Both the position numbers and the translations under genes were made by a program. Below the pieces are notes generated by a model, which was given only the letters and a program-made list of their open reading frames with translations, had not been told where the DNA came from and did not search any database. This document shows positions 1 through 56,786 of a DNA stretch of 56,786 bases, piece by piece. Within the stretch, counting starts at the first letter, position 1. Each line of letters starts with the position of its first letter. Source of the stretch: Lachnospiraceae bacterium (GTDB taxonomy: Bacteria > Bacillota > Clostridia > Lachnospirales > Lachnospiraceae); contig JAFXXN010000109.1 of NCBI GenBank assembly GCA_017542245.1, positions 1 to 56,786 of the forward strand, in the 5' to 3' direction.

Positions 1-306
1 ACAGTCGATAAGACCGATAACAGGAGTACCGCACTTCATAGCGAGGTCATAAACATTTGCGATCTTCTTCGCATGCATCTCACCGATAGTACCGGCAAGC
101 ACTGAAGCATCCTGGCTGTATACATATACAGGAGCTCCGTTTATAACGCCGTATCCGGTTATTACACCATCTGAAGGCGCAGCTTTTGTCTGTAGATTAA
201 AATCGGTATTTCTTTTTGTAACTAAAGCGCCGATCTCTACAAAACTATTGTCGTCCAGCAGCGTGGCGATACGGTCACGAGCGGACAATTTAGTTGTGTT
301 ACTCAT
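1..306 (-). CDS. Biotin-dependent carboxyltransferase subunit, N-terminal part (runs off the window)
   Basis: Only the first 102 codons lie in the window. The protein starts MSNTTKLSARDRIATLLDD and continues with a G-V-I-T-G-Y-G and a VYVYSQDASVLAGTIGE stretch, typical of the carboxyltransferase fold of acyl-CoA carboxylases and decarboxylases (methylmalonyl-, propionyl- or glutaconyl-CoA). The ATG at 306 follows a GGAGG ribosome site by six bases. In this family the enzyme moves carboxyl groups between biotin and an acyl-CoA, often as part of a sodium-pumping decarboxylase. Which acyl-CoA is used cannot be told from this fragment. A terminator at 402-426 separates it from the upstream lipoprotein gene, so it has its own promoter or is the start of an operon running leftwards. 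Confidence 0.8.
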   Translation of the reverse strand, partial: MSNTTKLSARDRIATLLDDNSFVEIGALVTKRNTDFNLQTKAAPSDGVITGYGVINGAPVYVYSQDASVLAGTIGEMHAKKIANVYDLAMKCGTPVIGLIDC

Positions 307-401
307 CGTTTACCTCCATGAATAAATTTATTCCAATTTTCACCGAATACCATTATACATAGAAAAATCTGAAATGCAACATCTTTTTTCATAAACAAAA
401 A

Positions 402-426
402 AAATGTCCGTTTGAAGCGGACATTT
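402..426 (-). terminator. Intrinsic terminator after the DUF3298 lipoprotein gene
   Basis: A perfect 9-bp stem (AAATGTCCG / CGGACATTT) with a 7-base loop is followed, on the minus strand, by a run of T at 394-401. It lies about 65 bases after the stop codon at 493. Confidence 0.85.
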
Positions 427-492
427 GTTTTTATATGTATGTAAATCTTGAATATTTTATTTAATAACGCTACTATAATACATTTTGTATCA

Positions 493-2313
493 TCAATCGG
501 CAAATCCAACACCTTCAAAGATATCTGTACATATCTCCCCGTTTATCGTGCCAAATGAATCCTCATCCATAACAAAAGTTCCCCACTCTCCGTTTTCGGT
601 GCTGAAGAATACCTGTCTGTCTCCGTCTGTCTTTTCAAAATAGATCTTATCGCCGGGATTTAATTCTACTTCAATATCAAATTCTCCCGAAATCTCAGAA
701 TCCGATGAGAACAAAATCGAAGGATCGATCATACCTGCTTTAAAAGGTTTTTTTAAGATTACTTCCTTACGAGGTGAGAAATCATAATATTTGCTGAGCA
801 TTCTGAAATTACCATCTTCCGTAAGCTCATATAATGCAGTCTGAAAATCAGTGCCGACAACATCATTTCTTGACTCCAGTGTAAGACTGAGCGGATTGTC
901 AATTATTGTATAGGCAATGTTGAAATCCCATGAATTTTCGCCATAATAATCTCTCATAATCGCAGGAGTCAATGAAGTATAGTCATTCTTGACAACTGTT
1001 CCGTCCTTAAACTGGAATACCCATGTAATAGGATCTTCACCGTCATAATATTCATTAAAGATTAAAAATCTCTGATCATTGACCTTTGCAAGATAAAGAT
1101 ATACCTCATCCTGTGAAAAGCTGAACTCATTATCCTCAAATACAGGCTTGCCATTTACCTCAATAACCAGCCCCTTCATTCCGTACTCCAGATACTCCGA
1201 TCCATGGATATACAGAGTGTCATAGTTCTCAGTAGTTTCATCAAGATCAGGCAGCTCAACCGTATCGCCTAAAGTATATGAGATCATATAACTTTCGGAA
1301 ACGGTACGGTAAATCTTCTTAAAAAGACCTACCATTCTGGGTCCGTTAGCTGTCTCTGCAGGAAATCCCTCATAAAAAGATAACGTTACTGTCATATTTC
1401 CTAAAGCATACGGTCCGATTTCATAAGGAACAAAATAAAATGTAACTCCGTCGTATCCGATTGTAAACGAAATAGTGTTATCTTTTACTTTTTCTTCAAT
1501 GGTCTTTACCAGAGCTTCAAAATCCTCCTCGCCGTCCCAATATCCATACTTTCCTTCAAGCCTGTAAGCAAGCATACTTCCCAAGGAATCACAATCATTG
1601 CAAACATCACTTATAACAAGCTTTTTTCCTGAAACCGATTCAAAAGAGGCTCCTGAAATGCCTGTATAGGGATGAGGCTCTCCTGAATATGAAGACTCTT
1701 CATACTTTATACTGAGAACGGTGGAATCTGCTCTTACAATATCACCTTTTGTATGTTTGTAAAATGTTCCCAGATTAGTTTCACCGTCCATAACATAACC
1801 ACGGTACTCTTCAAAAGCTGAAGTAGTAACTTCTTTATTGGTTGTATTGATCAGATCGACAGTTCCTGCAAGTGCAGGGTACATTTCCTTTTCAATATCT
1901 GAAAGAAGTATTTTTGTGTATAACATATCAACCTTTTTGTTATACTCAGCATCATAAACAGCATCAGTATAATCAGTCAGACCGATCTTTAAAAGCTCCG
2001 GGATATCATACTCCATATCTTCATCTGCAAAAGCTCCGGTCTCAGCATTGTTTACCGGATCTGATGTAGGTGTCGGCTCTTCGGTATCCGTAGGCTCCGG
2101 AGTTGCTGTTACTGCCTCTGTGGGCTCTTCATTTTCAACAGGTGCTTTTGTTACTGCCTCTGTAGGCTTCTCTTCTTCAGTAGGCGCCGGAGTTTCAGTC
2201 AAAACATCTGTAACTGTAGGTGATGTTTCACTGTTTGTTTCCTTCTTATCACATCCCGTAATGCTAAAAACGAATACGAGACATAAAATAAGAATCATAC
2301 TTATTCTCTTCAT
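493..2313 (-). CDS. DUF3298 (RsiV/PdaC-like) lipoprotein
   Basis: A lipoprotein signal (MKRISMILILCLVFVFSITGC) ends in a lipobox cysteine. A roughly 70-residue linker rich in Thr, Glu and Pro follows, with repeated T-E-A-V-T and E-P-T units, as in wall-spanning spacers. The next 200 residues resemble the DUF3298 domain of RsiV and PdaC, with G-E-P-H-P-Y near the start, a G-K-K-L-V-I-S-D-V segment and a T-F-Y-F-V-P-Y-E-I-G-P-Y-A segment. The last 250 residues are not recognised. I chose the ATG at 2313 because GGAGG lies five bases upstream; an adjacent ATG at 2316 is possible. The protein should be anchored outside the membrane. DUF3298 of RsiV binds lysozyme, but that role is not shown here. 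The gene has its own promoter and terminator. Confidence 0.75.
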   Translation of the reverse strand: MKRISMILILCLVFVFSITGCDKKETNSETSPTVTDVLTETPAPTEEEKPTEAVTKAPVENEEPTEAVTATPEPTDTEEPTPTSDPVNNAETGAFADEDMEYDIPELLKIGLTDYTDAVYDAEYNKKVDMLYTKILLSDIEKEMYPALAGTVDLINTTNKEVTTSAFEEYRGYVMDGETNLGTFYKHTKGDIVRADSTVLSIKYEESSYSGEPHPYTGISGASFESVSGKKLVISDVCNDCDSLGSMLAYRLEGKYGYWDGEEDFEALVKTIEEKVKDNTISFTIGYDGVTFYFVPYEIGPYALGNMTVTLSFYEGFPAETANGPRMVGLFKKIYRTVSESYMISYTLGDTVELPDLDETTENYDTLYIHGSEYLEYGMKGLVIEVNGKPVFEDNEFSFSQDEVYLYLAKVNDQRFLIFNEYYDGEDPITWVFQFKDGTVVKNDYTSLTPAIMRDYYGENSWDFNIAYTIIDNPLSLTLESRNDVVGTDFQTALYELTEDGNFRMLSKYYDFSPRKEVILKKPFKAGMIDPSILFSSDSEISGEFDIEVELNPGDKIYFEKTDGDRQVFFSTENGEWGTFVMDEDSFGTINGEICTDIFEGVGFAD

Positions 2314-2353
2314 CATGTCCTCCATAAAACATTTTCTATAATATCGAGTGAGT

Positions 2354-2382
2354 ATTTTATCATACAATAATTAAAAATGCAA
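2354..2382 (-). promoter_or_regulatory. Sigma-A promoter of the DUF3298 lipoprotein gene
   Basis: The minus strand reads TTGCAT, 17 bases, TAAAAT. The -10 box (2354-2359) lies about 40 bases upstream of the chosen start codon. Confidence 0.65.
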
Positions 2383-2440
2383 ACCATTTATTTCATTACT
2401 TCAGGAAAACTTCATAATACTAATTTCCATCATAATCTGT

Positions 2441-3085
2441 TTAACTGTCTCCAATAAGATTCTTTAATGCTGATCTGATACTTTCCTGTCGAAAACCTTT
2501 CCTATATGCAGCAGCCATAATTTTCTGTTTGTCTTCATAAGAAATCTCCGACCTGATTCCGAGCTTTTTTCTCAAAAAGTTCTCTGCAGCTTTTATTTCA
2601 ATTGCACTTGTTCCCTCAGTATTCCTTTCTGGATCTATACTCTCCAATATCTGTTCATACGCAGTATCTATGGTCTCATCATCTATACCTTTTTCGGAAA
2701 GTTTATATCTGATCTCCCTTTCACTGAGATTATCCATCTTTGTACGGACATAGTTTTCTGCCGTACGCAATTCATCTATATAGTGAAAGCTTCTGACATA
2801 TTCTATAGCTAAAGTCGAAGTCTCATCCGAATATCCGTTCTCCTTAAGTTTTCTCTTAAGTTCGTTTTCAGTCTTATCAGCTTTAACCAGGAGATTCATG
2901 ACATAGCACTTTGCCCTTCTTAAAAGCGTTTCCTCCATAAGCATATTCAAAGTCTCTTCAGAGATATCCCCTTCGTCAGTCAGATCATATTCGTTTATCT
3001 CTTTTGGATACAGAGAACCAATAAAAGAACCATCTACGTAAACAGAAGTCTTTTTCCCTTTCTTTTCTCCAAATGTTACTGTCAT
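2441..3085 (-). CDS. recX: RecX, regulatory protein of RecA
   Basis: This 214-residue protein matches RecX, the modulator that binds RecA filaments and limits their ATPase and strand-exchange activity. It has the typical three-helix repeats: an R-A-K-C-Y-V-M-N-L-L segment followed by T-E-N-E-L-K-R-K-L, then Y-I-D-E-L-R-T-A-E-N-Y-V, and later A-E-N-F-L-R-K-K-L. The start is the ATG at 3085, four bases after GGGAGG. The open frame extends a further 20 codons upstream, but that stretch is a REP-like hairpin and is probably not coding. The gene follows recA in the same direction, the usual order in Bacillota, so the hairpin between them may set the recX/recA ratio. Confidence 0.9.
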   Translation of the reverse strand: MTVTFGEKKGKKTSVYVDGSFIGSLYPKEINEYDLTDEGDISEETLNMLMEETLLRRAKCYVMNLLVKADKTENELKRKLKENGYSDETSTLAIEYVRSFHYIDELRTAENYVRTKMDNLSEREIRYKLSEKGIDDETIDTAYEQILESIDPERNTEGTSAIEIKAAENFLRKKLGIRSEISYEDKQKIMAAAYRKGFRQESIRSALKNLIGDS

Positions 3086-3104
3086 CTTTCCTCCCTGTTC
3101 AATT

Positions 3105-3161
3105 TCATAGGGACGGTTCTGTAATTGACAAATCCCGTCAATCACATAACCGCCCCTATGA
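3105..3161. repeat. REP-like hairpin between recA and recX
   Basis: Two 25-base arms (3105-3129 and 3137-3161) pair at 22 of 25 positions around a 7-base loop. The arms carry a GGGACGGTTCTG / AACCGCCCC core resembling palindromic repeats spread through many clostridial genomes (from memory). No T run follows on the minus strand, so it is not a classic intrinsic terminator. It lies between the recA stop (3187) and the recX start (3085). Confidence 0.75.
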
Positions 3162-3186
3162 TTGAAAATCTAAAAAATCCAGAACA

Positions 3187-4272
3187 TTAATCGTCATCCC
3201 TTAAATCATCGGGCATTTCCTCATCCTCATCTGCTAAGGATTCATCGGGTTTAATAACATACTTATCCCTAACCTTTTTCTCGATCTCATCAGCAATTTC
3301 CGGATGTTCATTCAGATACTGCTTTGTATTATCCCGTCCCTGTCCGATCTTGTCTCCGTTATAAGAGAACCATGAACCGCTCTTTACGATGATATTATCA
3401 TTAACTGCAAGGTCTATTATATCACCAAGCTTAGAAATACCTTTTCCGTAGATGATATCAAATTCTGCCTCCTTAAAAGGCGGAGCTATCTTATTCTTTA
3501 CAACTTTAACTCTTGTTCTGTTTCCGATAACCTCACCGGCGCTCTTTATACTGTCAATTCTGCGCACATCCATTCTTACGGATGAATAAAACTTAAGTGC
3601 ACGTCCGCCGGTAGTTGTCTCAGGATTTCCAAACATTACTCCAACCTTTTCACGTAGCTGGTTAATGAATACTACGATACAATTAGTACGGCTTACAACT
3701 CCTGTAAGCTTTCTTAATGCCTGTGACATAAGCCTTGCCTGAAGTCCAACATGAGAATCGCCCATGTCGCCTTCAATCTCTGCCTTCGGAACAAGCGCTG
3801 CCACCGAGTCAATGATAATTATATCAACCGCTCCGGACCTTACCATGGTCTCTGCTATCTCAAGTGCCTGCTCACCGTTATCAGGCTGTGAAATATAAAG
3901 ATTATCAATATCGACTCCTATATTTCTTGCATATACAGGATCTAATGCATGCTCTGCGTCAATAAATCCGGCAATACCGTTTCTTTTCTGAACTTCTGCA
4001 ACCATATGGAGTGCCACTGTTGTCTTTCCGCTTGATTCCGGACCGTAAATCTCGATAATCCTGCCCTTAGGAACTCCTCCCAGCCCAAGTGCAAGATCAA
4101 GGCTCAGGCAGCCTGTGGAAACAGTTTCTATATTCATATGGGCACTCTTATCCCCAAGTTTCATAACAGAACCTTTTCCGAAACTTTTCTCAATCTGTGC
4201 CAAAGCCGACTCCAGGGCTCTCTGTCTGTTTTCATCTGCAGCTGCAGTTTTTGTTTCTTTTTCTCTTGCCAT
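3187..4272 (-). CDS. recA: RecA recombinase
   Basis: This is a full-length RecA (361 residues), the ATP-dependent strand-exchange protein of homologous recombination and SOS induction. Walker A is G-P-E-S-S-G-K-T (residues 77-84), Walker B is V-D-I-I-I-I-D-S, the MAW region is [11 protein letters not shown], and the DNA-binding loop L2 includes [17 protein letters not shown]. The acidic C-terminal tail is typical. Stop codons just upstream force the start at the ATG at 4272. Its ribosome site GAAAGGGGA is unusually far away because a 16-base hairpin lies between. A sigma-A promoter at 4361-4389 precedes it. I found no GAAC-N4-GTTC type LexA box between promoter and gene. recX follows downstream. 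Confidence 0.98.
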
Positions 4273-4281
4273 AACTTAAAT

Positions 4282-4306
4282 ACCGTATTATTACGGTTCC
4301 CCTTTC
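4282..4306 (-). promoter_or_regulatory. Hairpin-bridged ribosome binding site of recA
   Basis: The Shine-Dalgarno GAAAGGGGA (4298-4306) is followed by a perfect 6-bp inverted repeat ACCGTA-ATAA-TACGGT (4282-4297), then nine bases and the ATG at 4272. Linear spacing is about 25 bases. If the hairpin forms, the effective spacing is about nine. Confidence 0.7.
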
Positions 4307-4360
4307 ATATTTTGTGTCCATGCTTAATAAACACAAAGTTATAATATCACACACAGTATA

Positions 4361-4389
4361 ATTTTACTTAAAACCTGTTTTACTGTCAA
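4361..4389 (-). promoter_or_regulatory. Sigma-A promoter of recA
   Basis: The minus strand reads TTGACA (4384-4389), a 17-base spacer, then TAAAAT (4361-4366). Transcription would start near 4354, leaving a leader of about 80 bases. Confidence 0.75.
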
Positions 4390-4405
4390 TCTGTTTTAAA
4401 GATTT

Positions 4406-7400
4406 TTATTTTCCGTTCAGATACTGTTCAAACTCATCCATAGTCATAAGTATCTTTCTGGGTTTTGTACTTTCTTCAGGACCCACAATCCCGTCTTCCG
4501 CCAATTTATCCATAATCCTGGCAGCACGGTTAAATCCTATACGGAATTCTCGCTGAAGCATTCCAACAGATGCCTTTTGCTTCTTTATTATAAGCCTTGC
4601 TGCCTCTTCAAAGAATTCATCATTGGCATTCGCATCTGCCTGGCCTCCCTCATCCTTACCCTGAGATTTTTCAGCAGAATTTGCTTCAATATGCTGGCTG
4701 ACTAACTCGTTGTACTTCATCTCTTTATATTGCTTCTTTATGAAATCAACTACCTCATTAACCTCTTTATCCGATACAAACACACCCTGAAGACGTACAG
4801 GCTTAGCATACCCTCTTGGATAGTAAAGCATATCACCCTTACCGAGAAGTTTCTCAGCTCCGGCCTGATCCAGGATAGTACGTGAATCAACTATAGAAGA
4901 AACTGCGAAAGCAATTCTTGTAGGAATATTGGCCTTTATGGTACCTGTAATAACATTTACGCTCGGACGCTGCGTAGCCAGGATCACATGGATACCGCAG
5001 GCACGTGCCAGCTGAGTCAGACGTGCAATGTCTGATTCTATATCCTTTGAATTAGCAGTCATCATCAGGTCATTCAGCTCGTCTACAATAATAACTATCT
5101 GTGGCAGCTTATCAGGACATTCGCCCTCATTGCTCTCTTCCATCCACTTCTCAACCATATGGCTGTTATAAGCAGCCAGATCCCTCACTCCGGCATCGGC
5201 AAAGAGTTTATACCTGTTATCCATCTCTGACACAGCCCATGCAAGAGCCCCCGCAGCCTTCTTTACATCAGTCACAACAGGCACTATAAGATGAGGTATA
5301 CCGTTATAGCCCACCAGTTCTACTCGCTTTGGGTCTATCATTATCAGCTTTACATCCGTAGGTTTCGACTTATACAGAATACTCATGATCAAAGCGTTTA
5401 TGCAGACCGATTTTCCTGAACCGGTAGCACCTGCAATAAGTGCATGAGGCATATCGCCGATATCCGATATGATGGATTTACCGCCGATATCCTTGCCCAC
5501 GGTAAATGCCAGGTTGCTCTTGTATTTTCTGAATTCGTCAGTATCTATCAGATCTCCGAAGAAAACTGCAGAACTTTCCTTGTTAGGAACCTCTATACCG
5601 ACAGCTGCCTTGCCCGGAATAGGCGCCTCTATACGGATTTCAGGAGCCGCAAGAGCCAGCTTTATATCGTCACTTAAGGACGTGATAGTCTTTACCTTTA
5701 CGCCTTGATCCGGAAGAAGCTCATATCTGGTAACTGTAGGACCAACACTTGCATCGACGACTTTTACACCGACTCCGAAACTTTCAAATGTACTCTGAAG
5801 CTTCTGTATCGTAGCCTCAAGTTCATCACGTTTGGAACTGTTTCCTGACTGCTGCGGTTTGCTTTTGTTAAGCAGACTTACAGGAGGGAATACATACTCC
5901 GGAATGTTCTGTTTTTCAGGCTTCTTCTCAGGCTGTTTGGTCATATCCGTAAACACGGCTGCTCCGGAACCGATCCTTGTTACTTTCTGATACTCTTTCT
6001 CTGCCTTAACAGCTTCACTGACCTTTTCAGGAACATTTTCTTTCTGTTCATCAAGAATTTCATTGACATGTTTTGCTAAATTCTTCTCATCTGAATATAC
6101 TTTTTCCGAATCATCCCTGATGGGTAGTTCTTCCTGTTCACCAGATTTTTCGGAAATATCCTCAGTGTCCTCAACATCATCCGGATTCTCATTATTCAGA
6201 ACATTTATGATTTTTTCATCCTCATCATATGAATCTTTATGTTCTGCCGGTGTAATCACATTTTGCTCAGATTCTTTTTCGTAGAGCTCATCTTCATCGG
6301 CATTCTCATAAATTCTGTTATCATATAATTCGTCAGCATTATCTTCTGTTATGTTATTGCCATCACCGTTCATAACCTCGTCATTTTCGGCCTTCTGATA
6401 AATGCTGGTAATATTTGTGATATTGTTCCCGGAAGTACGGTTTATGCTTCCGGAATGCAAAGTTTTCACACCTACGGAAGTTATCCTCTCATTATCTTCG
6501 AAAACATCCTGTTTTCTAAAGGTTTCTCTCTTAGGCTTTTCCTCCGTTTCGGTATGGATCTGATCATCCATGACATCGGCAAAATCCTTTTCGGTATACT
6601 CCTCTTCTATAACATCGTTCGACTGGTTCTTACCCAATCTGACATTTCCGACCCCTGGTATAAACAGGTTTTGAGAGACTTGAGGCTTTGCTTTAGCATC
6701 TTTTTTTGTTTCAACTGTTACTTTAGCCGTTTCCCTCTCCTTTTCTAAGATAGGATCTTTACGAATATCTTTAACCGTTTGTCCGCTTTTAGCATTAGCG
6801 TTTACTTTATCGGATTTAGCAGCCGTATTTTTCTCCGGTTCATTCTCGCCTTTCTTTGTAAATGACACATTCATGGTTCCCATGCGTCTTCCGGGCATTC
6901 TTCTTACACCGTATCTTACTCTGCTTTCCGGCTTTTCATTAGGAATATCATCGTCATCATCCGTATCAAGATCATCATAATATTCCTGTTCACTCTTCTC
7001 TATTGCTCTGCGCCTGCGGTAATCTGAAAGTCTCTTATTGATCTTTCTTATAACTGCCATAATAAACGGTTTACCCGTCATCAGAACAAAAAGAATGAGA
7101 AGCAATGCAATAAGAACAAGAACCGCCGCCACCTTGCCTACGAAAGGACATAACAATTTTACAAATAATCCGCCAAGCAGTCCTCCGTAAGTGGCTTTTT
7201 CACCCTCATAGGCAATACTTGAGTTGCTAAAATAATCAAGAAGCTTGATTTCTTCATCATATCCGCCAACAGCCAGCTGTATCAGCGCACCCAAAACTGC
7301 CGATAGCAATACCGCATATACAATGCTTAAAGGATTAACACCGTTATCCTTATTGGCTATAATAAATACTGTGAGTACCCAGATTATGAAAGGCAGGATA

Positions 7401-7846
7401 TATCCTAATCTTCCGAATAGGCCAAAGATAAAAGCGTTGATCCCGGTGCCGACGATTCCGCAAATCTTCAGATAACTAAGTACCATCAAAATGCAGATCA
7501 GTGTTACAACAATAATTATAATATCATCTCGTTTAGCTTCCCTGCTTTTAGCAATATCCGGATTTTTTCTTGTTATATATCCCCTTTTCTCAAGTTCCGA
7601 AGGGGCTTCCTGTCTATTACTCCTTGTTGCAGAATTTCTGCGGCCATTCATATTCACCGACTCCGGGGGAGTTCTCTTTTTAGAAGGAGTCTGTGATCCC
7701 GAAGAACTGTTTTTTTTCACATTCCCTGTCCCTGTAGAACTCTTTCCCGAACTGCCTGTTCCGGAAGTATTTCTGGATCTTGTGCTTCCGTTTCCCGCAG
7801 AATTTTTAGTTGTTCTGTTTCCTGTTTTTTTGACTTCTGCTGCCAT
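4406..7846 (-). CDS. ftsK: FtsK/SpoIIIE DNA translocase
   Basis: This is a 1146-residue septum-located DNA pump that clears chromosomes from the division or spore septum. A Ser/Thr/Gly-rich start (about 100 residues) precedes four membrane helices (about 108-265). A long acidic, probably disordered linker (about 280-690) follows. The motor has Walker A G-A-T-G-S-G-K-S (806-813), Walker B V-I-I-V-D-E-L-N-D-L-M and the Q-R-P-S-V-N-V-I-T-G motif. A C-terminal gamma winged helix (about 1077-1146) would recognise polar DNA sequences. It is longer than the usual 750-900 residues because of the linker. The ribosome site GAGGAG is about 15 bases from the ATG, farther than normal. No separate promoter was identified. 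Confidence 0.95.
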   Translation of the reverse strand: MAAEVKKTGNRTTKNSAGNGSTRSRNTSGTGSSGKSSTGTGNVKKNSSSGSQTPSKKRTPPESVNMNGRRNSATRSNRQEAPSELEKRGYITRKNPDIAKSREAKRDDIIIIVVTLICILMVLSYLKICGIVGTGINAFIFGLFGRLGYILPFIIWVLTVFIIANKDNGVNPLSIVYAVLLSAVLGALIQLAVGGYDEEIKLLDYFSNSSIAYEGEKATYGGLLGGLFVKLLCPFVGKVAAVLVLIALLLILFVLMTGKPFIMAVIRKINKRLSDYRRRRAIEKSEQEYYDDLDTDDDDDIPNEKPESRVRYGVRRMPGRRMGTMNVSFTKKGENEPEKNTAAKSDKVNANAKSGQTVKDIRKDPILEKERETAKVTVETKKDAKAKPQVSQNLFIPGVGNVRLGKNQSNDVIEEEYTEKDFADVMDDQIHTETEEKPKRETFRKQDVFEDNERITSVGVKTLHSGSINRTSGNNITNITSIYQKAENDEVMNGDGNNITEDNADELYDNRIYENADEDELYEKESEQNVITPAEHKDSYDEDEKIINVLNNENPDDVEDTEDISEKSGEQEELPIRDDSEKVYSDEKNLAKHVNEILDEQKENVPEKVSEAVKAEKEYQKVTRIGSGAAVFTDMTKQPEKKPEKQNIPEYVFPPVSLLNKSKPQQSGNSSKRDELEATIQKLQSTFESFGVGVKVVDASVGPTVTRYELLPDQGVKVKTITSLSDDIKLALAAPEIRIEAPIPGKAAVGIEVPNKESSAVFFGDLIDTDEFRKYKSNLAFTVGKDIGGKSIISDIGDMPHALIAGATGSGKSVCINALIMSILYKSKPTDVKLIMIDPKRVELVGYNGIPHLIVPVVTDVKKAAGALAWAVSEMDNRYKLFADAGVRDLAAYNSHMVEKWMEESNEGECPDKLPQIVIIVDELNDLMMTANSKDIESDIARLTQLARACGIHVILATQRPSVNVITGTIKANIPTRIAFAVSSIVDSRTILDQAGAEKLLGKGDMLYYPRGYAKPVRLQGVFVSDKEVNEVVDFIKKQYKEMKYNELVSQHIEANSAEKSQGKDEGGQADANANDEFFEEAARLIIKKQKASVGMLQREFRIGFNRAARIMDKLAEDGIVGPEESTKPRKILMTMDEFEQYLNGK

Positions 7847-7893
7847 TAACTTACTGACATCTCCTCTATAAATCTTATATCTTCATCCTGTTT

Positions 7894-8922
7894 TTAAAGC
7901 CTTGACATCCAAACAAATGCAAGTTCAGGCCACATGCTTACATCAGCAAAAGGATTTTTGCCTTCTTCCGGTCTTCTTCTGTTTTCAGGAGCATTCTCCG
8001 ATTTTTTCTCATCATCATCATTATTGGAAGGTCCGACATTGTTTCCGAGAAACTGTTCCTTAAGCTCTTTCTTTCTTGCATCGGATACCTTTATCAGGGT
8101 ATCATTTTTTATATGCTCAATAACATTTTCAAGCTGTTCGACAGAAAACTGTCCTCCTCTCCATCCCGCAAACTGTTCAAAACTGGCAATAGAAAGACCG
8201 TGATCGCCAAATGGAAATACATATTGTGCATAGTTTATCTTATTTTTTCTGAGTGCTTCTGCAAAAAGATAGCTGTTTTCAATCGGTACCAGACTGTCTC
8301 CCAAAGTCTGCCAGATAAAGCACGGAGGTGTATCAGCCTTAACCTGCTTTTCTGCCGAATAATATTCCAGTTCATCCTCTTTAGGTTCTTTTCCCAAGAG
8401 TGCCTGAATGGAATAAATATGTGTATATTCCCCTGATGTAATTACCGGATAAGCAAGTATTACTCCGTCAGGCCTGCATGAAATACCGGTATATTCAGGA
8501 TTTTCATCCTTAATATCGTCAAAATGTGTAGCCAAACAGGCGCATACATGTCCGCCTGCAGAAGAACCGCATATTACAAGTTTATCCTGCTGAACATGAT
8601 ACTCGGATGCATCCTTCCTGATCATCCTAACTGCTCTTGCCAGATCATTAAGAGGCTGTTTTTTTAAAGGAATTGACATGGTAATATCCGTAGTATATGT
8701 CAGCACAAAGGCATTCATGCCTTTCTTATAAAATTCCAATGCAACAAGTTCTCCCTCATGCGGAGTACACATACAATATCCCCCACCGGGAACTACAAGT
8801 ATAGTCCTTCTAATCTCATCATCCTCATCATGCAGATATGCTCTGATATTAGGCATAAACCCATAAGCTGCCTCATATGTATATTCATCACTTTTCCATA
8901 AATCTTTCCTGAAAGTTTTCAT
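7894..8922 (-). CDS. Alpha/beta hydrolase, acetylesterase (BD-FAE/Aes-like)
   Basis: This 342-residue enzyme of the esterase/lipase alpha-beta hydrolase family probably removes acetyl or similar groups from sugars or xylan. Visible features are the oxyanion motif P-G-G-G-Y, the nucleophile motif G-S-S-A-G-G, an acid in L-G-D-S-L-V-P and the histidine in F-G-D-H-G-L-S. No signal peptide is seen, so it is cytoplasmic. Between the core and the usual C-terminal tryptophan-containing end (W-P-E-L-A-F-V-W-M) lies a charged, Asn/Asp/Lys/Glu-rich insertion of about 60 residues, probably disordered. The ATG at 8922 follows GGAGG by five bases and is preferred over a GTG at 8934. The substrate is inferred. 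Confidence 0.75.
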   Translation of the reverse strand: MKTFRKDLWKSDEYTYEAAYGFMPNIRAYLHDEDDEIRRTILVVPGGGYCMCTPHEGELVALEFYKKGMNAFVLTYTTDITMSIPLKKQPLNDLARAVRMIRKDASEYHVQQDKLVICGSSAGGHVCACLATHFDDIKDENPEYTGISCRPDGVILAYPVITSGEYTHIYSIQALLGKEPKEDELEYYSAEKQVKADTPPCFIWQTLGDSLVPIENSYLFAEALRKNKINYAQYVFPFGDHGLSIASFEQFAGWRGGQFSVEQLENVIEHIKNDTLIKVSDARKKELKEQFLGNNVGPSNNDDDEKKSENAPENRRRPEEGKNPFADVSMWPELAFVWMSRL

Positions 8923-8976
8923 CTTCTCCTCCACCCTTGTATCATTTTCTTACCGACAATACACAATATTCTTATT

Positions 8977-11139
8977 TTACCCTATTTCGTTTTCTTGTGC
9001 AACAGATTTCTGTTCAGCAGTAGATTCCTGTTCAGCAGTAGATTCCTGTTTAGCAACAAATTCCTGTCCGGCAGCAAATTCCTGTCCAGCAGCAAATTCC
9101 TGTCCGGCAACAAATTCCTGTCCGGCAAAACCGTTTTGCATTCTCTGCTCATACTCAAATCCGGGCATGGGCTTAGCAAAGTAATATCCCTGGATCATAT
9201 CACACCCTTGCCCGGCAAGGAAATCAACCTGTTTCTTGACTTCAACACCTTCGGCTACGGTACGCATATTTAGTGATTTTGCCAGTCTTATGGCTTCCGA
9301 AACAACTATTTCGCCCCTGTTACCTTCACTCTCACCACGGAAGAAATCCGCATCAAGCTTCAAGACATCAAGTGGCATATCTTTAAGTGAATTCAGTGAA
9401 GAGTACCCTGCACCGAAATCGTCCATCGAAACAGAAAAGCCATAACTTTTCAACTTTTCAATTGTGTTTATAAGAGCTTTTTTATCATCAAAGAAAGCAC
9501 TTTCAGTAAGTTCTATTTCAATCAGTTCTCTGGGCGCTCCTTCATTGTCAACAGCGTCTCTTATCTGCTCAGCAAGATCACTCTCTATGAAATGTGCTCT
9601 CGAAACATTTACAGATACGGGCACGCACTTGAATCCACTGTCAAGCCATCTCCTCTGATCTCTGGCTACATGTGTTATCATATAATGATCGATTTCTGTT
9701 ATAAACCCATTTTTCTCAAATATCGGTATTATCCTTCCCGGCGTAACAAAACCATATTCCGGTGACTGCCACCTGATAAGAGCTTCTGCACCTCTTAGTT
9801 CACTTGTTGTCGGATCGTATTTAGGCTGATAATAAATTAAGAATTCCTCGTTATCAATAGCCTTTTGCTGATTCTCGTTAACAGTGTCTATCCATCGCTG
9901 TTCTTCTACAAGTTTATTGTCAAAGAATGCAATAGCTGAGTCATCACTTGCTTCAAGCGTCGCTGTGGCAGCACATGCATCATTATATACTTTCTCAATA
10001 TTGATATCTTTTCTTCTGACATAACTGCCTGATTCTTTTACGATTGCAGGAATAAGGGAGATTCCGATATGAAAGCTGAATTTATGACTCTTATCCACTC
10101 CCTCAAGATGTTTCAGCAGCAGTTTTACTCTTTTCTTTAATATTTCCTCATTATCATACTGAATAAAAGCTGCAAAAGATGCTGCACCATGATGTGCACA
10201 GGCTTCGTTACGTTTCATGGTTTTCATTATCATTCTGTTGATAGCCTGAAGAGCCTCCTCACCTTCCTGAACCGAATGACAGACACAGTAAGTATTATAT
10301 TTCACGAACAGGATATCCAGAATAGCAAAATTCATCTTGTCATACTTCTTTTTTCTGAGCATCTGTTCCCCTTTTATGGTGAACCACATCCAGTTATGTC
10401 CTTTTGTTGCAACATCTGTAAAGAATACCGACAAAAGTTTTTTATGATCGACAAATTTCTTTATTATCTTTATAAGTAATATAACAAAGAGACTGAAAGC
10501 TGCAACTCCGGCAATAATTATGATTATGAAGATTATCCCTACGTCTCTCATCCTTATGTCATAAGAGGCTTTTCCCACCAATGATGTATTTCCGTCATTT
10601 AAATCCAGGGATATCCAAAAATTAAGAGGAACCGTTACATACTTTTCACTGTCATCACTGGAAAAAAAGCTTGAAAGTATTCCATGTTTTTTCACCAGTT
10701 TATAAGTATCGGTCAGTACTATATCAAGTTCTCCGTCACTTTTGAGTTCAAGACAATCGCAGTTTTTATCATAGTAGATCTGTACACTCTCCGATATGCC
10801 TGAATTAGTTACCATCCCGCCAAAAGATGTGCTTGTAATCTCTCCTTTAGAATATAATATATTTCCTTCCTTATCGGTAATGTAAAAATCCCTGCCCTCT
10901 TTCTCGAGCAGAATTCTTGCCTCTTCTTTATCTGATGCTGCTTCATACAGCCTCGCCATGTAGTTTACAACTTTGTATTCAGATTCAAATTTCGCCTCAC
11001 ACAGGAAGAAAACAACCACTTCCAAAATAAGTGCCACTGCCACAACCACCAGAGTAAATGATAAAAGCAGTGCAAAAATAGACGGTATAATATGCTTTTT
11101 TCTTATAAGCTTATAACTTCTGCTTTTCTCTGACTCCAT
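8977..11139 (-). CDS. Membrane c-di-GMP phosphodiesterase-type protein (degenerate GGDEF plus EAL)
   Basis: This 720-residue protein has two membrane helices (about 18-47 and 200-228) around an extracellular sensor, then a GGDEF-like domain and an EAL domain. The GGDEF signature is replaced by G-A-A-S-F (318-322), so it should not make c-di-GMP. The EAL domain keeps E-A-L (452-454), the N of V-N-V-S-R, the E of E-L-T-E-S, D-D-F-G-A-G-Y (573-579), the K of L-K-L-D, A-E-G-V-E (629-633) and Q-G-Y-Y-F-A-K-P, so phosphodiesterase activity is likely. The last 50 residues are a tandem hexapeptide repeat of the form A-G-Q-E-F-V. The ATG follows GAGAGGA by about nine bases. Its role would be to lower c-di-GMP in response to an external cue (inference). 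Confidence 0.85.
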   Translation of the reverse strand: MESEKSRSYKLIRKKHIIPSIFALLLSFTLVVVAVALILEVVVFFLCEAKFESEYKVVNYMARLYEAASDKEEARILLEKEGRDFYITDKEGNILYSKGEITSTSFGGMVTNSGISESVQIYYDKNCDCLELKSDGELDIVLTDTYKLVKKHGILSSFFSSDDSEKYVTVPLNFWISLDLNDGNTSLVGKASYDIRMRDVGIIFIIIIIAGVAAFSLFVILLIKIIKKFVDHKKLLSVFFTDVATKGHNWMWFTIKGEQMLRKKKYDKMNFAILDILFVKYNTYCVCHSVQEGEEALQAINRMIMKTMKRNEACAHHGAASFAAFIQYDNEEILKKRVKLLLKHLEGVDKSHKFSFHIGISLIPAIVKESGSYVRRKDINIEKVYNDACAATATLEASDDSAIAFFDNKLVEEQRWIDTVNENQQKAIDNEEFLIYYQPKYDPTTSELRGAEALIRWQSPEYGFVTPGRIIPIFEKNGFITEIDHYMITHVARDQRRWLDSGFKCVPVSVNVSRAHFIESDLAEQIRDAVDNEGAPRELIEIELTESAFFDDKKALINTIEKLKSYGFSVSMDDFGAGYSSLNSLKDMPLDVLKLDADFFRGESEGNRGEIVVSEAIRLAKSLNMRTVAEGVEVKKQVDFLAGQGCDMIQGYYFAKPMPGFEYEQRMQNGFAGQEFVAGQEFAAGQEFAAGQEFVAKQESTAEQESTAEQKSVAQENEIG
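9007..9132. repeat. 18-bp coding minisatellite in the EAL gene
   Basis: About seven units of 18 bp, of the type TTCCTGTCCGGCAACAAA on the plus strand, lie end to end. Unit starts fall at 9007, 9025, 9043, 9061, 9079, 9097 and 9115 (the last partial). Because 18 is a multiple of three, unit gain or loss keeps the reading frame and only changes the length of the C-terminal tail. Confidence 0.9.
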
Positions 11140-11172
11140 TGTAAAAAATCCTCTCTTACATTATTATCATCT

Positions 11173-12372
11173 TTATGAAAAAACAACTTTTATCCTGCAT
11201 ATTTCCGATATTGTTCCAACTCTCATAAACGGACCGAAAAGACCAACTCCCGAAGTAACTATACTTTCCATATTTCCGAATCGTTTATAACCATATGAAT
11301 TATCGCATATAAGTGAAAGTATAACATTTCCGGGGAATATCTGTCCGTCATGAGTATGTCCGCACAAAGCTATATCAACTCCGGCTGCGGCCAGCTCTTT
11401 AAGTTCATTCGGTTCATGATCAAGAACAATCACCGGATATTCTTCTTTAATATCCATCATTAACTCTTCTGCAGTCTTTCTTACATCTACACCTCTGCCG
11501 GGTCTGGCATAATCAGGACGTCCGTATACATAAAAGCAATCATCTATAAGCTCTGCCTCGTCTCTTAAAAGCCTGATGCCGGCTCTTTCAAGAAATTCAT
11601 CCATTCGGGGATCGCTTTCTTTTTTTTCTGAATGATTGAATGTAAAACCGGCCAAAACCGGTTCTTCCACATCATGATTCCCATAGCAGGCGTATACTCC
11701 GTACTTGCTTTTAATCCCTTTGTAAATATCAATAAGTGCTTCCGGATTGTCAAGTGCATCATATGAATTATCAAAAATATCTCCGCAGAAGAATACTATA
11801 TCCGGTTCACATTCATTGATCAGTTCGACCATACGCTCCATTTCGGGGACACCTATATTTACCCCCATATGCATATCGGCGACCATAACCGCATTCAGCT
11901 CTTTTATTTTGCTGTTTTTTCCCTCTGCCTCAACAGTGTATTCCGTAATCCTCGTGTCCGTTGCATGAAGCATCCCATAAATACATATGATTGAAACAAA
12001 TATTATCCCCGCAGTTGCGGCTATGATTGCCACATGTCTGGGGCGTTCCAGCTTCTCAGTGCTTCCCGTACGTTTTTTTGTAATACGCCATACCAGGCAG
12101 AAAATAAGGTATAATAAGGCCGGAAATAATGAATACATAAGTATTCCGAGCCACATGCTTCCAAAATGCTGCATACGGAATTTAATATTCGAATCCGGAA
12201 GCAGGAATGCTACGGGCATAGCAGCCGCAACTATCGTAAAGAAAATATATATAAGTATTTTTATCCACGTTTTAACAGTCCCCTTTACACATGCTTTAAG
12301 CCATCTGATTATCATAAATGCTATAAGCCATGTTAAAAAAATATATAAAGGACTAAAAAAAATCGCAAGCAT
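11173..12372 (-). CDS. Membrane-anchored calcineurin-like metallophosphoesterase
   Basis: Four hydrophobic segments in the first 140 residues are followed by a binuclear metallophosphoesterase domain. Metal and catalytic motifs are visible in order: V-A-D-M-H-M-G, C-G-D-I-F-D-N, G-N-H-D, L-D-H-E-P and G-H-T-H-D-G-Q. The layout resembles the YkuE/YaeI group, some members of which cleave lipid-linked or nucleotide phosphates at the membrane. The substrate here is unknown. The stop codon of the upstream membrane protein is only four bases before this start codon, so the two are probably cotranscribed and translationally coupled. Confidence 0.85.
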   Translation of the reverse strand: MLAIFFSPLYIFLTWLIAFMIIRWLKACVKGTVKTWIKILIYIFFTIVAAAMPVAFLLPDSNIKFRMQHFGSMWLGILMYSLFPALLYLIFCLVWRITKKRTGSTEKLERPRHVAIIAATAGIIFVSIICIYGMLHATDTRITEYTVEAEGKNSKIKELNAVMVADMHMGVNIGVPEMERMVELINECEPDIVFFCGDIFDNSYDALDNPEALIDIYKGIKSKYGVYACYGNHDVEEPVLAGFTFNHSEKKESDPRMDEFLERAGIRLLRDEAELIDDCFYVYGRPDYARPGRGVDVRKTAEELMMDIKEEYPVIVLDHEPNELKELAAAGVDIALCGHTHDGQIFPGNVILSLICDNSYGYKRFGNMESIVTSGVGLFGPFMRVGTISEICRIKVVFS

Positions 12373-12376
12373 TTAT

Positions 12377-14398
12377 TTAACCTGTCCCATCATGATTTAT
12401 TGCGGGATAATCAGTGATCCCCGCTCCTGTATTCGGATGGCTCCCCGAATAAATCAGATCAACCATGAAAATCACCAGAAGCACTATACATATCGGTGCT
12501 ATTATCCTTAGTTTTATCTTTCGAAGAATATTATCGGTAAGAGGTGCCAGAATATATACCATAAATGAACCAAAAATAGCAAAAACCAAAAGGCCTTCAG
12601 CACATATTCTTCCCCGGATATTCAAAAAATATCCTGAGTAATCCCACCATTTCTGATCATAAAGATATTCAAGAATCGCCGAAGTAGTATATTCCAATAT
12701 TCCGCTTAAGACTATGATACTTAAAAATTCTATAATGGGCTTTTTCCTAAACTTATTTAAAATTATCAGAATTACCAGGCTCCCTCCGCCATAAATCGGC
12801 AGATACGGCCCTTTAAGGAAGCCTCTGTTAACAAAAACCCCGTCTTCATACAGATGAATACCGATTTCCCATAACCATCCGATAAAAGAAAAAATGAAGA
12901 ACATTATGATCATGGACCAGATTGAATACCTTCTTACATAATGCAGATATTCAATCTTGGGCGGTTTTAAATGATTAAGAAAAGTTTTTCTGTAGGCAGG
13001 GAAAAGTCTGAAAGGATATATCCTTTTTTCAAAAACATATTTTCTGGTTTTTACTTTCTGTTGATGTTCCTCATATTCACAGAGCCGTTCCTCATTTTTG
13101 TCAGCAAAAAGAACCACTCCGAAATTTCTTGCAAAAAACCCCGAAATGCCTTTCAGCCTCACCGGCAGATTAATCTTCTCATCTGCATAGGCCATAATAT
13201 CCGCATATGCTTCACTAATGATGTCATCATCGGGCTTTACATATAACAGAGCATCATTCAGCAGTGCAGCCTCAGGAATTGCCTTTTTCTTCTTTTTAAC
13301 CTCCTGCCTTAATTCTGCGTAATATTCAGCAAACGTAAGCACCTCATAGGCATTTACAAAAAACAGTTCTAAAAGTCCAAATGTCAGTAAAGATAAAAGT
13401 CTCCAACCCAAGAATGACATACTGAGTTTAAAAGCTTCCCATTTATGTCCCTTCATCATCTTTGATGACAAAGTTCTGGCTTCTTTTGCAGAAACAGATG
13501 GGTTCTCTGCTAAAATATACGGAACCATTAGATACTCATAATACTTGATGAAGCCACCGATTACCGTTAAAGACCACAGACTTGTAATCAATGTCGCAGT
13601 AAACAGTCCCCATGCAGTCTGCAGCCATCTTCCTGATCTAATAAGAAAAAGTATCCTTCTGGCCGGAACAACTTCATAAGTTCTGGCTTCCAGAGTAAAT
13701 CTTCTTGCTATCACTACAAAAACTCTTGCAACAAAAGACCAGAGAAATATTGATAGCAGGATAATCAGCACAATCAGAATAACTGCCGCAACATCATCCG
13801 ATCTGAAAATTGTTGCGATACCTGTAAATACCTTATTTACAAATTTCCCCGACGTAAGTGAATTTACAATTCCGGCAAATACACCTTGGGACTTTCCTAT
13901 CTCGACCGGCCCCAAATATTCAGATTCGGTATCATCATATACCGTCTGAGCTTCTTTAGTCACAACATCTTTAATATCTGCCAGATTATCTTTTAAATCC
14001 GTAGCACTTTCAACTATAACATCTGCACCGTCGGCTATCCCGTCTGACAACTTCTTCCCATTTAAAGTATCAGTCAATGTCTCCTTTAATTTCTGCTCCC
14101 CTTCCTGGAGATTCGACTGAATCTTTCTCTTGCTTTTATCCCAGACTTCATTAGTTCCGAATCCGTTGGAAATATATTGCGCAATATCCATAAATCCGGT
14201 AAATCTTTCATCCAGAATACTGGTAGATATCTCTTGCGAAACCAAATCCGGATTTTTAGAGAGAGCGTTTTTTAGATTTCCGAAAGAAGATGCATTTTCG
14301 ACACCGATAAACGAACATAATGCCATTATTATGACTATAGTCCAGTAATGTCTGACAAGAACATCAAGTCCCCTTTTCTTAAGTACTTTTCTGTTCAA
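12377..14398 (-). CDS. Large membrane protein with C-terminal CmpB-type (putative ABC-transporter type IV) domain
   Basis: This 673-residue polytopic membrane protein has two parts. The first 340 residues contain one membrane helix near the N-terminus, an extracellular region of about 150 residues and several helices that loosely resemble DUF975-type integral membrane proteins. The last 200 residues carry the signature of the PF06541-type family: a W-L-W-E-I-G-I-H helix end, then F-V-N-R-G-F-L-K-G-P-Y-L-P-I-Y-G-G-G, and later the L-E-Y-T-T-S and W-W-D-Y-S segments. Homologous domains are often stand-alone proteins of 150-250 residues, so this looks like a fusion. It is followed after four bases by the phosphoesterase gene. 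No function can be assigned. Confidence 0.65.
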   Translation of the reverse strand: MNRKVLKKRGLDVLVRHYWTIVIIMALCSFIGVENASSFGNLKNALSKNPDLVSQEISTSILDERFTGFMDIAQYISNGFGTNEVWDKSKRKIQSNLQEGEQKLKETLTDTLNGKKLSDGIADGADVIVESATDLKDNLADIKDVVTKEAQTVYDDTESEYLGPVEIGKSQGVFAGIVNSLTSGKFVNKVFTGIATIFRSDDVAAVILIVLIILLSIFLWSFVARVFVVIARRFTLEARTYEVVPARRILFLIRSGRWLQTAWGLFTATLITSLWSLTVIGGFIKYYEYLMVPYILAENPSVSAKEARTLSSKMMKGHKWEAFKLSMSFLGWRLLSLLTFGLLELFFVNAYEVLTFAEYYAELRQEVKKKKKAIPEAALLNDALLYVKPDDDIISEAYADIMAYADEKINLPVRLKGISGFFARNFGVVLFADKNEERLCEYEEHQQKVKTRKYVFEKRIYPFRLFPAYRKTFLNHLKPPKIEYLHYVRRYSIWSMIIMFFIFSFIGWLWEIGIHLYEDGVFVNRGFLKGPYLPIYGGGSLVILIILNKFRKKPIIEFLSIIVLSGILEYTTSAILEYLYDQKWWDYSGYFLNIRGRICAEGLLVFAIFGSFMVYILAPLTDNILRKIKLRIIAPICIVLLVIFMVDLIYSGSHPNTGAGITDYPAINHDGTG

Positions 14399-14410
14399 TT
14401 ATAAAGCCTC

Positions 14411-16060
14411 CTACAGTTTTTCCCCATAAAGGTCAGGCTCGCCGATAATGTCTTTATAAAGGTCAAGTCCGAAGCTTGTAAGTTCAGGAACGCTCTGTAT
14501 CATCTTAAATGTTCTTTCACCGTCTGCTTTTCTTTCCGCACAGAAGAATGTTATATCGGAATGCCCGGAAGATTTCATGCTTTCTTCCGATTCCGAATAG
14601 ATTTTTCTTGCAAAAGAAAGAAGATGCGTTACAGTGATCACTTTTACCCCGGCCTCATTCAGCGCCTTGATAATATCATACGCGATTATCGAACCGTCTA
14701 TTTCCGTTGTGGTCGCAAAAGACTCATTAAGAAGTACTAAGGACGCTTTATCAAGATTATCAATAATAGTATTCATTCTTCCTAATTCTTCATCCAATCT
14801 GCCGCTGTTCATAGCAGAATCTTCACGTCTTGTAAAATGTGTAAAGATGGAAGTAAACAATCCGCTGGAAAAGCTTTCCGCAGCTACCTGGAGTCCGGCC
14901 TGCATCATAACCTGTGCTATACCGACACTTCTTAGGAACGTAGATTTTCCTCCCTGATTGGCACCTGTAATTATCACCAGATTCTTGTCCCTGATACTAC
15001 ATGTATTTCCTACAGCATTAACCCGCTGCTCCATACACATGACAAATTCTTTCAGCTCGCTGAATACCAGATCTTCATTATTGCAGACCACCGGGAAACA
15101 GTAATCTATTTTTATTCTCTTCATATGTCTGCTGAGATTAACTCCGCCCCTGTAAAATGCGACCTGTAAAAGCAGCTGATCAAAGAATCCGGAAAAATTA
15201 TCAATAAATTTCCCGGTAAATGACACAATATAATTTACAACATTTTGTTCTATTTCAACTATCTGTTTTTCTATAACAGGCGTCATCTTTGATGAAAATG
15301 AATTTGCAGTAAGAGAATTCTTAAATTCTCTTATCTTTGCAATAGTACTCTTGGGATTACGGTACTTGATCAAATCCGACGTGACATTATTCATTTCAAC
15401 TTTTTCAAACTTCAAACCGGGTCCGAGCTTACCTTTTAATACGATTCTCGGAATATGCAGATAAAGATCGCCATCCCTATCCTCACTTTCCGTAACATAG
15501 AAGGAGATATCATGAAGAAGCTTATCTATTTTCTTTTCGTACTCATCATTAAACTCTTCATTTAAACGCTTCTCCAATGCTTTAAAACCATCAGATTCCA
15601 GAAAGACAGAATTATCCCTTATTATCTTCTTGATTTTTTTCAATCCTTCAGCAAATAAAGCCGTAAGATGGATACGTGTAACTACCCATCCGTTCATATC
15701 CGTTTTTCCTGTATATCCGGATTTTCTGCCAAATTTATCCCATTCGGCTACAATGGTTGCTGCTTCTTTATAAAGATCCTGAATAAAAAATTCATTATTA
15801 AGGCAGTCTTTTAAAATCGCCTGTCTGTATATAATCTCTTCTTTTGAAAGAAGCGGTGACATCATCACTCTTCCCATAGTATCGGTAATAAAAGGATCCT
15901 GCTCTTTAATCTTCTTTACTTCACCGTTCTCAAACACTACATCTTTTCCTGCATTCATGTAAAGGGTTTTCAGTCCCAGGTCCTGTACTATACTTTTTGC
16001 ATCGAAATATTTCTGAGTTCCTATCCATTCGTGGTCGGAATATAATAAAAATGCATTCAT
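14411..16060 (-). CDS. MutS-related ATPase, partner A
   Basis: This 549-residue protein has a MutS-type ATPase (domain V) but none of the N-terminal mismatch-recognition domain. Residues 1-340 are mainly helical, like the MutS lever and clamp region. Walker A is G-A-N-Q-G-G-K-S-T (366-374). Walker B is L-V-L-L-N-E (441-446), with Asn in place of the usual Asp. A conserved T-V-T-H-L segment follows. The start codon lies two bases after the stop of the upstream paralogue, which indicates translational coupling and perhaps a heterodimer. Related stand-alone MutS-like ATPases occur widely in Clostridia; I know of no assigned role for this pair. A function in DNA or RNA structure recognition is inference. 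Confidence 0.8.
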   Translation of the reverse strand: MNAFLLYSDHEWIGTQKYFDAKSIVQDLGLKTLYMNAGKDVVFENGEVKKIKEQDPFITDTMGRVMMSPLLSKEEIIYRQAILKDCLNNEFFIQDLYKEAATIVAEWDKFGRKSGYTGKTDMNGWVVTRIHLTALFAEGLKKIKKIIRDNSVFLESDGFKALEKRLNEEFNDEYEKKIDKLLHDISFYVTESEDRDGDLYLHIPRIVLKGKLGPGLKFEKVEMNNVTSDLIKYRNPKSTIAKIREFKNSLTANSFSSKMTPVIEKQIVEIEQNVVNYIVSFTGKFIDNFSGFFDQLLLQVAFYRGGVNLSRHMKRIKIDYCFPVVCNNEDLVFSELKEFVMCMEQRVNAVGNTCSIRDKNLVIITGANQGGKSTFLRSVGIAQVMMQAGLQVAAESFSSGLFTSIFTHFTRREDSAMNSGRLDEELGRMNTIIDNLDKASLVLLNESFATTTEIDGSIIAYDIIKALNEAGVKVITVTHLLSFARKIYSESEESMKSSGHSDITFFCAERKADGERTFKMIQSVPELTSFGLDLYKDIIGEPDLYGEKL

Positions 16061-16062
16061 GC

Positions 16063-17622
16063 TTAACCTAATCTTTCCTTAAGTCTTTCTTTCAGCTGGT
16101 TGTAATTCAATCGATACTTATTTATCTGATTTTCGGCACATCCCTCATAGTCCACTCCATGCCTTAATATTTTAAAGTTCTGTATTCTGTTTTCATCAAG
16201 CTGTGCACTCAATCCTGCCACACGTTCATCAACATCACACAGCTCACGTAAATGAGTTACATAAATGCCATGGCATTTTTCTCCTATAAAATGGCTCAAT
16301 ACATTTTTACCCATTATGATGGCATCAAAATTGGCAGCTGTAGTAAAAAGCTCATTTATAACAACAAATGCGTTGTTCCGGCTGTTCTTCATCATCGGAG
16401 AAAGTCTCACCAACTCCTCCATGAGTTTTCCTCTTCCTGTCTCAACACTTTCTTCTACGGAAAAATGAGTAAGAATATCCGAAAACCAGTGTATATTTGC
16501 TTTATCTGCTGCTACATCCAGCCCCATCTTGGTGAAAAACACCAATTGCCCCAGGCTTCTGGCAAAAGTTGTCTTGCCGCCCTGATTAGGTCCTGTAAGC
16601 ACAAAGAAAAGGTCTGTATCATCATAATAAAAATCATTGCTTACTACAGGCTTGTTTTTCTCAAGATTAACACACGCAAGGGCAAGGTCATAAAGTCCTT
16701 CAGCACTTATCTTTTTATCTTCATCACATGTAGGTTCAGTAAATTTAAAGCCTGCTTGCTGCATCTTCATCTGAAACTCATAAAATGTAAGATAAAAAGG
16801 AAGTTCATCCGCAAGTCTCGAAAAAACATTATCTTCGAAATTTTCATACTCTTCGTAAAGTTTCTCTGCCTTTTTGAAAAGTTCAGGATTTCTTTTTATA
16901 ACAATCTTTACAATTTCCTGTTCAAAACTTGTGAGATCATTTACCAGGGCGAAAGGACTGACAAAAGTCTTATCGTTTTCCGAGTCAAAATATCTTAAAA
17001 ACTCCTCGTAATCTATCGTATCTTTTTCAGGATCTTCAGAATCATCTTCCTGTTCCGTCTCTTCATTTTCTTTCTTGTCCGATATGGAAACCACTACCCT
17101 GCCGTTTTCCAAAGAAGCTTCAACATCTATGTTTGAAAGCTCGGCCGAAAGCTCACTTGCAGACTGAAAAGCAGATTTAAACACTTCTTTTGACGTATAT
17201 GTTTCAAGATACTCCATTAACATCTTAAAACCATCTGATTCCGGGACTTTTTCTTTTAATGTACTAAGCAGTTCAATAAGTGCCTCTGAGTATGTCTTTA
17301 CTGCAGAAAAATGCCAGACAGGTTCCTGAACATCTACTCGTGTGGTTTTTTTCCTGTTTTCAAAATCCCTGAATTCATTATACTTGATACAGTAATCTGA
17401 GAGTGCTTTATAAAGATCTTTTTCTTTTATATCCCTATATATCTTCCTTCGATAATTTTCACATTCTTCATCAAGAGGAAAATACTCATAATGCTCTTTT
17501 ATTTTTGTGTCATTTTTTGCTACTCTGTCTATTATCTGGTCAATGTTCAAATCTATAAAAAAGACCGGTCTCGTCATTCCTTTTATCGGTTCTTTCAGAT
17601 TCAGTATACTTTCAAACCACAT
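16063..17622 (-). CDS. MutS-related ATPase, partner B
   Basis: This is the paralogue and neighbour of the previous protein, 519 residues long. Walker A is G-P-N-Q-G-G-K-T-T (344-352) and Walker B is V-V-I-N-E-L, again with Asn before the catalytic Glu. A conserved I-Y-V-T-H-L segment follows. Residues 180-205 form a highly acidic insertion (Glu/Asp-rich). The mismatch-recognition domain of MutS is absent. The start is the ATG at 17622 with a GGAGAAAAAGAACAG leader. It is the first gene of the pair and is driven by the promoter at 17717-17745. The two proteins are too different to be a recent duplication, and their fixed pairing suggests an obligate complex (inference). Confidence 0.8.
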   Translation of the reverse strand: MWFESILNLKEPIKGMTRPVFFIDLNIDQIIDRVAKNDTKIKEHYEYFPLDEECENYRRKIYRDIKEKDLYKALSDYCIKYNEFRDFENRKKTTRVDVQEPVWHFSAVKTYSEALIELLSTLKEKVPESDGFKMLMEYLETYTSKEVFKSAFQSASELSAELSNIDVEASLENGRVVVSISDKKENEETEQEDDSEDPEKDTIDYEEFLRYFDSENDKTFVSPFALVNDLTSFEQEIVKIVIKRNPELFKKAEKLYEEYENFEDNVFSRLADELPFYLTFYEFQMKMQQAGFKFTEPTCDEDKKISAEGLYDLALACVNLEKNKPVVSNDFYYDDTDLFFVLTGPNQGGKTTFARSLGQLVFFTKMGLDVAADKANIHWFSDILTHFSVEESVETGRGKLMEELVRLSPMMKNSRNNAFVVINELFTTAANFDAIIMGKNVLSHFIGEKCHGIYVTHLRELCDVDERVAGLSAQLDENRIQNFKILRHGVDYEGCAENQINKYRLNYNQLKERLKERLG

Positions 17623-17716
17623 CTGTTCTTTTTCTCCTTCGATAGCAGATTCTAATAAAATAAGTTAACTTTTATCGCTTAAAAACGCAAAAAAGCACAT
17701 AAACCCACTATATAAT

Positions 17717-17745
17717 AGGATACCTCAAACCCTCTTCATTGTCAA
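17717..17745 (-). promoter_or_regulatory. Sigma-A promoter of the MutS-like pair
   Basis: The minus strand reads TTGACA (17740-17745), 17 bases, then TATCCT (17717-17722). It diverges from the ABC-F promoter about 60 bases away. Confidence 0.65.
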
Positions 17746-17803
17746 GACCTACGGGACTTGATAATCGCTTTAAACTGTAATCTTTATGAGATCCGTGATA
17801 TGG

Positions 17804-17832
17804 TTGACTATATAGTGTTTTTTTAGTATAAT
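17804..17832 (+). promoter_or_regulatory. Strong sigma-A promoter of the ABC-F gene
   Basis: TTGACT (17804-17809), exactly 17 bases, then a consensus TATAAT (17827-17832). The GTG start codon lies 38 bases further on. Confidence 0.85.
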
Positions 17833-17870
17833 AATTTATTATTGTTATAAAACTAAAGGATGGATCTATT

Positions 17871-19844
17871 GTGATACTTTCAGTAAACAGCGTAACTAAA
17901 AGCTTTGGAACAGATGTTATACTTTCCGAAGTTTCCTTTCATATGGAAGCAGGACAAAAGGCCGCCATTGTTGGTATTAACGGTGCCGGCAAATCTACTC
18001 TTTTAAAGATAATCACAGGAGAACTTTCTCCTGATTCAGGGACAGTCTCCATACAAAAAGACACCACTGTCGGAATTCTTACGCAAACACAGAATCTTAC
18101 AAGTGAAAACACCATATATGATGAAGTTCTTTCGGTCAAAGCCGATCTTCTGGCTTTGGAAGAAAATATCCGCAGAACCGAACATCTCTTAAAAGATCTG
18201 ACAGGAGACGAACTTACACAGGCACTTTCAAAGTATTCACGTATGAATACAGAATTCGAAAATGCCAACGGTTATGCCATCCGAAGTGAAATAACCGGAT
18301 GTTTAAAGGGATTAGGATTTACTGAAGAAGACTTTTCCAAGCTTGTAAATACTCTTTCCGGAGGTCAGAAAACAAGAGTTGCCCTGGCAAAGTTACTTCT
18401 TTCCAAACCGGATATCCTTATGCTCGATGAGCCAACCAACCATCTTGATATGGATGCTATCCGCTGGCTTGAAGGTTTTCTTCTTACGTATAAAGGAGCG
18501 GTGATTCTGGTTGCCCATGACAGATATTTCTTAGACCGTATAGTTTCAAAGGTGATTGAAATAGAAAATACGCACGCACGTTCATATGAAGGAAACTATA
18601 CAGCCTTTTCTGAAAAGAAAAAACAATTAAGAGATGCCCTTATCAAGCAATACCTTAATCAGCAGCGTGAAATAAAACATCAGGAAGCCGTTATAGAAAA
18701 ACTCAAATCATTTAATCGCGAAAAATCAATAAAAAGAGCCGCAAGCCGTGAAAAGCAGCTTGCAAAAATAGAGCGTCTTGAGTTACCCAAAGAATTAAAT
18801 GCCGAAATGGATATCAGGCTGGAGCCGAATATTTTAAGCGGCAATGATGTGCTGACAGTAAAGCATCTGACCAAAGGTTTCGACGGTGTCACACTTTTTA
18901 AGGATATAAATTTTGAAATAAAACGAGGCGACAAAGTAGGTATCATAGGAGCTAACGGTACCGGGAAAACAACACTCTTAAGAATCCTAAACGGCCTGAT
19001 CGAACCCGATGAAGGAAGTTTTAAACTCGGAGCAAAAGTATATACCGGATATTATGATCAGGAGCATCATGTTCTTAATCCTGATAAAACAGTATTCGAA
19101 GAAATTCAGGATACCTATCCGGATATGGACAATACCAAAGTCAGGAATGTACTTGCTGCTTTTCTTTTTACCGGTGATGATGTATTTAAACTGATACGTG
19201 ACTTAAGCGGAGGCGAAAAAGGACGTGTATCTCTAGCCAAGCTGATGCTTTCCGATGCTAATCTTTTATACCTGGACGAACCGACAAACCATCTTGATAT
19301 AATTTCAAAAGAGATACTTGAACAGGCCGTTTCTTCATATGAAGGTACCGTGATTTATGTCTCACATGACAGATATTTCATAAACAAGACAGCTACAAGG
19401 ATCATGGAATTGATCAACAATACCTTTATATGTTTTGACGGAACATATGATTATTATCTTGAAAAGAGGGACATGCTGATAGCTCAGCTTAATAAAAGCG
19501 GTACAGCATCGGGAGGAACGCCGGATAATTCCCTGTACACCGCCAACATTTCCACTTCCGAATCAGGTAAAAACGATTCCAATGCTTCGCGCAAGGCTTG
19601 GGAAAATGCAAAAAAGCAACAGGCTGCGCAGCGTAAACTTGAAAATGAGTTAAAGAAGACTGAAGAAAACATAAGCAGACTTGAAGCACGTAACTTGGAA
19701 ATAGATGAACAGATGCAGCTTCCCGAGATTTCCACCACACCGTCTAAGCTTCTTGAACTTTCCGTGGAACATGAAAACAATCTGAAAAAGCTGGAGGAGC
19801 TTATGGAACATTGGGAAGACTTAAGCAATCAGTTGGATTCCTGA
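17871..19844 (+). CDS. ABC-F family ATPase (YdiF/Uup-like)
   Basis: This is a soluble, duplicated ABC ATPase of 657 residues without membrane segments, the ABC-F class that acts on ribosomes. Both halves have Walker A (G-I-N-G-A-G-K-S and G-A-N-G-T-G-K-T), signatures L-S-G-G-Q-K and L-S-G-G-E-K, and Walker B L-D-E-P-T-N-H-L-D. Between them is the charged linker (P-site tRNA interaction motif region). A C-terminal coiled coil of about 100 residues is typical of YdiF/Uup-type members. The start is GTG at 17871 with AAAGGA upstream; an ATG at 17860 opens only a four-codon frame that overlaps it. No drug-resistance subfamily is recognisable, so a housekeeping translation factor is more likely. 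Confidence 0.92.
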   Translation: MILSVNSVTKSFGTDVILSEVSFHMEAGQKAAIVGINGAGKSTLLKIITGELSPDSGTVSIQKDTTVGILTQTQNLTSENTIYDEVLSVKADLLALEENIRRTEHLLKDLTGDELTQALSKYSRMNTEFENANGYAIRSEITGCLKGLGFTEEDFSKLVNTLSGGQKTRVALAKLLLSKPDILMLDEPTNHLDMDAIRWLEGFLLTYKGAVILVAHDRYFLDRIVSKVIEIENTHARSYEGNYTAFSEKKKQLRDALIKQYLNQQREIKHQEAVIEKLKSFNREKSIKRAASREKQLAKIERLELPKELNAEMDIRLEPNILSGNDVLTVKHLTKGFDGVTLFKDINFEIKRGDKVGIIGANGTGKTTLLRILNGLIEPDEGSFKLGAKVYTGYYDQEHHVLNPDKTVFEEIQDTYPDMDNTKVRNVLAAFLFTGDDVFKLIRDLSGGEKGRVSLAKLMLSDANLLYLDEPTNHLDIISKEILEQAVSSYEGTVIYVSHDRYFINKTATRIMELINNTFICFDGTYDYYLEKRDMLIAQLNKSGTASGGTPDNSLYTANISTSESGKNDSNASRKAWENAKKQQAAQRKLENELKKTEENISRLEARNLEIDEQMQLPEISTTPSKLLELSVEHENNLKKLEELMEHWEDLSNQLDS

Positions 19845-19893
19845 TATTTTTGCTGTAAAACAGCTGGTTTACTTTTCGTAAAAAGGATTAACT

Positions 19894-20907
19894 ATGGATA
19901 TAAATCAAATCACTATAGAAAATGCTGATAATAAAGATTTCAATCGGCAGGAAAACATGCTATCTGCCTCGCTTCTTTCCATAATAGTACCATGTTACAA
20001 TGAGAAAGACGTTCTCCCATTGTTTTTGGAGGCTATCAGACCTGTCAGAGCAGAACTGCAGTCAAAAGGTTGTGCAACCGAACTTCTTTTTATAGATGAC
20101 GGATCAAATGACGGTACCTTGGGATTATTAAGAGAATACAGTACGCTTGGAGAAAATATCCGATATGTTTCTTTTTCGAAGAATTTTGGTAAAGAGGCTG
20201 CCATCCTGGCGGGATTAAAAAATGCAAAAGGAAATTTTTGTGTACTCTTGGACGCCGATCTGCAGCATCCGCCCGGATTATTGCCAAAAATGTATGATGA
20301 AATGATAAACGGTGGTTTTGATTCTGTTGCGATGTACAGAAATGACAGAAAAAAAGAAGGGTTCTTCAGGCGCCACTTCTCTTCCTTCTTCTTTAAATTG
20401 TTAAACAGGCTTTCAAAACTTAATCTGGTAAACGGAGCCACAGATTTCCGTATGATGACCAGAACAATGGTAGACGCTGTTCTCTCACTTCCTGAATTAA
20501 ACCGTTTCAGTAAAGGGATTTTCAGCTGGGTAGGATTTAATACAAAATGGATGCCCTTTGAAACAGGTGAGCGGCCTGCCGGTAAATCAAAATGGTCTTT
20601 CGGGAAACTTGTATCTTATTCATTCGATGCGTTTTTAAGCTTCTCAGAAGCTCCTCTGAAACTGTGTTCCTGGCTCGGAATCATATTCTGTATCGTATCT
20701 TTTATCCTTGGCATATATCATCTGATAAAGACACTTATTTTCGGCGACCCGGTAGCAGGTTTTCCCACTCTTTATCTTATGATGCTGCTAATGGGCGGTA
20801 TAGTTCTTCTCTTCCTTGGGATAATGGGTCAATACCTGGCCCGTATATATATTGAGATAAAAAAACGCCCTGCATATATAATAAAAGAGACAGAGAAGCA
20901 GGAATGA
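19894..20907 (+). CDS. Family 2 glycosyltransferase, undecaprenyl-phosphate (GtrB/DPM1-like)
   Basis: This 337-residue membrane enzyme probably transfers a sugar from a nucleotide to undecaprenyl phosphate for later use outside the membrane. The GT-A fold shows S-I-I-V-P-C-Y-N-E, F-I-D-D-G-S-N-D-G-T, S-F-S-K-N-F-G-K-E and L-D-A-D-L-Q-H-P-P, all typical of the GtrB/DPM1 group. Two membrane helices follow (about 255-280 and 295-320). The ATG follows AAAGGA by six bases. It lies 49 bases after the ABC-F gene and probably shares its promoter. Its stop codon is two bases from that of the convergent DUF1653 gene. Sugar and acceptor are unknown. Confidence 0.88.
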   Translation: MDINQITIENADNKDFNRQENMLSASLLSIIVPCYNEKDVLPLFLEAIRPVRAELQSKGCATELLFIDDGSNDGTLGLLREYSTLGENIRYVSFSKNFGKEAAILAGLKNAKGNFCVLLDADLQHPPGLLPKMYDEMINGGFDSVAMYRNDRKKEGFFRRHFSSFFFKLLNRLSKLNLVNGATDFRMMTRTMVDAVLSLPELNRFSKGIFSWVGFNTKWMPFETGERPAGKSKWSFGKLVSYSFDAFLSFSEAPLKLCSWLGIIFCIVSFILGIYHLIKTLIFGDPVAGFPTLYLMMLLMGGIVLLFLGIMGQYLARIYIEIKKRPAYIIKETEKQE

Positions 20908-20909
20908 TC

Positions 20910-21452
20910 TTATCTTAAACGATTGCTTTCATACCTTGCCTTTGTTCTTAAAACATCACAAATATAACCGATCCTTACATCGAGGTCCGAGCTGTCCGAC
21001 ACTATGTCTAAGCTTGCCTCGATGTTATTTATTGTTCTTTCATCAAGACTATTATAGTTCTGCTTGATTATATCGAGTTTTGCTTCAGAAGAATCAGCCT
21101 CTAAAAATCTCATAATAATCGGCATCTGTGAATCCGGTGCTACCTCTTCTTCCAATTCACCTTTTCTTTCACCTGATATATCTTTTTTATCCTCAGAAGC
21201 CTGCTCTTTAAGCTTTTTTATACTTTTGGGATCTATCTCTTCAAATCTGTAAATCTGAGCTGAATCCGGATATTTTTTTCTGTCCAGCTGCTCACAGAAG
21301 TTTTTTAAAGGTCTTGAGTAAATATCAAATGTTCCGTAAAGAGCCTGATATATTACCAGTTCTTCTCCTGTCTCCGAATCCTTTGCCTTACAGATAACCT
21401 GATAAAGACCGCCTTTAAAATGTCTGTAAAATTTTCCATTTTCCACATTCAT
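20910..21452 (-). CDS. DUF1653 protein with C-terminal extension
   Basis: Residues 4-72 match DUF1653, a small domain of unknown function: G-K-F-Y-R-H-F-K-G-G-L-Y-Q-V, then V-I-Y-Q-A-L-Y-G and a closing Y-R-F-E-E-I. Stand-alone DUF1653 proteins are usually 70-100 residues. Here a charged linker and a predicted helical domain of about 75 residues are added (F-L-E-A-D-S-S-E-A-K-L, then I-E-A-S-L-D-I-V-S). The ATG follows AAGAGGGA. It is in the same direction as the membrane-protein/patatin pair upstream. No function is known. Confidence 0.75.
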   Translation of the reverse strand: MNVENGKFYRHFKGGLYQVICKAKDSETGEELVIYQALYGTFDIYSRPLKNFCEQLDRKKYPDSAQIYRFEEIDPKSIKKLKEQASEDKKDISGERKGELEEEVAPDSQMPIIMRFLEADSSEAKLDIIKQNYNSLDERTINNIEASLDIVSDSSDLDVRIGYICDVLRTKARYESNRLR

Positions 21453-21494
21453 GATAAATCCCTCTTGTGCCCTGTTTTCAATAAGTCAATTTTG

Positions 21495-22829
21495 TTATAT
21501 CCGTATTTTTATCCTGTCATTTTTCCTTGCTTTATAATAATCTGCATACTCACTTGTTATAAGTTTGTATCTCACCATCAGCTGAATATCTCTTTCAAAA
21601 TCATAGTTAGTAAGCTCTGTGTCTTCAATCATATTTTGAAGTATACCGCGAATTCTTTCCTGATAGTCATTTTGAGTTATAACATTATCTGTCCAGAATA
21701 TCCTGCTTTCATATGCTGCTTTAAAATAATCAGAATAACTGCCTCTTATCTCAAAGGAATCAAACACCTTAAATACAAAATCAAACTTATTAAACAGTTT
21801 TCTTAACGATCTGGGTGTAATAGCAATTTTCCCGCCTAAAACATAGAGATTTTTGCACATTTTTTCAGAGTTATTCCTTCCGCTGCTTTGATAAAATGCC
21901 GGAAGAAGTTCACCAAAAATACCGTTTAGCTCAGGATCCTTCCTGATTTCCTCATATTGCTCCATATAAATTTCTTCAACATTTTTCTGATAAGTCACTT
22001 GAAGAAATTCCGACATAGGCATGATCTCAGTTCTTAAGGCTCCCTCAACGAGAATTATATAAGCATTTTTACCCTTGTCCTGAACAAAGGCCGGAACCCT
22101 GAGTGCTGAAACATCTTTCCATACATCAACAATTATAGGCGTAAATCTTCGGTCATCTTTTCTGACCTTCAGCATCTTCTTCCTTGCTTTTATCTGCTTG
22201 GGAGAAGGTTTCTTTACTTCATAATCATTCTTTTCATTTTTAACCTGTTTTTCGGCTCCTGATTTGCCGGTATCCTCTTTGTAAGAATCGGACATATCCT
22301 CATATTCATCTTCAACCGAACTTAATATATCCGATAAATCACCTTCATTTTCCTCATTCTTTTCAGAAGAACCCTGACCTGCCGGTTCCTTTTTGGTCTC
22401 GGTATTACCCGAACCAGGAATACCTCCGATTCCAATGGCAATATCAGAAAGATCATCAGCGAACATGGAAAAATCAATTTCTGTATCAACTCTGGCATTT
22501 ATATCCTGCGAGCTGTCATTTTTTCCGGTCTTTGAAGAATCATCGGCATTTGTTTTAGTATTAGTTTTTGTTTTATCATTTGACTTATTTCTTTTCTTTT
22601 GGGCTTTTTTCTCCATATCTACATCGATATTAACAAAAGAAAATGAAAATAACAGCAAAAGTCCAATTATCGTCAATAATGCACCGGCGCCCAGAGGGAT
22701 GATAGATTTTCCGGTAATACCATAAACCAGCAGTCCCAGTCCACCGGCCACCAATACAATAATAGCGAGTATAAGGATTTTTGCTTTTTGTTCTCCGTAT
22801 TTAAGTGTTATCAGCAGCTTCTTAAGCAT
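21495..22829 (-). CDS. Membrane protein of unknown function with charged linker
   Basis: I do not recognise this family. The 444-residue protein has two adjacent membrane helices (about 18-40 and 45-63), then a long Lys/Asp/Ser/Glu-rich, probably disordered region (about 70-220) and a folded C-terminal domain of about 220 residues with a V-D-V-W-K-D-V-S-A-L-R-V-P-A-F-V segment. The C-terminal domain should lie in the cytoplasm if both helices form a hairpin. The ATG at 22829 overlaps the stop of the patatin gene (ATGCTTAA), with AAGGA upstream, so the two are translationally coupled. This suggests a joint role with the patatin at the membrane (inference). Confidence 0.6.
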   Translation of the reverse strand: MLKKLLITLKYGEQKAKILILAIIVLVAGGLGLLVYGITGKSIIPLGAGALLTIIGLLLLFSFSFVNIDVDMEKKAQKKRNKSNDKTKTNTKTNADDSSKTGKNDSSQDINARVDTEIDFSMFADDLSDIAIGIGGIPGSGNTETKKEPAGQGSSEKNEENEGDLSDILSSVEDEYEDMSDSYKEDTGKSGAEKQVKNEKNDYEVKKPSPKQIKARKKMLKVRKDDRRFTPIIVDVWKDVSALRVPAFVQDKGKNAYIILVEGALRTEIMPMSEFLQVTYQKNVEEIYMEQYEEIRKDPELNGIFGELLPAFYQSSGRNNSEKMCKNLYVLGGKIAITPRSLRKLFNKFDFVFKVFDSFEIRGSYSDYFKAAYESRIFWTDNVITQNDYQERIRGILQNMIEDTELTNYDFERDIQLMVRYKLITSEYADYYKARKNDRIKIRI

Positions 22830-23688
22830 CTGTGTCATCCTTAATACCAAAAAATTCTTTTACCTTTTTAACAACTTCAATCCCGGTTTCATAACCATGA
22901 TCATATAATTCTCTTAATCTTTTTTCATCTCTGGTAATAAGTTTCGGAAGTGATATTTCAGGATAAAAGGCAATGGCCTGTTTCTTATTAACCAACTCTT
23001 CTACATAGTCCAGATCAGCATTATACTTATAAGGTCTTTCCCTTATCGTTTTTACAAAGTTTTTGTGCCAGAAATATCTTGTAGTTATAAGCTTACTGGT
23101 TTTCAGCTTCTTTCTGTATCTGCTTTGCTGTGTCAAAAGCACTAAGAATTTGTCCACTCCATCCGAAACAGCCTTTTTTATCGGTATGGCGTCTGCCATG
23201 CCACCGTCAGTCATAGGCCTTCCGTCAACAAAACGGGTTTTGCTTATAACCGGAAACGAATTGGAAGCACAGCACATATCCATAAGATACTTTTTATCTT
23301 CATATTTATTGATATATACAGGTTCTCCGGTTCTAAGATCGGTAAGGCACATCGTAAGATCCTGCTCTGAGTTAAAAAACTCATCATAATCCAGCGGTAA
23401 CATCTCATTTGGAATCTTATCAAACATAAGCTTTATATTGATAACTGAACCTTTGGTAAAGAAATGCCACCAAGAAAAAAGTTTGCTTGTTTTAACCGTT
23501 TCAAGCAGTGAACCCTTAGCCCATCCTTTTTGCTTTGTAATATAGCTTATTGCAATATATGCGCCGGCAGATACAGCATATACATGTTTAAAATATATTT
23601 TATTTTCTATCAACCGATCAAGAATGCCTGCTGAAAAAAGACATCTAGTCCCTCCACCTTCAAGCACCAGCCCGCCATCTATAAGCAT
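22822..23688 (-). CDS. Patatin-like phospholipase
   Basis: This 288-residue protein of the patatin/RssA family hydrolyses acyl esters of lipids with a Ser-Asp dyad. The oxyanion glycine loop L-V-L-E-G-G-G-T-R-C is at residues 7-16. The nucleophile motif reads A-V-S-A-G-A, with Ala in the first position where G-x-S-x-G is usual. The catalytic Asp is in D-G-G-M-A-D-A-I-P-I. It has no signal peptide and would act at the inner face of the membrane. It is closest in look to the YjjU-type bacterial group. GGAGG lies eight bases before the ATG. It has its own promoter and a hairpin at the very start of the predicted transcript, and overlaps the next gene. Confidence 0.87.
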   Translation of the reverse strand: MLIDGGLVLEGGGTRCLFSAGILDRLIENKIYFKHVYAVSAGAYIAISYITKQKGWAKGSLLETVKTSKLFSWWHFFTKGSVINIKLMFDKIPNEMLPLDYDEFFNSEQDLTMCLTDLRTGEPVYINKYEDKKYLMDMCCASNSFPVISKTRFVDGRPMTDGGMADAIPIKKAVSDGVDKFLVLLTQQSRYRKKLKTSKLITTRYFWHKNFVKTIRERPYKYNADLDYVEELVNKKQAIAFYPEISLPKLITRDEKRLRELYDHGYETGIEVVKKVKEFFGIKDDTDA

Positions 23689-23705
23689 TGTTATTTCCTC
23701 CGTCA

Positions 23706-23734
23706 GTCAAAAAGCGGTCGAACTGCTTTTTGAC
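23706..23734 (-). promoter_or_regulatory. 5'-end hairpin of the patatin transcript
   Basis: A perfect 10-bp inverted repeat GTCAAAAAGC / GCTTTTTGAC surrounds nine bases. It begins within a few bases of the predicted transcription start (about 23739) and ends five bases before the ribosome site. It could stabilise the mRNA or serve as an operator. Confidence 0.6.
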
Positions 23735-23745
23735 AATTCATAGTT

Positions 23746-23774
23746 ATTATACTATAAAAGGAATTAAATTTCAA
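23746..23774 (-). promoter_or_regulatory. Sigma-A promoter of the patatin operon
   Basis: The minus strand reads TTGAAA (23769-23774), 17 bases, then a consensus TATAAT (23746-23751). Confidence 0.8.
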
Positions 23775-23807
23775 CAACAACGTTATCTCCCGGTATAAAA
23801 AAGAAAA

Positions 23808-23830
23808 GGAAAGGATTTTCGGTCCTTTCC
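23808..23830 (-). terminator. Terminator of the oxidoreductase/CoA-ligase operon
   Basis: A perfect 8-bp stem GGAAAGGA / TCCTTTCC with a 7-base loop is followed on the minus strand by TTTTCTTTTTT. It lies 14 bases after the ligase stop codon. Confidence 0.85.
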
Positions 23831-23843
23831 CTATTTTTTCCTT

Positions 23844-25595
23844 TTAAGATGCTTTTTTCTTCTCTTCTTCCTCAAGTTTTCTGTAATCGGTTTTTCCGAT
23901 CTTTGTCTGCGGGAGCGATTCCCTAAACTCGATTTCATTAGGCTTTGCATACTTTGCAAACTTAATTTTACAATATTCCATGATCTCTTTTTTGGTATCC
24001 TCATTTGCAGGAACACCATCTTTGAGAACAATAAATGCCTTTATCTTCTGCATCCTGTATTTATCTGCCACCCCTATCACGCAGGCCTTATCTATCTTTT
24101 CGTTCTCTTCAAGAACCGATTCAACCTGATTGGGATAAACATTATAGCCTGAAGCTATGATCATACGCTTTGCTCGGCCCTTAAAGAAGACGAATCCATC
24201 TTCATCTATCATGCCGTAATCACCTGTATAAAGCCATTTGCGTCCCGTTTCATCCGCTCTTAGGGTCTGTGCGGTTTCTTCGGGATTTCCGATATATTCC
24301 TTCATTACCAATGGTCCACTGATTATGATTTCTCCGGTTTCTCCTCTCGGAAGCTCTACACCTGTTTCATGATCTACAATCTTAAAAAGCATATCTGCAA
24401 ACGGGAATCCGATACTTCCACGTCTTGCGCCTTCCTTTGGTGAAAGACAGCATGCCGAAAGAGTCTCCGTTGCTCCATATCCTTCACGTACCGATACCGG
24501 TGAATTGTTTTCCGCAAGAAACTTGTCAAATCTGTCCTTAAGATCCGGAGACAGACTATCACCACCTGAGAAAATTCCTTTAAGATGACTGTAATCAAGT
24601 CCGTGCATTTTAGGAACCCTGAGTATTGCCTCAAAAAGAGTCGGTACACCTGCGAAATAGGAACATTTTGAATCAGAAATCAGTTTCGCATAGCTTTTTG
24701 CAGTAAATCTCGGGATAAGAATTGTACAGGCTCCGGCATAAAGCATACAATGTATACAGATACCCAGTCCAAACCCATGGAACATAGGCATTGCTGCAAT
24801 AAATTTATCTCCGGGCGTAAGAACAGGCACAGTTGCCTTAATCTGTATCGCCTGAGAATTAAAATTATGACTTGTAAGGACTACTCCCTTAGTTGTTCCT
24901 GTAGTTCCTCCCGAAAAAAGTATAACTGCGGGATCATGACAGGATCTGCTCTCGGCATATCCGCCATCATATTGTTTTCCCAACTCCATGAAAGTCTGCC
25001 AACGATATATTTCCGTCGTTTCAGCTACTTTCTCAGTTTTTCTTCCTACCGTCATCTTGTAGGCAACATTTTTAGGGAATGCAAGTCCATCCTGAATACC
25101 TGTAACAATAGTAAGCCTAACATCTGTGTTTGAAAGTATGTTTTTAAACTTACCGAATAACTGATCCAGGGTTACAACCATAACTGCCTTTGATGTCTTT
25201 AAATAATACTCTATCTCTCTTTCTGAAGAAAGAGGGTGTATCATAGCAGCTACTCCTCCGGCAAGATTTACCGCATAGAAGAGACACAGGGCCTGAGGAC
25301 AATTTGGAAGAGCAATGGTCACACACTCTCCCGGACGAAGTCCTGTGCTTTTTAATGCTTTAGCACAGAGTTCAACCTGTTTTCTCATACTCCTGTAACT
25401 TACTTTTCTTCCCAAAAACTCATAAGCCGTATATCCGGGATATATATCTGCAGCTCTGAAAAAAGCATCCGCGATAGAACCGTCATAATAATTTAATATA
25501 GTATCTGCTCCGTCACTTTCTTCATGATAGAGTTTTTCAAATATATCCCTTGTATCTTCTGATTTTCTAAAACTTATCATCTTTTTATCGGTCAC
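23844..25595 (-). CDS. AMP-forming acyl-CoA ligase
   Basis: This 583-residue member of the ANL adenylating family activates a carboxylic acid with ATP and joins it to CoA. The P-loop-like motif is F-S-G-G-T-T-G-T-T-K-G, followed by E-G-Y-G-A-T-E-T, the Y-T-G-D-Y-G core and the catalytic lysine region K-I-G-K-T-D-Y-R-K near the end. Length and motifs fit medium or long-chain acyl-CoA synthetases. The start is GTG at 25595 after GAGG. It is the last gene of the operon with the 2-oxoacid:ferredoxin oxidoreductase. The pair could interconvert 2-oxoacids, acyl-CoAs and free acids (inference); substrate unknown. Confidence 0.87.
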   Translation of the reverse strand: MTDKKMISFRKSEDTRDIFEKLYHEESDGADTILNYYDGSIADAFFRAADIYPGYTAYEFLGRKVSYRSMRKQVELCAKALKSTGLRPGECVTIALPNCPQALCLFYAVNLAGGVAAMIHPLSSEREIEYYLKTSKAVMVVTLDQLFGKFKNILSNTDVRLTIVTGIQDGLAFPKNVAYKMTVGRKTEKVAETTEIYRWQTFMELGKQYDGGYAESRSCHDPAVILFSGGTTGTTKGVVLTSHNFNSQAIQIKATVPVLTPGDKFIAAMPMFHGFGLGICIHCMLYAGACTILIPRFTAKSYAKLISDSKCSYFAGVPTLFEAILRVPKMHGLDYSHLKGIFSGGDSLSPDLKDRFDKFLAENNSPVSVREGYGATETLSACCLSPKEGARRGSIGFPFADMLFKIVDHETGVELPRGETGEIIISGPLVMKEYIGNPEETAQTLRADETGRKWLYTGDYGMIDEDGFVFFKGRAKRMIIASGYNVYPNQVESVLEENEKIDKACVIGVADKYRMQKIKAFIVLKDGVPANEDTKKEIMEYCKIKFAKYAKPNEIEFRESLPQTKIGKTDYRKLEEEEKKKAS

Positions 25596-25633
25596 AGCCG
25601 CCTCATAACATAATTATTACTAACCCTTTTTTA

Positions 25634-26425
25634 TCATTCAATCTCTTCAAGCGCATCACTGAACTTTTCAAGATCTTCCGGTTTTAACATGTCCTTCATA
25701 TAAGGAACAGCATCAATAAACTTAAAGGTTCTTCCCGTTTCCAAAAGAGGATGATTCAGAACCTGAGGGAACATCTTCTCAACTATAGCACGAAGCTTTG
25801 GAGTATCAAGAATCTCACCTACAGTAGTTTTCTCTACACTATATTTTGAATCTACTGCTGCTTTTGCTTCTAACTTCTTAACATGGGTCATATCTGCACC
25901 AAACTCAAAACCAAGTTCTAATGCACGCTTATTCATCTCTATTACGATATCCCCTTTGCCCGCAAGCTTCTTCTTTAAGCCTTCAAGCAGTATCTCTTTC
26001 GGAAGCATTTTTGTAAAGCCAAGAAGTGCACCGATGAGGATCATGTTTGCCATCCTTCCGTCACCGAGTTCCTTAGCCATATCATCCGCCGGAACATCTA
26101 AAAGATAAACTCCGCCACTTCTGATCTTGCTCTTACAGCGGCTTGAATTTCTGATTACAAGTCCATCGGGAATAATTTCTGCCAATCCCTTCTGACATGC
26201 TTCTTCACTCATTGCTATCATTCCCATACACTTACCGGGAAGTGGTGAGATTATGGGCTTATCACTTAATACTACCGTACACTTGGCTACTCCTCCACGC
26301 TGAGCAGCTCCGTACCACGGAACAAATGTAGCAAATCCTACTGCTGCCGCACTTGCAGCAAGTGAAGCTCCCGCAGACAGAACGCCCTGTCCGCCGGTAC
26401 CCGATATCAATAATGAATATTTCAT
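25634..26425 (-). CDS. 2-oxoacid:ferredoxin oxidoreductase, gamma subunit
   Basis: This 263-residue gamma domain begins K-Y-S-L-L-I-S-G-T-G-G-Q-G-V-L-S-A-G, the signature of KorC/PorG-type subunits. A W-Y-G-A-A-Q-R-G-G segment follows, matching the partner-contact loop of the family. It joins the alpha and beta subunits to convert a 2-oxoacid plus CoA into acyl-CoA, CO2 and reduced ferredoxin. The ATG at 26425 overlaps the stop of the beta gene (ATGA). The open frame extends upstream but the overlap and the GAGAGG site support this start. The last 70 residues are longer than in the shortest homologues. Confidence 0.88.
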   Translation of the reverse strand: MKYSLLISGTGGQGVLSAGASLAASAAAVGFATFVPWYGAAQRGGVAKCTVVLSDKPIISPLPGKCMGMIAMSEEACQKGLAEIIPDGLVIRNSSRCKSKIRSGGVYLLDVPADDMAKELGDGRMANMILIGALLGFTKMLPKEILLEGLKKKLAGKGDIVIEMNKRALELGFEFGADMTHVKKLEAKAAVDSKYSVEKTTVGEILDTPKLRAIVEKMFPQVLNHPLLETGRTFKFIDAVPYMKDMLKPEDLEKFSDALEEIE

Positions 26426-27174
26426 TCTCCAAACCTCTCTTCCTTGTCCACAAAAGTCTTGCACTCAAAGTACTTTTCAGTCTGTTTCTCCATGAATTCA
26501 AGACTTGTAACCGGATCACAGTGCCAGGTTGTAGGACAGTTAGTTAAAAGCTCGATGAAAGAAAAGCCTTTATTCTCAAGCTGGTTTTTGAATCCTTTGA
26601 TAATAGCTGCCTTAGCCTGTTTAATACCAGCAGGAGTACGAAGTGTACATCTGGTAACAAACCTCGGTGCATCAAGTTCTTTTATTAATTCACACATTTT
26701 TAACGGATAGCCGGTACCCAAAATCTGACGTCCCTGAACTGCTGTAGTAGCTTTTTGTCCGATAAGCGTGGTAGGTGCCATCTGTCCGCCGGTCATACCG
26801 AATATGGAATTATTTGCGAAAATAACTGTAATATTCTCACCTCTGTTTGCTGCCGACATGATTTCAGCAAGTCCTATAGAAGCAAGATCTCCGTCTCCCT
26901 GATAGCAGAACACCAGACAATCGGGACGGCATCTTTTTATTCCTGTGGCAACCGCAGGAGCTCTTCCATGTGCCGAACCGATAATGTCCAGATCCCAGGA
27001 AACAAGTCCCTGAGTAGAACATCCAACAGGAAGAACATATATCGACTTATTTCTTACACCAAGTTCATCTATTGCTTCAGCAATGATTTTGGTTGCTGTA
27101 GCATGCAGACAACCCGGGCAATACGATGAAGCCGTAGGAAGAATTGACTTCGGTCTTTGATAAAGTGTACTCAT
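26422..27174 (-). CDS. 2-oxoacid:ferredoxin oxidoreductase, beta (TPP-binding) subunit
   Basis: This 250-residue protein carries the thiamine diphosphate site. The start has Y-C-P-G-C-L-H, then the TPP motif G-D-G-D-L-A-S-I-G and N-N-S-I-F-G-M-T-G-G-Q. It is the catalytic partner of the alpha subunit just upstream, whose stop overlaps this start by one base (TAATG). Sequence features fit the KorB/VorA group that acts on 2-oxoglutarate or branched-chain 2-oxoacids. The exact substrate cannot be read from sequence alone. Confidence 0.9.
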   Translation of the reverse strand: MSTLYQRPKSILPTASSYCPGCLHATATKIIAEAIDELGVRNKSIYVLPVGCSTQGLVSWDLDIIGSAHGRAPAVATGIKRCRPDCLVFCYQGDGDLASIGLAEIMSAANRGENITVIFANNSIFGMTGGQMAPTTLIGQKATTAVQGRQILGTGYPLKMCELIKELDAPRFVTRCTLRTPAGIKQAKAAIIKGFKNQLENKGFSFIELLTNCPTTWHCDPVTSLEFMEKQTEKYFECKTFVDKEERFGE

Positions 27175-28253
27175 TATTCTTCCTCCTTTCCGCCGTTTAT
27201 GATATTCTTAATTGCTTTCTTTACATCATAATCATCAAGCAGTACTCCGCCGGAATGGCCATACTCATAAACAGGAGCTCTGCCTTTTACGGCTGCCTCA
27301 ACATCCTCTGCCATCTGACCGGGGATAGTCATTTCTATGTCAATAACTCCTTTTACCCTGCTATAATCAAGCTTATTAAAGCTTTCCTTAGGAAACGGGA
27401 AAAGAGTGATAGGACGGATAACACCGATTTTTATGCCTTCTGCCCTAAGTTCTTCAACGACCTGCTTTGATATGCGCGCTGCAATACCGTATGCTGTAAC
27501 TACATACTCAGCATCATCAAGATATAATTCTTCTACCTGAACATCTTCTTTTTCCCATCTCTTGGTTCTCTCGCCAAAAGATTTGTTAAGTCCTTCAAGA
27601 CCTGCTTCGTATATAGGTGAGATAAGATGTGACTGCCTGTTTTCTTCGCCTTCCCAACGTCCCATGGTCCATGAAGACTGTGCTTTAGGATTAGGATCTT
27701 TCATAGGAGGAAGTTCAACCTGTTCCATCATAGCTCCCAAGCATCCGTCCATAAGGATACATACGGGATTTCTGTCTCTCTCTGCATAGTCAAATGCATT
27801 GTATACAAGATCAACTATTTCCTGAAGTGTAGAGGGAGCAAACACCATGAGTCTGTGTCCGCCATGTCCCAAAGCTTTGGTCACCTGAAGATAATCTGAC
27901 TGTGCAGGCTGAATACTTCCAAGTCCCGGGCCTCCACGGCTTACGTCAACAATCAGTGCCGGCAGCTGAGCTGCTGCCAGATAAGAAATACCTTCACATT
28001 TAAGGGATAAACCGGGGCCTGACGAAGATGTCATTGCTCTAACACCGGTACTTGCTGCACCATAAACCATATTAATAGATGCAATCTCGCTCTCTCCCTG
28101 AATAAACACTCCTCCTACTTCCGGAAGCCTACGGCTTAAATACTCAGGAACCTCATTCTGAGGGGTGATCGGATAGCCTGCAAAGAATCTGACACCGGCT
28201 CTTACAGCAGCTTCAGCCAGTGCTTCGTTCCCCTTCATAAACCTTTTCTCCAT
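27174..28253 (-). CDS. 2-oxoacid:ferredoxin oxidoreductase, alpha subunit
   Basis: This 359-residue alpha subunit (KorA/VorB-like) starts with M-K-G-N-E-A-L-A-E-A-A and the G-Y-P-I-T-P-Q-N-E motif of the pyrimidine domain. S-S-G-P-G-L-S-L-K and G-L-G-S-I-Q-P-A-Q-S-D-Y follow, typical of the family. It binds TPP together with the beta subunit. It starts one base after the stop of the reductase/ferredoxin fusion gene (TGA-C-ATG) and overlaps the beta gene, so all subunits should be made in step. The operon lacks a separate ferredoxin (delta) gene; the fusion upstream supplies that domain. Confidence 0.9.
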   Translation of the reverse strand: MEKRFMKGNEALAEAAVRAGVRFFAGYPITPQNEVPEYLSRRLPEVGGVFIQGESEIASINMVYGAASTGVRAMTSSSGPGLSLKCEGISYLAAAQLPALIVDVSRGGPGLGSIQPAQSDYLQVTKALGHGGHRLMVFAPSTLQEIVDLVYNAFDYAERDRNPVCILMDGCLGAMMEQVELPPMKDPNPKAQSSWTMGRWEGEENRQSHLISPIYEAGLEGLNKSFGERTKRWEKEDVQVEELYLDDAEYVVTAYGIAARISKQVVEELRAEGIKIGVIRPITLFPFPKESFNKLDYSRVKGVIDIEMTIPGQMAEDVEAAVKGRAPVYEYGHSGGVLLDDYDVKKAIKNIINGGKEEE

Positions 28254-28254
28254 G

Positions 28255-29454
28255 TCAGTCCTCCTTTATTATGGTGATGGCTGCTTCAGGACAGACTGTA
28301 CTGCATGAAAGACATCCGATACATCCTGATACATTATCAACCTTTACCTTAATATAGCCCTTAGCATTTATCGAATCATCAGCTTTAAGAACACCCTTCG
28401 GACAGTACTTTATACAGTATCCGCATCCCTTACAGAATTTCTCTGCTATGTTAACCTTATAAGAAGGACCTGTCTTAACTGATTTTTCTACATACTGTTT
28501 GTCATAATTTCTGCCAATTACTCTCACAAGCCTTGCAACTGTCTGGTTAATAGGGGTGGGAATACCTACTTTTTTACCCAGACGTTCGATAGCTCCGTTA
28601 ATAAAATCAATTTCAGTCGGAACTTTCTTCATCAGCATATCCTGCGCCATTGAAGGATAATGAAGGCTTGAAGTTTTTCTTGCTGAAGGAAGAACATGAG
28701 TCATAAAATGATTGATATCAAGTTTAACGCCCATAGCCATGCCGACCGCTATTGCCTCTTTTACCATATCGACAGCAAGCATTACAAATTCCTGGTCTGC
28801 GCCAGCTTCACCACCGCGAAGTCTCACCAGACCGCACCCTGCATTTACTGCAATATTTACCAAAAGCTTATTCCAAACCTCGGTATCAATATCATCCATA
28901 TAGGCTGCTTTCAGGCCTCCGGCATTAAATATTCCGGCGAGTTCCTCTCCGTATTTTCTCTGTGCCTCTTCCTTAACAACTGCTCCAAAAGCAACGTTTA
29001 CATCACCGAAAAGTCCGGTATCAAGTACAGCCGGAGCTGTCATGATGGCTGACATATTTACACAGCCGTAATAAATATTTTCAGTAGGTACTGTTTTCGC
29101 TATAATATCTGTATTTCCGATACCGTTTTGAAGTGTGATTATCTTGGTATCTTTTCCGATTATTGAGGCTGCTCCTTCAAGTGCAGTCTCAGTATCGATA
29201 CCCTTAACCATTACGAGAACTGCATCCATCTCCGGCAGTCCCGAACAATCTGTTACGGCCTTCATAGGCATAGGTTCGGTCTCGGTTTTCTCACCGTCCG
29301 CTCCTGTATAGCTTCTCATCACTATTCCCGGAACAGCAAATTTCTCAGCAAGTTCTTTACGTCTAACCAGCAGTGTAACATCAGCGCCGCCAAGCTGAAG
29401 ATATGCACCCAGCATACTTCCCATGGCTCCTGCTCCTAATACAGCAATTTTCAA
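28255..29454 (-). CDS. Ketopantoate reductase-like protein fused to a 2[4Fe-4S] ferredoxin domain
   Basis: Residues 1-310 match PanE/ApbA-type NAD(P)-dependent reductases: V-L-G-A-G-A-M-G-S-M-L-G at residues 4-15, I-T-L-Q-N-G-I-G-N, and N-K-L-L-V-N-I-A-V-N with the usual catalytic lysine. Residues about 335-399 form a bacterial ferredoxin with C-K-G-C-G-Y-C-I-K-Y-C-P and C-I-G-C-L-S-C-S-T-V-C-P, the type that serves as the delta subunit of KorABCD/VorABCD enzymes. A stand-alone PanE is about 300 residues. The fusion is first in the oxidoreductase operon. It may deliver electrons to or from the complex while acting on a 2-oxoacid-derived substrate (inference). Confidence 0.87.
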   Translation of the reverse strand: MKIAVLGAGAMGSMLGAYLQLGGADVTLLVRRKELAEKFAVPGIVMRSYTGADGEKTETEPMPMKAVTDCSGLPEMDAVLVMVKGIDTETALEGAASIIGKDTKIITLQNGIGNTDIIAKTVPTENIYYGCVNMSAIMTAPAVLDTGLFGDVNVAFGAVVKEEAQRKYGEELAGIFNAGGLKAAYMDDIDTEVWNKLLVNIAVNAGCGLVRLRGGEAGADQEFVMLAVDMVKEAIAVGMAMGVKLDINHFMTHVLPSARKTSSLHYPSMAQDMLMKKVPTEIDFINGAIERLGKKVGIPTPINQTVARLVRVIGRNYDKQYVEKSVKTGPSYKVNIAEKFCKGCGYCIKYCPKGVLKADDSINAKGYIKVKVDNVSGCIGCLSCSTVCPEAAITIIKED

Positions 29455-29492
29455 TCCATTTTCCTCCTTCTTTATGACCTCGGTATTCTTAT

Positions 29493-29534
29493 AGAAGTGT
29501 TTTTATCAAATCCCCACTTCTGCCCAATATTATA
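29493..29534 (-). promoter_or_regulatory. -10 box and leader hairpin of the oxidoreductase operon
   Basis: On the minus strand a consensus TATAAT (29529-29534) stands without a good -35 box. The predicted transcript then begins almost at once with a 7-bp inverted repeat AGAAGTG / CACTTCT (29493-29521) around 15 bases. The missing -35 box could mean an activator, but this is weak evidence. Confidence 0.4.
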
Positions 29535-29598
29535 TTGTAAAGAAAAATAGAATAAAAAAATCCACATTTTTGTCGATAAAACTACTTTTTAAAAAATG

Positions 29599-29627
29599 TT
29601 GAAAAAAACTTTTTACTATGTTATAAT
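29599..29627 (+). promoter_or_regulatory. Sigma-A promoter of the small acidic protein gene
   Basis: TTGAAA (29599-29604), 17 bases, then TATAAT (29622-29627). The start codon lies about 58 bases downstream. Confidence 0.8.
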
Positions 29628-29685
29628 TTATTGTGTTGGTTTTTTGTGTTCTACGATAAACTATACAGAAAATGGAGATGGGGTT

Positions 29686-29997
29686 ATGTATGTATTGAAA
29701 ATTGATCTTCCTACCGGTATCGCTTATTTCACCGGTAAGAAAAAGGTCGTACAGGGGTGTGAATCTCCCGGATTAACGGGCAATATAGAAGGGGCAAGGT
29801 TCTTCATGGACGAAGAAGAAGCCGCAAAATTCTGTAAAATGCTTGTAAAAAAGTATGATATGGAGTTCTACTATTCTGTTGAAGAGAAAAAAGACAGTGC
29901 TTCAGCTGAAGAAAAGAAAGATGATGATAATTTCGTATTCCAGTTAGATAAAGACGTATTGGCTGACGTAATGGACTCGGATTCGGATGATCTTTAA
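29686..29997 (+). CDS. Small acidic protein of unknown function
   Basis: This is a 103-residue protein I do not recognise. Residues 1-62 look folded, starting M-Y-V-L-K-I-D-L-P-T-G-I-A-Y-F-T-G, with a possible beta-rich start and an amphipathic helix. Residues 63-103 are strongly acidic with many Lys-Lys and Asp runs. No membrane segment or signal is present. The ATG at 29686 follows GGAG/GATGGGG; the frame is open further upstream but the promoter at 29599-29627 excludes that. It stands alone, divergent from the oxidoreductase operon and just upstream of the tRNA genes. Confidence 0.65.
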   Translation: MYVLKIDLPTGIAYFTGKKKVVQGCESPGLTGNIEGARFFMDEEEAAKFCKMLVKKYDMEFYYSVEEKKDSASAEEKKDDDNFVFQLDKDVLADVMDSDSDDL

Positions 29998-30048
29998 GCC
30001 TGTTTTGAACCAATAGATAAGAATTTTTGATATTTTTAAAAAAAATGC

Positions 30049-30077
30049 TTGCAATTTATTATTGCCTGTGTTATTAT
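30049..30077 (+). promoter_or_regulatory. Promoter of the tRNA Thr-Pro unit
   Basis: TTGCAA (30049-30054), 17 bases, then TATTAT (30072-30077). The first tRNA starts 31 bases later. Confidence 0.8.
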
Positions 30078-30108
30078 ATCCTTCGGACTTCAAAAAGGGG
30101 TTCGTAAT

Positions 30109-30181
<73 letters not shown>

Positions 30182-30204
30182 TGTATCCGGGTTCGGATAG
30201 CAAA

Positions 30205-30279
30205 CGAGGTGTGGCTCAGTTTGGCTAGAGCGCCACGTTAGGGACGTGGAGGCCGCAGGTTCAAGTCCTGTCACCTCGA
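30205..30279 (+). tRNA. tRNA-Pro(AGG)
   Basis: The acceptor stem CGAGGTG / CACCTCG is perfect, with the C1-G72 pair and A73 expected for proline. The D-stem is GCTC / GAGC, the anticodon stem CCACG / CGTGG, and the T-loop TTCAAGT. The anticodon loop is TTAGGGA, giving anticodon AGG (30240-30242) followed by G37. A at position 34 is uncommon in bacterial tRNAs other than Arg(ACG). CCA is not encoded. Confidence 0.95.
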
Positions 30280-30290
30280 TCAAGAGAGTT

Positions 30291-30325
30291 CAAGGGTTTC
30301 GGGTTTCCGAAACCCTTGATTTTTT
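30291..30325 (+). terminator. Terminator of the tRNA unit
   Basis: A perfect 12-bp stem CAAGGGTTTCGG / CCGAAACCCTTG with a 4-base loop is followed by ATTTTTTAT. Confidence 0.95.
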
Positions 30326-30385
30326 ATCCCTGTTCTAACTTTTTCCCGTTTATTTGTATTAAGCTGGAATGTGTATTTAGGTATG

Positions 30386-30434
30386 AAACTCGCCAAAGCT
30401 ATACTTTGTTTAATGGCTTTGGCGAGTTTTTATC
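30386..30434 (+). terminator. Second, orphan terminator-like hairpin
   Basis: A perfect 14-bp stem AAACTCGCCAAAGC / GCTTTGGCGAGTTT with a 16-base loop runs into a short T run. No gene ends just before it: the tRNA terminator lies 60 bases upstream. It may be a backup terminator or the 3' end of a small RNA. Confidence 0.7.
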
Positions 30435-30571
30435 AGAACTATTTTTAGTAAAAAAGAGAAATAATTAATTTGTAACTTTTTCAATCCTAAACTATCTAAT
30501 GTATTGAAAGTAATAGTAAGAACAATCACAGAACCCAATGCGTGATAGATCTGCTACAGAGGAGATATGAA

Positions 30572-31066
30572 ATGCAGGTTGATTTTTCTGAGGTATATAA
30601 GCAATATGCTAAACGCCTGTATCTGTTCATTTACAGCAAATGCAGAAATAGTGAGCTGGCTGAAGATGTAGTACAGACTGCATTTTTAAAGGCAATACTG
30701 AATGTTGATAATTTCCAAGGCAGTAGTAGTATATATTCTTGGATTACCAAAATTGCATTGAATGTCCTTTATGCTGAATGGGAAAAGCCCGATGGCAAAA
30801 ATGAATCGCTTGATAAGTTGGTATCTGATGGCATAGAAAATATAGCTGTGACAGACCAGGATCCCATTGAGGATATAATACAAAGTGAGGAACGTGCTGA
30901 ATTATATAGCAGGATAAATCGACTGGATCAGAAACAACAGGATATAGTTAACTTAAGAATGCAGGGATTATCTTTTAAAGAGATCGGAGAAAAACTCAAT
31001 AAAAGCGAAAATTGGGCAAAAGTTAATTATCACAGAACTATTGAGAAACTTAAAAGTATGAAATGA
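30572..31066 (+). CDS. ECF sigma factor (module 1)
   Basis: This is a 164-residue sigma-70 family protein with only regions 2 and 4. Region 2 spans about residues 8-75 (Y-A-K-R-L-Y-L-F-I-Y, then E-D-V-V-Q-T-A-F-L-K-A and S-W-I-T-K-I-A-L-N). Region 4 ends with G-L-S-F-K-E-I-G-E-K-L-N-K-S and a recognition helix with W-A-K-V-N-Y-H-R. The ATG at 30572 follows GAGGAG by seven bases. The next gene, 15 bases downstream, encodes its likely anti-sigma factor. Possible ECF-type promoter elements (TGTAAC at 30473-30478) lie upstream, consistent with autoregulation but not proven. Confidence 0.88.
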   Translation: MQVDFSEVYKQYAKRLYLFIYSKCRNSELAEDVVQTAFLKAILNVDNFQGSSSIYSWITKIALNVLYAEWEKPDGKNESLDKLVSDGIENIAVTDQDPIEDIIQSEERAELYSRINRLDQKQQDIVNLRMQGLSFKEIGEKLNKSENWAKVNYHRTIEKLKSMK

Positions 31067-31081
31067 CGGAGGAGTAAAAGC

Positions 31082-32284
31082 ATGGATTGTAAAGTTGCAA
31101 AACAGTTAATGGCAGATTACTTAATGGGTATGACTGATGAAGAAGTCAAGAAAGAATTTGAGGAGCATCTTAATAGTTGCGAGTCTTGTAAAGAGGCTTT
31201 AGAGAAATTGAAAAAAGCAGAGCAGGAGTATGATAAAAAGGATGAGGCTGTGCCGTTAAAGAAAGTTAATAAAGTTATACGAAAACATAAAATAGGTAAA
31301 ATACTGTCAATAATTGGTATGTTGATTTTAGCCGCAATAATCGTTGTATTTGTAATGGGTGAATTAAAACCGGAAAATGATACATTACCAAGCATTACAA
31401 AGATTAGATACAAACATAAAGCCGAGGATATTGTTGAAGAATTCTTTGATAACAATATGGATGTCCTTTTAAATGGAACAGTTTCATACTTGATTGCAGG
31501 GACAGATAATCTTCCTTTTACTAAGGCACAATGTGTAAAGAAGATGATAGTTGATTACAGTGAGCAACTAAAGAATTTGAATAAAGATTTTTTGTATGAT
31601 AAGAAATATAGCATAAAAAGATGTAAAATTAATTATCAAAAAATAAATAATACTTATATGGAGCTTGTTTATCCAAATGAAAAAGAGTATAAAAGATATA
31701 ATTATACCGTTTCGATTGAATTATCTACTGATTTAGGTGATTTTGAGGTTGATATTAGATTTTTCAATGATGATAACTATGAGTTTGATATTTTATTTAG
31801 TGATCATGAGAGACCAGAAGATGAATTTCAATCGAAACTTCGTGATATTAATTCTATAATTACACATCTGGAAAGATTCGCTTCCGGAGCTGATCCGTTC
31901 CCTTATGTAATAAATGGCCGACTTCTTGAAGAAAACTACGAAGATGGTTTTATCGGAATAGGTAAAATTATAGCAACCGATAATTGCCACGAAAATAAAG
32001 ATGATACATATATTAAGGGATTTAACGAAAGACTTGAAGATATCTATTACAGCAGCAAGACAGAATCCTTCAATCTGGAGGTCAGAGGATATAATCCTAA
32101 TGAGCATGCTATAAATGTTGAATTAATTTGGATAATAAAAGATCTGAATTGTTATGAAGCAGTAATACGAAAGGATTTATTATATGGTCCTTATGGGTAC
32201 CAGAAACTGAATGATGAAGCTAAAATAGTGGCTGAAGAGGGATTTAATAAAGAGCTTGAGCAGAAAATGAAAAATCTTTTTTAA
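31082..32284 (+). CDS. Transmembrane anti-sigma factor with zinc-binding domain (module 1)
   Basis: The first 45 residues form a ZAS domain: C3, then H29-x3-C33-x2-C36 in the context E-E-H-L-N-S-C-E-S-C. One membrane helix follows (about 74-93). The remaining 300 residues lie outside the cell and match nothing I know. The architecture is that of an anti-sigma factor that holds the upstream ECF sigma until an external signal triggers release or proteolysis. The region around 31600-31800 is more AT-rich than its neighbours. A hairpin at 32346-32374 closes the operon. Confidence 0.8.
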   Translation: MDCKVAKQLMADYLMGMTDEEVKKEFEEHLNSCESCKEALEKLKKAEQEYDKKDEAVPLKKVNKVIRKHKIGKILSIIGMLILAAIIVVFVMGELKPENDTLPSITKIRYKHKAEDIVEEFFDNNMDVLLNGTVSYLIAGTDNLPFTKAQCVKKMIVDYSEQLKNLNKDFLYDKKYSIKRCKINYQKINNTYMELVYPNEKEYKRYNYTVSIELSTDLGDFEVDIRFFNDDNYEFDILFSDHERPEDEFQSKLRDINSIITHLERFASGADPFPYVINGRLLEENYEDGFIGIGKIIATDNCHENKDDTYIKGFNERLEDIYYSSKTESFNLEVRGYNPNEHAINVELIWIIKDLNCYEAVIRKDLLYGPYGYQKLNDEAKIVAEEGFNKELEQKMKNLF

Positions 32285-32345
32285 TTCACATACGATATAT
32301 ATGCAGCACTTGCGGCGTGAAAAAACTTGTCTGAACATATCTAAA

Positions 32346-32374
32346 TTAAGGGAGGCTACTAACGCCTCCCTTAA
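32346..32374. terminator. Shared hairpin between convergent sigma modules
   Basis: A perfect 11-bp stem TTAAGGGAGGC / GCCTCCCTTAA with a 7-base loop lies between the convergent genes ending at 32284 and 32425. T runs are short on both sides, so it may serve both directions weakly. Confidence 0.65.
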
Positions 32375-32424
32375 TACATTTTCCTATGAAATTGGACAAT
32401 GTACTTTCAGTTCCTTTAATCAAT

Positions 32425-33753
32425 CTAACGGTAAGTTTTTCCATCTGCCTCAATAGTTACTTTTTCGTCAGCTCCAAGAACAAAGCCAAGACTTAATACC
32501 CACGCTGCTTTTTGGTCTGTAATTTCTGTACCGTTCCCTGTGCGGTATTTTCCGTTTCCTATAGCCTTCCAGTCGCCATTGTCATATGTGTAAGTAATCT
32601 CGGTCCCATCGTCCCTTCTTAAAACAAAACTGTCAACCTTAAGATTTTTAACATTGTAATCTATCTTAAGATCCATTCTTCCTACCGTCAGTTTCAAAGC
32701 GTCAAACTCTATAATCTGTGGCTGAGCATCTATAGCTTTTATACTGTTTGGATTATATTTTTCAAGGATTTTAACCACTTCAGGATTTATCGAATCGAAG
32801 TTACGGTCAAGAGCAGAAACCGGGAGGCGTCCTATTTCTTCTTTTACTTTATCGGCATCCTTCTTATTTAATACCAGGAAGTGAATATCGTCATTTTTAG
32901 AAGGATCATTATCATCCCAGCTCAGCCTTGAAAAGATGAAGTAGAAACAATTGCCGCCTAAATTAGTGAACATGTTGTTCGATTCGTAAAATATAAAATT
33001 TATTTCTTCGCCATCCAATTGAATCTCATGGGTCTGAATCCGTCTTCTAAGACTCATGGCTCCAAGATTATATTCATTCAGTTTAAGCTGTTCTGTTTCT
33101 ACAGGATTTCCGTCCTTATCCCACAAACTGAAAAACAGGTATCCTCTGGAAACCGCTTTATCATAACCGGAGCCTTCATATACAATCCTGTAATTACCTA
33201 TTGGATATTCGGCGCCAACAGATGAAAACCGGACATTTTCCCATATCTCGTCGCTTACCGGTTCACTTATGGGGATGAATTCGTCATTTGTGATGTTATC
33301 TGCTAAGACACCTTCACCGTTAACCTCGTTTTCTGCAGGAATGTCTTCACTATCATTAATATCAGTCAAATCAGATTCTTCGGTTTTTTTAGTGTCACTT
33401 ACGGAACCGTTTTCGACGGTAACTACTTTATCTTCAGCAACGGGAGCTCCTGCCTTATCGTTATCCGTAAAGATTTCGCTAATACCCTGTTCACTGTTGG
33501 AGAAGAAAACATCGTTAAGCAATGAGCTGTTCATAGCCCATACAACACCACCGCTTAAAGCCAGTATGCACACACCGGTCAGTGCAGCTACGGCAACCTT
33601 GGAAATATGCCACTTTCGTCTGCTCGCCTTGGAACTTGTCCCGTCATCGCAACATACGTTTATAACTTTGGTCTTTTCTTCTTCCGGGGCTACCATACTG
33701 TTCATAATGTTTTGATAACTTTTTCTTAGCTTTTCATCTTTTAACTCGTTCAT
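32425..33753 (-). CDS. Membrane anti-sigma-like protein (module 2)
   Basis: This 442-residue protein has a cytoplasmic start of about 50 residues, one membrane helix (about 51-73), an acidic linker and an extracellular part of about 290 residues. The N-terminal M-N-E-L-K-D-E-K-L-R-K-S-Y-Q-N-I start and a V-A-A-L-T-G-V-C helix resemble the DUF4179-type proteins that accompany ECF sigma factors in clostridia. A zinc-binding anti-sigma motif is absent; only a Cys-Cys pair is present. GGAGG lies upstream of the ATG and the gene follows the sigma gene by 14 bases. It probably controls that sigma factor (inference from context). Confidence 0.7.
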   Translation of the reverse strand: MNELKDEKLRKSYQNIMNSMVAPEEEKTKVINVCCDDGTSSKASRRKWHISKVAVAALTGVCILALSGGVVWAMNSSLLNDVFFSNSEQGISEIFTDNDKAGAPVAEDKVVTVENGSVSDTKKTEESDLTDINDSEDIPAENEVNGEGVLADNITNDEFIPISEPVSDEIWENVRFSSVGAEYPIGNYRIVYEGSGYDKAVSRGYLFFSLWDKDGNPVETEQLKLNEYNLGAMSLRRRIQTHEIQLDGEEINFIFYESNNMFTNLGGNCFYFIFSRLSWDDNDPSKNDDIHFLVLNKKDADKVKEEIGRLPVSALDRNFDSINPEVVKILEKYNPNSIKAIDAQPQIIEFDALKLTVGRMDLKIDYNVKNLKVDSFVLRRDDGTEITYTYDNGDWKAIGNGKYRTGNGTEITDQKAAWVLSLGFVLGADEKVTIEADGKTYR

Positions 33754-33767
33754 GATGTTTTACCTCC

Positions 33768-34256
33768 TTAGGCTTTTCCGTCTTTTTTGCGAAGGATATA
33801 TTCCCTTATCTGATCTCTTGCTCTCTGAAGGCGTTTAAAGACCGTATCTTCAGAAATACCCAAAATTTCCGCAATCTCTTTAGCACTGTATTCCTCATAG
33901 TAGTATAAATGTACGACTTCCCTATTCTTTTGATTCAGATTAAGAATTGCTTCTAAAATATAGGGATCTTCATGGGTTTCAGTTTTATTACCTGGAATAT
34001 TTTCCGGAATAACAAAGTCGACTTTTGTTTTCCAGGGACTTCTCCATAAAGACCGGCTTTCATTTATCGCTACCCTTAACAGCCAATTCTTTACATGATC
34101 GTCTGTTTCAAATGTTTTAGAAGTTTTGAGAAGCTTTAAGAAAACGGTCTGTGCGATATCTTCCGCATCATACATATCTTTACATCCTACATAGGCGATT
34201 CTTTTGACATCGTCATAGAACAGATTCACGATACGTGAAAACTCATCATGTTCCAT
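33768..34256 (-). CDS. ECF sigma factor (module 2)
   Basis: This is a 162-residue sigma-70 family factor. Region 2 has Y-D-A-E-D-I-A-Q-T-V-F-L-K-L-L, followed by the region 2.3/2.4 helix with V-K-N-W-L-L-R-V-A-I-N. Region 4 has Y-Y-Y-E-E-Y-S-A-K-E-I-A-E-I-L-G-I-S and V-F-K-R-L-Q-R-A-R. GAGGAGGG lies just before the ATG. It is first in a two-gene operon with the membrane protein above. It resembles the SigW/SigV-type cell-envelope stress group in general layout. Confidence 0.9.
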   Translation of the reverse strand: MEHDEFSRIVNLFYDDVKRIAYVGCKDMYDAEDIAQTVFLKLLKTSKTFETDDHVKNWLLRVAINESRSLWRSPWKTKVDFVIPENIPGNKTETHEDPYILEAILNLNQKNREVVHLYYYEEYSAKEIAEILGISEDTVFKRLQRARDQIREYILRKKDGKA

Positions 34257-34357
34257 ATTCCCTCCTCAAAAACAGTTTGGATATCCTTACATTATATATA
34301 CGAATTTCTATACTAAAACCTGACATAAAAAAATTTTTTTCTGAATCCACATAAAAA

Positions 34358-34398
34358 ACACCGTCTGAAGTTAGTATACACTAAACTTAAGGCAGTGT
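34358..34398 (-). terminator. Terminator of the LRR-type BlaR gene
   Basis: Arms of 18-19 bases (34358-34375 and 34380-34398) pair imperfectly around ATAC. The minus strand continues into TTTTTT. Its outer pairs ACACC / GGTGT recur in the terminator at 37570-37613. Confidence 0.7.
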
Positions 34399-34483
34399 CT
34401 AAATTATTCTTATATAGGTACATATTTTTGTAAATACTTGAGTACAGAGCTGTCCCTCTATCTTTTTTTGTCTTTTCCTAACT

Positions 34484-36994
34484 TTATTTCATTATGTTGA
34501 GTCCGTTGCAGTAAGCTTCTATCTCCTCATCACTTACTACTCCTACGACAAATCCATCGATTACTTCTCCTTCAAGATTATACAAAGGTATTATTTGTCC
34601 TGTTCCCGAGTTTTGGGGCAACCCGATAACTTCTTCTATTGAATTATGTGTCGGAGCCAATTCGTCTTCGTTAACATATCCTAAGTTTCCATTTATACCC
34701 TTTGCAGGGATTAAATCCGCATGAAGCAGTGGATCTCCATATGTTTGCCCGGCTTTATTTGTACAAAGTTCTTGAGCATTACATATTTCATACTCCGTAA
34801 CACCCTCTTGTTTTAATCTTTTATCAAGCTCTTCAATCTGTTTCTGAGTTAAATTTGTATTTTTAACTTTATCATATAAATTCTTTGACACCCCAAATAT
34901 GTCATAGCATTCTCTTAAAGCACGTACTTCATGATTCTGATCCATAACGCAAAGGAACGGATATACATACTCAGATTTTACATAGCTTTCATGGCTGCCG
35001 TCAGGTCTGACAAATCCATATACTCTTGCAATGTATGCTAATTCTTCTTTATCTATATAACAGATTTTTCCATTATTCACTACATCCTTAGCTTGTACTA
35101 TTATCTTACAGTCATCAGCTAGTTTATATCTCTTCTTTTCACCCAGATAGTCGACTTTTTCTTCATACGGGAACCAATGATAATCTTCACAGATAATATC
35201 CCCATTATCCATAGCATATATAACTACATAGAACGAATCATAAGGATTATCCAATCTCATCTGGAACTTATCAGGAGCATTTTCCTTTCTGCTGTACTCA
35301 ACATTTGTTAAATCCGAAGTTGCATCAATCGCATCTACCTGATATGCTTTGGGATTAACACTAAGTATTTGCTCCTTGTATTCATCCAACAATGAATAAC
35401 ATCCTGAAAATGCATTATCTTCAATTTCTTCTCCTGATTCAAGTATTTTTTCTGAAAGTGAAACCTTTAACAAACTCTTGCAATTCATAAAAGCACGTGT
35501 TCCGATTTTTTCCAAAGTAGAGGGACACAGCACATATGTCAGTGAACTGCAACTCTTAAACGCATATTTACCTATCTCAACCAGGCCATCCGGCATATCT
35601 ATTCGGCTTAAATTAGTACATAACTCAAAAGCATCAGTTCCAATCGATTTTACAGAAGACGGAAGTTCAACGACCTGTATCTGAGTACATCCTAAAAAAG
35701 CACGATCATTAATGCGCTCGACGCCTTCCGGCAGTGTGAGTTTTCCGGTACTCTCATCAAAATACTCTTTGTACAGTTCCAATCCATATCCGTTCTTCTG
35801 TTTTGTCTCCGAAATAACATTATCAACATGAATACTTTCATCAACCGATACTGTTTTGTCATGCTTATCCTCCGACACCTCACTCTCTGCATTCGCATTC
35901 TTTGGCGTCAGGAAAAACATAAGGCAAAGTACCGCAACTAACCCTGCTGCTACTGATATCCAGACAGTTTTCTTTTTGTATTTCATAATGTTCTTCACCC
36001 TTTCATTTACGCCGAGCTCACCGAATGAGACCACATTATATGCCCGGTCAAATCCGGATACGCTGCATCCAAAAAGTGTCTCTGCATATCTGGCTCTGGA
36101 CTCGGAATCCATAGTCCTTATAACGCCCTCATCACATGCCAGTTCCATATCTCTGCTGTACATGATAAACGCTACCCATATCCATGGTACAAACCAGTAC
36201 AGTGAGAGCAATACATAAGCTGCAACTTTAAAGAAGTAATCTTTTCTTGCGATATGCTCCCTTTCATGAGCCAGAACATATTTTCTTTGTTCACCGGTCA
36301 CAAAATAATTTAGGTATATACGAGGTCTTATGAGCCCGAACACAAATGCATTCCTGACATAGTCAGTAAGATATACATCATCATAACCTTCAAGCCTTAC
36401 CGCTTCTAAAAGACGTCTTTTTACTTTTATGGCTTTGATAATAGCATATGAGAACATTGCTACTACACCACCCAGCCAAACAAAAGCCAGTATACTGAAT
36501 ATATTGAATCTGTTTTCCTGTTTGGTTTGTGCTGATTTTGATGACAGTGTTTCTTGTGTTGGCTGTATAAGCTCTTCATCATTGAAACTCTTTGATGACT
36601 CAGAATTTTCATACTTATAAGCATTACCACTCTTTAATCCAACAATGCTTTCTGTACTATCCTGATTATCCAAATTATTTTGTGCAGAAACTACACTACC
36701 ATCCTCATTAAGTCCATTATCATATATGACGACTCCGTCAGTTCCCTGTGGCTGTATCATATCCGTACTCTCAGAGTACTCTCTGACCATTTCTTTTATG
36801 GATAACCTAGGTATAACGGCAAAGCTACTTTCTATCGGTATAAATAACAGCAGCCTAAGACCTACCAAAAACCACAATGCACAGATGACAGCTTTTGAGG
36901 CCTTATGGAAGACCAGTCTCAATAACAGCACTATCAAAACTATCACGCCTGAATATATGCCTATTTCAAGCATAGTGGAAAATATTTTATCCAT
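34484..36994 (-). CDS. BlaR1-like M56 zinc-protease receptor with leucine-rich repeat sensor
   Basis: This 836-residue membrane receptor has helices at about 13-30, 36-53, 165-190, 255-278 and 343-362. The M56 protease motif is H-E-R-E-H (243-247), with the third zinc ligand in E-L-A-C-D-E. In BlaR1 this protease is switched on by the outer domain and leads to cleavage of BlaI. Here the outer domain is not a penicillin-binding fold. Residues about 420-535 form five BspA-type leucine-rich repeats (I-x3-A-F-x2-C-x2-L), and the last 300 residues are unrecognised. The ATG at 36994 follows GGAGGAG. It sits 12 bases after the blaI-like gene. The ligand is unknown. Confidence 0.82.
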   Translation of the reverse strand: MDKIFSTMLEIGIYSGVIVLIVLLLRLVFHKASKAVICALWFLVGLRLLLFIPIESSFAVIPRLSIKEMVREYSESTDMIQPQGTDGVVIYDNGLNEDGSVVSAQNNLDNQDSTESIVGLKSGNAYKYENSESSKSFNDEELIQPTQETLSSKSAQTKQENRFNIFSILAFVWLGGVVAMFSYAIIKAIKVKRRLLEAVRLEGYDDVYLTDYVRNAFVFGLIRPRIYLNYFVTGEQRKYVLAHEREHIARKDYFFKVAAYVLLSLYWFVPWIWVAFIMYSRDMELACDEGVIRTMDSESRARYAETLFGCSVSGFDRAYNVVSFGELGVNERVKNIMKYKKKTVWISVAAGLVAVLCLMFFLTPKNANAESEVSEDKHDKTVSVDESIHVDNVISETKQKNGYGLELYKEYFDESTGKLTLPEGVERINDRAFLGCTQIQVVELPSSVKSIGTDAFELCTNLSRIDMPDGLVEIGKYAFKSCSSLTYVLCPSTLEKIGTRAFMNCKSLLKVSLSEKILESGEEIEDNAFSGCYSLLDEYKEQILSVNPKAYQVDAIDATSDLTNVEYSRKENAPDKFQMRLDNPYDSFYVVIYAMDNGDIICEDYHWFPYEEKVDYLGEKKRYKLADDCKIIVQAKDVVNNGKICYIDKEELAYIARVYGFVRPDGSHESYVKSEYVYPFLCVMDQNHEVRALRECYDIFGVSKNLYDKVKNTNLTQKQIEELDKRLKQEGVTEYEICNAQELCTNKAGQTYGDPLLHADLIPAKGINGNLGYVNEDELAPTHNSIEEVIGLPQNSGTGQIIPLYNLEGEVIDGFVVGVVSDEEIEAYCNGLNIMK

Positions 36995-37006
36995 AGGCTC
37001 CTCCAT

Positions 37007-37375
37007 TTACTCGTTCTGTGCACGGATGGCATCTATCATCTTCTGGATCTCATCGATATCCTTTTCTGTCATCTTGCCACTCTTTGAAAAGGCTGCAAGG
37101 AAAGCAGGGCATGAGCCGTTGAACTTGGTGTCGAGGAGATCATTTATCTCCGATACCTGAGCCTCATCCTCCTTAACGAGTGCCCTGACTATCATCTTTT
37201 CCGTTATAACTACTCCGCGCTCCGTCAATCTCTTGATGACAGTATATGTGGTGGATGGCTTCCATCCGAGCTCTTCAGCACACAACTGAACTAACTGTCC
37301 GCTCTTTATAGGCTCATTTTTCCACAGTATCTTACAGAAACGATATTCGCTTTCAAATATTTTTGGTGTATTCAT
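37007..37375 (-). CDS. BlaI/MecI-family repressor 1
   Basis: This is a 122-residue winged-helix repressor. Residues 5-75 form the DNA-binding domain (E-S-E-Y-R-F-C-K-I-L-W, then W-K-P-S-T-T-Y-T-V-I-K-R-L). The C-terminal dimer helix contains K-F-N-G-S-C-P-A-F-L-A-A-F, typical of the family. BlaI proteins repress their own operon until the receptor protease removes them. Three dyads at 37445-37524, one over the -10 box, are the likely operators. It is the first gene of an operon with the LRR-type receptor. Confidence 0.92.
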   Translation of the reverse strand: MNTPKIFESEYRFCKILWKNEPIKSGQLVQLCAEELGWKPSTTYTVIKRLTERGVVITEKMIVRALVKEDEAQVSEINDLLDTKFNGSCPAFLAAFSKSGKMTEKDIDEIQKMIDAIRAQNE

Positions 37376-37430
37376 ATGATATACCTTAGGGAGTATGTTT
37401 TTTCAACAGTCCCTACCTTTCCTCAATAAA

Positions 37431-37524
37431 AAATGTCGACATTTAATCTAATGTGTTAGATTATAATTTTAATCTAACACATTAGATTTTATTTGTCAAC
37501 ACTTTTTTATCTAATTCTTTAGAT
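37431..37524 (-). promoter_or_regulatory. Promoter and three operators of the first BlaI system
   Basis: The minus-strand promoter is TTGACA (37494-37499), 17 bases, TAGATT (37471-37476). Three dyads of the form ATCTAA-N4-TTAGAT lie at 37445-37462, 37471-37488 and 37509-37524. The first two are exact inverted copies of each other, and the second covers the -10 box. A further perfect palindrome AAATGTCGACATTT (37431-37444) abuts the first. Confidence 0.85.
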
Positions 37525-37569
37525 TTTTTATTTTTGGGTTTACTCATTCATTTTTTGACCAACAAAAAA

Positions 37570-37613
37570 GACACCATTTCTGATAAAGAATCCAACTTAT
37601 CACAAACGGTGTC
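37570..37613 (-). terminator. Terminator of the ABC-transporter operon
   Basis: Arms of 17 bases (37570-37586 and 37597-37613) match at 15 positions around a 10-base loop. The minus strand continues into TTTTTTGTT. It lies about 165 bases after the permease stop. Confidence 0.8.
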
Positions 37614-37778
37614 TAAATTTTTTCGTTATCTGATTACAAAGCTCATGAGGATTTTCTCCGAATGACATTTGCCCGGCTGACGCTGAATAGTACTGGCGCA
37701 ATAAGTTCAAATATTCTACACTATGGTTGCATATTTCAATTTTTTTAGGAACAAAAATACGGTTTTTTTGTCACCGCT
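37614..37778. other. Stretch without gene between terminator and permease stop
   Basis: I see no open frame with a ribosome site here. A weak CGGT/ACCG hairpin followed by TATTTTTG on the minus strand (about 37747-37775) may be a first, weak terminator. With the operators and terminator to its left, the whole gene-free stretch is 37376-37778. Confidence 0.4.
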
Positions 37779-39887
37779 TTATGTTAAAACGTATGCTATA
37801 AGTAATGGACCAACAAAGATGACAAGTCCTGTGACTATGGTGTGGCTGAGTGACCTGAGTTTTCGAGATATAAATCTGAGAAAAAGAAGTACTGCTATCA
37901 TTATAAGATATTTTAGCACCATATAGAAAACTATACAACCACCTATTGAAAATCCAAGTCTTTCAAATATAGTTCCTTCAAGGTTTATTACCGACTGGGT
38001 AGGATAACTGAGACCGGCGGTACCATATACATTTAGGATACTAAAAAAATATGGAAGATAATTGAGACAGTAAATAATAAGCGCCACGAAGCTTCCAAGC
38101 AGGATTTTCTTTATATATAAGGATCTTCTGCCATATAACGTCACCGAAGTCACTCTGTCCATATAAAGCCTGTCATCTCCAGCAAAGATATATGTGAGCG
38201 CCAATACCAACATAATCCCGGCCGTTATCGCCAAAGTTAATTCCTTTCTCTTTGCCAATGGATCAAATGTAAGGAAGCGGTAGCCTGTGTCATAGACTAT
38301 ATATCCTCCATTTTCGCGTAATGTCTGAATTCTTGATGAAAGAATCTCTAAGCCGATGCGTGGTTTAAGTTTATCCTGATACTGCTTTGATATTTCTCCT
38401 GCAAGTTCCGGCGGTGACTCCAAAAGGATATTCTTAAGCTCCTTTTCTATCTCCGCATAACGTTTTCTTTCCTCTTCTATCGCCCGCAGAGTTGCGTCCG
38501 TTATTTCTCCTTGAAACTTTATGGCGTAATTCTTGTAATATATAGAGTTCTCGTTTTCAAAATACTCTCTTTCAGGTTCGAAGTTCATAAATTGAAATAC
38601 CGCAAAGAAAGCTATAATCCACAAAGTCCCTCCACAGATCAGGAGCTTATAAGTTTCATGACCCAAAACAGATATTGATTTCGGTCTGATTTTACTGATC
38701 AAACGATGTACCAGGCTCTCTTCATTTGCCAATATGCCTTGAAGCAGATTTCTTTTAACTACTACTGTAGTCTGCCTTGAATATGCCTTTACTGCAAGAG
38801 GCACAACTGCAAGAGTCAAGAGTCCAAGCGAGCATATCACAAAAGTTAATCTGTTTACAGGATATCCGAACATACTTACATTTCCATAAATAGAAAGATA
38901 CCGATTAGGATTTAGGAACGATATAAAGTTAAATTCCTTTAGGAATGCCAGATAACTGTTATCACTTATAAGATAATACAGAACAGCCTCCACTCCGAAT
39001 ACTGCTGCCACTCCCATGTACACAAATACAGATGACTTCAGTATTGAGGCTATCAGGAAAACAATAATGCTCATAACTGTTGTAGCTAATGCCAGCATTA
39101 TGAAATAAACCAGCATATAGCCAAGTACCGACATGGTCATAGTACACCCCTTTAGCCCCACTACTGATTGTACCGATCTTGTAATATCACCTGTTCCAAA
39201 TATATATCCACAAGTAAAAAATGCAGCTACGGATATAATAAAAGATACAATAAAAGATGAACATGCACATACCAGTATTTTGATAAAACCGTGAGTCCCA
39301 CGTCCCTTTTCCATAGTAAAAAGAAGATTCAGCTGTCCGGATTCCCTGTCTTTTAGGATCATCTCATTTATCATTATCAAAAGGACTAAAATGATAATAA
39401 TCCCTGTGACGCCATTCCCCGACCAGAGTTCCATTCCTTTTGACGGTCCCGTTTCTATGGTGATTTTTCCTTTTAATTCTTCATATGCTTGTGCCGTCTT
39501 TAACGCATTCCTATATGAAAAACTATTCTCGTCGGCAAATATCGATACGGAAGTAAGCCTTTTTGCAGAATCAGTTATTTCTGTAAGGTAATCCTCATAT
39601 GATGCCTGCTCCTGCAGTTCGCTCCTTATTGTTTTGTTTAAGAATGCCTCTCTGCTAAAATCCGTTTCATCATACTCTTTGTCAGAGTACATGGAAAGTG
39701 CAGCTTCCGGACCCATATCGGATACTTCTTTAAAAGCCTCCTTGTAATCCGGTGCCTGCACTAAAAATACCATTCCTCTTGATTTCATATTCAGGACTCC
39801 GAAGGTCACAAAACAGGCTATAACAAGAGTCACGATAATACCCGGAGTTTTCCAGAGGCGGATGAATTCGTTTTTAAATATTCTCAT
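37779..39887 (-). CDS. ABC-2 type transporter permease
   Basis: This is a 702-residue membrane protein with about 12 helices in two similar halves. Each half begins with a helix next to the cytoplasm (R-I-F-K-N-E-F-I-R-L-W at the start; S-V-L-G-H-E-T-Y-K-L-L near residue 400), then a large extracellular loop of about 100 residues, then five helices. This is the layout of ABC-2 permeases duplicated into one chain. It would pair with the ATPase encoded upstream. A repeat of about 70 bases lies between the two genes. The substrate is unknown; peptide or lipid export is the usual role of this class. Confidence 0.83.
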   Translation of the reverse strand: MRIFKNEFIRLWKTPGIIVTLVIACFVTFGVLNMKSRGMVFLVQAPDYKEAFKEVSDMGPEAALSMYSDKEYDETDFSREAFLNKTIRSELQEQASYEDYLTEITDSAKRLTSVSIFADENSFSYRNALKTAQAYEELKGKITIETGPSKGMELWSGNGVTGIIIILVLLIMINEMILKDRESGQLNLLFTMEKGRGTHGFIKILVCACSSFIVSFIISVAAFFTCGYIFGTGDITRSVQSVVGLKGCTMTMSVLGYMLVYFIMLALATTVMSIIVFLIASILKSSVFVYMGVAAVFGVEAVLYYLISDNSYLAFLKEFNFISFLNPNRYLSIYGNVSMFGYPVNRLTFVICSLGLLTLAVVPLAVKAYSRQTTVVVKRNLLQGILANEESLVHRLISKIRPKSISVLGHETYKLLICGGTLWIIAFFAVFQFMNFEPEREYFENENSIYYKNYAIKFQGEITDATLRAIEEERKRYAEIEKELKNILLESPPELAGEISKQYQDKLKPRIGLEILSSRIQTLRENGGYIVYDTGYRFLTFDPLAKRKELTLAITAGIMLVLALTYIFAGDDRLYMDRVTSVTLYGRRSLYIKKILLGSFVALIIYCLNYLPYFFSILNVYGTAGLSYPTQSVINLEGTIFERLGFSIGGCIVFYMVLKYLIMIAVLLFLRFISRKLRSLSHTIVTGLVIFVGPLLIAYVLT

Positions 39888-39960
39888 ACTTCACCCTTAA
39901 TCCTATCAACTAATGTACCATACAATAAATTTAGTAACCGTATGCAAATGCTAGCACTTC

Positions 39961-40032
39961 TGTCATCCTGAATGAAGTGAAGGATCTTTTATCTCGAAAA
40001 TATATGGATTCTTCGCTTCTCTCAGAATGACA
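39961..40032. repeat. TGTCATCCTGA-type palindromic repeat
   Basis: Imperfect inverted arms start TGTCATCCTGAATGAAGTGA and end CTTCTCTCAGAATGACA, separated by an AT-rich middle. Sequences of the type GTCATTCTGAGCGAAGCGAAG are widespread intergenic repeats in many bacteria (from memory). It sits between the ATPase and permease genes of one operon. Confidence 0.75.
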
Positions 40033-40040
40033 TCGGAATG

Positions 40041-40898
40041 TCATACCTTATATAAATATACATCCTCAAGGTTCGGTTCCATTTCCACATACTCGTAAGC
40101 CTCAGGTACCGCATCACTCACTACACGGATGCGTACTCTGTCACGCTCCTTCACCATATCCCCGACCTTGAAATTTTTTTCCAGATCCGGTATATTTTCT
40201 TCGCCCGTTATGATTTCGAAAACCTTTCCCTTTATACTGTCACACAGCTCCCATGGGGCTCCGTCAGCCACTATTCTTCCGCCGTTCATGATGATCACCT
40301 TATTGGCAATAAACTGAATGTCTGAAACCACATGTGTTGCTATAATCACAATCCTGTCGAACGCTATCTTCGAGACTATGTTTCTAAACCTGATCCTCTC
40401 GTTCGGATCAAGGCCTGCAGTCGGCTCGTCCAGTATGATAATAGATGGCTCGCTTAGTAGTGCCTGAGCGAGTAGTGCACGCTGCTTCATGCCACCTGAA
40501 AATGCAGAAAGCTTCCTATCCATTACATTCTCCAGATTTACCTTTTTTACTATGTCTGATATCTGTGTTGCTGCAATTCTTTTGTCAAGTCCCTTTAGGC
40601 CTGATATGTAAAGCAGGAAGCGCCGCAAGGTAAATCCCGGGAATATCTGCTGTTGTTGAGGAACATAACCCAAATGCCGCCGATATTCCCGCCCAAGTTC
40701 GCGGATATCTGTCTTTTCAAATGTCAAACTCCCGGATGTTTGTTTAAGGTTATCGGTCATGATATTCATAAGCGTTGACTTGCCTGCTCCGTTAGGTCCA
40801 AGAAGGCCATATACCCCAGGGGTGAATTCATATGTAAATTCTGTCAGTGCTTTGTTGGTGCCATATTGCTTGCTGATTGATTCACTACATAGCTTCAT
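40041..40898 (-). CDS. ABC transporter ATP-binding protein
   Basis: This is a 285-residue ABC ATPase. Walker A is G-P-N-G-A-G-K-S, the Q-loop V-P-Q-Q-Q-Q, the signature F-S-G-G-M-K-Q-R, Walker B I-I-I-L-D-E-P-T-A-G-L-D-P and the H-loop A-T-H-V-V-S-D. The type resembles BcrA/CcmA-like exporters that work with ABC-2 permeases. The start codon lies inside the last codons of the preceding lipoprotein gene (13-base overlap). Its ribosome site GAGGTGA belongs to the repeat at 40903-40950. It is the middle gene of lipoprotein, ATPase, permease. Confidence 0.93.
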   Translation of the reverse strand: MKLCSESISKQYGTNKALTEFTYEFTPGVYGLLGPNGAGKSTLMNIMTDNLKQTSGSLTFEKTDIRELGREYRRHLGYVPQQQQIFPGFTLRRFLLYISGLKGLDKRIAATQISDIVKKVNLENVMDRKLSAFSGGMKQRALLAQALLSEPSIIILDEPTAGLDPNERIRFRNIVSKIAFDRIVIIATHVVSDIQFIANKVIIMNGGRIVADGAPWELCDSIKGKVFEIITGEENIPDLEKNFKVGDMVKERDRVRIRVVSDAVPEAYEYVEMEPNLEDVYLYKV

Positions 40899-43671
40899 TT
40901 GTCACCTCATCCGGCTGCTTTGCAGCCACCTTCCCCTCAAGGGGAAGGCTTAAAAAGACCTCATCTGTTTCCTGCTGCCACTTCTTGAGCCTCTCTGAAA
41001 AATCCTTTTTGATAATTATAGTCTCGTTATCGTATGCCAGATTCCGCAGTTTTAATATTTCCACAGGATATTTAAGTGTGGACATATTTACCGGGTCAAA
41101 GTTACTTGCATAGTATTCCTTCTTTGCTTCAATCGACTCAAAGCGTGTAAGATAACTATCCTTATCCGGATATACCAGCTCCATTACGCCAAATTGAAGC
41201 CTGCTAAGGTAGCCTACCGCATATTTTTCTTTTTCGGTATCGTAAGCAAATCCGTCCTTTAGAATCACATTCTCCCCATAAACTGCGAGCTTTGCGTATT
41301 CCGGATCCGTCATTATCAGCTCTATCATTTTAAACGCACCGTCCGGATTATGCGAGCTTGCCTTTATGGCTATTGAAGAATTAAATCCGGGTTCGACAAT
41401 TCCACGATAGGTTCTAATGTAATAATCGTCTTCATTTAATAACGATGTGTCAAAATCATCACAGAATGCCACAGACCATTCATCCTTTGATTCTTCAAAT
41501 CCCTTTGTGCGCGGGTTTATTACCATTCCGGCTTGAGCCAGACTGTTTAGTGCCGTCAGACCGTTCACATATTCGTCCAGACCAGTCAGATTTCCAAAAC
41601 CATCATCTGTGTAGTATATACCATACGTGTTGCTATGTATGCCATACATACTCACAAAACGATCATCCCCGTAATACAGCTTATTTTCAGCTGATACAAA
41701 TGGGGTCAGACCCCCAATAGTATCATCAAAATTTTGCAGCTGCTCTTCCGTATAAGCACTCTTCTTAAAAACTATCGAAAAGCATGAATTCCTAAGTGCA
41801 GGGTTTGGGATACAATATATGCTCCCGTCCACTCTTACAGAATCCCATAGTTCTTCCGGTATCATATCATAAAGCTTGCTGCCTTTAAGGTAGTCATCCA
41901 ACTTTAAAAGCTTATTCTTCATTATGGCCTCATAAGCAGGATCCCAGGCGGTTTCATCAGTCTGGCTGCTCGGCATACCGGTATAAACCACATCCGCACC
42001 GGCTTTCATCATAGCCTTTCTGTAATTTAATGTTTCCTCTAAAGTATCATGCTGCTGAATGAGTATTTCATATGGATACCCATCCTCCTTGAGCTTTTTG
42101 TTTATCCGTTCCGTTCTCTTATCAGCTTCATCCCCTATCCGCATCAAAGCCCAAACGATAGTATTTTCATCTATATCATCCATGCTTTCGTCTGCTTCAG
42201 GCTCAGATACAAGAAGATTTTCTATATATGTTTTTGAATCCATATCGTTTGAATTATTGTTTTGGCGGTTTTTATCTGTATTTTCATTTTCCGTGTTACC
42301 GTTTTGCATATCATTTTCGGAATTATTATCATTTACATTTTCATCATGTGAATCGTCGGGTTCCACACGGATAGGCGCATCCCGGGTAATCATTATCTTA
42401 GCTGATGAAAGGTTTCCTGATAAAAAGCTTTCCTTTTCAATAACACATTCATATTGTTTTCCGTCGGCTTCATAAAGATAATAAATCCATTTTCCGATTA
42501 TTGCATATATTCTGTAAATGCCTTTTCCGTTTAACTTTCCACCGGCAACATACTGAATATCACCGGTATTCATATCCTTGTACCAGACATTTTTCCCATT
42601 TACCATATAAATGGCATTGTTATAAACATATTTCAATGCATTATTCTGATTACAGCCGTCAAACGATAATTCATCAGGCCTAAACCGTGCTATTTCTTTG
42701 CCACCCTTTAGGAAAACTATCTTTTCTTCGTCTTCTATTGAAATATAACCATATCCATTAATGAAAATATTCTCAGCATATCCGCCTTCCCAGATTTTAG
42801 CCTTTGTTTTGTTCTTTATATCATATTCATAAATCTGCGTAACCGCGTTCTTTGATACATCTTCATAGTACTTATCCGGGTCTTCATAATCGGAATACTC
42901 AATTTTATTAAGCGTATAATATGTCAGATAGTACAGTTTATTATCATAAAATCCACAGTTCCAGCAATACGAATCATAATGCTCCGAAAAAGAATCCATG
43001 AATTCTATCTCATTCGTAGCTGTATTTACAAGATATATCCCTGATTCTCTTTTTTCTTTATTTCCATACGAGAATGCACCTCCACTTCCTTCGAAATACT
43101 CTTTTTTGTCAAGATCCATAGGGTTCATGTAACAGGCGGCCAGATATCCATTGTCATATTCCGAACAGAGAATGCTCTGAACTCCCTCTAATTTCACAAG
43201 TTCTTTTCTGTTCCGTCCGTCAAGATCTGTGCGGACTACATATTTATCGAAAGCCAATCCCGCATCACTATCACGTGAAGTAATGAAATATATACTGTCA
43301 CCCGTCATAAACGGAGTACGGGCATCATACCCAAGATATGCATCGCATACATTTGTGGTTCCTTCGGTTGTTCTTTTATGCGGACAGTTTGGCTTCGAGC
43401 ACAATACTATATCCGTGCCTGTTTCCGCATCAAAGAAATGAGCTATGCAATTATCTATATAGCACATACCCTTTGAAGAATATGATTCTACCGGGCTAAA
43501 ATTGGAAAGGACAAGATTTTCTTCTGACGTTATGCCAATTGAATCTACATTTTCCTGCCCCGGTTTGCTGCCGTTTTGGCTATCCGACGGATTGTCACTG
43601 CCAGATTTACAGCCGGCCATAATAAATACTAGCAAAATAACAAGCAGAATTATAAGGTTTTGGGTTTTCAT
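40885..43671 (-). CDS. Lipoprotein fusing a propeller-like domain and a solute-binding domain
   Basis: This 928-residue lipoprotein has a signal peptide ending L-V-F-I-M-A-G-C. Residues about 45-430 show repeated Tyr-rich strands such as D-S-I-Y-F-I-T-S and N-K-L-Y-Y-L-T-Y, as in DUF5050-like beta-propellers. An Asn/Asp-rich linker follows (about 455-490). Residues about 510-910 look like an extracellular solute-binding protein of ABC importers (Y-R-K-A-M-M-K-A-G-A-D-V-V-Y-T-G, then I-Y-C-I-P-N-P-A-L-R-N). The last 19 residues are encoded by a REP-like repeat. The ATG at 43671 follows GAGGA. A BlaI-type operator lies over the -10 box. Its partner ATPase and permease look like an exporter rather than an importer, which is odd. 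Confidence 0.72.
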   Translation of the reverse strand: MKTQNLIILLVILLVFIMAGCKSGSDNPSDSQNGSKPGQENVDSIGITSEENLVLSNFSPVESYSSKGMCYIDNCIAHFFDAETGTDIVLCSKPNCPHKRTTEGTTNVCDAYLGYDARTPFMTGDSIYFITSRDSDAGLAFDKYVVRTDLDGRNRKELVKLEGVQSILCSEYDNGYLAACYMNPMDLDKKEYFEGSGGAFSYGNKEKRESGIYLVNTATNEIEFMDSFSEHYDSYCWNCGFYDNKLYYLTYYTLNKIEYSDYEDPDKYYEDVSKNAVTQIYEYDIKNKTKAKIWEGGYAENIFINGYGYISIEDEEKIVFLKGGKEIARFRPDELSFDGCNQNNALKYVYNNAIYMVNGKNVWYKDMNTGDIQYVAGGKLNGKGIYRIYAIIGKWIYYLYEADGKQYECVIEKESFLSGNLSSAKIMITRDAPIRVEPDDSHDENVNDNNSENDMQNGNTENENTDKNRQNNNSNDMDSKTYIENLLVSEPEADESMDDIDENTIVWALMRIGDEADKRTERINKKLKEDGYPYEILIQQHDTLEETLNYRKAMMKAGADVVYTGMPSSQTDETAWDPAYEAIMKNKLLKLDDYLKGSKLYDMIPEELWDSVRVDGSIYCIPNPALRNSCFSIVFKKSAYTEEQLQNFDDTIGGLTPFVSAENKLYYGDDRFVSMYGIHSNTYGIYYTDDGFGNLTGLDEYVNGLTALNSLAQAGMVINPRTKGFEESKDEWSVAFCDDFDTSLLNEDDYYIRTYRGIVEPGFNSSIAIKASSHNPDGAFKMIELIMTDPEYAKLAVYGENVILKDGFAYDTEKEKYAVGYLSRLQFGVMELVYPDKDSYLTRFESIEAKKEYYASNFDPVNMSTLKYPVEILKLRNLAYDNETIIIKKDFSERLKKWQQETDEVFLSLPLEGKVAAKQPDEVTNEAM
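40903..40950. repeat. REP-like repeat overlapping the lipoprotein gene end and the ATPase ribosome site
   Basis: The sequence contains the hairpins GGCTGC-TTT-GCAGCC and CTTCCCC-TCAA-GGGGAAG and ends in CACCTCAT. Repeats of this kind (CACCTCATCCG...CCACCTTCCCC) are widespread in Clostridia (from memory). Read on the minus strand it codes for L-P-L-E-G-K-V-A-A-K-Q-P-D-E-V. Confidence 0.75.
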
Positions 43672-43720
43672 GGTGGTTTCCTCGCTTTCTTGGGAATGAT
43701 GGTACATCGAAGAAGATACA

Positions 43721-43779
43721 GTCTATCATCAATAGACTATCTGTATTTTTAATCTATCACTTATAGACCAAAATGTCAA
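43721..43779 (-). promoter_or_regulatory. Promoter and two BlaI-type operators of the lipoprotein-ABC operon
   Basis: The minus-strand promoter is TTGACA (43774-43779), 17 bases, TAGATT (43751-43756). One dyad, TCTAT-N5-ATAGA (43753-43767), covers the -10 box. A second, GTCTAT-N5-ATAGAC (43721-43737), lies just after the predicted start of transcription. The promoter is nearly identical to that of the second blaI at 46622-46650. Confidence 0.85.
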
Positions 43780-43872
43780 CTCCTTTTTTTCCATTTTTCA
43801 ATACTTTCCCAATGCTCTAGCGTCATCATATTCCGTTGGCTTCGGAGCCACCTTATGACAATAGAAGACAAA

Positions 43873-43900
43873 CAAAAAACAGACAACAAACGTCGTCTGT
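43873..43900 (-). terminator. Terminator of the RCC1-type BlaR operon
   Basis: Arms ACAGAC / GTCTGT (43879-43884 and 43895-43900), extended by three more positions with one mismatch, are followed on the minus strand by TTTTTTG. It lies 49 bases after the receptor stop codon. Confidence 0.75.
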
Positions 43901-43948
43901 CTTTTACCAACATTTTATCAACATTTTATCAATATTTATTCAATTTTC

Positions 43949-46219
43949 TCATCTATAGAAGTTTAACACTTTGACTCCTTCTGCAGTGAGCCCAACAATG
44001 TACTGGGAATTACAGTCTATGGCAAGTACATTTCCCCAGGAATCAAGTTCAGCCTGGATTTCTTTTAGAGAAAGAACTTCAGTGTCTTCCCTAAAGGGCT
44101 TCACATTCTCTGTTGCATAATGAACATGTCCGGAACTATCCAAACCAACTATGTTCCCATACCTGCAAGATATATCTACAATATCGGTCCATGTCTGAAC
44201 CTTCCACTCATTTGTCTTCTTTAAGCACTGGACGCTTCCATCTTCAAGCAGGGCTATTACATTCTCACCTTCGCCATACAGTGCTTTAACATTTTCCCAC
44301 AACCGATAATTATTATACTTATTCAATGTACTCTTTGACGGATAATAATCCGGCGTGATAACGGTACCATCCTCCAGTAAAATCATGGTAATATTGTTTT
44401 CAAAGCCCTGAACTGCCTGGATAGCCTTCTTTTCACCGGCATAAATTCTATTACCATTCTTGAACACTCTTCCGTATTTATCTACTGAAATATAAGTACG
44501 AGCGTAACTGCATTGCAGGTCAGATACATCCTTCATCAACTCAAGATCCTGAGCTATCAGAGAATCCACTTTGCCTGTTCCTGCGTTGCCACCAAGAATA
44601 GCGGAGTCTCTATACTGTGTTTTCTCTACTCCCCGTACATCTTCATGGCTCAACGGGAACGTGGAATATACCATGCCTTTATCATCTATTACCGTAATGA
44701 ACGTATTATCATCGGCTATCTGTTTGATGCTTCCATCTGTTGGGATATTACCTTTTTTAGCCTCTGTTGTTTCACCAGAATAATCATAAAGTCCTTCATA
44801 TAAGACAAATTTTCCGTCAAGAATGTAGGCTATTTCATTGTTGTTGGTAATTCGAATATCATTTACACTTTTCAAACCATTCCAGATATTCTGGCCATCA
44901 CCACTCACCTTAGTGTTTATAGCATTCCGGTCGCTATCATGAATGCCAGTGTTTTGTGCATTACCACCGATATGCTGAGTATCATTTACATCGGAATACG
45001 AAGTGTTATCTCCTGCCAAACCGGATAATGCAGTTCCAAGTATATTTTCATTTCCTGCCTTAGGATCCGTCATTGTACATGCTGAAATTAAAACACAAAC
45101 AAGTATTAATGAAATAATCGCCCTAAGCTTTGGCTTCCTGTACTCTGCGATATCCTTAACTCTCTTCTTCACTGATATTTCCCCAAATGCCAACGAGCAC
45201 AGGAATGGATTGTTTTGAGAAATACTACAGGTCAGAAGTGCCATAGCATAACCTTTTATCTCTTCCTTTGTTTTATCCTTTATTACCGCCTCATCGCAGG
45301 CAGCTTCCACATCCTTAACAAATAGATAATATGATATCCATACCAAAGGATTAAACCAATGAAGTGCCAGAATGGTAAGCCCTAACGGTTTCCAGACATT
45401 GTCACCTCTTTTAATATGTCTCTTTTCATGTGACAGAACAAATCCAAGCGTTTCTTCATCCAGACCGTTCGGGATATATGTCTTCGGATTAAATACTCCT
45501 AAAACAAAAGGTGTACGTATATTTTCGGATATATATACCTTCCTGCAGTCCGCACTTAGTTTGTAATCAAATAAACTAATAGGAACTGCATTTAGCAGTC
45601 TTCGTTTCAACCTTATGTATGATAATACATAGTAGGTGAGCATTATGAAGCTTACGCCTAACCATATATATGCAAGGATATCTAAAACGTTTGTTTGGGA
45701 TTGTTCGTCTGTTATCGGCTTTGTGTCAATTTTAGAGTCTGCTAAAATTTCAATGCCATTTGTATCAACTGATGGTGAGGCAATATCATTCTCCATCATT
45801 TTACTGATGTCACTATTACTTACTGTTTCTAAAGAATCTATTCTATAATCCGAATCAGTATATTCTTCTACTGCATGACTTTCTTCCGTGTTTCCTTCCG
45901 TGCTTTTTTCCGTATTTATATTACTTTGATAATCGATTTTAGAAATATCGACTGCATCAATCCCCTGTTTTCCTTCATTCCTGCTTTCTTCTTCATTAAG
46001 AATGCTTTCCCAGATAAATAATCCTGATGTGTCCGGCAGAATGCTGAAGCTTGCTTTAATCGAAAACGGGCACACTAACCTAAGGGCGACCAAAACCCAG
46101 AGACCACACCTTAACCACTTGGGTGCTTTTCCGGACACCGCCCTTAATAGAATAACCATGCATACCACAATGGATGCATTAAGGCTCATATTAAGAACAA
46201 AAAGGAAAATATCAGTCAT
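43949..46219 (-). CDS. BlaR1-like M56 zinc-protease receptor with RCC1-like sensor
   Basis: This 756-residue receptor has membrane helices at about 10-27, 37-52, 180-200, 280-300 and 365-381. The M56 motif is H-E-K-R-H (264-268), with E-A-A-C-D-E further on. The last helix ends L-I-S-A-C, which resembles a lipobox. The outer domain (about 400-756) is not a penicillin-binding fold. It shows repeated RCC1-like units, for example V-I-A-L-L-E-D-G-S-V, M-I-L-L-E-D-G-T-V and N-I-V-G-L-D-S-S-G-H-V, each after an aromatic-rich strand. It starts one base after the blaI-like gene. It should relay an outside signal by proteolysis to the repressor (family knowledge); the ligand is unknown. Confidence 0.8.
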   Translation of the reverse strand: MTDIFLFVLNMSLNASIVVCMVILLRAVSGKAPKWLRCGLWVLVALRLVCPFSIKASFSILPDTSGLFIWESILNEEESRNEGKQGIDAVDISKIDYQSNINTEKSTEGNTEESHAVEEYTDSDYRIDSLETVSNSDISKMMENDIASPSVDTNGIEILADSKIDTKPITDEQSQTNVLDILAYIWLGVSFIMLTYYVLSYIRLKRRLLNAVPISLFDYKLSADCRKVYISENIRTPFVLGVFNPKTYIPNGLDEETLGFVLSHEKRHIKRGDNVWKPLGLTILALHWFNPLVWISYYLFVKDVEAACDEAVIKDKTKEEIKGYAMALLTCSISQNNPFLCSLAFGEISVKKRVKDIAEYRKPKLRAIISLILVCVLISACTMTDPKAGNENILGTALSGLAGDNTSYSDVNDTQHIGGNAQNTGIHDSDRNAINTKVSGDGQNIWNGLKSVNDIRITNNNEIAYILDGKFVLYEGLYDYSGETTEAKKGNIPTDGSIKQIADDNTFITVIDDKGMVYSTFPLSHEDVRGVEKTQYRDSAILGGNAGTGKVDSLIAQDLELMKDVSDLQCSYARTYISVDKYGRVFKNGNRIYAGEKKAIQAVQGFENNITMILLEDGTVITPDYYPSKSTLNKYNNYRLWENVKALYGEGENVIALLEDGSVQCLKKTNEWKVQTWTDIVDISCRYGNIVGLDSSGHVHYATENVKPFREDTEVLSLKEIQAELDSWGNVLAIDCNSQYIVGLTAEGVKVLNFYR

Positions 46220-46220
46220 A

Positions 46221-46577
46221 TCAGATTCCCTCTATCATTTTCTTTATCTCTGCTATGTCCTTTTTACTAAGCTTCTTCTCGGATGTAAATGCTGCTATAA
46301 ATGCAGGCAGGGATCCATTGAAGGTTTTGTCCACAAATTGAGTTGACTGGATATTTAAAACTTTCTCCTTTGAGAGAAGTGAACTCACCATTCCGCCATC
46401 ATTTTGGAATATCCCTCTGTCACAGAGTTTTTTAAGAACAGTGTATGTTGTTGACTTTTTCCACTCAAGTCTTTCCTCGCAGAGCTTCACTAGATCTCTG
46501 GAATGAAGTGGCTCATTCTCCCAGATGATATCTGCAAACTTCTCCTCTGCTGTTGCCAAACGCATACTTGTGTCCAT
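46221..46577 (-). CDS. BlaI/MecI-family repressor 2
   Basis: This is a 118-residue winged-helix repressor, with T-A-E-E-K-F-A-D-I-I-W at the start, W-K-K-S-T-T-Y-T-V-L-K-K-L in the DNA-binding domain and F-N-G-S-L-P-A-F-I-A-A-F in the dimer helix. It is similar to but clearly distinct from repressor 1. The ATG at 46577 follows GGGAGGG by seven bases; the frame is open a little further but that start has no ribosome site. A dyad TCTAT-N5-ATAGA covers the -10 box of its own promoter, and a nearly identical promoter drives the lipoprotein-ABC operon. Confidence 0.92.
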   Translation of the reverse strand: MDTSMRLATAEEKFADIIWENEPLHSRDLVKLCEERLEWKKSTTYTVLKKLCDRGIFQNDGGMVSSLLSKEKVLNIQSTQFVDKTFNGSLPAFIAAFTSEKKLSKKDIAEIKKMIEGI

Positions 46578-46621
46578 TATGATACCCTCCCACACTAAAA
46601 TCATATCCTCTTACAATCTCT

Positions 46622-46650
46622 AATCTATCACCGATAGACCAAAAAGTCAA
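46622..46650 (-). promoter_or_regulatory. Promoter and operator of the second blaI-blaR operon
   Basis: The minus strand reads TTGACT (46645-46650), 17 bases, TAGATT (46622-46627). The dyad TCTAT-CACCG-ATAGA (46624-46638) covers the -10 box. Across 30 bases this region matches 43751-43780 at 26 positions. Confidence 0.85.
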
Positions 46651-46655
46651 GTTCT

Positions 46656-46700
46656 AATTTTATCTTTAAGTCACTTTTTTACCCACTTAAAGATAAAATT
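46656..46700. repeat. TTATCTTTAAGT palindrome, copy 1
   Basis: Perfect 16-bp arms (46656-46671 and 46685-46700) flank a 13-base loop. It lies between the end of the AAA ATPase gene and the -35 box of the second blaI promoter. Confidence 0.9.
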
Positions 46701-46724
46701 GGCGACAGAACAGTTCTGTCGCCA
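46700..46724 (-). terminator. TGGCGACAGA-type palindromic terminator, copy 1
   Basis: Perfect 12-bp arms TGGCGACAGAAC / GTTCTGTCGCCA stand around a single central base. The minus strand continues with ATTTTATC. It lies seven bases after the ATPase stop codon. Confidence 0.8.
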
Positions 46725-46730
46725 CAAAAA

Positions 46731-48161
46731 TCAAACTTTTTCGAATAAATCATCCAGCGTAACTTCCTTACCAAAATAGTTGCTGTACTTGTTCTTTTTT
46801 ACACCAAAAGTAGTAACCATTGTCAGTAAAAGCGTTTTAGTTGTTTTAGTCTTATTTCTGAAAACAGCAATTTTATTTCTTAAATTCTCATCATCTTCTT
46901 TTTTTATTTCATATTGCTGTACGGAATGCTTTATCTCGCAAATATTTATTACCCGGTCTCGTCTGTCTATCAATAAATCTATCTGAGCCCCTTTTTCATC
47001 AGCATTTCCTTGACTGCTCCATGAAGAGACCTCAGAATATACACCTAATATCCCCAGTTTCTTTTTTATCTGTTCCATATGATCCTTGCATACCTGTTCG
47101 TATGTAAGTCCTGCCCAGACATTTCTGGCCGGATTATCGGTTGTATTGCTCCAGAAATGCTCATCTTTACCATAATTATCCCTAATAAACCGGAAGTAAA
47201 ACATTGAATAATAGTCGGATAACTGGTATGTTTTCTCTCGTTTTTTCATCCCGTACATATCATTAATTCTGATAAAACCGGATTTTTCAAGATTTGCAAG
47301 CATTCCGGACAATACACCATTAGATTGTAAACCGGTTTCCTTTACTATTTCTTCACGGGTAAGGCCACTTCTTTTTTTACTCAAAACCTCAGCTATCTTA
47401 ATATACTGTTCACTATTTGAAAACAGTGTTTTGTACAAATGCTCAAATTCATCCCAAAGCTCTGCTCTTTTCGCAAAAAAAATCGCATCAATATTTTCAT
47501 TAAGAGTAAGCTCATTATCGAGAAGTCTCAGATAAAACGGAATACCGCCCATAATCATATAACACTGAACAATATCATATCTTGACCAGAATATATTACG
47601 CGATTCAAGATATTCTTCAGTATGTCTAAGATTGAACGGTTCTAAGTAAATACTACGAGTTTGACGATTGAATAAACCTCCCTTGTTTTTTTCAATTTTT
47701 TCAGAAATCCATGATGTTGCCGAGCCACAAACAATAAATACCAGGTTTTTCCTCGAAGCCCCCCATGAATTCCAAAACCACTCGAAAGCCGGCAAAAAAC
47801 CTGATCTCTGTTTATCCATCCATGGCATTTCATCAAAGAATACTACTTGCTTTTCATTCTCATTTAGTGTTTCAAGATACTTTCTGAGATCAAAAAAGGC
47901 TTCAGTCCAGTCTTTAGGAATTTCATACTTGGTGCAGGTAGCATCATTCAGTACAAGGTTAAAGTTTTTGAGTTGTTCCTTGGTCGTTTGCTTCTCCGAT
48001 CCGGTAAACTTGAAAGCATACTTGTTGCTGAAGTATTCATTTATCAGAAACGTTTTCCCGACTCTTCGTCTTCCATAAACAACTAACAGCTGTGCTTCCG
48101 TTTCCTGCATCGCTTTATCAAGCTTTTTTATTTCCTTCTCTCTTCCTATAAGTCCACCCAT
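46731..48161 (-). CDS. AAA ATPase of the ATPase_2/DUF234 type
   Basis: This 476-residue protein starts with G-R-E-K-E-I-K-K-L and has Walker A G-R-R-R-V-G-K-T (about 30-37) and Walker B V-V-F-F-D-E-M-P-W-M-D. An H-T-E-E-Y segment and a winged-helix-like region (L-T-R-E-E-I-V-K-E-T-G) follow. The C-terminal part resembles DUF234, with I-D-L-L-I-D-R-R-D and C-E-I-K-H-S suggesting a PD-(D/E)xK nuclease-like core. Such genes usually stand alone and their role is unknown. GGGGAG precedes the ATG by eight bases. Its promoter is built into two copies of a 15-bp palindrome, and a third copy lies downstream. Confidence 0.87.
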   Translation of the reverse strand: MGGLIGREKEIKKLDKAMQETEAQLLVVYGRRRVGKTFLINEYFSNKYAFKFTGSEKQTTKEQLKNFNLVLNDATCTKYEIPKDWTEAFFDLRKYLETLNENEKQVVFFDEMPWMDKQRSGFLPAFEWFWNSWGASRKNLVFIVCGSATSWISEKIEKNKGGLFNRQTRSIYLEPFNLRHTEEYLESRNIFWSRYDIVQCYMIMGGIPFYLRLLDNELTLNENIDAIFFAKRAELWDEFEHLYKTLFSNSEQYIKIAEVLSKKRSGLTREEIVKETGLQSNGVLSGMLANLEKSGFIRINDMYGMKKREKTYQLSDYYSMFYFRFIRDNYGKDEHFWSNTTDNPARNVWAGLTYEQVCKDHMEQIKKKLGILGVYSEVSSWSSQGNADEKGAQIDLLIDRRDRVINICEIKHSVQQYEIKKEDDENLRNKIAVFRNKTKTTKTLLLTMVTTFGVKKNKYSNYFGKEVTLDDLFEKV

Positions 48162-48178
48162 ATCTGAAACTCTCCCCT

Positions 48179-48221
48179 ATTTTATCTTTAAGTCACATTA
48201 TAACTCACTTAAAGATAAAAT
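48179..48221. repeat. TTATCTTTAAGT palindrome, copy 2 (contains the -10 box)
   Basis: Perfect 15-bp arms (48179-48193 and 48207-48221) flank a 13-base loop. The loop holds a consensus TATAAT on the minus strand. Confidence 0.9.
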
Positions 48222-48225
48222 TCAA
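48197..48225 (-). promoter_or_regulatory. Promoter of the AAA ATPase gene
   Basis: The minus strand reads TTGAAT (48220-48225), 17 bases, TATAAT (48197-48202). The -10 box lies in the loop of palindrome copy 2, and the -35 box lies between copies 2 and 3. Confidence 0.75.
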
Positions 48226-48230
48226 GAGAT

Positions 48231-48273
48231 ATTTTATCTTTAAGTCACTTTTTTACCCACTTAAAGATAAAAT
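48231..48273. repeat. TTATCTTTAAGT palindrome, copy 3
   Basis: Perfect 15-bp arms (48231-48245 and 48259-48273) flank a 13-base loop whose sequence is the same as in copy 1. Confidence 0.9.
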
Positions 48274-48275
48274 AA

Positions 48276-48302
48276 GCGTCAGAGATGTGTGATTCCTGTC
48301 GC
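48276..48302 (-). terminator. TGGCGACAG-type terminator, degenerate copy 2
   Basis: Arms GCGTCAG / CTGTCGC with one mismatch surround 13 bases. The minus strand continues with TTATTTTATC. It lies 44 bases after the helicase stop codon. Confidence 0.55.
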
Positions 48303-48345
48303 CAATTTCACTTCTATCTGTATGCTTTTTGTGCTTATCATTTGA

Positions 48346-50370
48346 TCAGCTGAAAGCCAACTCCATTAATTCCTGTGCCGCGTCTTTGCTCTTTACGCGC
48401 ATCAAGTTGTCATCATCTTTTGCCCGTGAAAGAAAATTCATACTACCGTACCATACTATTTCACTATCTATGATTGCAAAGTGCTCATGCATATGATCCC
48501 GAAGTCCAATCTTTATTCCACATTTTTCGAGAATCTGCACAAGATTTTTAGTATCTTCTATCATTTCTTCAAGATATCCTTCAGGCTTAAGTGTCACGAC
48601 CATAACCTTCACACCATCTTCCTGCTTTCTTTTTATAAATTTAATAAATGTATTGACTTTTGCCTGATTTAATCCCGGACTTGATATTATGATCTCCTTA
48701 TTTGCCTCAAGCAAATCTTTTTCATATACTATTTCATAAGTATCTATGTCAAAAATAGCATTAGCATTCTGTTTTTCTACTATGTAATTATTGCAGATTT
48801 CATACCCTATCTTCTTATATGTCCTAAGGCGTTTGTGATACATTTTTTCAAGTACGCGTATATGTGAATCCACATAATCGTATATAATTACTTCTCTCTT
48901 AGTTGCATAGTCTCGGTGTAAACGCCCGGCAAACTGCTCAATATTACCTTCTGCTGCTGCCGGCATTGTAAGCATCATTGTATCAAGTCTTGGGAAATTA
49001 AATCCCTCACCAATGTATTTATCGATGGCCACAAGTACAACAGACTCATCATCAGGAACCGCTCTCATTTGAATTCTCATTTCATCCTTGGTTTTTCTAC
49101 TGCCTCCACCTTGAAGGAGATATATATGATCTGCTTTTCCTTGCAACCGCTGATATAAGAGTTCTGCATGCTCCTTATACTTCGTCAAAACTAAGGGTGT
49201 TCTTCCGTTTTTAATACAATTTTCAACATCTGCAATAATCTGATTATTTCGAAATTCACATTCAATAACTGCCCTGTTCGCTTCCGTAACCTTAAGATCA
49301 GACGTACTTACCAATCTTGTAAACCTAGGATATACATAATGATCTATCCCCTGTTTTTCTGCCCTTTCCTTTGCTGTATATCGGAACCGGATCGGTCCGA
49401 ACTGCATAAACACTTTCTTCTCAAGTCCATCCTCACGTTTAGGCGTAGCTGTTAATCCATAAACATACTTTGCATTTACTAATCCGATAACATCTTCAAC
49501 TGTCTGTGCTGCACCATGATGGCATTCGTCCATAATCACCATCCCATACTGCTCTATGATCGGGTTAATTTCATCTCCCTTACCTAAGGATGAGAATATA
49601 GCAACATCTATTATTCCCGTCATGGAATTATGTCCGGCATATAGTTTCCCGATTACGTTCTTTCTCTTTTTAACTCTTCCCGTTTTTGTCTGATACTCAG
49701 GCAACTCCGCGTTTATATTTAAAAACTTTTCTAAATCCTCTATCCAGTTCTTCTGAATTTCCGTATTATGTACCAGTATAAGGGTATTGGTCTTTCTTTG
49801 AGCAATCATATATGCACCAACAACGGTCTTGCCAAAAGACGTCGTTGCTGCAAGAACGCCATTATCATGTTCTAAGATGGCCTTTGCGGCCCTCATCTGT
49901 TCTTCATATAATGTGCCATTGAACGAAATATCCAATAATGTTCCGGTACATCTGTTATCTGTTAGAGCAAAAGGTATATCAGCCTCTCTGAATCTGTCCA
50001 TTACAGAATCCAGTAACGCCCTTGGGAGACATATATATCCCGCATCATCATAACCACAGAAAACTATTCTTGGAATTCCTTTTGTCGAGAATCCCATAAC
50101 CGCTTTTTTATAAAAATCGGGATTACTAAACGCTGCCATACGACGCAATGCATTTTCCATTCTCGGTTTCATGTCTTTAGTGTTAATGTAAACTTTATCA
50201 GCAATGACAATCTCAACTATAGAAGAAACATCTTCTTTATGCAAAAGATGTTTTGTTTTCTCCCAAGGCTTAATACCATCCGACTTATCGGTATCAGTAT
50301 CAAACTCATTGCTAAGTACACCAAGTATTCCCTCTTTAGACCATTCTTTTATTCTTTTCCCGACCGCTTG
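48346..50370 (-). pseudogene. Remnant of a primase-helicase-PLD defence protein: helicase and phospholipase-D part
   Basis: The open frame holds a superfamily 2 helicase and a C-terminal phospholipase-D-like domain. Visible are T-S-F-G-K-T (motif I), D-E-C-H-H (motif II), G-L-T-A-T-P (motif III) and Q-F-A-G-R-L-H-R (motif VI). The PLD motif reads H-E-H-F-A-I-I-D then G-S-M-N, with His where the canonical H-x-K-x4-D has Lys. The order and the upstream segment (E-W-S-K-E-G-I-L-G-V) fit the long proteins that start with an archaeo-eukaryotic primase domain (TOTE type). That domain is missing, and no ATG or good ribosome site starts this frame. The N-terminal end survives in another frame at 50349-50615. 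The protein part itself is uninterrupted, so leftover activity is possible. Confidence 0.7.
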
Positions 50371-50615
50371 CTATACACATCTTTTCTTCCCTTGAACAAA
50401 TAATAGAAATACTGGATATGCTGCTTCGTAATAGTAACAGGAATTATGCGAGCTCCTTGATCCTCTTCATAAGCTAAATTTCTGTCCGGAGACAGATCAT
50501 CTAAATCTTTAGCTTCCCTTCTATATGAGATCCCAGCATTATCGAGAATCCCGTGAAAATATTCAATTTCTTTTTCAAGTTGAATAATTCTGGATAAATA
50601 CTGTTCTTCGCTCAT
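50349..50615 (-). pseudogene. N-terminal fragment of the same primase-helicase gene
   Basis: The 88-residue reading frame starts at the ATG 50615 after TTGGAG. A coiled-coil-like start (E-Q-Y-L-S-R-I-I-Q-L-E-K-E) is followed by F-Y-Y-L-F-K-G-R-K-D-V-Y-S-K-R, which matches the beginning of TOTE-type primase domains. The frame then ends at a TAA. Helicase-linked sequence resumes at once in another frame, so the primase core (probably several hundred residues) has been deleted. The sequence AAAAGAAT occurs twice in tandem at the junction, which could mark the deletion point. Confidence 0.6.
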
Positions 50616-50616
50616 A

Positions 50617-50832
50617 TTATCTCCAATTTTTTGATAAGTGATCCCATTTTGCTGAATAGTCCGTTCCATTGATTATGTTGCTCACAATCGGAATCAGTAG
50701 TATCTTAAGCAAACTTATCACGTCTTCAAGCCCGACATTCACTAATGCCTTCTTCTTTTTTAAAAATGCTCTCCAGCGACTTTGATGAATCTCACTTGCT
50801 AAGAAATCATCCGTAAATGCAAATATACGCAC
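50617..50832 (-). pseudogene. C-terminal fragment of an AbiEii-type toxin
   Basis: This 71-residue frame contains F-T-D-D-F-L-A-S-E-I, then S-R-W-R-A-F-L-K-K-K and a closing L-L-K-I-L-L-I-P-I-V. This matches the end of AbiEii nucleotidyltransferase toxins, which are about 280-300 residues long. The nucleotidyltransferase core with its G-S-x-D-x-D motif is absent. It directly follows the AbiEi antitoxin gene, where the toxin normally lies, so a deletion has removed the active part. Confidence 0.6.
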
Positions 50833-50835
50833 TTA

Positions 50836-51423
50836 TCATACCAGCACCTCCAGATATTGTCTCATAGTCTTACCGCATTTCATGAGCTCTGCATATTTCA
50901 GAAGACGGTTTATGTTACGATCTTTCCTATGCAGATAGGTTACTAGGATCTCTTTAGTTTCTTCAATCCCTATTTTCTCTTTATAAAACACAATATCAAC
51001 AACGGTCTTTTCCATATCATAGATTTGGAATTCATTTTTACCTTCCTTAACCGTTATGACACCCAGTTCATATCTGTCATCCGTATAATAATGAACGTTC
51101 ATCTTCGGCCATTCCGGCATAGTGGATATCTTCGCTTTTCTCTGAATAGCAACATCCACTGCATCCGGAATAAAGGTTGTAAGCTGATAATATACAGCTG
51201 CACTGAGCAGACATATCACACCTTTCGGTGCATAAGCCTCCGCATAGTAGAAATCGGATTCTTCGCCGTTATAAGCGGTATTCTCATAAAAGCACTTATT
51301 CAGTTTTATAAGTTTCCCTTCACTGATCATCTTACTGACCTTATACTGAGAGAAACCTTTACTCTTTAGCTCTTGCATAGAAAAGATTTTCTTATCCCTG
51401 GGAAGTATTGCTGTACTTGTCAT
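50836..51423 (-). CDS. AbiEi-type antitoxin
   Basis: This 195-residue protein is complete. The N-terminal winged helix (F-S-M-Q-E-L-K-S-K-G-F-S-Q-Y-K-V-S-K-M-I) and the C-terminal domain (with I-Y-D-M-E-K-T-V-V-D-I-V and I-N-R-L-L-K-Y-A) match AbiEi, the antitoxin of type IV toxin-antitoxin systems. AbiEi normally represses its own operon by binding inverted repeats. GAGGTGA lies before the ATG. A promoter (51487-51515) and an inverted repeat TCGGCA-N11-TGCCGA (51453-51475) lie upstream. Because the toxin is reduced to a tail, the antitoxin is an orphan. Confidence 0.83.
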   Translation of the reverse strand: MTSTAILPRDKKIFSMQELKSKGFSQYKVSKMISEGKLIKLNKCFYENTAYNGEESDFYYAEAYAPKGVICLLSAAVYYQLTTFIPDAVDVAIQRKAKISTMPEWPKMNVHYYTDDRYELGVITVKEGKNEFQIYDMEKTVVDIVFYKEKIGIEETKEILVTYLHRKDRNINRLLKYAELMKCGKTMRQYLEVLV

Positions 51424-51452
51424 TTGTCACCTCAAATTTAATCATCTTATTT

Positions 51453-51475
51453 TCGGCATATTATCTTTTTGCCGA
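51453..51475 (-). promoter_or_regulatory. Candidate AbiEi operator
   Basis: A perfect 6-bp inverted repeat TCGGCA / TGCCGA with 11 bases between lies just downstream of the predicted transcription start and 30 bases upstream of the start codon. Confidence 0.5.
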
Positions 51476-51486
51476 TTTTCAATTAA

Positions 51487-51515
51487 ATGCTACATCAAAA
51501 TCTTCTATTTGTCAA
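51487..51515 (-). promoter_or_regulatory. Promoter of the AbiEi gene
   Basis: The minus strand reads TTGACA (51510-51515), 17 bases, TAGCAT (51487-51492). Confidence 0.65.
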
Positions 51516-51548
51516 TCAAAATCTGAAATACTCTTTAGCTATAAAGAA

Positions 51549-51576
51549 AAGCAGGAGACTATCGAATCCCCTGCTT
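51549..51576 (-). terminator. Terminator-like hairpin upstream of AbiEi
   Basis: A 10-bp stem AAGCAGGGGA / TCTCCTGCTT (one G-U pair) with an 8-base loop is followed on the minus strand by TTCTTTAT. No gene ends directly before it, so it may act as a second terminator behind 51676-51704. Confidence 0.5.
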
Positions 51577-51675
51577 CATCTATCAGTCTGGTTTCCCTTT
51601 TAGGTTTATGGGTTTACAAAGGTGTAAAAAGTGCTTTAATCATGTATCTTTCCTTTGCCCTTTAAACCACAAAAT

Positions 51676-51704
51676 TGGCGCTGGAAAATCACTTCCTAGC
51701 GCCA
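51676..51704 (-). terminator. TGGCG-type palindromic terminator, copy 3
   Basis: Arms TGGCGCT / AGCGCCA, then GGAA / TTCC with one bulged base, surround a 6-base loop. The minus strand continues with ATTTTG. It lies 16 bases after the lipoprotein stop codon. Confidence 0.7.
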
Positions 51705-51719
51705 CTCTGTGCTGATTTC

Positions 51720-53372
51720 TCATGATATTTCAAATTGCTTTGTAAGCGTATATATGTTGTTTATATCATCTTCTCTGTGTTCTAAAACTCTTTTTCCCAT
51801 CCGGTAGTTCCCCGGTGAAAGCTCACCATATAACCACTCCCAGTTTTCTTTCTTTGTGGATTCCCCTTCGGGAGAAATATTATAAGCTAACAAATTCCAA
51901 CAAACTTCGTCTATCTTGGTTGGAACAGTGATCCAATTATCTCCTTCTTTCTTTTCCAACCAATATTCATCACCATATGTTAAACCCCAATCTTTATAAT
52001 CTCCGACCTGCCTGAATACAACCGTCAAACCAGTAGGTGTTACATCCCTAACATCCATTTTTATCACTTTGGACCCTTCCCCGTTATTTGGTTGTTCAGT
52101 GTACGGTTGCTCTTGCGAAGTATCAGGCGCAGGGCCCATGTCAATTGCAAAGTCTTTCTTATAAGCCGGATTAACCCATGCTGAAAGCTCACCATGCCCA
52201 CCGCCATATACCGGTGAATAATATATCTGATACAATGTTTCATTATTGACATTCATAACCGAAGCTATGATATCAGAAGGTATCCCCTTGTCAGCCATAT
52301 CTGCAGCATACTTTAGGATCATCATTTCAAGATCATAAAAGTCGATGTATTCTTCAGAAATGCGAAACTCAATTACTACATCATTCGCATCAAAGGATAT
52401 GGTCGATGCTGCATTGAAGTTCTTGAAATCATCATCAGATAATGCGATTATGGTTTCCTTATCACTGTCTTCAAGCGGGTTACCATAAGACAGGCCACTT
52501 ATTCTGCCCGCCTTAATCTCTTTGGTATCCTTCGTCCATATCATCATATTCCCTTCGCCCGCTTTATCACCCACTTCTATGTTTACTTCAGCGTTAAAGC
52601 TGTCAAGGTAATCCTTTATAGTCCGTTTTACTGCCACCAATGTTTTAAAACCTTCAAGCGACAGACCATTATCAATCCAGTCGGATTCAAAGGCAAAAGA
52701 CAGATGTTTATTGTCGGAACTGGAAATGTAAACATCTGTATCAAGACCACACTTTTTAGTTTTCAGATTCTGCTGCATTCCTGATAATACATCTTCTGTA
52801 ATTCCTTTATCAAAATACTCTATTCTGTATGCATCCTCCGGCACAAGACTTCTTAAAAGATCGAAATTTAGTGTCCGGTCTTCCTCTACACTTAATTTAA
52901 CTGCATTGTCCGGATAATCAATCGATGCTTCATAAAACCCGATTTCTTCTCTGTTCTTTTTTAGAATCGTGAAATAATCAAACAGCTCATCCTGAGTGTA
53001 TTTTACTTTCTTGTACACTACATGATCATAATCCTGAAGGTTATCACAATCTTTTAATAGGAATATATATAGTGTCAGATTTAGCTCATAATCGCTCCAG
53101 TCAAAATCCAGATAATATCCGCCCCAGACATCCTCCGGAAGCTGCTTCTGAATAGTCTCCGCGAGCTTATACATCTCATCTGCACCAATAACTTCCGGTT
53201 CGCATGCAGTATCCTTCTGCCCGGAAGATACATTGAGTACAGGTTTATTCTCATGATTATCTGCTGCCATGTTATTTGAAGAATTTTCAGGAATATCGAC
53301 TTTATCCGTACATCCTGCCAGCAAAAATGAAGCCATCACAAAAATCACCAGAAAGCATATTATCTTTTTCAT
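51720..53372 (-). CDS. Lipoprotein with C-terminal bacterial Ig-like domain (sigma module 3)
   Basis: A lipoprotein signal ends in M-A-S-F-L-L-A-G-C. The central 370 residues are not recognised. The last 110 residues resemble a bacterial Ig-like domain found in clostridial lipoproteins: V-T-P-T-G-L-T-V-V-F-R, then Y-G-D-E-Y-W-L-E-K-K, and W-E-W-L-Y-G-E-L-S-P-G-N-Y-R. The start overlaps the stop of the anti-sigma-like gene (ATGA). It is the third gene of a sigma operon and could be its outside sensor or target (inference). Confidence 0.65.
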   Translation of the reverse strand: MKKIICFLVIFVMASFLLAGCTDKVDIPENSSNNMAADNHENKPVLNVSSGQKDTACEPEVIGADEMYKLAETIQKQLPEDVWGGYYLDFDWSDYELNLTLYIFLLKDCDNLQDYDHVVYKKVKYTQDELFDYFTILKKNREEIGFYEASIDYPDNAVKLSVEEDRTLNFDLLRSLVPEDAYRIEYFDKGITEDVLSGMQQNLKTKKCGLDTDVYISSSDNKHLSFAFESDWIDNGLSLEGFKTLVAVKRTIKDYLDSFNAEVNIEVGDKAGEGNMMIWTKDTKEIKAGRISGLSYGNPLEDSDKETIIALSDDDFKNFNAASTISFDANDVVIEFRISEEYIDFYDLEMMILKYAADMADKGIPSDIIASVMNVNNETLYQIYYSPVYGGGHGELSAWVNPAYKKDFAIDMGPAPDTSQEQPYTEQPNNGEGSKVIKMDVRDVTPTGLTVVFRQVGDYKDWGLTYGDEYWLEKKEGDNWITVPTKIDEVCWNLLAYNISPEGESTKKENWEWLYGELSPGNYRMGKRVLEHREDDINNIYTLTKQFEIS

Positions 53373-54529
53373 TTGTCCCCTTTCTCCAGAATCTCGCTCA
53401 GTCTCTGTATTGACTCGTCGGACAAATCAAAATATCCATCAACACACTGGAAACCTTTCATGGCAGGAAAGAAGTCAAAAAAGACTCCAAAGCCATACTT
53501 ATTTCTTATTGTAAAGCAATACTCGCCTTCACTCCATAATTTCTGTGCTGCTTCCATTTCGTCGTCATCAGAGTATAAATGATTTTCATCTGTAGGTTTA
53601 TAGAGAATTAAATGACGTTCTTCGTCATAATATACATTATCATTTCCATATGCTTCATACCATGCCTGAGTCAAGCGTCGCTGAGTCTCGTCCTGACTGA
53701 CTCTTCCACATCCCGAAAGCAGGCTGCATGCTTCCATGATAAGCTCTTTATCGATTATCGAATATAGCTTCATTCCGGCATCATCCTGTACTTCAATCTC
53801 AACACATTCCTCAGGTAATAAATACTCTGAGAATATTATATCAGAATTATGATCATTTGTCATGAATACCAGGCCATAAAAATATCCTTCATAAAATTCA
53901 TATTCTCCATCATTGTCCAGAATGCAGATAACATTGTTGTCAGGGTAAGACAAAAAATGATAAACTGATTTTCCAACAAGCTCTTCGTTTTCGCATTGGC
54001 CGACTTTACCGATAAATGCTCCAAGGTCTTTTTTTGTTGCCTTATATGTATTTTCGGCAGAAATCATATCACTCTCTCCAATGATCAGCCCCCACCTTTT
54101 CAAACTGCTCGCGCTCTTTATAGGAGAATAAATTACCTTATTATTCCCCTCTAAAAAAAATGTGGTGAATTGTACTATGGCATAGTCATTAATAATATTG
54201 TCAGTTGAAGATATTTTATCGTCCGGAAGCTCAATAGCTGTTGCATTATCAGTCTCTATAGGCTTCTCAACGTTATCTGTGTCCTGGGTAACCGGTTCCA
54301 CATTTGATGTATTAATAACTGCCGCAGCGTAATCATCCTTTGGTTTAAACCAGTTCAGCTTATTTCCTATAATACCAAACACGATAACCGCCAGGCAGAA
54401 ACATGCGGCAATACTCCCCCACTTAATCCATCTACCTGACTTCGTTTTTGGGCTGTCATCCACAGCCTCCGAAATAAGATCATCATCTATCAATCCAATA
54501 GCATTTGTAATTCTCGGCATTTTAAACAT
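53369..54529 (-). CDS. Membrane anti-sigma-like protein (sigma module 3)
   Basis: This roughly 386-residue protein has a short cytoplasmic start (I-G-L-I-D-D-D-L-I-S-E-A-V), one membrane helix (about 38-57), an acidic linker and an outer part of about 260 residues. The start and the R-W-I-K-W-G-S-I-A-A-C helix entry recur in proteins encoded beside clostridial ECF sigma genes. No zinc-binding motif is present. The ATG at 54529 overlaps the sigma stop codon; an ATG at 54520 has a longer spacing to GGAG and cannot be excluded. The product probably controls the sigma factor (inference from context). Confidence 0.65.
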   Translation of the reverse strand: MFKMPRITNAIGLIDDDLISEAVDDSPKTKSGRWIKWGSIAACFCLAVIVFGIIGNKLNWFKPKDDYAAAVINTSNVEPVTQDTDNVEKPIETDNATAIELPDDKISSTDNIINDYAIVQFTTFFLEGNNKVIYSPIKSASSLKRWGLIIGESDMISAENTYKATKKDLGAFIGKVGQCENEELVGKSVYHFLSYPDNNVICILDNDGEYEFYEGYFYGLVFMTNDHNSDIIFSEYLLPEECVEIEVQDDAGMKLYSIIDKELIMEACSLLSGCGRVSQDETQRRLTQAWYEAYGNDNVYYDEERHLILYKPTDENHLYSDDDEMEAAQKLWSEGEYCFTIRNKYGFGVFFDFFPAMKGFQCVDGYFDLSDESIQRLSEILEKGDK

Positions 54530-55076
54530 CAACTCCTTTCCGGATAAGATAATCCTTCAGTTTCTTTCGGGTTGTGAACAACATGTTTTTAACTTTGCTT
54601 TCAGTAAAGGAATACCGCTCTGCAATCTGCCCGATAGAATCAAAGAAATAATACTTTCTGACAAATACTTTTCTAACATCCTGCTTTTGCTTATGAAGAA
54701 ATTCACTGATAATCTTTCCCAGTTCTTCATCGTCCGTTCTGGGCATGAATTTTTCATCCGGTAAGATATCTGCCAGTTCATTCAATGATACTGTCAATTC
54801 AGCAGACCTTTTATCCCTGTTTAAAAAATCCAGACGTTTAAGCGAAAGATTTCTGACTATCCTGCTTATAAAAGCCATAAAATTATCCGGCTTTGTTGGC
54901 GGAATGGCATTCCATAACCCTAAGTAGGTGTCATTTACACATTCTTCTGCATCCTCACGAGTATTCAGAATATTATCCGCTATTCTATACAAAAGCTTCC
55001 CATATTTCGCTTCCGTCTCCTTGATTGCCTGTTCATCTCTGGCAAAATATAGTTCTATAATCTTTCTATCATCCAT
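54522..55076 (-). CDS. ECF sigma factor (module 3)
   Basis: This is a 184-residue sigma-70 family protein. Region 2 includes Y-G-K-L-L-Y-R-I-A-D-N-I-L and E-D-A-E-E-C-V-N-D-T-Y, then F-M-A-F-I-S-R-I-V-R-N. Region 4 includes S-I-G-Q-I-A-E-R-Y-S-F-T-E-S-K-V-K-N-M-L. It is a different subgroup from modules 1 and 2, with the E-C-V-N-D-T-Y variant common in clostridia. The ATG at 55076 follows GGGAGG by eight bases, better than a GTG at 55085. It is first in a three-gene operon with overlapping ends. Confidence 0.88.
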   Translation of the reverse strand: MDDRKIIELYFARDEQAIKETEAKYGKLLYRIADNILNTREDAEECVNDTYLGLWNAIPPTKPDNFMAFISRIVRNLSLKRLDFLNRDKRSAELTVSLNELADILPDEKFMPRTDDEELGKIISEFLHKQKQDVRKVFVRKYYFFDSIGQIAERYSFTESKVKNMLFTTRKKLKDYLIRKGVDV

Positions 55077-55160
55077 GTTGTCCACCTCCCTTCTACCCTA
55101 TTTGAAAAAGCGCTTTCATATTATAAGTACTTTTTTAAGAGTGTAGGTCTTAAAAAATTG

Positions 55161-55185
55161 TGGCGACAGAGACTCTCTGTCGCCA
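55161..55185 (-). terminator. TGGCGACAGA-type palindromic terminator, copy 4
   Basis: Perfect 12-bp arms TGGCGACAGAGA / TCTCTGTCGCCA stand around one base. The minus strand continues with CAATTTTTT. It lies 13 bases after the lipoprotein stop codon. Confidence 0.85.
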
Positions 55186-55198
55186 GCATATTAAGTTT

Positions 55199-56008
55199 TT
55201 ATACATGAAGCATTGACATATTCCATCCATCAAAGGACATTTCACTCTCAAACAGATTGTCCTGAACCACTACCAAATCACCATCCATCATTCTTTTTTC
55301 AGTATATTTAGGCTGTCCGTTATTATAATCGACTATCATTGTTGCAACTAATTCCAGCTTATTCTTATTTATTACATACTGATTTGTAATGGTTATAGCG
55401 CCAGTATCTTTATTATAGGAGTCATATATTATTCCCATGTGTGTATCTATTTCAGCATTACATAATTCCGAAAAACCCTCTAACACATCATACTTTAATA
55501 TGGCATTATTCCATATTATGCACTCAGCCTTACGGACCTTACCTAAAATACCATAATCAATAATAAAATCTGAATACCCATCTCTATTCAGATCAACTTT
55601 AGTTACGGGTACACTGATAGAAGAAGGGTGGATATCAAAATCAATCTTTTTTTCAATGGTCTGCCATACACTGCCATTATTCCATTTTACAAAGACCATT
55701 TTCCAATCTGATATGTCCTCTTTAATGAGCTGTATATCATACCCACCGCCTTTTTCATAACTATTATCGGTTATAACGCCATGATAAGATGTTATTATTT
55801 TTTCGGTATTCTCCGTATTATTCATGGTATTATCTTCGCTCTGTACCGCAATAAATGAAGGGTCTTCGGATTTATCGATACTATCCTGTGTTGTATTTGG
55901 TAAACTTTCCATAATAGTCTCTGATTGCTGTGTAGTTTTTTGCTGTTTACCACAAGAGCAAAGAGAAAAAATAGCTATGATAATTATCAACAATAAGTTT
56001 TTTTTCAT
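55199..56008 (-). CDS. Lipoprotein with an FG-GAP-like motif
   Basis: This 269-residue lipoprotein has a signal ending S-L-C-S-C. A Ser/Thr/Asn-rich linker of about 45 residues is followed by a domain with V-D-L-N-R-D-G-Y-S-D-F-I-I-D-Y-G, a calcium-binding type D-x-N-x-D-G motif as in VCBS/FG-GAP repeats. The remainder is not recognised. It is a separate unit: a gap of about 75 bases lies between it and the VanZ-like gene upstream, and a strong palindromic terminator follows. Function unknown. Confidence 0.6.
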   Translation of the reverse strand: MKKNLLLIIIIAIFSLCSCGKQQKTTQQSETIMESLPNTTQDSIDKSEDPSFIAVQSEDNTMNNTENTEKIITSYHGVITDNSYEKGGGYDIQLIKEDISDWKMVFVKWNNGSVWQTIEKKIDFDIHPSSISVPVTKVDLNRDGYSDFIIDYGILGKVRKAECIIWNNAILKYDVLEGFSELCNAEIDTHMGIIYDSYNKDTGAITITNQYVINKNKLELVATMIVDYNNGQPKYTEKRMMDGDLVVVQDNLFESEMSFDGWNMSMLHV

Positions 56009-56084
56009 TCTTAATTACCTCACCAAAATATTTCTTCCAAAAGTAAGATTAGCTTTATTGCAAACATACATTCATCAGCGACCA

Positions 56085-56783
56085 TCAAATCCAAATACAA
56101 AGCTTTTCCTTAATCTTCTCCATAAACTTTGCCCTCATAATACAATATACCATAAAGAACCCCGCAAAATTCAGTATTATATCATCTATATCAAATACTC
56201 CGCAGCCTGTTATCAGCTGTAAAACTTCTATCAGTATTAAGCCTATAAGCACTATCAGACAATGCTTGTGTCTGGAAGATTTAAACAGCGCCGGTAAAAA
56301 TAGCCCCATCGGCATAAATAGGACCAGATTTCCCATAAGGTTATTATTTGCTATATATCCGCTGACAGTATTGCTGAAAAATCCCTTAATATACGAAGCA
56401 ATGGTTTTAAACGGGATAAAGTTTGAAGTTGAAACCCTAAATCTAAAACTATCCGGCATAGATGAAAGCCGTGCCCTCGGTGCTATCCCACTTCCAAAAA
56501 GAATAGCAAACAGGATTGCCCCATACAATACTAATAGTACCCAGAGAGTTATCTTTTGGAACAAGATTTGCTTCTCCCTGCCCTTTATCGAATAATTGAC
56601 CAGCAAGAAACCGATTATCCCGGATGGTACAATTACAATCATCATTTCTGCCATGGACTTAGCTGTATAGAACATATGCGGATTAAGCAGGGTATATGCG
56701 AGTTCAAATGTAAATACAGCCATTATTATCAGAAGGGCAATGCCCATGAGCAGCCTGAATGCTTTTAATATCTTCATTAACAT
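56085..56783 (-). CDS. VanZ-family membrane protein
   Basis: This 232-residue protein has about six membrane helices. The VanZ signature is visible: F-I-P-F-K-T, then N-L-M-G-N-L-V-L-F-M-P-M-G-L-F-L-P, and the final L-Q-L-I-T-G-C-G-V-F-D-I-D-D-I-I-L-N. VanZ itself raises teicoplanin resistance by an unclear mechanism; most homologues are of unknown function. The ATG at 56777 or 56783 may be the start, but the ribosome site is outside or at the edge of the window, so a start further upstream cannot be excluded. Confidence 0.85.
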   Translation of the reverse strand: MLMKILKAFRLLMGIALLIIMAVFTFELAYTLLNPHMFYTAKSMAEMMIVIVPSGIIGFLLVNYSIKGREKQILFQKITLWVLLVLYGAILFAILFGSGIAPRARLSSMPDSFRFRVSTSNFIPFKTIASYIKGFFSNTVSGYIANNNLMGNLVLFMPMGLFLPALFKSSRHKHCLIVLIGLILIEVLQLITGCGVFDIDDIILNFAGFFMVYCIMRAKFMEKIKEKLCIWI

Positions 56784-56786
56784 ACT

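Follow-up and report, generated by a model that had tools for sequence, protein, structure and literature searches.

Predicted control of a lipoprotein-ABC transporter operon by a neighbouring BlaI-type repressor in a Lachnospiraceae bacterium

The window (the whole stretch of DNA that was analysed, 56,786 nucleotides of a Lachnospiraceae bacterium) carries two BlaI-type systems, and between them an operon encoding a lipoprotein, an ABC ATPase and a permease (Table 1). The source genome, a draft of 203 contigs that is 97% complete with 8.6% contamination, contains a total of 10 BlaI-type genes. The ABC ATPase and lipoprotein frames share 14 bases. Judged by eye from the ribosome-binding sites and the orthologues, the probable true starts are 46577 for blaI-2 (listed frame from 46604) and 43671 for the lipoprotein gene (listed from 43707).

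Table 1. Features of the two BlaI systems and of the lipoprotein-ABC operon, with positions in the window
Feature	Position	Strand	Remarks
First system	34484..37375	-	blaI-1, 37007-37375; blaR-1 with leucine-rich repeats, 34484-37006
Three BlaI-1 dyads ATCTAA-N4-TTAGAT	37446..37524		Only exact ones in the genome
ABC-2-like permease, 702 aa	37779..39887	-	ABC2_membrane_3
ABC ATPase, 285 aa	40041..40898	-	ABC_tran, E 6.1e-32
Lipoprotein, 928 aa	40885..43671	-	C-terminal half like extracellular solute-binding proteins
Candidate BlaI-2 operator 2, ABC operon	43721..43737		GTCTATTGATGATAGAC on - strand
Lipoprotein-ABC operon promoter	43751..43779	-	TTGACA, 17-base spacer, TAGATT
Candidate BlaI-2 operator 1, ABC operon	43752..43768		Spans spacer and -10; 1 mismatch to GTCTAT-N5-ATAGAC
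Terminator-like hairpin between blaR-2 and ABC promoter	43871..43908	-	Consensus scan only
blaR-2, M56 peptidase receptor	43949..46219	-	Peptidase_M56 PF05569, E 4.3e-47
blaI-2, BlaI/MecI-type repressor, 118 aa	46221..46577	-	Penicillinase_R PF03965, E 2.2e-22
blaI-2 promoter	46622..46650	-	TTGACT, 17-base spacer, TAGATT
Candidate BlaI-2 operator at blaI-2	46623..46639		GTCTATCGGTGATAGAT (- strand), 1 mismatch to GTCTAT-N5-ATAGAC

BlaI-2 belongs to the BlaI/MecI repressor family, its match covering positions 3-114 of the 115 of the Penicillinase_R profile with a score above the cut-off. BlaR-2 carries the HEXXH motif of the M56 peptidases of the BlaR1/MecR1 family as HEKRH at residues 264-268, and has a C-terminal domain of about 305 aa. 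Sequence searches against Pfam, NCBIfam and solved structures found no penicillin-binding sensor domain in BlaR-2; the solved BlaR1 chains 8exs and 8exp match residues 143-369 only, and the score against the NCBIfam model blaR1_generic is 73.4 bits (cut-off 400). As judged by this missing sensor, BlaR-2 is probably not a beta-lactam receptor proper. The preliminary description had called it an RCC1-type receptor, of which the receptor stands, but the RCC1_2 matches lie below the cut-off and appear in two sequences only, that of the window (E 0.21) and that of relative G006 (E 0.34).

The lipoprotein had been described as a propeller joined to a solute-binding part. The latter agrees with a 10-sequence profile of the C-terminal half, which matched the solved solute-binding proteins 5mlt, 5suo and 5swa at E 3.6e-7 to 7e-7 and supports a predicted solute-binding role; no convincing Pfam match was obtained for this half. 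The propeller was not recovered, as no solved structure was matched by profiles of the whole lipoprotein or of its N-terminal half, and no convincing Pfam match was found for the latter. The permease matched PF12698 (ABC2_membrane_3) at E 1e-6 with 28.5 bits, below the Pfam cut-off of 31.6. ABC-2-type permeases are usual in export. The proposed ABC exporter is thus upheld as an ATPase with an ABC-2-like, sub-cut-off permease, but not as to the direction of transport.

The promoters of blaI-2 and of the lipoprotein-ABC operon lie at the places and on the strand given for them earlier, and are identical at 26 of 29 bases, not 26 of 30, the stretch being 29 bases long. By consensus scan both have a 17-base spacer and a TG preceding the -10 box. 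The dyad TCTATCAC-N2-ATAGA is indeed common to both (46624-46638 and 43753-43767) and extends over the spacer into the start of the -10 box TAGATT. Since the first operator of each unit spans spacer and -10 box, binding of BlaI-2 there would keep RNA polymerase off. The ABC operon has its operator 2 downstream of operator 1, at a distance of 31 bases, in the form GTCTAT-N5-ATAGAC with the six-base arms GTCTAT and ATAGAC. This second dyad (43721-43737) was absent from the preliminary description. A single dyad is present at blaI-2, both in the window and in relative G022.

When the whole genome was scanned for the promoter pattern TTGACNTTTTGGTCTATNNNTGATAGATT with up to three mismatches, exactly two matches were obtained, the blaI-2 and the lipoprotein promoters, and none in the reversed control. 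The dyad was listed in two written forms. TCTATC-N4-ATAGA, taken exactly, gave 13 strand-matches at 10 distinct places, three of them in the window (reversed control, 11), and GTCTAT-N5-ATAGAC with up to one mismatch gave nine places (reversed control, 48), of which three lie in the blaI-2 and lipoprotein promoters. Many unrelated matches had been named as an argument against the regulon; the places elsewhere all fell within reading frames: 7/7 for the first form, with frames of at least 100 aa found mechanically, and 6/6 for the second, one place being common to both lists. Across 24 genomes of the genus, the strict GTCTAT-N5-ATAGAC occurred at five places, more rarely than its reversed control (14); four of these precede such an ABC operon and the fifth is within a frame. 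The dyad alone was rejected as proof, as it is not enriched over the reversed control (13 vs 11; 9 vs 48; 5 vs 14), and weight was therefore placed only on the promoter-wide pattern, on position and on conservation. A wider promoter pattern (up to three mismatches) gave 10 matches in six of these 24 genomes and none in the reversed control; five precede genes of the BlaI-2 clade, four a similar ABC operon, and one is at a contig end. The last of these is a three-mismatch match in G004 (contig C123), facing the end of the contig.

The first system uses a distinct dyad, ATCTAA-N4-TTAGAT, as had been noted; its three exact copies in the genome (37446, 37472 and 37509) are all upstream of blaI-1.

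Among 195 relatives, the full-length lipoprotein and the full-length BlaR-2 were found in the same four genomes, in three gene orders; for BlaR-2, five candidates were scored per genome, and four cover residues 1-756 among the matches listed. The two units are on the same strand in G000 and G010 and divergent in G006, and in G022 the lipoprotein gene is upstream of blaI. The sites are kept despite the change of gene order. Upstream of blaI-2 the site is present in 4/4, with one mismatch each in G006 (TCTACGCATGATAGA) and G022 (TCTATAAGTGGTAGA); the exact dyads that precede blaI-2 in G006 form part of the ABC promoter, which is divergent there. Upstream of the ABC operon it is present in 3/4, the ABC promoter of G022 being on a separate contig. 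This dyad-bearing contig is linked to two ABC contigs through 141 bases, and either of them may be its target. In related ABC operons without an adjoining BlaI-2 the dyad was found in 0/4. Beyond the genus, a single weak and partial match to the lipoprotein (G062) was obtained among the 195 relatives, and in an even draw of 397 family genomes, at least two of them of the genus, the lipoprotein was matched at E 1e-30 in the window's own genome only.

For comparison of the repressors, 102 Pfam matches to BlaI were obtained in the 24 genomes; eight weak ones were not fetched and five loci (L094, L098, L116, L118 and L126), being seed-search failures or duplicates, were dropped, leaving 89 genes, two of them (L134 and L152) without upstream sequence. 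None of the five dropped loci has such a dyad. The five BlaI-2 orthologues form one clade with support of 100/97, and all five have the dyad in their own promoter (three exact, two with one mismatch). Within 300 bases, the dyad with up to one mismatch was found at 5/5 BlaI-2 orthologues vs 3/84 other BlaI genes (Fisher p 1e-6) and the exact dyad in the own promoter of 3/5 orthologues vs within 300 bases of 0/84 other genes (Fisher p 9e-5), p values that overstate independence because the five orthologues are related and two of the proteins are identical.

From these sequence comparisons it is very likely that BlaI-2 controls both blaI-2/blaR-2 and the lipoprotein-ABC operon. The regulon put forward in the preliminary description, with BlaI-1 on a separate operator, is thus sustained by the uniqueness of the promoter pair and the linkage of the dyad to one clade. 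The best explanation overall, in which we have high confidence, is that BlaI-2 is a dyad-binding repressor of two units that are derepressed through BlaR-2. BlaI-2 would be a winged-helix repressor, dimeric as expected of its family, that binds GTCTAT-N5-ATAGAC-like dyads, repressing its own operon through one operator and the lipoprotein-ATPase-permease operon through two. We infer that a ligand on the extracellular domain of BlaR-2 would cause the M56 peptidase to cleave or displace BlaI-2; both operons would then rise, leading to a positive loop and to more transporter, which may remove the sensed molecule.

In the available part of a report on Clostridium thermocellum (PMC8457756), the DAP-seq motif of BlaI_0696 is given as inverted GTCTAT repeats five bases apart, with two motifs per target and a regulon of three sites, one of them its own, associated with BlaR1-type receptors. 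BlaI_0696 is, like BlaI-2, a BlaI-type repressor with this operator motif, and by analogy BlaI-2 would recognize the same half-site and spacing; the operator type is therefore not new. The targets named there are sensory genes and a hypothetical protein, and a lipoprotein-ABC operon is not mentioned among them in that part of the text. Gel-shift probes with single repeats were used there (PMC8457756). Paired sites appeared to its authors to be a strict requirement, in contrast to the single dyad at blaI-2 in the window and G022. The earlier statement that no such system had been described accordingly needs qualifying, as the operator motif and a regulon of three sites are already described, though not with this target in that part of the text. 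In a literature search of titles and the beginnings of abstracts, no BlaI-controlled lipoprotein-ABC operon was found among the matches listed.

A rather unlikely alternative accepts the regulon but not the ABC module as a response: the lipoprotein would capture the ligand and the receptor read the loaded lipoprotein, as in a nutrient or signal-peptide circuit. The solute-binding likeness of the C-terminal half and the joint occurrence of full-length receptor (among the matches listed) and lipoprotein in 4/4 genomes fit this reading, as does G001, whose BlaI-2 switch has a receptor with a dissimilar end and which lacks any match to the lipoprotein; G001 is, however, a single case in a genome 85% complete, and the ABC-2-like permease (below cut-off) is of a type usual in export.

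It is improbable that the dyads are owned by another regulator, one of the nine other BlaI-type proteins of the genome or a TetR-like protein. The number of BlaI-type genes and the likeness of the dyad to what we take to be the tet operator would allow it, and in the genus 14 further BlaI genes have the TCTAT/ATAGA half-site with a 4-base centre, which may be close enough for cross-binding. Against this, the exact TCTAT-N5-ATAGA precedes genes of the BlaI-2 clade only (0/84 others), neither TCTAT-N4-ATAGA nor TCTAT-N5-ATAGA was found upstream of the other nine BlaI genes of the source genome, and BlaI genes commonly sit behind their own operator. The GTCTAT motif reported for a BlaI elsewhere (PMC8457756) also argues for BlaI-2. 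That the promoters are alike merely through copying of one from the other, with no common control, fits their near-identity in neighbouring transcription units but is highly improbable, because G006, G022 and G001 are unlike downstream of the -10 box yet keep -35, dyad and -10, the second dyad of G010 keeps its arms with a changed centre, and the dyad tracks one BlaI clade.

The predicted control of both units by BlaI-2 resembles the BlaR1-BlaI and MecR1-MecI systems, in which an M56 receptor adjoins a Penicillinase_R repressor whose gene is under its own operator. It differs in that no penicillin-binding sensor was found in BlaR-2 by sequence searches and in having an ABC operon as its second target; the staphylococcal BlaI/MecI operator also differs from the BlaI-2 dyad. 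BlaR1-BlaI pairs are known chiefly as switches that respond to beta-lactams, and their homologues tend to be named as such. Here a pair without a detected penicillin sensor seems to control a transporter, so that the usual annotation would mislead. In this gut-type bacterium, a relative of the penicillin-resistance switch appears to regulate its own expression as well as that of the ABC transporter next to it and the associated surface lipoprotein, by way of a DNA address that related species also keep. The pairing of a receptor-driven switch with an ABC transporter recalls the detoxification modules of the BceRS-BceAB type (PMC3023708), but a histidine kinase is used there, and an M56 receptor, a BlaI repressor and a solute-binding lipoprotein here.

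Among the 89 BlaI genes, operator types (TCTAT-N5-ATAGA, TCTAA-N4-TTAGA, GGTCTA-N6/7-TAGACC and others) tend to track protein clades, the patterns having been picked after inspection of the promoters and one looser form being common to two clades. A tentative model is that numerous M56-BlaI switches operate side by side in the genus and are insulated from one another by operators that differ in half-site and spacing, one private to each switch. In the BlaI-2 channel a non-penicillin receptor domain would drive an ABC transporter that works with a solute-binding fusion lipoprotein, and a protease would take the place that the kinase has in the Bce modules. With many readable dyads among the genes compared, the genus forms a natural data set from which the rules of DNA recognition by repressors of this family could be derived.

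The promoters of blaI-2, the second BlaI-type repressor gene of the window, and of the ABC operon (lipoprotein, ABC ATPase and ABC-2-like permease genes) are identical at 26 of 29 positions, in agreement with the likeness claimed in the preliminary description. Both consist of TTGACA/T and TAGATT separated by 17 bases, with TG ahead of the -10 box, and in both a dyad lies over the spacer and reaches into the beginning of the -10 box. The observation is extended by an additional dyad of the ABC promoter, GTCTAT-N5-ATAGAC, at 43721-43737, 31 bases from the first. When the whole genome (a 4.72-Mb draft of 203 contigs, 97% complete with 8.6% contamination, the window being one contig) was searched with the promoter pattern allowing up to three mismatches, these two promoters were the only places identified, and the reversed control gave none. 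The genome scan for the dyad, proposed in the same description, gave a divided result: the dyad alone was not enriched over the control (13 strand-matches versus 11, and 9 places versus 48 for a wider form with up to one mismatch), and the non-promoter places were all located within frames (7 of 7 for TCTATC-N4-ATAGA outside the window; 6 of 6 for GTCTAT-N5-ATAGAC with up to one mismatch). Outside frames, these two dyad patterns mark only the three dyads of the two promoters.

Positions of the genes and the hairpin in the window
Feature	Position	Strand
blaI-2	46221-46577	-
blaR-2 (M56 peptidase receptor)	43949-46219	-
Terminator-like hairpin, between blaR-2 and lipoprotein gene	43871-43908	-
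Lipoprotein gene	40885-43671	-
ABC ATPase gene	40041-40898	-
ABC-2-like permease gene	37779-39887	-
blaI-1/blaR-1, second such pair in the window, after the permease gene	34484-37375	

The lipoprotein was matched in six of 195 genomes, over nearly the whole length in four (the window's genome G000, G010, G006 and G022), and the same four were the only genomes among the matches listed for BlaR-2 over residues 1-756. G010 has the gene order of the window. G006 has blaI-2 and the ABC operon in divergent orientation, and the site is present in both promoters of the common gap, as two exact copies on the ABC side and one copy with one mismatch on the blaI-2 side. In G022, the lipoprotein gene lies ahead of blaI-2 with a one-mismatch site in between, and the pattern search detected on contig C37 a promoter with two dyads and an imperfect third one, upstream of an ABC ATPase gene. 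C37 shares 141 bases with the ends of two ABC contigs of G022, so that either may be its exact partner; genes for a permease and a lipoprotein of the window's type are present on both. In G001, which gave no lipoprotein match in the 195-genome search, the BlaI-2 orthologue is located downstream of three dyads, two exact and one with one mismatch. The BlaR-2 orthologue of G001 (L091:6763-8598) keeps the M56 part, and its C-terminal end is unlike, with a weak FG-GAP match (E 0.14); perhaps the receptor domain was swapped on the same repressor.

A wider promoter pattern was composed with knowledge of the sites of G000, G010, G006 and contig C59 of G022, while G001, C37 of G022 and G004 played no part in it. 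Among 24 genus genomes it gave 10 matches in six genomes, five before BlaI-2-clade genes, four before ABC operons of the window's kind and one unassigned, against none in the control. In the same 24 genomes, the strict dyad was found at five places, versus 14 in the control; four stand before such an ABC operon (one each in G000 and G010, two on C37) and the fifth within a frame. Before related lipoprotein-ABC operons without adjoining BlaI-2, the dyad was found in none of four (the second operon on G006:C17, G006:C98, G010:C183 and G013:C153), the first of these being on the same contig as blaI-2.

BlaI in the genus is a large family expansion, and the dyads are largely clade-linked. The 24 genomes gave 102 BlaI matches, and the window's genome has 10 BlaI-type genes (on contigs C88, C180, C141, C203, C72, C106, C86 and C156 and in the window). 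After exclusion of 13 matches, 89 genes were compared, and the five BlaI-2 orthologues were separated from the rest by a branch supported at 100/97, with one label change; the tree program cautions that the columns are few. All five have the dyad in their own promoter, three (G000, G010, G001) as an exact copy and the two others (G006, G022) with one mismatch; the exact count rises to four if the divergent ABC promoter of G006 is included in the blaI-2 upstream region. Within 300 bases of the other 84 genes (two lacking upstream sequence), it was exact in none and with one mismatch in three (Fisher p 9e-5 and, for up to one mismatch, 1e-6, kinship not corrected for). In the window's genome, TCTAT-N4- or N5-ATAGA is located upstream of one of the 10 BlaI genes, blaI-2. 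Other clades carry different dyads, often within the same promoter frame; since the clade patterns were picked after inspection, the following counts are descriptive: TCTAA-N4-TTAGA before 11 of 16 genes of the BlaI-1 clade, GGTCTA-N6/7-TAGACC before four of seven genes of another, TCTAT-N4-ATAGA, with a centre shorter by one base, before 14 genes that do not belong to the BlaI-2 clade, and the looser GTCTA-N7-TAGA common to BlaI-2 (5/5) and a second clade (6/12).

For BlaI_0696 of Clostridium thermocellum, the DAP-seq report (PMC8457756) describes paired inverted GTCTAT repeats five bases apart at three non-coding sites, its own among them, with binding confirmed by gel shifts using single-repeat probes. 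The window's dyad is the same operator, which strengthens the assignment of the window's dyads to BlaI and also means that the operator itself is not new.

From these sequence comparisons, a BlaI-2 regulon of its own operon and the ABC operon is very likely. BlaI-2 on an operator overlapping the -10 box would block both promoters, and at the ABC promoter, as its second operator suggests, repression may be tighter or cooperative. In this receptor family, a BlaR-type peptidase relieves BlaI-type repression, and by family likeness the BlaR-2 peptidase would do the same. The transporter may remove what the receptor senses, or it may deliver a signal.

BlaR-2 carries an M56 domain with HEKRH; a penicillin-binding domain was looked for in its sequence and not found, and beta-lactam sensing is therefore unlikely. 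The RCC1-type receptor of the preliminary description is a guess from weak matches (E 0.21 and 0.34) and from repeated DG-V motifs noticed by eye. Of the propeller/solute-binding lipoprotein proposed there, the C-terminal half does resemble solute-binding proteins (E 3.6e-7), and family and structure comparison gave no assignment for the N-terminal half. The RCC1 and propeller labels and the signal of the system are unproven. Judged by eye, both halves are separate lipoprotein-like frames in related operons of some relatives (loci L070, L072, L074 and L076), and certain of these operons have a small protein (120-150 aa) that looks secreted close by. A lipoprotein 93% identical to that of the window is encoded on a 23,240-base contig of Lachnospiraceae MAG RUI091.

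Three copies of a 53-base repeat (46657-46709, 48179-48231 and 48231-48283), with an inverted repeat inside, ATTTTATCTTTAAGT...ACTTAAAGATAAAAT, are located on both sides of an ATPase_2-like gene (46731-48161); most of one copy is also present before blaI-2 of G010, where the neighbouring genes are different. After blaR-1, the segment 32425-34256 carries an ECF-type sigma factor gene and a second gene whose product matched no family and is perhaps the corresponding anti-sigma factor. Sigma-factor pairs similar by eye adjoin related lipoprotein-ABC operons on G022:C90 and G006:C98.
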